A DNA stretch of 27,425 nt, taken from positions 1 to 27,425 of IMG/VR virus record IMGVR_UViG_3300043449_000196, one strand, 5' to 3'. A program made the position numbers and the translations under genes. Numbering within the stretch: position 1 is the stretch's first letter; every line of letters begins with the position of its first letter. The DNA is from a virus. The notes beneath the pieces are model-generated. The model did not search any database. It saw nothing but the letters and a program-made list of their open reading frames with translations, and was not told the origin of the DNA. Below, one piece after another: positions 1-27,425 of the stretch.

Positions 1-6
1 TTTTTT

Positions 7-15
7 TGCTATAAT
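7..15 (+). promoter_or_regulatory. Extended -10 promoter (TGC-TATAAT), likely leaderless
   Basis: A perfect TATAAT at 10-15 is preceded by TG one base upstream (7-8), which is the extended -10 form recognised by the housekeeping sigma factor. A start site 6-7 bases downstream would fall on or next to the ATG at 22, so the transcript would have almost no leader. The region where a -35 box would lie is outside the window. Confidence 0.72.
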
Positions 16-21
16 GGTAAG

Positions 22-705
22 ATGGCTACACGCATACAAGAAAAAACCACTGTTGAGACTATTGACGGAATACTCATAGAGGTTCAGCCACTCAAGATTA
101 AATATCTTAGGGAATTCATGGAAGAATTCCAGCTAGTAAAGACTGCCCAGGATGATAATGAAGCAACTGGGTTTTTGGTTGGGTGTGCGAGGGTAGCCAT
201 GAAACAGTTCTATCCAGAGTTTGATACTGATGAGAAGATAGAAGATAATTTTGATATGCACAATCTTAAGATTATTTTAGATTATTCAGCAGGCATCAAG
301 ATGGACCTAGAAGAAGAAAACTTACAGGAACAGGCAACATCTGGAGAAAATATGACTTGGGAAACACTTGATTTAGCAAAGCTAGAGGCAGAGGTGTTTC
401 TGCTTGGCATCTGGAAAGATTTTGAAGAGTTGGAAAGATGCATATCTATGTTTGAGCTAAATGCTCTTCTAGAGTCAAAAAGAGAAAAAGACTACAGCGA
501 TAAAAAGTTTACTGCTGCACTTAAGGGTATCGATCTTGACGAACAGACTGGTCAGAAAGAGGATGATCCTTGGGAAGCAATGAAGGCTAGGGTATTTGGA
601 GGAACTAGTGATCCAAATGATATTCTGGCGTATCAAGGTGTAAATGCTAATAAAGCTGGGTTTGGTATTGGTATGGGACTAGACTATGAAAAAGTCGGTA
701 GTTAA
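22..705 (+). CDS. Tail assembly chaperone, long form (GT-like)
   Basis: Predicted cytoplasmic chaperone that holds the tape measure protein during tail assembly; it is not expected in the virion. The first 98 residues are homologous to the next gene, with the shared pattern ID-G at 14-16, PLKI at 23-26 and LR-FM at 29-33. An extension follows, ending in a segment with WEAMKARVF and GFGIGMGLDYE, the kind of tail seen on the long product of phage tail chaperone pairs. The extension is in the same frame as the N-terminal domain, so no frameshift is needed. The position just upstream of the short paralogue and the tape measure gene supports the role. The start at ATG 22 is the first in frame; no good ribosome site precedes it, which fits leaderless translation from the promoter at 7-15. 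The call rests on homology to the neighbour and gene order. Confidence 0.8.
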   Translation: MATRIQEKTTVETIDGILIEVQPLKIKYLREFMEEFQLVKTAQDDNEATGFLVGCARVAMKQFYPEFDTDEKIEDNFDMHNLKIILDYSAGIKMDLEEENLQEQATSGENMTWETLDLAKLEAEVFLLGIWKDFEELERCISMFELNALLESKREKDYSDKKFTAALKGIDLDEQTGQKEDDPWEAMKARVFGGTSDPNDILAYQGVNANKAGFGIGMGLDYEKVGS

Positions 706-716
706 TACCTGTTTTA

Positions 717-745
717 TGATATAATTAAACACATACATTAAGGAG
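717..745 (+). promoter_or_regulatory. Extended -10 promoter plus strong ribosome binding site
   Basis: TGATATAAT at 717-725 is an extended -10 box, and AAGGAG at 740-745 is a near-ideal Shine-Dalgarno site. No convincing TTGACA lies 16-18 bases upstream, as is common for extended -10 promoters. The site gives 6 bases of spacing to the ATG at 752 but only 3 to the ATG at 749, which favours 752. The first 12 bases of the promoter recur exactly at 16520-16531. Confidence 0.75.
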
Positions 746-751
746 ATAATG

Positions 752-1069
752 ATGGCAACCACCGTAAACGAAAAGAAGACGGTAACACTAATTGACGGAA
801 CAAAGATTGAACTAAGACCGCTAAAGATTTCCCTTCTTCGTCCATTTATGAAGAAATTTGAAGGAATTGCAGCAGTAGCAGAAGACAATGCAAAATCAAT
901 GGATCTATTGATGGAATGTGTGACAATCGCACTTCAGCAGTACAAGCCAGAGATTACAGATGTTGAATACCTAGAAGAAAATCTTGATCTTCCAACAGTC
1001 TATAAGATTGTTGAAGAGGCTTCTGGTATCAAGCTAAGCGAAGCCCAATTCGGCAATATCGCTGGCTAA
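752..1069 (+). CDS. Tail assembly chaperone, short form (G-like)
   Basis: A 105-residue paralogue of the gene at 22-705, with roughly a third identical residues over its length by eye, but ending right after the shared domain. In many siphoviruses a short chaperone (G) and a long one (GT) come from one locus by programmed frameshifting. Here the short form is a separate gene that stops at a TAA, with no downstream extension frame before the tape measure start at 1097. I chose ATG 752 over 749 because of ribosome-site spacing and because it aligns with the paralogue start (both begin MAT). It has its own extended -10 box and AAGGAG, so it may be made in excess over the long form, as G normally is. 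Confidence 0.78.
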   Translation: MATTVNEKKTVTLIDGTKIELRPLKISLLRPFMKKFEGIAAVAEDNAKSMDLLMECVTIALQQYKPEITDVEYLEENLDLPTVYKIVEEASGIKLSEAQFGNIAG

Positions 1070-1096
1070 CCTATAGTTACAAAGAGGTGTAAATGA

Positions 1097-4000
1097 ATGG
1101 CTGATGTCGAATCCAATATTAATATTAATATTGATGCGTCTCAAGCTCTAGCCAATTTAAGGGCTCTGCAAAGAGAGATCTCAGCCTTTCATACATCAAT
1201 GGCAAAGGGTGGTGCTGCTGCACAAGCAGCATCAAATAATCTTGCCAATAATCTTGTAAATCAGATTAATGCAACTGGTAAGTTCTCAGCTCAATTTACT
1301 AATGTTGCTTCAACTACAGAGGCATTTACAACTGCCCTAGAAAAGAATCAGTTTACTCTTCGTGAGTACTTTAGATATACTGGTGCTGCTACAAAAACAT
1401 TTGGCAAGATGTTTGCCCAAGAGTTTGAAACAATTAGCACAGTCACACGTGAACGTGTAAAAGATTTACAGACACAATACATCAAGCTTGGTAAAGATGC
1501 CAATGGTGCAATTCAGGCAATTAAGGTTAGACCGCTTGCACTTGACATGGAAGATCTTGGCACCAAGACACAGATGGCTGCTCAAAGAACACAGATTCTT
1601 AATCAGCTTCTTCAGCAAGGTTCTACAAATCTTCTAAACTTTGGTAAGAATACGCAGTGGGCTGGTCGTCAGCTCATGGTTGGTTTTACAATTCCACTTA
1701 TGATGTTTGGTTCTCAAGCAGCCAAGGCATTCTCCGATGTTGAAACTCAGATGATTAGATTTAAGAGAGTTTATGGAGACCTTCAAACTTCTTCTTCAGA
1801 TGCAATGGCGATGTCTGAGGATATTCGAAAGCTTGCTTCTGACTATACAAAGTATGGCATTGCAGTAGCAGATACGATTAAACTTGCTGCAGATGCAGCT
1901 GCAACTGGTAAGCAAGGTGCAGAACTTATGGAGCAGGTTGCATCAGCAACAAAGCTTGCAGTTCTTGGCGGTATTGATCAGCAACAGGCTTTGGAAACAA
2001 CCATTTCACTTACTAATGCTTTTGGTATTGCAGCAGAAGATCTAGCAAAGAAAACAAACTTCCTTAACGCAGTTGAAAACCAAACTGTCACATCTATTGA
2101 TGACCTTACAACTGCAATTCCTAAAGCTGCACCAGTTATTCAGCAACTTGGTGGTAGCGTAGAAGACCTGACATTCTTCCTTACAGCTATGCGTGAGGGT
2201 GGTGTAAATGCAGCAGAAGGTGCTAACGCACTTAAGTCTGGTCTTGCATCTATGATTAACCCAACAAAGGCAGCATCAGAATTCCTTGGTAGTTTTGGTA
2301 TTAACATCAAGGGACTAGTAGAAGCTAACAAGGGTGATCTAAAGGGTACTGTTATTGGATTTGCAGAAGCACTTGATAAGCTAGACCCACTAAACCGTGC
2401 ACAGGCTATTGAAAAGCTATTTGGTAAGTTCCAGTTTGCACGTATGTCTACATTGTTCCAGAACGTTATTGCAGAAGGTTCTCAAGCAAACAAGGTCCTT
2501 GAGTTGTCAAACGCAACAGCAGAAGAACTTGCAATTCTTTCTGAACGAGAAATGAAGACAATGGAGAATTCTCCACTTTACAAGTTTAAGAAAGCAATTG
2601 AAGACCTAAAGAATACTCTAGTTCCCATTGGTGAACAATTCCTAAAAGCGATCACACCAGTTGTTCAGTTTATTGGTGGAATACTAGAAAAGTTTAATGG
2701 ACTTAGTGATGGTGCTAAGAAGTTTGTTGTAACCTTAACTGCAATTCTTGCAGGTATTGGACCAGTAGCACTTATGACATTTGGTCTTCTTGCTAACGGT
2801 GTCGCTAACATTATTAAGCTATTTACAGCAGTTAAGAGAGTATTTAATGGTGCAGGTGGTGCATCTCAGGACCTTGGCTCACAAACACAGTTTATGACAC
2901 AGGCACAGATGGAAGCAGCTTCTGCAGCTTCTTCTCTTGAGCAGGCTCACGCAGCACTGAAGCAAACATTTACTTCTGAAGCTAATGCTGTTGACATGCT
3001 TACAGCTGCATACCAAAGAGCAATTACAGCACAGCGTGGATTTTCTGGTGGACCAGTTCCGAATACAAGATCAACCAAGCCAAAGAATTTTGCAAGTGGT
3101 GGTGTTGTTGTAACTGGTCCTGGTGGTCCAAAGGATGATGCAATCCCAGCAAACCTATCAAATGGTGAGGTTGTACTTTCTGTAGATACAGTAAATAAAA
3201 ACCCTGGAGTTGTTGCTGCACTTCTTACTGGAAGAAGAATTAATGTTCCAGGATTTGCAAATGGTTCAAAGTCTGTTGCAACAGGATTTGGATATAGCCA
3301 AGGACACTTCTCTGGCTACCAGTCAGCAACTGGACAACAACTTTTGGATATGGCAAAGAATGATGCAGACCTTGCTGCAATTAAGCAGAGACTAGCATCA
3401 CAAGCAAAGCTTCTTTCAGAAATTTCTGGAAACGTAGTTAAGTATGAAGACATGCTCACACACGAATTCCAAGTTTATGACAACAGAGTAGTTGGTCAGT
3501 CAATGGCTCTGAATACAATGCTTGGTCAGTCAGGAGCAAAGGGTGGAGCTGCCCCTGCTGATATGGTTCAGGAAGAGTATGCAGGCCAAAGAGGCCAGGC
3601 ACATGGTATGGCTGCAAACTACATGGAAAGAGCTGGAGTAGATCCAGAGAAAATTAAGTCTACAATGGTAGACCTAGCGGACGAGGTAGATGCAGGTATT
3701 CAGGATTTCATTACTAAGACTGGAAAGGCAGCCAAGGATGTAAAGATTTCTGGCGATGACCTTGACAGAATTATGCAGAATGCATATAGCAAGGTAGCAT
3801 CTAGAAACCAAGAATTGGCAACTGCCTATGGTGAGATGTCAGAAATTTCTGGTATTGCTTCTGTACAGAAGACAACTTCAGGTTCAAACAACAGACTTTC
3901 ACTATCACGCATGCGTGAGTGGTACAAGAGACAAACAACCAGAGACGCTAATTATGATGCTGGCGTTCAGTACTCTGAAAACCCAGACAAGCCTTATTTG

Positions 4001-7000
4001 GCAAAGATTGCAAAGAGACAATTTGCTAGCGGTACTTATGAAACTGCAAGACAGGTTAGAGACCAAGACCCACAGGCATTTAAGGAACTTCTTCAGGAGA
4101 AGGATTCTGCAAAGCGTCTAGCAATGCTTAAGGCATCAGCAAAGCGTCTAGGGATCAAGTTTGTTGAGTCTGCTTCAGATGGATTTGCTGATGGAGCAAA
4201 TAAGGGCCTAGAGGCTAAGTCACCATCTAAGAAAGCTGAGAAGGCTGGTAAGAATGGTGCAGATGGATTTATTAAGGGTGCAAAGTCAGGTGCTGAGGAA
4301 TCAACTCAGGCTGGACGTGAACAAGCAAGAAGAACTAACCAGGGTGTAGAGGCAGAGCAGGCAGCTGCAAGAGCAGCTGGTAAGAAGGTTGGAGATGCTG
4401 CAGCACAAGGTGTTGCTTCAGCTGGTGGCGGACGTGGACCAAATATAAATCCAACATTAATGGATAGATTTGATCAATCAAGACTTGGTTCTAAGTTTAA
4501 TAGTTCAAAGATGGGTCGTAGACTCAATGCAAGAATGGCTTTCTCTGATGAAAGCTTTGGTGCAGATGCTCCACAAAACAGGACAAAGGCATTAGTTGGA
4601 AAAGCTACTGGAATTGGTATGGGTGTTACATCCGCACTTGCAGTAGCATCAGCAATCCCTGGTCCAGTTGGAGAGACAGCACAAAAAGCATTGCCTATTG
4701 CAGGTGCTGTTACATCTATCCTTCCTATGCTTACTTCCCCTGTTGGTGCTGCAGTAGTTGCAGTTGGTGCTTTGGTGGCTGCTACCTATGCACAGAAGAA
4801 AGCATTTGATGATGCTCAAAATTCAGTATTAGATTTTAGTGAAAAGGTTGGTGCATCAACATCAGCAATTGAAGGTTTTAGTAAATTTGCAGGAACTGTT
4901 TCAGCAACAGAAATTATGCGTAAGCGTAGAGAAGCTGGAATTAACCCATTCCAAATTCAAACTGGAAAAACTACCTGGGGACAGGCTTTTGTTGGTAGCG
5001 AAGAAGGCAAGGGAATGCTTTCTTCTGTTAAACAAAATATTAAGCAAAATGGTTCAGCATCAGCAAGCTCTTCTATAGTTGCACAAGCTGCTTCAGCAGT
5101 TATGACTGGTGCAATGTCAGCACAGCAGGCTAGAAGCTATGTTGCTGCAATTGGAGAGCAACTTGGAGATTCATCTTTCTCAATTAAGGCAAATGCTCAG
5201 CTGATTACACTGCTTGGTCCAAATGGGGAGAACGTTCTTAAGGATGGAATGTCTATCCGTACAAAGCTAATTGAGGATCAGAGATCTAAGTCTGATGTTG
5301 CCATGAAGGGACTTAAGAAGGCAAGTGGCTGGACTATGGGAGATGTTGGAAACACAGCTCTTGGTATTGGTGGTGGAGCTGCAGCAGGTGCAGCAGCTGG
5401 AGCTATCGTTGGATCTGCTGTCCCAATTATTGGTACTGCTGTTGGTGCTATTGGTGGTGCCATTGTTGGTGCAATTGCAGGTGGAATATTCCAACAAAGA
5501 GATAGGCAAAAGAGAATTGGTGCTTCTTCAGCAGCAGCTATTGCAATGCAAAAGCAGGAGCTTGAAGTAGAGCAACAAATGCTTGACTCCCTTGACCAAG
5601 AGTATGAAAAGAAATATGCTAATCTTATGGCTGCTGGAAAGCAGGCAGAGGCAGAAAAACTTACAAATCAATACCTAACAGATAGACAGGGACTTCTTGA
5701 TCAACAGGCAGAAACTGTTCAAGCTATATCTACAAACTTTAAGGGTTCTAGCGAAGATGTTCAGAATGCACTTACTTCTGGTGCAGAAAAGGCTATAACT
5801 AAAAAATACAAGGGTACAGTTCAGGAAGACTTAGTTCCACTAGCACTTCAAAATATTAATGATTCTAGCATGACTAAAGAACAAAAGTATGTCATTAAAA
5901 TGGAAATGGCCTCTGGCAATATTGATCCTATGAGAATGATTTCTATTATGGAAACATTTGGAGATGACCAGAAGTCAATCGATAAAATGATGACAATTAT
6001 TACCAAGTTTGGTGGAACAACTGGCTCTCAGACACAGCAAGTGGTTGACCTATTTGATGGTAATAAGACTATTCAGAAATCAATTGTCGCTAAGGTAGAG
6101 GCTGCAAAGACATCTGCTGATGCACAAAAGATTTTGACTATGTGGTCAGCAGTTGGTCAGGGTACTGCAAGATCTCCAGAACTTAAGGTAGTAGCAAACT
6201 ACATTGAAAAGAATCCAGCAGTACAAAAGAAGCTAACAGAAATCATTGATGGAATTACAAAGCAAAAGGGTAAGTTTGATTTAACTATTGCTACTAAGAT
6301 TCTTGGTGCAGACTCAGTTGCCATGAAGGCACTTAGAGAAAACTGGGACTACTTCTCAAAGCTAACAGATAAAGAACAGCAGATCTACATGCAAGAGCTT
6401 GCTGTTATTTCTCAGAAGGTAGTTTCAAATAAGGATCCATTGGTGCAGGCATGGCTTAAGACACCAGAGGGTACTCCTTATGCAGTCAAGACAGATGCAG
6501 AGCAGCTATCTGGATACCTCAATTACGAGGCATACACAGTAACAAAGGCTGCTGGTAATATTGAATATAAGGCACCAGGACCTGGTGGTGGCGGTGGTGG
6601 CGGTGGCCCACAAGCATCTGCCATTGACGGACTAACTAAAGATCTCCGTGACGTTCAGAAGAATCAAATTGTTCCAAAGGTTGGCTGGGATGCTAATATG
6701 AAGATTCTTAGAGGCCTATTCTCAGGTAAAGATGGCAAGGGTAACGCAAAGAGAGAGATTACTCTATATAGTGGTCTTCAAAATGATATGCGTAAGCTTG
6801 GTGCTGGAGAAGATGTTATTCAGCTAATTGCTGGTATGGACCCTGCTGAATTTGAAAAGAGAAAGAAGTCTCTATTTAACTTTGACAATAATGGAAATAT
6901 TAAGTCATTCAAGGATGACCTAGTTACTATTGGCGAAGCAATGAGATCTATTCAGCTTGGTAAATTTATGGATCAGCAACAAGCATCTGCCAAGATGACA

Positions 7001-8779
7001 GGATACCAAACATCAGCTCTTGCAAAACTTAAGAATGCTGGTGTAGATACTGCTACAGCATACGCAATGGTTGCAGACCAAGCAACAGCATCTGCAATTG
7101 CTAACTCAAAGCTAAGCCCTGAAAAGCTTCAACAAATGGCTAATGCTGCTAAGAAGGCTGCAGATGCTATGCTTGAGTTTAATACAAGAACAAACCTTGC
7201 AAGTTCTGTACAGGAATTCAATGATAAGAAGGCTCTTCTTCTAAAGCTTGGTGCACAGGCAAAGAACTTTACACAAGAACAAATGACTGAAATTCTTAAT
7301 AATAAGGATCTTCAAACAATGATTCTTCACCCAGAATTTAATCAAACAGAATTTAACGAAAAGCTTAAGCAAGTTGCAGAAGCAGCTAATGTCGAAATTG
7401 CAATTAAGTCACTGACAGTAGAAGGTCTTACAGACATGTTTAATACTGGATTTAACAATGCAATGGCAGAAATTAATGCTAAAGAGCAAAAGATTCAGAT
7501 TCAGTTTGAGAATGTTACTAAGGGTGACAACTCAATCATTAAGTCTGCAGAGAATCAGATTGCAGGAATTAACTACCAGGTTGGACAGTGGAATGCACAG
7601 CTTAAGGGAATTGAAGACCAAGAAAAGGTAATTAATGAGTCTTACGATAAGCGTAAGGAAGCACTAAATACTATTGCTCAAATGAATGAGCGTATTTCCA
7701 ATCAGCAAAAGGGTCAGCTAGGTCTTGCCCAAGCACTTGCTTCTGGAGATATGGCACAGGCAGCTAGAGCAGCACTTGACATGAGATCACAGGCTGCTGG
7801 ATATGCAATACAAGATCAACAAGCAGCACTTGAAGAATCTAGAAAAGATGCTCTTGGTGGGGTAAGAAGTGACAAGGGTTATTCTAGAGTAGAAATTGAA
7901 ACACAGGTTAAAAACCTTAACGATCAAATCTTTAAGATCCAACAACAGCAATTGATTCCAGCACAGGAAAGAGTAAGACTTGCTACTATTGAAAGAGATA
8001 GACAGCTTGAACTTGTAACAGCTGGTGGCTTAACTAAGCAGCAGTGGAATGAGATTAAGAACAATATTGATCTTGCGTATATGAGTTCTGGAAAGTATCA
8101 ACAGTCAATTTCTATTGCAAAGGATTCAGTTAAAAAGATTCTTGACTACTGGAATTCAGTCCCAAAGACATACGAAACTCTTTATACAATTACAACTAAG
8201 TATGCTGGAGCAGGTGCACCTTTGGCTGGTGTTCAGTCTTCAACCAATAATGGTAAGACTGAAGCAGAAATTCAAAAAGCTGCTGCAAATGTTCAGAAAG
8301 CAAAAGATGATATAGCAACAGCAAACAAGCTATACAGTGTTCCAGGAATGACAAGCGTTGCAATCGCAATGACAAGTGCTGCAAATAAGGTTATTGCTGC
8401 AAATGGATATAACTCAGGTGGATCAGTTGATGGAGTTGGAAACTATGACAATGTCCCAGCAATGCTTACACCAGGAGAGTTTGTTGTAAATAGAAATTCT
8501 GTTGGAAAGTATGGTCGTGGAATGCTTAAGGCAATCAACGCTGGGACCTATAGCGAACCATCAATCCCAATGCTTTCTGGCATGGACCCAATTCCTACTG
8601 CAGATATTTCAAGAGGGGCATCAGTTGTTCAGTCATCAAACTCCAATTCAGTGTATAATTATACTCTAACAGTTAATGCTAGAACTGACTCAAATGCAAA
8701 TGAGATTGCTCAAACAGTTATGGCTAAGCTAAGAAATATGGGAGAAAACAGCCCAACTATGAGAGGTGTTAGAAGATAA
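1097..8779 (+). CDS. Tape measure protein
   Basis: Sets tail length and passes through the tail tube during DNA entry. At 2560 residues it is very large; about 1.5 angstroms per residue gives a tail near 380 nm. Residues ~215-570 match the phage minor-tail/TP901-1 tape measure core, ending in a hydrophobic stretch at ~541-570. Two copies of a GG-x-D-IPA-L-GE-VV type motif lie at ~668-695 and ~2440-2464. Residues ~1020-1060 carry the SPSK/GADGF pattern common in tape measures. Hydrophobic Gly/Ala-rich segments at ~1165-1235 and ~1423-1466 look able to insert in membrane. Eight glycines at 1830-1837 form a hinge. Residues ~780-1015 form a region I do not recognise. The start has AAAGAGGTG 7 bases upstream; the ATG at 1093 is out of frame and stops after three codons. 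Confidence 0.96.
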   Translation: MADVESNININIDASQALANLRALQREISAFHTSMAKGGAAAQAASNNLANNLVNQINATGKFSAQFTNVASTTEAFTTALEKNQFTLREYFRYTGAATKTFGKMFAQEFETISTVTRERVKDLQTQYIKLGKDANGAIQAIKVRPLALDMEDLGTKTQMAAQRTQILNQLLQQGSTNLLNFGKNTQWAGRQLMVGFTIPLMMFGSQAAKAFSDVETQMIRFKRVYGDLQTSSSDAMAMSEDIRKLASDYTKYGIAVADTIKLAADAAATGKQGAELMEQVASATKLAVLGGIDQQQALETTISLTNAFGIAAEDLAKKTNFLNAVENQTVTSIDDLTTAIPKAAPVIQQLGGSVEDLTFFLTAMREGGVNAAEGANALKSGLASMINPTKAASEFLGSFGINIKGLVEANKGDLKGTVIGFAEALDKLDPLNRAQAIEKLFGKFQFARMSTLFQNVIAEGSQANKVLELSNATAEELAILSEREMKTMENSPLYKFKKAIEDLKNTLVPIGEQFLKAITPVVQFIGGILEKFNGLSDGAKKFVVTLTAILAGIGPVALMTFGLLANGVANIIKLFTAVKRVFNGAGGASQDLGSQTQFMTQAQMEAASAASSLEQAHAALKQTFTSEANAVDMLTAAYQRAITAQRGFSGGPVPNTRSTKPKNFASGGVVVTGPGGPKDDAIPANLSNGEVVLSVDTVNKNPGVVAALLTGRRINVPGFANGSKSVATGFGYSQGHFSGYQSATGQQLLDMAKNDADLAAIKQRLASQAKLLSEISGNVVKYEDMLTHEFQVYDNRVVGQSMALNTMLGQSGAKGGAAPADMVQEEYAGQRGQAHGMAANYMERAGVDPEKIKSTMVDLADEVDAGIQDFITKTGKAAKDVKISGDDLDRIMQNAYSKVASRNQELATAYGEMSEISGIASVQKTTSGSNNRLSLSRMREWYKRQTTRDANYDAGVQYSENPDKPYLAKIAKRQFASGTYETARQVRDQDPQAFKELLQEKDSAKRLAMLKASAKRLGIKFVESASDGFADGANKGLEAKSPSKKAEKAGKNGADGFIKGAKSGAEESTQAGREQARRTNQGVEAEQAAARAAGKKVGDAAAQGVASAGGGRGPNINPTLMDRFDQSRLGSKFNSSKMGRRLNARMAFSDESFGADAPQNRTKALVGKATGIGMGVTSALAVASAIPGPVGETAQKALPIAGAVTSILPMLTSPVGAAVVAVGALVAATYAQKKAFDDAQNSVLDFSEKVGASTSAIEGFSKFAGTVSATEIMRKRREAGINPFQIQTGKTTWGQAFVGSEEGKGMLSSVKQNIKQNGSASASSSIVAQAASAVMTGAMSAQQARSYVAAIGEQLGDSSFSIKANAQLITLLGPNGENVLKDGMSIRTKLIEDQRSKSDVAMKGLKKASGWTMGDVGNTALGIGGGAAAGAAAGAIVGSAVPIIGTAVGAIGGAIVGAIAGGIFQQRDRQKRIGASSAAAIAMQKQELEVEQQMLDSLDQEYEKKYANLMAAGKQAEAEKLTNQYLTDRQGLLDQQAETVQAISTNFKGSSEDVQNALTSGAEKAITKKYKGTVQEDLVPLALQNINDSSMTKEQKYVIKMEMASGNIDPMRMISIMETFGDDQKSIDKMMTIITKFGGTTGSQTQQVVDLFDGNKTIQKSIVAKVEAAKTSADAQKILTMWSAVGQGTARSPELKVVANYIEKNPAVQKKLTEIIDGITKQKGKFDLTIATKILGADSVAMKALRENWDYFSKLTDKEQQIYMQELAVISQKVVSNKDPLVQAWLKTPEGTPYAVKTDAEQLSGYLNYEAYTVTKAAGNIEYKAPGPGGGGGGGGPQASAIDGLTKDLRDVQKNQIVPKVGWDANMKILRGLFSGKDGKGNAKREITLYSGLQNDMRKLGAGEDVIQLIAGMDPAEFEKRKKSLFNFDNNGNIKSFKDDLVTIGEAMRSIQLGKFMDQQQASAKMTGYQTSALAKLKNAGVDTATAYAMVADQATASAIANSKLSPEKLQQMANAAKKAADAMLEFNTRTNLASSVQEFNDKKALLLKLGAQAKNFTQEQMTEILNNKDLQTMILHPEFNQTEFNEKLKQVAEAANVEIAIKSLTVEGLTDMFNTGFNNAMAEINAKEQKIQIQFENVTKGDNSIIKSAENQIAGINYQVGQWNAQLKGIEDQEKVINESYDKRKEALNTIAQMNERISNQQKGQLGLAQALASGDMAQAARAALDMRSQAAGYAIQDQQAALEESRKDALGGVRSDKGYSRVEIETQVKNLNDQIFKIQQQQLIPAQERVRLATIERDRQLELVTAGGLTKQQWNEIKNNIDLAYMSSGKYQQSISIAKDSVKKILDYWNSVPKTYETLYTITTKYAGAGAPLAGVQSSTNNGKTEAEIQKAAANVQKAKDDIATANKLYSVPGMTSVAIAMTSAANKVIAANGYNSGGSVDGVGNYDNVPAMLTPGEFVVNRNSVGKYGRGMLKAINAGTYSEPSIPMLSGMDPIPTADISRGASVVQSSNSNSVYNYTLTVNARTDSNANEIAQTVMAKLRNMGENSPTMRGVRR

Positions 8780-9411
8780 TGGCATCACAGGCATATAAAG
8801 CAGGCAGACAAAAGTATGCACGTCCACAAGCAATGCTGTGGTCTAACAATGCTCCTCAGATTATTAGCAATGAATATGTTCCAATCGGCTTTGAGGTAGG
8901 ATCAACTACACCAGCAAACGCATCTTTGTCAAATGATTTTATTATTCTTTCTGACCATAATCGTCAACCACTAGATTTTAAGAATAACCGTATTGAGACA
9001 AGAAAGCGTATGGTTAACGGGCAGATGAGAGCCTACCACGTTGCTGATAAGCTACAGATAAATACATCTTGGGACTTGCTTCCTTCACGCAGCTTTGCCT
9101 CAAATCCAAACTTTGATTATACAACAGGAAATACATCTTTGCCAAATTCAGACCAGTATACGGTAGATGGTGGGGCAGGTGGAGTTGAGCTATTAGATTG
9201 GTATGAAAATCATACTGGATCATTCTGGGTATATCTATCATATGATAAATACACCGAGTTCGCCCCAGAAGATGAGTTTAGGTATAGAAGACTTGGACAG
9301 TATGCATATGCAGTAAAAATGTTCATCTCCTCATTTGACTATACAGTTTCTAAGCGTGGTAATTCAGGTCACGATCTTTGGAATATACAAGTATCGCTAG
9401 AAGAGGAATAA
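8779..9411 (+). CDS. Distal-tail-like minor tail protein
   Basis: A 210-residue protein lying directly between the tape measure and the hub gene, the slot of the distal tail protein (Dit) in siphoviruses. The sequence is beta-rich and soluble, with aromatic clusters (LLDWYENHTGSFWVYLSYD near 148-166) and a C-terminal strand ending in acidic residues. No enzymatic motif is visible. Dit proteins form a hexameric ring joining the tail tube to the tip, but I recognise the role from position rather than from a clear motif. It starts on the TAATG that ends the tape measure gene, with GAGAGGTG upstream, so translation is probably coupled. It could instead be another minor tail protein of actinophage type. 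Confidence 0.68.
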   Translation: MASQAYKAGRQKYARPQAMLWSNNAPQIISNEYVPIGFEVGSTTPANASLSNDFIILSDHNRQPLDFKNNRIETRKRMVNGQMRAYHVADKLQINTSWDLLPSRSFASNPNFDYTTGNTSLPNSDQYTVDGGAGGVELLDWYENHTGSFWVYLSYDKYTEFAPEDEFRYRRLGQYAYAVKMFISSFDYTVSKRGNSGHDLWNIQVSLEEE

Positions 9412-9412
9412 T

Positions 9413-12400
9413 ATGTTTGGAGATAGTAAACTACTAAATCACATCCAAACATCTTCGTCTCTAGATGTTAGGTCTAAGCTTTTTGCTGAATGGAATCTTA
9501 ATAGCTTTTCAAATATTGAAAAGATAGGAAACTATCGACACAGACCTTCTGTTGCAACTGACAAGTATCACCTAGTTCCAGTTACTTATGATCCACAAGA
9601 TATTGGTGGCTATTATACTGATGCCACAGATGCTGATATTACAATTGATGGTGGATTTGACAATAGTAATAATCCAATTAGCATTGTGTCTAAAAAGATT
9701 AAGACAAATCTGCTATATTCTCTAGAAGATTGTTTTGGAAAGTTTAGACCACGTTCTGGAATTAATAAGGCCACATATATTACAGGACGTTACCTACATC
9801 ACACAAATAAGAAAATGTATGCCCGTCCAAGATATTATATGGCAGACAAGAATGACAAGTTTAAGTACTGGACATCATTTAGAACTGAGTCTGGAGTAGA
9901 TCGTGGACTTTCATTCAGAGGTGGAAATACGTTCTATATTGAAGATGCTGCACCTTTTGTTGTTTACAAGTCACCAATTCCAACAAACAGGATTGTTGTG
10001 AAGATGCAGACACACGTGGGAACAGACAACCTTGGTCCATTTTATACAGCAACATCACAACTTGATGATCCATTCTACGGCTATTCAAATAGCAGAACTC
10101 CATTAACGTGGAAGATTCAATACTTGGAAGCAGGTCAATGGAAAACAGCTACTGACTTTACTCCAACATCAGCAAGAGCTGACGGTACACCAATCATAGG
10201 ACCAGACGGCTATGTTGAGATTTACTATGGTCTCAACGTTCCATCAGCATATAAAACTATCTTTAATTTTAAGTCAGAGATAATCTCTACCACCATGTTG
10301 CCAATTAATCCAAAGATTGGCGATGCGTATTTGGTCAAGGTAGATAGCAATGATATTGGAATATTCTATATATATACATCTACTGGGTTTAAGTCTTTTA
10401 CGCCTTCATATGGTTGGCAGCTGCTTGATGGCGATGTCATAGATTACAGAAACACAATCACAAAGAATAAGTCTCCTTACTCATATAAAGATTTTGCACT
10501 TAATAGAGTTCAGTATAGACAGTATAAAGAGATTCAGGGCATTCGCATAGTTGTATCCACAATGAACAAGAATGAAAGCTCTTTTGATCTAATTGAGATG
10601 TCACCAAGAATGTTTGTTGATATGACAGAATATACAGAGTCGTTCCAGGTAACAAAAGCTGCATCTGATCTTGGTGTATCTGGTATGCCAGTAAGCCAGC
10701 TTCTGGCATCTACTGGAAAAGCAACCCTGTTTGACTTTGATAACTCGTTTAATCCAAACACAAAAGACAGCGTTATAGGTAAGTATCTTTCACAGTCTAT
10801 TAAGTTTATGGCATATGAGCAAATAAACCATCCAGATGGCACAAGATATTTGATACCAATTAAGCACCTATACTCACATAATGTCCCTCAATGGGGTGCA
10901 GTAAATAGGTCAATCTCATTTGAGCTCAGAGATTATTTTTCTGTTTTTGAAAATCAAGAATGTCCAGACCTATTAATGCAGGATGTATCTTTGAGCGTTG
11001 CAATATCTACACTGCTTGATTCCGTAGGATTTTCAAACTATAAATTCTATAGAACTGCAGAGGACAAGGATCTTATAATCCCATATTTCTTTGTAAACAA
11101 AGATAAGTCTGTGGCACAAATACTTCAAGATCTTGCAGTTGCATCTCAAAGCTCAATGTTCTTCGATGAAGAAAATAATTTTATTATCATGAGTAAAAAC
11201 TACATGATGCCTACTAAAGCAGATAGAGGTACAGACTTTATAGTTAGTGGCGAGCAATCTGGTCTTGTTTCTGCAAATATAGAAGACTTGTCAACAAGCG
11301 AAAGCAAAATATTTAATGATGGATCTATTAACTACAAGAATTATTATATTCAAAAAACTACGGGATCTATTAAGCAACAAAACCAAATTGATGAAGATAG
11401 AACCTGGGTATATAAGGCTGTCGAACTGTGGGCACCTTCTGGTGGTCAGAATGTAAAGGCAGAAAATGATAACTACTCAAATGCATCTAGCTATACTCTT
11501 CTTGCAGTTCCTCTCAACTCTGATCTTACAGATGCTATCCCCACAGTAGAAAATAATAAAATTATTAACAATGTTATGGACCTTGGCACACCAGTGCTAA
11601 GCGGTTTCTCTAGATATAATGGCTATTGGTATGCAAATGGAGAAATCATAAAGTACGATGCTATTGAATACAACACTGTAGATGGTCCAGTTTGGGTTCA
11701 GAATGCACAGGAATATGGAGACTACTTTTCAAGAATACCATTTGGCGGATCTATGTATCCTACTGGAAAGGTAAGAATTTTCTGCGAACCATATTATGAA
11801 ACAGTAAATGGTGTCACAAGGTTTAAGAATGGTGCAGTAGCAAAGCATGGAAGAATGCAATTCGGAACAGGTATTAGAAAAGCTGACGGATCAGTAGTTC
11901 CACCAAAACATTCATCTGGCCTATCCAATGAATGGCAGTCAGCATCTTTTAAGGGATGCAAAATGTCTTTTGGAGACATGCTAGATTCTAAGGTTGCAGA
12001 TGCAACAACTAAGTCTAAGGGAATAACTTTGGGTGCTTCTGGGCTAGCCTCTAGTAAGGTTGCTTCCTCAACAAAGTCAGGGATTGTAAGAAACTTTATG
12101 AGTGCTACATATCTAACTGATAAGCAGACAAACACTGCTACTAAGGCACAAAAGGGTTCTGTCCAAGCTTCAGCATTGGTTCTAGAAGGTCCTGCATTTG
12201 CAGTAGAAGATAAGCCATCAGAATATTTGGCGTATGTTCCAAAACAACTAGACACTAAGTTTGTTCACTTTGGCACAAGGCTCAGACTTATTGGCAAAAA
12301 GAGTACAAAGGCTGACACAATTCAGACACCTAATGGGTCTATGTCATATTTTTCAGATGCATCAGTTGGTGCTTCTTCTGGTGGGCTTGTAGTTCTTAAT

Positions 12401-13675
12401 AACCCTGACACAAATGCTGGATACTATTTTGAGGTAATGGCACTTACAAAAGAAAATCTAGATATTGCTGGAGAGTCCACACCAATCAATAACATTGTAT
12501 TCTATAAGGTTAAGGGTGGTACTGAGGCTACATCTAATCCAATTAAGCTTTGGGAAGGAGCATATCCAATCCTAATTGATACTGGTAACTTTATTGGGCA
12601 AGAGAGAATGTATGCTCAGGATAATCCAACAACATACGACCTCGCAGTTGAGTACAAAGATGTTGCTGGAATTAGAAAATTTTATCTAAGCATTAATGGC
12701 TCAACACTTGCAATTGTAGACGATAGCAATCCACTGCCAGTCTACACAAATTTTGGTCCGTTTATTCGTGGTACTTCTAGACTAATGTTTGAAAACCTTT
12801 ACGCACTGACACAAAACCATGCACTAAACTCAATGGCAAACCTAGAGACACCAATGAATGCAATATTTGCAGATGACACTAGCCTACAGACTAGCGAGGT
12901 ATTGAGAAAATACTCAATGTCTGGTGCAATTCAGCAGACCTACCTTTCAGGCATATCAACATCTCAAGACCCACTATATAACCTATACTATGAAGAGTTC
13001 GGAACTATCATGCGTGAGGCAGCTTACTTTAATGTAAGATTTGACAAGGCATACCCAGCTCTACTATCTAGGCCAGCACCAGTGATAACTGGTCTTCGTG
13101 GCTATACTATTTCTGGATATAGGCCATCAGCATACGGTGCTGAGTTTATGATCTTTAATGCTACAGATACCATCCTAGACATAGGAGAGCAAAGCTCAAA
13201 CTACCTTAAGATTAATGGTGTGTCATTTACTCAAAACTCTGAAAGAACATTGACAGTAGATGATGTTTTGTCAAAAAATTCTGATTTGTCTAATATTGAC
13301 AATCTGCCAAAAAATATTTTTAATACTCCAGAAATTGCAAAAAATATTTGGACTCAGCTAAAGGAAAGCAGAACTATGTATGGAAAGCAGACTTTTCAGA
13401 TTAGCTCTCCATACATTCAAACAACTGACGAAGCATCATCCCTGATGTCTTGGATGCTTAAAAAGATAAGCAAGAAGAGAAAGAATGCTGGTATGTCAAT
13501 CTTCGGTGGATCAGTTCTTCAACTGGGAGATATCGTTCAGGTATTCTGGACTGATGATTCTGGAGCTGATCAGATAATTGACAGAAATTCAAGATTTGTA
13601 GTCTATCACATTGAGTATGAAGTGTCAAGTGATGGACCAAGTACAACTGTTTATATAAGTGAGGTGACAGAATAA
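9413..13675 (+). CDS. Tail hub / tail-associated protein with lectin-like domain
   Basis: A 1420-residue minor tail protein, probably the baseplate hub (Tal/gp27-like) that closes the tail tip. Residues ~408-600 resemble hub tail proteins, with the SVAISTLLDSVGF and VAQILQDLA helices. The C-terminus has the usual closing pattern (LGDIV at ~1370, then VVYHIEYE and a final beta strand), consistent with the same hub fold resumed after an insertion. Residues ~920-1135 look like a concanavalin/LamG-type beta sandwich (FHFGTRLRLIG-like strands, DLAVEYKDVAG, FYLSINGSTLAIVDD), probably a glycan-binding insert. Residues 1-400 are beta-rich and unassigned. The start at 9413 has AAGAGGA 5 bases upstream. 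A host-cell-wall or capsule sugar is the likely partner, by inference. I see no peptidase or lysozyme motif. Confidence 0.78.
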   Translation: MFGDSKLLNHIQTSSSLDVRSKLFAEWNLNSFSNIEKIGNYRHRPSVATDKYHLVPVTYDPQDIGGYYTDATDADITIDGGFDNSNNPISIVSKKIKTNLLYSLEDCFGKFRPRSGINKATYITGRYLHHTNKKMYARPRYYMADKNDKFKYWTSFRTESGVDRGLSFRGGNTFYIEDAAPFVVYKSPIPTNRIVVKMQTHVGTDNLGPFYTATSQLDDPFYGYSNSRTPLTWKIQYLEAGQWKTATDFTPTSARADGTPIIGPDGYVEIYYGLNVPSAYKTIFNFKSEIISTTMLPINPKIGDAYLVKVDSNDIGIFYIYTSTGFKSFTPSYGWQLLDGDVIDYRNTITKNKSPYSYKDFALNRVQYRQYKEIQGIRIVVSTMNKNESSFDLIEMSPRMFVDMTEYTESFQVTKAASDLGVSGMPVSQLLASTGKATLFDFDNSFNPNTKDSVIGKYLSQSIKFMAYEQINHPDGTRYLIPIKHLYSHNVPQWGAVNRSISFELRDYFSVFENQECPDLLMQDVSLSVAISTLLDSVGFSNYKFYRTAEDKDLIIPYFFVNKDKSVAQILQDLAVASQSSMFFDEENNFIIMSKNYMMPTKADRGTDFIVSGEQSGLVSANIEDLSTSESKIFNDGSINYKNYYIQKTTGSIKQQNQIDEDRTWVYKAVELWAPSGGQNVKAENDNYSNASSYTLLAVPLNSDLTDAIPTVENNKIINNVMDLGTPVLSGFSRYNGYWYANGEIIKYDAIEYNTVDGPVWVQNAQEYGDYFSRIPFGGSMYPTGKVRIFCEPYYETVNGVTRFKNGAVAKHGRMQFGTGIRKADGSVVPPKHSSGLSNEWQSASFKGCKMSFGDMLDSKVADATTKSKGITLGASGLASSKVASSTKSGIVRNFMSATYLTDKQTNTATKAQKGSVQASALVLEGPAFAVEDKPSEYLAYVPKQLDTKFVHFGTRLRLIGKKSTKADTIQTPNGSMSYFSDASVGASSGGLVVLNNPDTNAGYYFEVMALTKENLDIAGESTPINNIVFYKVKGGTEATSNPIKLWEGAYPILIDTGNFIGQERMYAQDNPTTYDLAVEYKDVAGIRKFYLSINGSTLAIVDDSNPLPVYTNFGPFIRGTSRLMFENLYALTQNHALNSMANLETPMNAIFADDTSLQTSEVLRKYSMSGAIQQTYLSGISTSQDPLYNLYYEEFGTIMREAAYFNVRFDKAYPALLSRPAPVITGLRGYTISGYRPSAYGAEFMIFNATDTILDIGEQSSNYLKINGVSFTQNSERTLTVDDVLSKNSDLSNIDNLPKNIFNTPEIAKNIWTQLKESRTMYGKQTFQISSPYIQTTDEASSLMSWMLKKISKKRKNAGMSIFGGSVLQLGDIVQVFWTDDSGADQIIDRNSRFVVYHIEYEVSSDGPSTTVYISEVTE

Positions 13676-14661
13676 TGGCAGCCCCAAAACCAGGCGATAA
13701 GGGATTCATTGGTCCAGTAGCTGCAAAGCCAACTGTAATTCCCTTTAAGACAGGGTTGGCACCTACTGCAACACCTGTAAAAGCACTATTTCCAATCATA
13801 AAGCCAGTAGTGCCTAATCCAGTTATAAAGCCATTGCTTCCAACTTTTCCAAAAACACAGTCTACAAACTTACTGACAAATAATAAGGTTGTTGGTGGCC
13901 CACTAGCATCTGGATACGTTCCTCTAAAAACTGTTAGCACTGGAAAATTCCAGGGCCCAATGATTGATCCAAATACTGGAAAGTCATTAATAAAATCAAA
14001 CACAAAGCCTGTTCCAGTACCACCACCAGCAAAACCTAAGCCAAAGCCTACTTCAAGGCCTACCTCAAAGCCTACCCCAAAGACTACTACGCCTCCAAAA
14101 GTTGAGACAAAAATCGAAGAAGAGGTTGAAGTAACTGAACAAAAGACTCTAACCGATCTTATTGAGTCAACTGGTCAAACAGATCTTTTCCCAACTCCAT
14201 ATGTTGCCTACACTGTTCCACAAAATGATGGCTCTATTGCTGTAGTCAAGCCTGCAGGCCCAGAGCTACTTGTTGTAGGAACTGAGCAATATACCCAGGC
14301 CTACCTTGAAAAAATTCTATTTGAAAATCTAACTGGAGTAGAAATAATTAATGTAGCAAGACATGACATGGTAGATGGTGCAAATATTGAATACTCAGAC
14401 ATATCAAATCTTGGAAAAATATCTACACTGTATGGCGGAGCAAACCTTGTGGCACTTCAAAATACATCAGAACAAATCTTTAAAAGATATCCAATTAGAT
14501 TAGAAAGCTATGTTCCATCATCAACATCAGACCCAAATGGTAGAAATAGTCCAGTTTATATGAACTCTTCTGGATCAATTGTTGTTGAAGTGGCTAATGC
14601 AGTTCTAAACGAGGAAGTAGATATCCATGTCATATCTGCAACAGATGATACAATATACTAA
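13675..14661 (+). CDS. Minor tail protein with Pro/Lys/Thr-rich linker
   Basis: A 328-residue protein of low complexity in its first half. Residues ~112-143 are an extended Pro/Lys/Thr-rich stretch with PKP, PTS and PTP repeats, followed by an acidic patch (IEEEVEVTE). The C-terminal ~170 residues look like a compact alpha/beta domain with no motif I recognise. The linker would hold two structural parts apart, as in tail fibres or spikes. It sits between the hub and the fibre gene and starts on the TAATG ending the hub gene, with GAGGTG upstream. The function is inferred from location only. Confidence 0.62.
   Translation: MAAPKPGDKGFIGPVAAKPTVIPFKTGLAPTATPVKALFPIIKPVVPNPVIKPLLPTFPKTQSTNLLTNNKVVGGPLASGYVPLKTVSTGKFQGPMIDPNTGKSLIKSNTKPVPVPPPAKPKPKPTSRPTSKPTPKTTTPPKVETKIEEEVEVTEQKTLTDLIESTGQTDLFPTPYVAYTVPQNDGSIAVVKPAGPELLVVGTEQYTQAYLEKILFENLTGVEIINVARHDMVDGANIEYSDISNLGKISTLYGGANLVALQNTSEQIFKRYPIRLESYVPSSTSDPNGRNSPVYMNSSGSIVVEVANAVLNEEVDIHVISATDDTIY
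14646..14654 (+). promoter_or_regulatory. Possible extended -10 box (TGA-TACAAT)
   Basis: TGATACAAT overlaps the end of the preceding gene and lies 16 bases before the ATG at 14671, with AAGGGA at 14660-14665 between them. The layout matches the stronger sites at 717 and 16520, with one mismatch from TATAAT. It could be chance in AT-rich coding DNA. Confidence 0.4.
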
Positions 14662-14670
14662 GGGAATACT

Positions 14671-16101
14671 ATGATTACAAATAAAGGTCAGTCTATCTTA
14701 ACTAAATACCTGGTTGGTCAGGCACAATCTTATGCTGCCTATTTGGCTATTGGCTGTGGAGCTAAGCCAAGAAAGGTTGGAGACTCTTTAGACCCAATCG
14801 AAGTCAGCACAATGAAATCTAAGCAAGCATTAGACTTTGAAATGTTTCGTGTGCCAATTCTATCAAGAGGATACGTTACTGAGCCAGTAGCTGTGGTGCA
14901 AGTCACAGATGTGGGGTATGGAAATGGATTCATTAGCTATACCATAGATAATTCTAATGGAGATTTCGTATCTGGAACAGTAGTAGATATATCTGGTATT
15001 TCACCATCAGTATTCAACTTTTCAAATGCAATTGTAAAATTTGCTACACCAACAAATATAACTATCCAGGCAGACATTGACGGATCTCCAACATATTCTT
15101 CTGGAGGATACTTAACGTTAAATGCAACCAAGATTGTATTCACTGCGGAGCTACCATCTGAAGAAAGATATGAGATTTCTGAGGTTGGAATTTATTCAGC
15201 ACAGGCTAATCCAGATGCACAAAACAATGACAGCAAAAATATTCTAACATTTGTACAGTCAGAAAAATGGCAGCTACATGGAACATCAGTGTCATCACTT
15301 TCATCTGTATATACTGCACTTGCACAAAATGAGGCTGATGTTATCACTGGATCATATACAGTCATAGATGACGTAACTAATCAACCAACTGTAAAATCTC
15401 TTAAGGCATTTTACACAAATGCTGACAATACAATCTTTAGCAATGCAAACAGAAGAAAGAGATCTGAAAACTGTCGATTCCTAAATAACATTGTTATGCT
15501 TCGTGGAGATATGACAAATCTATCTGTTTCAAACGGGCATCTTTCATACACTAGCGGTGATCACATCCATATCAACACAAGTTCTGTTGCAGGTTTTGAT
15601 AAAAACTCACCATCAGATGAAATCCGACTTGCATTTTCTGTGGTAAATCGTGATGGTAATGCAGTAAATGGACAGGTACCAAAGCCATCATCTATAAGAC
15701 TAATGGTTGACTTTGCATCATCAGATGCTTCAGATGCAGAATATGCTAGATTTGAGGTTAATATTTCTGACATTAACTCAGATCCAATCTACGATTTTGA
15801 CAATAACAGATACTTTGTTATTAAAAAGAAGATTAGCGAACTTATAGCATCTCAAAATTTTTCCTGGAATCAGGTAAGGCTAATCAAGGTATATGCATCT
15901 GCAATAGCATCTAACGGCTCTCCAACATCAGATTTCTATATTGCCCTGGATGCTTTAAGACTAGAAAATGTTTCTACAATAAACCCACTATACGGATTGA
16001 CAGGATATTCATCTATTACAACATCTGATGGATTGCCAATTGTAAAGCTTGAAAACGTTTCATCTCTTGTAGAGTTTAGATTTGGCTTGGATGTACTATG
16101 A
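14671..16101 (+). CDS. Tail fibre / minor tail protein
   Basis: A 476-residue structural protein. The N-terminus (NKGQSILTKYLVGQAQSYAA, then LAIGCGAKP) is of the type that begins tail fibre proteins in many phages, where it attaches the fibre to the tail. The EISEVGIYSA motif near residue 170 is also typical of fibre N-terminal regions. The C-terminal half (~260-476) is beta-rich and looks like a jelly-roll or carbohydrate-binding fold, but I cannot name it. It is followed by an overlapping Fn3-like gene and a lectin-like gene, so the block as a whole probably builds the receptor-binding apparatus. AAGGGA lies 5 bases before the start. Confidence 0.7.
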   Translation: MITNKGQSILTKYLVGQAQSYAAYLAIGCGAKPRKVGDSLDPIEVSTMKSKQALDFEMFRVPILSRGYVTEPVAVVQVTDVGYGNGFISYTIDNSNGDFVSGTVVDISGISPSVFNFSNAIVKFATPTNITIQADIDGSPTYSSGGYLTLNATKIVFTAELPSEERYEISEVGIYSAQANPDAQNNDSKNILTFVQSEKWQLHGTSVSSLSSVYTALAQNEADVITGSYTVIDDVTNQPTVKSLKAFYTNADNTIFSNANRRKRSENCRFLNNIVMLRGDMTNLSVSNGHLSYTSGDHIHINTSSVAGFDKNSPSDEIRLAFSVVNRDGNAVNGQVPKPSSIRLMVDFASSDASDAEYARFEVNISDINSDPIYDFDNNRYFVIKKKISELIASQNFSWNQVRLIKVYASAIASNGSPTSDFYIALDALRLENVSTINPLYGLTGYSSITTSDGLPIVKLENVSSLVEFRFGLDVL

Positions 16102-16517
16102 CAGAGATTGTTAAGAAGGCTGTTATTGATAGATCAAAAATTGTGGAGGTAAACCCACTAAATGAGATTCTGGTAAGATATAGAGTTATCTTTGATAAGA
16201 CAAAATACTCAGACTACTCAATGGTTTATCCAGTCAAGAATTTGCAAGTAAGGCAGGATACAGATGCTAAGGCAGTTCTTTCAAATGGTCGTATTCAGAT
16301 TAACTGGAGCAACATTAATAATTTTACCAATTATGATCTATATGTAAAATATTCTGGAGAAACAGACTATGTGTATTTAAGCCGTACATCTGGTATATCG
16401 TATAACTTTGTGCCTGCAGCTGGTAAAACGGCATCCAAGGTATGGGTTCAGCTTGCCTGTACCAGTAAGGTAGCACCTACAGAAAGAATCAGGGTATCAG
16501 AGATAACAGTCTCTTAA
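16098..16517 (+). CDS. Minor tail protein, Fn3-like domain
   Basis: A 139-residue protein that overlaps the fibre gene by 4 bases (ATGA). Residues ~55-125 run as alternating strands with the spacing of a fibronectin type III or immunoglobulin-like domain: IQINWSNI, YDLYVKYSG, YVYLSRTSG, VWVQLACTS. Such domains are common in tail proteins, where they stabilise or extend fibres and can bind cell-surface glycans weakly. Residues 1-50 are charged and probably contact the partner fibre. The structural role is inferred from position and strand pattern. Confidence 0.6.
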   Translation: MTEIVKKAVIDRSKIVEVNPLNEILVRYRVIFDKTKYSDYSMVYPVKNLQVRQDTDAKAVLSNGRIQINWSNINNFTNYDLYVKYSGETDYVYLSRTSGISYNFVPAAGKTASKVWVQLACTSKVAPTERIRVSEITVS

Positions 16518-16519
16518 TC

Positions 16520-16541
16520 TGATATAATTAATTTTAAGGAG
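16520..16541 (+). promoter_or_regulatory. Extended -10 promoter plus ribosome binding site
   Basis: TGATATAAT at 16520-16528 with AAGGAG at 16536-16541, six bases before the ATG at 16548. The promoter shares 12 identical bases with the one at 717-728. It lies in the 30-base gap between two tail genes, so it probably adds transcription of the lectin-like gene and perhaps of the helix-turn-helix gene after it. Confidence 0.72.
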
Positions 16542-16547
16542 AATACT

Positions 16548-16991
16548 ATGGGAAGAATATCACCACCAGACAGAGGACAGCCACTAGACGTTGACTACAT
16601 TAGACAACTAGTTGAGGTGTGCAATAGCCTTGCCACTAGCATCGCTACTACCTCAAATGCAGTTATGACTATTGATACTGCTACATCTGGCAAGCAAAGC
16701 GTAAAAACTTCAGAGTCTAGAATTGTTGGCGGATATAAGGAAGTTACAAATGCAAACGTTGTAAATGGAGAAGTTTCTGTAGAGTATCCATTTCAGACAA
16801 ATTTTCAGTATCCCCCAGTAATTACCGCAACACCTATAGCAATTGCAAATGCTGACTCAGGTGGTGCTGTTTCTGTTATGATCAAATCAGTTGGTCAGGA
16901 CAAGGCAACCTTTGGTGTTAGATTTTCTGGAACAGGATCAAACCTTTCTGTTGGTCTAAACATCATAGCAGTCGGAATCCCATCACTATAA
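16548..16991 (+). CDS. Small structural protein, H-type-lectin-like
   Basis: A 147-residue protein. Residues ~78-147 have a beta-sandwich pattern seen in H-type lectin and related tail proteins: YPFQTNFQYPPVITATPIA, then VSVMIKSVGQDKATFGVRFSG, and a final strand. Residues 1-50 form a likely helical or trimerising N-terminus. A short, separately promoted lectin-like protein at the end of a tail cluster could be a receptor-binding tip or a decoration protein that needs many copies. Its own extended -10 and AAGGAG fit high expression. The fold call is by pattern only and is moderate. Confidence 0.55.
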   Translation: MGRISPPDRGQPLDVDYIRQLVEVCNSLATSIATTSNAVMTIDTATSGKQSVKTSESRIVGGYKEVTNANVVNGEVSVEYPFQTNFQYPPVITATPIAIANADSGGAVSVMIKSVGQDKATFGVRFSGTGSNLSVGLNIIAVGIPSL

Positions 16992-17542
16992 TGAGTAAGC
17001 CCAAAAAACGTTATGGGGCTCTCACTCGTGAAGAATACAACAATGCCCCAGTAATTCCTGGTAACAAAAAGGTTTGGTTCTTGAACGGAGACCTTGTTAG
17101 AATTCACCACCTTAATAGATCTAATGGCATTATGTCTGTCTATAATATTACAAAAGATAGAATCGAAAGTTGTTTAATTAATGATTTTAAGAAAAATAGA
17201 GAAAGAGCCTTCACGGTTGGCGAGACTGCTAGTCTAGTTAATCGTCATAAAAAGTATATGCCATCGTTGGTCAGGAAGGGTATTGTTCCGCCTGCTACGG
17301 GGTCACAGAAGGGCGGAGAGACTGGATGGCAAGTAAGGTCATACTACTCAGAATCGCAAGTTCTTGAGCTTCGTGATATACTGGCTTCATATCATATTGG
17401 GCAACCAAGAAAAGATAAGCTTGTAACGAATAACATTACACCAACACGCCAAGAGTTGACAAGGCGTATGGGAGATGGTATACTTACATATACAAAAACA
17501 GAAGATGGACGATTCATTCCAGTTTGGTCTGAATCCATATAG
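16991..17542 (+). CDS. Helix-turn-helix DNA-binding protein (MerR/excisionase-like)
   Basis: A 183-residue basic protein. Residues ~73-135 resemble a MerR/excisionase winged helix: a FTVGETASLVNRHKKYMPSLV helix-turn-helix, then a conserved-looking GIVPPATGS turn and wing, then YYSESQVLELRDIL as the following helix. The rest is unassigned. It lies at the boundary between tail genes and replication genes, starting on the TAATG of the lectin-like gene. A transcription regulator controlling one of these blocks, or an origin-binding protein, both fit; the sequence does not decide. Confidence 0.68.
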   Translation: MSKPKKRYGALTREEYNNAPVIPGNKKVWFLNGDLVRIHHLNRSNGIMSVYNITKDRIESCLINDFKKNRERAFTVGETASLVNRHKKYMPSLVRKGIVPPATGSQKGGETGWQVRSYYSESQVLELRDILASYHIGQPRKDKLVTNNITPTRQELTRRMGDGILTYTKTEDGRFIPVWSESI

Positions 17543-17556
17543 TAAGGAAAACGGGT

Positions 17557-17760
17557 ATGGAAAACGAAAACACAAAGATTGGTGTAACTCTTGGTTACAC
17601 TCTAAACCTAGGCAACTTTCAGTCGCTGCGAATTGACTTGAATGTCATCGATAACAAGCGTGAGAGCGAAAACATCAACGAAGCTTTTGATCGTGTGTAT
17701 GCTTTTGTAGAAACAAAGCTTGCTGAAAAAGTCACAGAAGCTAAGTCTGAAGTAGAATAA
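17557..17760 (+). CDS. Small unknown protein upstream of helicase
   Basis: A 67-residue acidic protein that I do not recognise. Residues ~8-28 look like a beta hairpin (VTLGYTLNLGNFQSLRIDLNV) and residues ~36-66 like an amphipathic charged helix rich in Glu and Lys. There is no signal peptide or membrane segment. TAAGGA at 17543-17548 sets the start. It lies just before the replication block and overlaps the next gene through TAATG, so it may be co-made with the 102-residue protein and the helicase. Confidence 0.7.
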   Translation: MENENTKIGVTLGYTLNLGNFQSLRIDLNVIDNKRESENINEAFDRVYAFVETKLAEKVTEAKSEVE

Positions 17761-18068
17761 TGGCTGAACGCAAAGACCGAATGGCTTTGCTCAGTCGCTA
17801 CAGCAAACTACATACTGCTAAGTATGAGGAAAAGCCACTTTTAAATTTAAACGTAGAGCAGTGGGCAGCTGACGCACTCATTGAATCCTATGGCATGTCC
17901 TACTGCTATGATCTGCTACAATATTATTTCGATGTTGCACAGAACCCAAGTTGGAAATATTTTGCTAACTACGCTGATGCTATAATTGAAAAACAAAAAC
18001 AACTAACATATGATTTAGACGAAAGAAAACAACGAAGAGAATTGGCGAGGAAGTGGCTAAGTGAATAA
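17760..18068 (+). CDS. Unknown helical protein, possible helicase accessory
   Basis: A 102-residue mostly helical, charged protein, rich in Tyr, Trp and Lys. I recognise no family. Residues ~29-60 form two probable helices (WAADALIESYGMSYCYDLLQ, then YYFDVAQ), and the C-terminus is a highly charged helix ending RELARKWLSE. It starts on TAATG and overlaps the helicase start by 8 bases, so the two are translationally coupled. Small proteins coded next to phage DnaB helicases are sometimes helicase loaders or replisome organisers; that role here is a guess from position. Confidence 0.7.
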   Translation: MAERKDRMALLSRYSKLHTAKYEEKPLLNLNVEQWAADALIESYGMSYCYDLLQYYFDVAQNPSWKYFANYADAIIEKQKQLTYDLDERKQRRELARKWLSE

Positions 18069-19281
18069 TACAGAATCAAGACTAATCTCTGCCGTACTAA
18101 AAGATAAGCAGATGCATGTTCTTCTCCAGGCAAATGTAGAAAATATCCTAAAGACACACAAGGATATCTGGAACTTTATTCGTCTATACTTTGAGAATAA
18201 TGGCTCCACTCCTCCAGCTGGACTAGTAGTTGAAAAGTTTCGTGATTTCTCTCCAGAGGAAAATGTTGGGGCAACCAAGCATCACCTAGAAGAACTCCAA
18301 GCAGAGTATATGAATGATAGCCTAAAGGATATTATTCGCAATGCAGCTGCAGATGTTCAGGCTGACAAAGGTCTAGAGGCACTAGAGGCACTAATTTCTA
18401 AGACTTCAGAGTTACGTAAGAACACAGCAGCCATTCGTGATATCGATGCAACAGATCTTGAATCAGCAGTTGCTTATTATGAAAATGTAAAGAAGCAGGC
18501 AGAACTTGGATTGTCTGGAATTAAGACTGGACTGCCAGGATTTGACAACTACCTTCCTGCTGGAATTATGCCAGGACAGCTTGGTGTAATGCTTGCATAC
18601 CCAGGTATTGGTAAGTCATGGCTATCACTATACTTTGCAGTACAGGCATGGAAGTCTGGCAAGTCTCCAATGATCGTATCTCTTGAAATGTCTGAAACAG
18701 AAGTTCGTAACCGTGTATTTGCAATTATGGGAGATGGCCTTTGGTCACACAGAAAACTTTCATCAGGTCAGATTGAGATTGAAGATCTCAAGATGTGGCA
18801 CCAGAAAGCTTTGCAAGGCAAGCCAGAGTTTCACATTATTTCAAACGATTCAGGTGGAGAAGTAACACCATCTGTTTTGCGTGGAAAGATTGATCAATAC
18901 AAGCCAGACTTCGTAGTAGTTGACTACTTGCAGCTTATGTCTCCAAACCAAAAATCAGATAACGAGACGGTACGTATGAAGAACCTTTCTCGTGAACTAA
19001 AGCTTATGGCTATTAGCGAAGAAGTACCTATTATTGCTATCTCATCTGCTACACCTGATGATGTAACTAAGCTAGATACTGTTCCTACACTTGGACAAAC
19101 TGCTTGGTCTCGTCAGATTGCTTACGATGCTGACTGGGTACTTGCCCTTGGTCGTGGAACAAACTCTGATATTATTGAGTGCGTATTCAGAAAGAACCGT
19201 AATGGTTTTATGGGAGAGTTCCTAGTTCAGGCAGACTTCGATAAGGGATACTATAAGTACAAGGATTTTGAGGATAAGTAA
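18061..19281 (+). CDS. DnaB-family replicative helicase
   Basis: Unwinds the phage replication fork, likely as a hexamer working with the primase coded next. The 406-residue protein has a DnaB-type N-terminal helical domain (~1-110) and a RecA-like ATPase domain (~150-400). The Walker A loop AYPGIGKS is at 179-186, the catalytic-glutamate motif SLEMS surrounds E209, Walker B DYLQLM starts at D288, and an FRKNRNG motif near the C-terminus would give the arginine finger. The usual first P-loop glycine is alanine, and the family QLSR-like stretch reads ISSATP. The start is GTG at 18061, with GAGGAAG at 18047-18053; it gives a normal DnaB beginning. It joins the primase through TAATG. Arginine codons are mostly CGT. 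Confidence 0.92.
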   Translation: MNNTESRLISAVLKDKQMHVLLQANVENILKTHKDIWNFIRLYFENNGSTPPAGLVVEKFRDFSPEENVGATKHHLEELQAEYMNDSLKDIIRNAAADVQADKGLEALEALISKTSELRKNTAAIRDIDATDLESAVAYYENVKKQAELGLSGIKTGLPGFDNYLPAGIMPGQLGVMLAYPGIGKSWLSLYFAVQAWKSGKSPMIVSLEMSETEVRNRVFAIMGDGLWSHRKLSSGQIEIEDLKMWHQKALQGKPEFHIISNDSGGEVTPSVLRGKIDQYKPDFVVVDYLQLMSPNQKSDNETVRMKNLSRELKLMAISEEVPIIAISSATPDDVTKLDTVPTLGQTAWSRQIAYDADWVLALGRGTNSDIIECVFRKNRNGFMGEFLVQADFDKGYYKYKDFEDK

Positions 19282-20198
19282 TGTCTGTATATACTTCTGA
19301 TCAAATCAAGAAAATTCTAGTTGGTGCTGGCATCACAATCGAAAAAGAAGTTGATTCTGACTACATTATCTTCTGTCCTTTTCATGCCAATAATAGAACG
19401 CCTGCTGGTGAAATAGATAAGAGTACTGGAAAGTTCTTTTGTTTTTCATGCCACCACGTTGCTGATTTGATAGAAGTTGTTATGCACACTACAGGACGTA
19501 GCTACTTTGAGGCAGCAAGATATATCAAGTCAAAGGAGGGTGTATCTTCTATCCTTGGGGACATTGAGAAAAAGCTTGTGGCTATCCCAGATTATGTTCA
19601 GTATGATCAGTTGATAATAAAAAGACTTAATCAACAAGCTCTGGAGTCTCCAAGAGCAATGAGGTATTATTCTGGAAGATTGATTACAGAGGCATCTGTC
19701 AAGAAGTTTCAGCTAGGATTTTCAGAAAAACAAGATATGGTAACTATTCCAGTTTCAGCACCAGACGGTATGGAAGTTGGATTTGTTGGAAGATCTATCG
19801 AAGGAAAAGATTTTAAGAATACTCCAGGACTTCCAAAGTCCAAAGTTCTTTTCAACCTTCATAGAGTAAAGACATCAAATAGAGTTTATGTTGTAGAGTC
19901 ATCATTTGACGCTATCAGATTAGACCAGGTTGGAATTCCAGCAGTTGCAACACTAGGGGCTATGGTCTCTACAAAACAAATAGAGCTTCTTCGTAAGTAC
20001 TTTAACTCTGTTTTTGTTATAGCAGATAATGACGAGGCAGGAAGTAACATGAGAGACAAGATTATTAAGAGTCTTGGTCCAATGGTTACAACTGTTAAGT
20101 TAGACTCTAGCTACAAAGACATTGGAGACATGCAGGACGAAGATATAAAAAGGCTAGATATGTCATTTGACAAATCAATAATGGCCATGCTACAATAA
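19281..20198 (+). CDS. DnaG-type DNA primase (zinc finger plus TOPRIM)
   Basis: Makes RNA primers at the fork. The 305-residue protein has an N-terminal zinc-binding module with C32, H35, C54 and C57 (CHC2 type) and a TOPRIM domain with E206 and D210 (ESSFDAI) and the DND motif at D249-D251, the metal-binding residues of primase catalysis. It is about half the length of cellular DnaG and lacks the C-terminal helicase-binding domain, as do many phage primases, so contact with the helicase must be made in another way. It is coupled to the helicase by TAATG, with GAGGA 6 bases upstream. Arginine codons are mainly AGA, unlike the helicase before it and the binding protein after it. Confidence 0.9.
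   Translation: MSVYTSDQIKKILVGAGITIEKEVDSDYIIFCPFHANNRTPAGEIDKSTGKFFCFSCHHVADLIEVVMHTTGRSYFEAARYIKSKEGVSSILGDIEKKLVAIPDYVQYDQLIIKRLNQQALESPRAMRYYSGRLITEASVKKFQLGFSEKQDMVTIPVSAPDGMEVGFVGRSIEGKDFKNTPGLPKSKVLFNLHRVKTSNRVYVVESSFDAIRLDQVGIPAVATLGAMVSTKQIELLRKYFNSVFVIADNDEAGSNMRDKIIKSLGPMVTTVKLDSSYKDIGDMQDEDIKRLDMSFDKSIMAMLQ
20188..20196 (+). promoter_or_regulatory. Possible extended -10 box (TGC-TACAAT)
   Basis: TGCTACAAT overlaps the last codons of the primase gene, 31 bases before the ATG at 20227; AAGGAG lies at 20215-20220. It would give the single-strand binding protein gene its own promoter, which fits the high amounts such proteins need. Confidence 0.45.
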
Positions 20199-20226
20199 GA
20201 TAACAAACACAAACAAGGAGAAAAAA

Positions 20227-20880
20227 ATGGGAGTAATCAAAGGGCTAAAAGATATCAATGCAATTCTTGATAAGCCAAAGTATGAAAGCACAGGCACTAA
20301 GGTCCGTTGGGTAAAGCTAGCTGACGGTCAGGCTGCAAAGATTCGTTTCGTTGAGGAACTAGATCAGGATTCAGCACACTATGCAGATGAGCGTGGCTTG
20401 TCTGTTGTTATTGCACAGCACACTAATCCAAAGGACTACAAGCGTATGGCTGCTTGTACCATGGAAACTGAAGGTCGTTGCTTTGCATGTGAAATGGCTC
20501 GTAAGGAGCCAAAGGCAGGATGGCGTTCAAAGCTTCGCTTCTACTGCAACGTACTAGTTGACGATGGCCTTGAGGCACCATACATTGCTGTCTGGTCACA
20601 GGGTGTAACAAAGCAGTCTGCATTCAACACAATTCGTGAGTACGCACTTGAGACTGGTAGCATTTCAAACCTAGTATGGAAGCTAAAGCGTAATGGTCAG
20701 GGAACTGAAACCAACTACACTCTTATTCCTACTGGCCCAGACTCAGAGCCATTTGCTTGGGGAGACTTCGAATTCCACAACCTTGAGAAGGTAGTTCGTG
20801 AAGTTCCTTATCCAGAGCAGGAAGCCTTCTACTTTGGCTTCGACACTCCGTCTGTCACATCAACCAATATTGATTGGTAA
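20227..20880 (+). CDS. gp32-like zinc single-stranded DNA-binding protein
   Basis: Coats single-stranded DNA at the fork and during recombination. The 217-residue protein has a zinc-ligand set H65, C77, C85 and C88 inside a probable OB fold, closely matching the order and spacing of T4 gp32 (H64, C77, C87, C90). It lacks the long acidic gp32 tail and ends in TNIDW, so a short acidic-aromatic tip may serve for partner contact. The ribosome site is AAGGAG, 6 bases before ATG. All 11 arginines use CGT or CGC, the codon pattern expected of a heavily translated gene, and an intrinsic terminator follows at once. Confidence 0.82.
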   Translation: MGVIKGLKDINAILDKPKYESTGTKVRWVKLADGQAAKIRFVEELDQDSAHYADERGLSVVIAQHTNPKDYKRMAACTMETEGRCFACEMARKEPKAGWRSKLRFYCNVLVDDGLEAPYIAVWSQGVTKQSAFNTIREYALETGSISNLVWKLKRNGQGTETNYTLIPTGPDSEPFAWGDFEFHNLEKVVREVPYPEQEAFYFGFDTPSVTSTNIDW

Positions 20881-20892
20881 TTAGTTTGATTT

Positions 20893-20932
20893 GGGGGTAA
20901 CTTCGGTTGCCCCCATTTCATCTTATCTTTTT
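20893..20932 (+). terminator. Intrinsic terminator with UUCG tetraloop
   Basis: A 9-base-pair stem (20893-20901 with 20906-20914, one G-U pair) closes a UUCG loop through a C-G pair, the extra-stable cUUCGg form. A T-rich tract ends in five Ts at 20928-20932. It lies 12 bases after the binding-protein stop and separates it from the dnaE transcript. Confidence 0.9.
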
Positions 20933-20934
20933 AA

Positions 20935-20960
20935 CATAATTTTTATATAACAGTAAAGGA
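20935..20960 (+). promoter_or_regulatory. Weak promoter candidate and ribosome site for dnaE
   Basis: An AT-rich stretch with a TATATA/TATAAC -10-like hexamer at about 20944-20951 is followed by AAAGGA at 20955-20960, 5 bases before the ATG at 20966. Because a strong terminator lies just upstream, a promoter is expected here, but the -10 is not clean and no -35 is obvious. Confidence 0.4.
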
Positions 20961-20965
20961 AATCA

Positions 20966-23900
20966 ATGAGTTACGCTGGTCTACACGTCCACACACACTA
21001 CTCGCTATTTGACGGAATTGCCACACCACAGGAATATGTGGATCGTGCCGTATCGCTGGGAATGCCAGCAATTGCAATCACAGACCATGGATCTCTATCT
21101 GGTCACCGTGAAATGTATCGTGCTGCCAAAGAGGCAGGAATCAAGCCAATCCTAGGTATCGAAGGGTACATCACTAAGGATCGTTTTCACCATGAAGACA
21201 AGAAGGCCAAGAACGACCCACTTGACCTTAACTATAATCACCTAATTATTATTGCCAAGAACTCTAAGGGGTTGCAGAACCTTAATAAGCTAAATGAGAT
21301 TGCTTGGACTGAAGGATTCTATAAGAAGCCACGTATTGACTGGGATGTACTTGAAGAATATAAGGATGGGCTAATCATTACATCTGGATGTCTTTCTGGA
21401 GTTTTAGCAAAGGCTATTGAAGCAAATGAGTTTGCATATGCAAAAGAGCATATCCAAAAGTGTAAGTCAATCTTTGGAGACGACTACTACATTGAAGTAA
21501 TGCCACATAACCCACCAGAGATTAACAAGGCTCTGCTAGACCTAGCAGATGAGTTTGGCGTGAAGCCAGTTGTAACTCCAGACTGCCACCACTCTGACCC
21601 ATCACAGAAAGAGATTCAAGAACTAAAGCTGATTCTTAACTCTTACTCTAATAAGGTTGAGAAGGGTGCAACATATGATGGTTCTAAGAAGTATGATAAC
21701 CTAATGGACCGTCTTGACTACCTGTACGGTGCTGAACGTCAGATGTCATTTAATAAGTTTGAGATTCACCTACTATCAGATGAAGAGATGCACAATGCCA
21801 TGAAGGCACAAGGCATTGATCGTGAAGATATGTATGAAGCAACTCGTGAGATTGTTGACAAGGTAGAAGACTATAAGATTAAAGATCACCAAGACTTGCT
21901 ACCTGTACAGTATCAGAATCCTAATAAAGAACTTCGTGAACTTGCAATTGCAGGTCTTAAGGAGCGAGGTATTGAAACTGAAGAATATCTTGCAAGACTA
22001 GAAGAAGAGCTTGAAGTAATCGAAGCAAAGAACTTTGGCCCATACTTTCTTGTTGTACGCTCCATGATTGCATGGGCTAAGAAGGAAGGCATCATGGTAG
22101 GTCCTGGTCGTGGTTCTGCTGCAGGATCTCTTCTTTGCTACTCTTTGGGTATTACAGATATTGATCCTATTGAACATGGACTATTGTTCTTCCGTTTTAT
22201 TAACCCAGAACGTAATGACTTCCCAGATATCGATACAGATATTCAGGACTCACGCCGTGAAGAGGTAAAGGATTATCTGGTTCGTCAGTATAAGCACGTA
22301 GCATCTATTGCAACATTCTTGCAGTTCCGTGGAAAGGGTATGGTTCGTGATATTGCACGTACATTGAACGTACCTCTCCCAGATGTAAATAAGGTGCTTA
22401 AGGTAGTAGATGACTGGGACGATTATTGTTCATCAAAGCAGTCAGCTTGGTTCCGTGAAAAGTATCCAGAGATTGAAACATATGGAGAACTTCTTCGTGG
22501 TCGTATTCGTGGAACAGGTATTCACGCTGCTGGTGTTGTTACATCTAAGCAGCCAATCTTTAAGTTTGCTCCACTAGAGACTCGCACATCTCCAGGAAAC
22601 AAAGAGCGTATCCCTGTTGTTGCGGTAGACATGGAAGAAGCAGAGCGTATTGGTCTAATTAAGATTGACGCACTTGGTCTAAAGACACTTTCAGTACTGC
22701 GTGATACATTAGATATTATTGAAGAACGTCATGATAGTAAGATTGATTTGCTATCTATTGATATGAATGATGCAAATGTTTATCGTATGCTCTCTGATGG
22801 ATACACCAAGGGTGTGTTCCAGTGTGAAGCTACGCCATATACCAACTTGCTAGTTAAGATGGGTGTAAAGAATCTTGCAGAGCTGTCTGCATCTAATGCT
22901 CTGGTTCGTCCAGGTGCTGCCAATACTATTGGTAAGGACTACATTGCACGTAAGCAGGGTCGCCAGAACATCGACTACAAGCACCAAGTAATGAAATCAT
23001 TTACTGCAGAAACATATGGATGTATCTTGTATCAGGAACAGGTTATGCAGGCCTGTACAGAACTTGGCGGTATGACTATGGCTGAGGCAGATAAGGTGCG
23101 TAAGATTATTGGTAAGAAGAAGGATGCTAAAGAGTTTGATCAGTTTAAGGATCAGTTCGTTAAGGGTGCATCACGATTCCTATCACCAAACGTTGCTGAA
23201 GAACTATGGACAGACTTTGAGGCTCACGCAGGGTACTCATTCAACAAGTCACACGCAGTAGCATATTCAACGTTATCATACTGGACTGCATGGCTTAAGT
23301 ATCACTATCCACTTGAGTTTATGTACTCACTACTTAAAAACGAAAAGGATAAAGATGCTAGAACTGAATATCTTATTGAGGCAAAAAGAATGGGGATTAG
23401 CATTAAGCTACCTCATGTTAATGATTCAGATATTGACTTTAAAATTGAGGGCAAAGGTATTCGCTTTGGGCTATCAGGTATTAAGTATATTTCTGACAAG
23501 ATCGCTGAAAAGTACATTTCAGCAAGACCTTTCAATTCGCATGCTGAACTTGAGGAGTTTACTTTTACTAAGGGAAACGGAGTTAACTCTCGTGCTCTTC
23601 AGTCATTACGAACGATTGGTGCAGCTACATTCTCAGATAATCCTAGGAATGACGAAGAGATTAAAGCAAACCTATACGAGTATCTAAACCTTCCAGAGTT
23701 TAATATTACGGTTCCACAGCATTACCACGCATTTATTAATGATGTGGAAGAGTTCGAAGAAAAAGGCTCTTTCATTCTAATGGGTATGGCCAAGGGGCTA
23801 AAGCGAGGTAAGGGTTGGAGTCGTGTAGAGATTCTAGACAAGACAGGAAGCGTAGGTATATTCGATGATGAACAGTCTACAATCGAAACTGGAAAGACAT

Positions 23901-24241
23901 ATCTTATTTTGGCTAGCGATAATCGCATTGCTGAGGCCATCCAGATTGATGAGATTGGTAAGGTTGATTCGGCACTTGTAAAGTATCTAAACTACAAGCA
24001 ATTGCCATATAAAGATGAAGAGCTATTTGTTGTATCTTTTAAGCCACGTATTACAAAGGCTGGAAAGAAGATGGCAACACTTACTTTGGCAGATGCAGGA
24101 AGAGAGTTACATCCTGTAACAGTATTTCCTACAGCATTTGCTAAGGCATACATGAAGATTCAAGAAGGTTCTGCATACAAGTTTGACTTGGGCAAAACTA
24201 AAGACGGTACAGTGATTATGGAGGACGTACATGCAATTTGA
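20966..24241 (+). CDS. dnaE: DNA polymerase III alpha subunit (DnaE-like)
   Basis: The phage replicative polymerase (family C), 1091 residues, slightly shorter than the roughly 1160 of bacterial DnaE. The N-terminal PHP domain keeps all nine metal ligands expected of an active exonuclease: H7, H9, D16, H41, E66, H92, C142, D206 and H208. The palm motif P-D-I-D-T-D is at 420-425 (D423 and D425 as metal ligands) and the third catalytic aspartate is D568 in KIDALGL. A helix-hairpin-helix-like segment near 870-890 and a C-terminal OB fold at ~1005-1091 (KPRITKAGKKMATLTLADA) follow. No separate proofreading exonuclease or clamp gene is visible here. It starts after the terminator and overlaps the MazG-like gene by 11 bases. 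Confidence 0.96.
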   Translation: MSYAGLHVHTHYSLFDGIATPQEYVDRAVSLGMPAIAITDHGSLSGHREMYRAAKEAGIKPILGIEGYITKDRFHHEDKKAKNDPLDLNYNHLIIIAKNSKGLQNLNKLNEIAWTEGFYKKPRIDWDVLEEYKDGLIITSGCLSGVLAKAIEANEFAYAKEHIQKCKSIFGDDYYIEVMPHNPPEINKALLDLADEFGVKPVVTPDCHHSDPSQKEIQELKLILNSYSNKVEKGATYDGSKKYDNLMDRLDYLYGAERQMSFNKFEIHLLSDEEMHNAMKAQGIDREDMYEATREIVDKVEDYKIKDHQDLLPVQYQNPNKELRELAIAGLKERGIETEEYLARLEEELEVIEAKNFGPYFLVVRSMIAWAKKEGIMVGPGRGSAAGSLLCYSLGITDIDPIEHGLLFFRFINPERNDFPDIDTDIQDSRREEVKDYLVRQYKHVASIATFLQFRGKGMVRDIARTLNVPLPDVNKVLKVVDDWDDYCSSKQSAWFREKYPEIETYGELLRGRIRGTGIHAAGVVTSKQPIFKFAPLETRTSPGNKERIPVVAVDMEEAERIGLIKIDALGLKTLSVLRDTLDIIEERHDSKIDLLSIDMNDANVYRMLSDGYTKGVFQCEATPYTNLLVKMGVKNLAELSASNALVRPGAANTIGKDYIARKQGRQNIDYKHQVMKSFTAETYGCILYQEQVMQACTELGGMTMAEADKVRKIIGKKKDAKEFDQFKDQFVKGASRFLSPNVAEELWTDFEAHAGYSFNKSHAVAYSTLSYWTAWLKYHYPLEFMYSLLKNEKDKDARTEYLIEAKRMGISIKLPHVNDSDIDFKIEGKGIRFGLSGIKYISDKIAEKYISARPFNSHAELEEFTFTKGNGVNSRALQSLRTIGAATFSDNPRNDEEIKANLYEYLNLPEFNITVPQHYHAFINDVEEFEEKGSFILMGMAKGLKRGKGWSRVEILDKTGSVGIFDDEQSTIETGKTYLILASDNRIAEAIQIDEIGKVDSALVKYLNYKQLPYKDEELFVVSFKPRITKAGKKMATLTLADAGRELHPVTVFPTAFAKAYMKIQEGSAYKFDLGKTKDGTVIMEDVHAI

Positions 24242-24551
24242 TGATTGGGCAGAAGAGCTACACAAGACTGCCGTAGAAAAGGGCTTTTGGCCTGAAGATG
24301 TAGATGACATTTTTGTTACAAAGCAGCTAATGATGATTGTGTCAGAAGCTGTAGAAGTAATGGAAGCTATCCGTAAGGATAAGGGAGAAGATCAGATCGC
24401 TGATGAGATGGCAGATATCCTTATTAGAACACTAGACCTTTATGCAGGTCTTGTAGAAAACGGGTATACTAGAACTTCCCTAGATTATGCTATGGAAAAG
24501 AAAACAAACTTTAATAAGACTAGACCAGAAAGGCACGGAGTTAGATTCTAA
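24231..24551 (+). CDS. MazG-like nucleotide pyrophosphohydrolase
   Basis: Probably hydrolyses nucleoside triphosphates to monophosphates, either to clean abnormal dNTPs or to alter host signalling nucleotides. The 106-residue protein has the all-alpha NTP-PPase metal motif E39-x-x-E42 and E59-x-x-D62, with helices around it. It is single-domain, about 100 residues, as in phage MazG and dUTPase-like members. Start choice: GGAGGA at 24220-24225 lies 5 bases upstream, inside the dnaE gene. It sits between the polymerase and NrdH-redoxin, which fits a nucleotide-pool role. The true substrate cannot be read from sequence. Confidence 0.82.
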   Translation: MQFDDWAEELHKTAVEKGFWPEDVDDIFVTKQLMMIVSEAVEVMEAIRKDKGEDQIADEMADILIRTLDLYAGLVENGYTRTSLDYAMEKKTNFNKTRPERHGVRF

Positions 24552-24781
24552 TGATTAATGTATATACAAACGAAAATTGCACACAGTGTGAGCAGACCAA
24601 GAAGTTCCTTGATAAGGTAGGGCTTGAATATAATGTTAAGCCATTTGCCGAACACCCAGAAGAGCTAAAGCGTTTTGTTGAGATGGGATTCAAGGCAGCA
24701 CCCATTGTTGAGACTGATACAGATGTTTGGTCTGGATTCAAGATTGACAAGCTTAATGGATTGGCTGAGGCTTCACTATAA
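24551..24781 (+). CDS. nrdH: NrdH-type glutaredoxin
   Basis: A small thiol redoxin of 76 residues that normally gives electrons to class Ib ribonucleotide reductase. The redox pair is C10-T-Q-C13, with Gln in the third place as in NrdH proteins. A conserved Pro (AAPIVE, residues 56-61) follows as the cis-Pro loop, and the WSGF motif near residue 66 is the C-terminal signature of NrdH. It begins on TAATG of the MazG-like gene. No reductase gene is in this window, so the partner is either elsewhere in the phage or the host enzyme. Confidence 0.88.
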   Translation: MINVYTNENCTQCEQTKKFLDKVGLEYNVKPFAEHPEELKRFVEMGFKAAPIVETDTDVWSGFKIDKLNGLAEASL

Positions 24782-25794
24782 TGACTGTAACTGTAGAAGA
24801 TGTATTAGCACAACTTAATCCTAAACTACGTAAAGGCCTTATGATTGGAGATGCAGTGCCAGATACTGAGTACGCTGCAACACCAAGTTTTGGCCTAAAT
24901 CGTGCACTTAATGGTGGACTACCATATGGTCGTCAGGTATTGATCTGGGGATCAAAGTCGTCTGCCAAGTCATCAGTATGCCTGCAGACAATTGCATTGG
25001 CACAGAAGGAAGGCAAGGTCTGTGCTTGGATTGATGCTGAGATGTCCTATGACAGAACTTGGGCTGAACGCCTTGGGGTAGATACCTCAAAACTTATTGT
25101 GTCTCAGGCACGTACTATCAATGAGATGGTTGACATTGGAACAAACCTAATGCAAGCAGGAGTAGACCTAATTGTAGTTGACTCAATCACATCTCTACTA
25201 CCAGCAATCTATTTTGAAAAAGATTCTGATGAATTAAAGCAGCTTGAGAATACTAAGCAGATTGGTGCAGAAGCAAGAGACTTTAGTAATGCAGTTAAGA
25301 TGCTTAACTATGCTAATAATAAGGTAAAGCCAACGTTGCTTATTCTTATTAGCCAGTCTCGCAATAATATTAGTGCTATGTATACTAGCCAGCAACCAAC
25401 TGGTGGTCAGTCAGTAAAGTTCTATTCATCAACTGTAATTAAGCTGTTCTCGTCAGAGTCAGACAATCAAGCATTGAAGGGAAAAATTAATGTTGGAGAT
25501 AAACTCATTGAAGAAAAGATTGGTAGAAAAGTTCGCTGGGACCTACAGTTCTCTAAGACTTCTCCTGCTTTCCAGGGTGGCGAGTATGACTTCTATTTTA
25601 GAGGCGATGATGTTGGTGTTGACAGTATTGGCGATCTTGTTGACACAGCAGAGTCTCTAGGTATTGTTTCTAGAACTGGTGCATGGTATCAGCTAGAGGA
25701 TGGCACCAAGATCCAGGGTAGAGATGCATTTGTAGCCAGAGTAAAGGAAGACCTAGACCTACAGGATTCTATTAAGGCAAAGCTTAATGGCTAG
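24781..25794 (+). CDS. recA: RecA-like recombinase
   Basis: Strand-exchange ATPase for recombination and repair of phage DNA, 337 residues, close to the length of bacterial RecA. Walker A is at 57-64 and reads GSKSSAKS, with alanine where RecA has the glycine before the lysine. Walker B is LIVVDS, followed by the usual SLLP segment. Much of the central core and the ILISQSR motif are recognisable. The N-terminal helix and C-terminal region are more divergent. It starts on TAATG of nrdH and overlaps the zinc-finger gene by 8 bases. Arginine codons are mostly CGN in the first half and only AGA in the last third. Confidence 0.92.
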   Translation: MTVTVEDVLAQLNPKLRKGLMIGDAVPDTEYAATPSFGLNRALNGGLPYGRQVLIWGSKSSAKSSVCLQTIALAQKEGKVCAWIDAEMSYDRTWAERLGVDTSKLIVSQARTINEMVDIGTNLMQAGVDLIVVDSITSLLPAIYFEKDSDELKQLENTKQIGAEARDFSNAVKMLNYANNKVKPTLLILISQSRNNISAMYTSQQPTGGQSVKFYSSTVIKLFSSESDNQALKGKINVGDKLIEEKIGRKVRWDLQFSKTSPAFQGGEYDFYFRGDDVGVDSIGDLVDTAESLGIVSRTGAWYQLEDGTKIQGRDAFVARVKEDLDLQDSIKAKLNG

Positions 25795-25966
25795 ATATTC
25801 TGTTTATCCAGGTGAATTTATTTGTCACACCTGCAAAGAACTCGTTAAGAGTTTAAGGCTTTATCCAGACAATCACGAAGTAAGTTGGATGTGCAGTAAG
25901 AAGCATCTTACAAATGTGGTATTATATAAGAAGCGAACGAAAAAGGACTATGAGCGAGAAGAATGA
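25787..25966 (+). CDS. 59-residue zinc-finger protein
   Basis: A short gene that a 60-residue length cut-off would miss. It begins at ATG 25787 inside the end of recA (8-base overlap) and stops with TGA at 25964-25966, overlapping the nuclease gene by 17 bases. Residues C13-x-x-C16 and C36-x3-H40 can bind one zinc ion, in a fold too small for more than a single finger. The C-terminus is a charged, Lys/Arg/Glu-rich helix ending DYEREE. The gene is sandwiched between a recombinase and a nuclease in one overlapping run, so a nucleic-acid-binding or protein-bridging role in recombination is plausible but inferred. The ribosome site is poor; coupling to recA is likely. Confidence 0.82.
   Translation: MARYSVYPGEFICHTCKELVKSLRLYPDNHEVSWMCSKKHLTNVVLYKKRTKKDYEREE
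25917..25925 (+). promoter_or_regulatory. Possible extended -10 box (TGG-TATTAT)
   Basis: TGGTATTAT lies inside the zinc-finger gene, 24 bases before the ATG at 25950, with AAAAGGA at 25941-25947. It resembles the other extended -10 sites with one mismatch and could give extra transcription of the nuclease and oxygenase genes. Confidence 0.35.
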
Positions 25967-26243
25967 AAGCAAGCGTATTGGTGCCAAACAGCACAAAAAC
26001 TCTGGTAGAAATACCCACAAAGGCGATGCAACCTGGAAGAACTTTACAGTTGACTTCAAAGAAGTCAGTAAATCTTTTACAATCAATAAGGATGTCTGGG
26101 CAAAAGCAAGCACTGACGCTGTTCGCAACGGCAACGATCCAGCTATTTTTATTGTACTGGGGGACCAAGGCACTAGAACACGTCTTGCTGTTATTGAGCT
26201 GTCAATGCTAGAACAAATCATAGAGGAATCCGAAAATGACTAA
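25950..26243 (+). CDS. PD-(D/E)XK nuclease, Holliday-resolvase-like
   Basis: A 97-residue basic protein with the core of the PD-(D/E)XK nuclease fold: SGR at 18-20, KGD with D26, then V-D35-F-K37 as the D-x-K catalytic pair, followed by SFTI and an alpha helix. The order SG, KGD, (E/D)xK and S-[FY]-x-[IL] matches phage Holliday-junction resolvases of the Hjc/Hjr type. Such an enzyme would trim branched DNA after RecA-driven recombination. It is shorter than most resolvases (usually 110-150), and the N-terminal helix with its metal-binding Glu is only weakly visible (E6). I start it at ATG 25950 rather than the longer upstream reading because AAAAGGA lies just before it, although spacing is short. 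Confidence 0.62.
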   Translation: MSEKNESKRIGAKQHKNSGRNTHKGDATWKNFTVDFKEVSKSFTINKDVWAKASTDAVRNGNDPAIFIVLGDQGTRTRLAVIELSMLEQIIEESEND

Positions 26244-26799
26244 ACTACCAGCATATATAAAGTCTCTACTATCTAAAGATGAAGTTGATCAGGTTTGGAC
26301 TAAGTTGCAGGAACTTATGTCAGCTATGCCAAAGGATCCAGTTTTTGATGAGACAAATAATGATATTAATGTTCCGCAAGGTGTCAGATTTGGCAAAATC
26401 ATAAATGCCAATATGGGCAAGATATATTTCAATCTTAGTCCAGACTTCTTTACAGAATCAATTTTGAATAAACTTACAGCCATTGCAGAAGAGATTGAGC
26501 CTGGAGTAACATTTCAGTCTGCAACATATACAGAGTATTCCTCACAATATGGTAAGCCAACTCTTGGGGTTCACCAAGATAGGTTTGATATATTCTTGCT
26601 TATAGATCTACAGATTAACTCTAATACAACTTGGGAACTATCCGCAGATGGAGCTGACTATAAACTTGAAGATGGCGATGCAATTGCTCTACATGCAGGT
26701 AGTACAGATCATGGAAGACCTCACAAGGACTTTAAGGATGGAGAGGTTGTGTCAATGATCTTCCTAGACTTCTTGAGGCCAGGCACTATAAATGATTAA
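26236..26799 (+). CDS. 2-oxoglutarate/Fe(II)-dependent oxygenase, copy 1
   Basis: Probable dioxygenase of the double-stranded beta-helix (cupin-like) type, 187 residues. Iron ligands fit H113-x-D115 and distal H159, with R161 as the likely 2-oxoglutarate contact in an H-x-R motif. The barrel strands (FLLIDLQI, then DGDAIALHAG and VVSMIFLDF) surround these. The substrate is unknown: such phage enzymes can act on DNA bases, on proteins or on small molecules. It overlaps the nuclease gene by 8 bases and the second oxygenase by 8 bases; AGAGGA lies 8 bases before ATG. All four arginines use AGA or AGG. The fold assignment is by motif and by likeness to the next gene. Confidence 0.72.
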   Translation: MTKLPAYIKSLLSKDEVDQVWTKLQELMSAMPKDPVFDETNNDINVPQGVRFGKIINANMGKIYFNLSPDFFTESILNKLTAIAEEIEPGVTFQSATYTEYSSQYGKPTLGVHQDRFDIFLLIDLQINSNTTWELSADGADYKLEDGDAIALHAGSTDHGRPHKDFKDGEVVSMIFLDFLRPGTIND

Positions 26800-27358
26800 C
26801 AGAATAATTGAAATAGGTCTTTCAGATACGGATCTACAAAAAATTTATGAACACCTAGAGAATACACCAGAAGAGAAAAAATTTAGACATCCAAATTATG
26901 GACATATAGCCTACTTCTCATGGCTACCAGATCAGGTTGTAGACAAGATCAACAAGGTTATGGCAGATCAGTTTCCAGAAGATAGGCTAGAGCTAAGAGA
27001 ACTATCTTTTGCAAGGTATGACAATTCTGTGGGGGTAAAGCCACAGCTATATCCACATTTTGACAACCCATTCCAAGAGCAGAGATTCACCCTGGACATA
27101 CAGGTAAAGTCTACAATTGACTGGCCCATTGTTGTAGAGGGCAACGAATATGTTTTAAAAGATAACCAAGGACTAATGTTTAGCGGAACTCACCAGATCC
27201 ACTGGAGAGTGGATAAACCCTTTAAGGACTCCGATTTTGTTGAAATGATTTTTTGTCATTTTTCAAAGGTGGGGGAAGAAAAGATCTCAGATGATCATAG
27301 GAAAGCTATGCTGGAAAAAGAAGCAGAACTATTAAAGGTGTGGCAGTCCAAGCAGTAA
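26792..27358 (+). CDS. 2-oxoglutarate/Fe(II)-dependent oxygenase, copy 2
   Basis: A 188-residue paralogue of the preceding gene. H89-F-D91 and distal H137, with R139 in an H-W-R motif, align with H113/D115/H159/R161 of copy 1, and the final strand EMIFCHF aligns with SMIFLDF. The first ~85 residues are related but diverged, so the two enzymes may have different targets or may form a heterodimer. A highly charged helical tail of ~25 residues after the core is absent from copy 1. There is no good ribosome site, so translation likely couples to copy 1. All eight arginines use AGA or AGG. A promoter and a new gene follow. Confidence 0.74.
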   Translation: MINRIIEIGLSDTDLQKIYEHLENTPEEKKFRHPNYGHIAYFSWLPDQVVDKINKVMADQFPEDRLELRELSFARYDNSVGVKPQLYPHFDNPFQEQRFTLDIQVKSTIDWPIVVEGNEYVLKDNQGLMFSGTHQIHWRVDKPFKDSDFVEMIFCHFSKVGEEKISDDHRKAMLEKEAELLKVWQSKQ

Positions 27359-27372
27359 AACGATTTTTGTAC

Positions 27373-27390
27373 TATAATATATACAAGGAG
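27373..27390 (+). promoter_or_regulatory. Promoter (TATAAT) and ribosome binding site
   Basis: TATAAT at 27373-27378, with TG five bases before it rather than in the exact extended position, and AAGGAG at 27385-27390. It fills the 43-base gap after the oxygenase pair and drives the gene starting at 27402. No terminator hairpin is seen before it. Confidence 0.6.
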
Positions 27391-27401
27391 AAAACAAAAA
27401 A

Positions 27402-27425
27402 ATGGATAATGAAGTAAAAAGACAC
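27402..27425 (+). CDS. Start of a gene cut by the window end
   Basis: ATG at 27402 with AAGGAG 11 bases upstream opens a frame of eight codons (MDNEVKRH) before the sequence ends. Product unknown. It is separated from the oxygenase pair by a promoter, so it begins a new transcription unit. Confidence 0.6.

Follow-up and report, generated by a model that had tools for sequence, protein, structure and literature searches.

The window analysed here is a 27.4-kb IMG/VR virus record (IMGVR_UViG_3300043449_000196, positions 1-27,425). Tail genes come first and are followed by a replication/recombination operon encoding DnaB, a DnaG-type primase, SSB, DNA polymerase III alpha, a MazG-like enzyme, a glutaredoxin, RecA/UvsX, Zn59, the resolvase Hjc and two small proteins, A and B (Table 1). 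The Hjc start is likely to be at 25950 (MSEKNESKR) rather than 25914, as judged on homologues. An earlier note on this DNA had described A and B as a tandem pair of diverged 2-oxoglutarate (2OG) oxygenases linked to polymerase, MazG-like enzyme, redoxin and recombinase genes, and these neighbours were confirmed. It had also stated that both genes follow the nuclease by 8-base overlaps. Both overlaps exist, but A overlaps the Hjc-like gene and B overlaps A. Among relatives, 140 of 252 tandem pairs are able to overlap.

Table 1. Features of the window and of related loci (L numbers).
Feature	Location	Strand	Basis or remark
Tape measure	window 1097-8779		tail region
DNA polymerase III alpha	window 20966..24241	+	PF07733, PF02811, PF17657
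MazG-like pyrophosphohydrolase	window 24231..24551	+	PF03819
Glutaredoxin-like protein	window 24551..24781	+	PF00462
RecA/UvsX recombinase	window 24781..25794	+	PF00154, E=4.6e-39
Zn59, zinc-ribbon-like, 59 aa	window 25787..25966	+	conserved between RecA and Hjc
Hjc, PHROG 'Holliday junction resolvase'	window 25950..26243	+	phrog_2002, E=6e-25; left slot border
Hjc/A overlap, 8 bp	window 26236..26243	+	
Paralogue A, 187 aa, predicted HxD...HxR 2OG-Fe(II) oxygenase	window 26236..26799	+	ORF, paralogy, AlphaFold2, Foldseek
A/B overlap, 8 bp	window 26792..26799	+	
Paralogue B, 188 aa, predicted HxD...HxR 2OG-Fe(II) oxygenase	window 26792..27358	+	ORF, AlphaFold2, Foldseek
AAGGAG, likely ribosome-binding site of C	window 27385..27390	+	sequence, inference
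Paralogue C, first 8 codons (MDNEVKRH), stopped by contig end	window 27402..27425	+	sequence; homologous loci
Complete C	L003 1932-2765; L007 254-1087		
x102	L003 2749-3057		
PF13640-type fourth oxygenase	L003 5892-6629; L007 4217-4957		
Didomain fusions	L175 7230-8564; L148 7320-8645; L155 4866-6134; L162 7320-8648; L156 1410-2678		
A-type + B-type domain fusion	L048 6812-8023		
Active + degenerate domain fusion	L182 2244-3446		
Late cassette	L030 5809-12525 (record G001)	-	conserved in array-positive phages; absent from array-negative ones examined
Marine 'ferrochelatases'	L196 7160-8276 (S-SM1); L347 3839-4609 (Mosig); L348 2878-3513; L349 3950-4558; L350 2965-4053; L351 3842-4432		

BLASTP shows A and B to be true paralogues (52.8 bits, E=1e-13, 30% identity across 147 aa), and both retain the H-x-D and H-x-R motifs that the earlier note had read in their ORFs (H113-Q-D115 and H159-G-R161 in A, HFD and HWR in B). 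However, they do not form a closed pair: a longer array begins with them, and the window breaks off after 24 bp of a third paralogue, C. Complete copies of C (about 277 aa, HLD...HWR) lie downstream of B at two homologous loci, L003 and L007. L007 lies in a 49-kb record, the end of which agrees with the C-terminal portion of B at 98.5%; for practical purposes this record may be used as the continuation of the window phage or of a very near relative. At both loci a fourth 2OG oxygenase, of the PF13640 type (245 aa), lies about 3 kb past the array and adjoins terminase genes.

Neither A nor B had an above-threshold match in Pfam or NCBIfam. PF13640 did not reach its gathering score with either protein, A matched only JmjC_2 below the cut-off and B matched nothing; searches of PDB sequences gave no credible match. 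The sole PHROGs match of B was to 'ferrochelatase' phrog_2954 (E=4e-5). The AlphaFold2 models (pLDDT 88.9 and pTM 0.85 for A, 93.3 and 0.88 for B) nevertheless predict a double-stranded beta-helix (DSBH) in both proteins, with many 2OG-oxygenase matches in Foldseek: P4H, PKHD and AlkB structures for A, ALKBH5, PHD2 and AspH for B, and NMAD-1, a bacterial P4H and ABH2 among the matches of the two models. HxD and HxR were invariant wherever covered (272-275 distinct sequences), and all sequences covering the motif had the facial triad HxD/E...H of the Fe(II)/2OG superfamily. Loss of the iron ligands in relatives, named in the earlier note as a ground for abandoning its reading, was looked for, and the ligands were invariant. 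The predicted fold and these ligands support the assignment of A and B as 2OG/Fe(II) oxygenases with an intact iron site.

The array family departs from the usual signature at the presumed 2OG-binding residue. An Arg two residues past the distal His is present in 113 of 113 non-redundant sequences, and the superfamily-typical basic residue at His+9 to +11 is absent as a rule: Lys or Arg occurs at +9 in 12%, at +10 in 4% and at +11 in 0%, the last position being acidic in 86%. By a loose regular expression, H-x8-11-R/K was found in 38 of 41 ordinary PF13640-type oxygenases of the same phages. The missing residue marks a variant and excludes nothing; other subfamilies anchor 2OG elsewhere. The Arg at His+2 may be the 2OG anchor instead. 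The 2OG-FeII_Oxy_3/P4H family (PF13640; P. putida P4H 4j25, S. baltica 3dkq) has in common with the array proteins the DSBH fold, the HxD...H triad and a similar N-terminal region, and distant homology was detected (hhalign E=1.5e-5), whereas A and B remain below the Pfam thresholds and the canonical H-x8-11-R/K gives way to the invariant Arg at H+2.

A pooled A/B/C profile proved too diverse for finding loci. Scans of IMG/VR gave relatives in the hundreds (173 C-like and 244 B-like). No relative turned up when the B and C profiles were run as patterns against 85,000 prokaryote genomes; a cellular source of the family was set aside on this result, although distant homologues could escape such patterns. 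The viral loci are metagenomic fragments with mechanical gene calls, and the structures are predicted ones. In a survey of gene neighbourhoods, as suggested in the earlier note, the oxygenases of about 190 loci occupy a slot between RecA and Cas4; the marine relatives described below lie beside tail-fibre genes. The order at the slot is RecA, Zn59, Hjc, the 2OG genes, x102, Cas4-like nuclease, Zn96, RuvC-like, HTH and terminase. The names 'Cas4', 'RuvC', 'Zn', 'HTH' and terminase were given by reading the sequences and do not come from library matches. The protein x102 is a strongly conserved 102-aa protein with no Pfam match, and it has at least 521 relatives in IMG/VR.

The number of tandem paralogues in the slot ranges from one to five. 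When loci were picked by the flanking x102, regardless of oxygenases, the array was present in 17 of 72 and absent from 55, and in these 55 the operon was otherwise complete. The array-less slot is empty or holds an exonuclease-like gene. Such a gene (cluster 31, about 202 aa) replaces or precedes the oxygenases between Hjc and x102 at L208, L211, L216, L217, L221 and other loci. In 14 of 15 array-negative records the family was absent elsewhere too. On a tree of Cas4, presence and absence of the array need 15 changes, of which at least 10 are forced by well supported branches. MazG and glutaredoxin genes are variably present near the slot, independently of the array. The array is thus an accessory cassette in one fixed slot and not a fixed member of the replication machinery, and an intrinsic role in replication finds no support in the x102-picked loci. 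The suggestion of the earlier note that two copies carry out successive oxidation steps fails as a general rule with a copy number of 0 to 5.

The cassette is also hypervariable, with fast turnover. Comparison of the window with L003 gives 99% identity for the RecA C-terminus and 94% for Hjc, but 63% for A and 56% for B; nucleotide identity drops from 92-99% to 56-78% across the two genes. L007 and L003 are 98% identical in x102, 99% in Cas4 and 90% in C. Across 103 pairs of loci whose Cas4 proteins are 92-99.9% identical, the best identity had a median of 78% in array genes and of 92-97% in the flanks (96-97% in RecA, x102 and TerL), and copy number differed in 42 of the 103; these pairs are not independent, and the zero values for Hjc among them stem from mis-called antisense ORFs.

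Two intact domains in one ORF were found in five records, with at least four distinct sequences. In addition, one ORF joins an A-type to a B-type domain, and in cyanophage ACG-2014f an HWR domain is fused to a PF13640 domain. Because such two-domain fusions occur naturally, neighbouring paralogues may act as functional partners. The heterodimer suggested in the earlier note is therefore plausible as a physical or functional partnership, but a heterodimer of exactly two is ruled out by the copy number. Double-DSBH prolyl hydroxylases of the OGFOD1/Tpa1 type have one active and one degenerate DSBH per chain. The ORF at L182 has a similar arrangement. However, it is the single such case here; most fusions have both sites intact, and no sequence match to these enzymes was found (OGFOD1 is treated in PMC4396695).

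The phrog_2954 match of B leads to marine phages. For the cyanophage and pelagiphage 'ferrochelatase', 150 records were matched, and most of the matches listed bear that name. The 'ferrochelatase' of S-SM1 was the first named viral Foldseek match to B (E=8e-9). Seven of these proteins, checked singly (176-256 aa and one 362-aa fusion), all had HxD...HWR, and none matched the ferrochelatase domain PF00762 at E<=1. Their E-values against the array HMM range from 1e-9 to 1e-17, whereas the adjacent ordinary 2OG oxygenases do not match it. Proteins of phrog_2954 (T4-like GC 615; S-SM1 SSM1_060/061, S-RSM4 SRSM4_132, Mosig_00059) resemble the array in HxD...HWR and in tandem 2OG clusters, but are about 30% identical or less, belong to marine T4-like phages and have as neighbours, in place of RecA and Cas4, genes for tail fibres, neck/head proteins and carbamoyltransferase. 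By sequence and model, they appear to be misnamed 2OG oxygenases of the array clade. Pelagiphage 'ferrochelatases' have been reported always to adjoin 2OG oxygenases (PMC9599517) and to be seasonal AMGs (PMC11561400). The simplest reading is that the published 'ferrochelatase' and adjacent 2OG genes are members of tandem oxygenase clusters. The AMG inferences of both studies rest on the 'ferrochelatase' label, and their haem or iron interpretation would change.

Several additional oxygenases of the PF13640 type are present in array-positive phages, as is a conserved late cassette, in which an unknown gene, two DUF6065-like genes, a glycosyltransferase and two 2OG genes are often joined by a carbamoyltransferase. 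At L030 it encodes a carbamoyltransferase, an SGNH-like protein, a pair of 2OG oxygenases of which one matches PF13640 and one has no Pfam match, a glycosyltransferase, two DUF6065-like proteins and an unassigned 231-aa protein. The cassette was found in 9 of 9 array-positive and 0 of 6 array-negative records (a small set), its family-specific glycosyltransferase in 20 of 25 against 0 of 15 (strong matches being counted in the latter) and the carbamoyltransferase in 16 of 25 against 0 of 6, many of the array-negative records being short. Among phylogenetically independent pairs for array and glycosyltransferase, four were supported, 3.4 agreed and none opposed (p about 0.125, not significant). 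A GT60 (Skp1-type hydroxyproline GlcNAc-transferase) identity is doubtful for this glycosyltransferase, since PF11397 matched 3 of 9 members, weakly, and GT2 matched 2.

We tentatively propose, at a little below an even chance, that an accessory fast-turnover cassette of phage-specific Fe(II)/2OG oxygenases, acting on polypeptides or glycans, begins with A, B and the truncated C. Fe(II) would be bound through HxD...H and 2OG held with the help of the Arg beside the distal His, and a substrate would be hydroxylated early in infection. The substrates might be polypeptides or their glycans, such as the fibre proteins of the virion or host proteins that vary from host to host; each paralogue might have its own site, and some might act as associated pairs. 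The hydroxyls could serve unmodified or be capped by the glycosyltransferase/carbamoyltransferase cassettes of the same phages. This reading is favoured over base modification because DNA-modification partners are missing, the oxygenases are acidic (their median pI is 5.2 and no net charge is above 0, against pI 8.5-9.2 for the basic nucleases of the operon), the late cassette is present and the marine relatives neighbour tail-fibre genes. However, RecA, SSB and Pol III alpha of the same operon are acidic as well, and the array belongs to the replication/recombination operon and not to the late fibre module. The co-occurrence with the cassette loses significance once phylogeny is handled, array-negative records are shorter, and AlkB-type nucleic-acid demethylases are as near structurally as protein hydroxylases. 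Collagen-like GXY repeats occur in array-positive and array-negative phages alike, and a collagen-like fibre substrate gained no support. A more specific version is clearly more doubtful: that these phage-only hydroxylases, with the 2OG-binding Arg moved beside the distal His, form diversified sets that mark virion fibres or host proteins, that phage enzymes then glycosylate or carbamoylate the hydroxyls, and that the marine 'ferrochelatases' are part of this system.

It is also possible, though rather unlikely, that the hydroxylases serve counter-defence, with a host defence component or phage nucleic acid as the target that they inactivate or modify and an arms race driving paralogue turnover. 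The accessory nature of the slot, its 0-5 copies, the 10 or more gains and losses forced by supported branches and the divergence of array genes beside nearly identical RecA, Hjc, x102 and TerL fit this idea. However, variable fibres could equally drive turnover, there is no known defence target, and homologues also lie in late clusters at the tail-fibre side of marine phages.

Base modification of phage DNA, as proposed in the earlier note, is less likely again. A base would be hydroxylated (for example the thymine methyl), perhaps stepwise, and restriction evaded. The surrounding polymerase, RecA, resolvase, nuclease and MazG genes fit this idea, and thymine oxidation is possible without a methyltransferase. 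As in Tet/JBP and phage base-hypermodification systems, a 2OG oxygenase is present in a phage, and the carbamoyltransferases of 16 of 25 array-positive records recall enzymes known to carbamoylate 5hmC (PMC8670742). However, these genes sit in a late glycan-like cassette, and the same study describes carbamoyltransferases unpaired with thymidylate synthase, flanked by glycosyltransferases or unrelated genes, on unmodified contigs. The proposal is weakened because DNA-modification partners are absent: C5-methylase (PF00145) was found in 0 of 40 records, thymidylate-synthase-type hydroxymethylase (PF00303) in 0 of 31 and Tet/JBP above the cut-off in 0 of 31 whole records, and A and B had no match to Tet/JBP PF12851. 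HMUDK_hel (PF18723) was found in 0 of 25, a weak result since the model was silent in controls too. Tet/JBP or 5mC oxidation was rejected on these absences. The acidity of the oxygenases and the complete polymerase operon at most x102-picked loci, with no array, also speak against the proposal.

Two further alternatives are improbable. The first is AlkB-like repair, in which phage DNA or RNA would be demethylated while replication proceeds. AlkB has basic residues at about distal His+17 and His+23. The top Foldseek matches include ALKBH5, NMAD-1, AlkB and ABH2, with a common DSBH fold and HxD...H (TM about 0.5-0.6), and the neighbourhood is one of recombination and repair. However, A and B do not match AlkB PF13532, Lys or Arg occurs at His+17 in 0 of 113 sequences (0%; 27% at His+23), the array proteins are acidic, and as many as five diverged copies are unlike a repair enzyme. 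The second, oxidation of a small molecule in the nucleotide pool or in 2OG/succinate or iron metabolism, would suit small, single-domain, acidic enzymes with MazG-like and glutaredoxin genes directly upstream, but these two genes vary around the slot independently of the array, and fused and multi-copy forms are atypical of metabolic enzymes.

2OG oxygenases as such are known; what is new is the HxD...HxR clade, phage-only and carried in an accessory slot of hypervariable content. Since WhiB was found in 24 of 31 records and whiB is an actinophage marker (PMC6802176, PMC10202952), the array-positive freshwater phages probably infect actinobacteria. A two-gene curiosity thus becomes a hypervariable cassette in many phages of abundant freshwater actinobacteria, with hosts assigned by WhiB, and its clear catalytic signature and natural fusions make its chemistry directly testable. 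Record G001 (L029-L031), as read from the sequence, has WhiB, ThyX-like, class II ribonucleotide reductase-like and sulfotransferase-like genes and several glycosyltransferase-like and nucleotide-sugar genes, WhiB alone having been checked. In a separate phage group (L020-L028), a lone B-type oxygenase is encoded outside the slot, next to another 2OG-like gene (cluster 29) and one that is WhiB-like.
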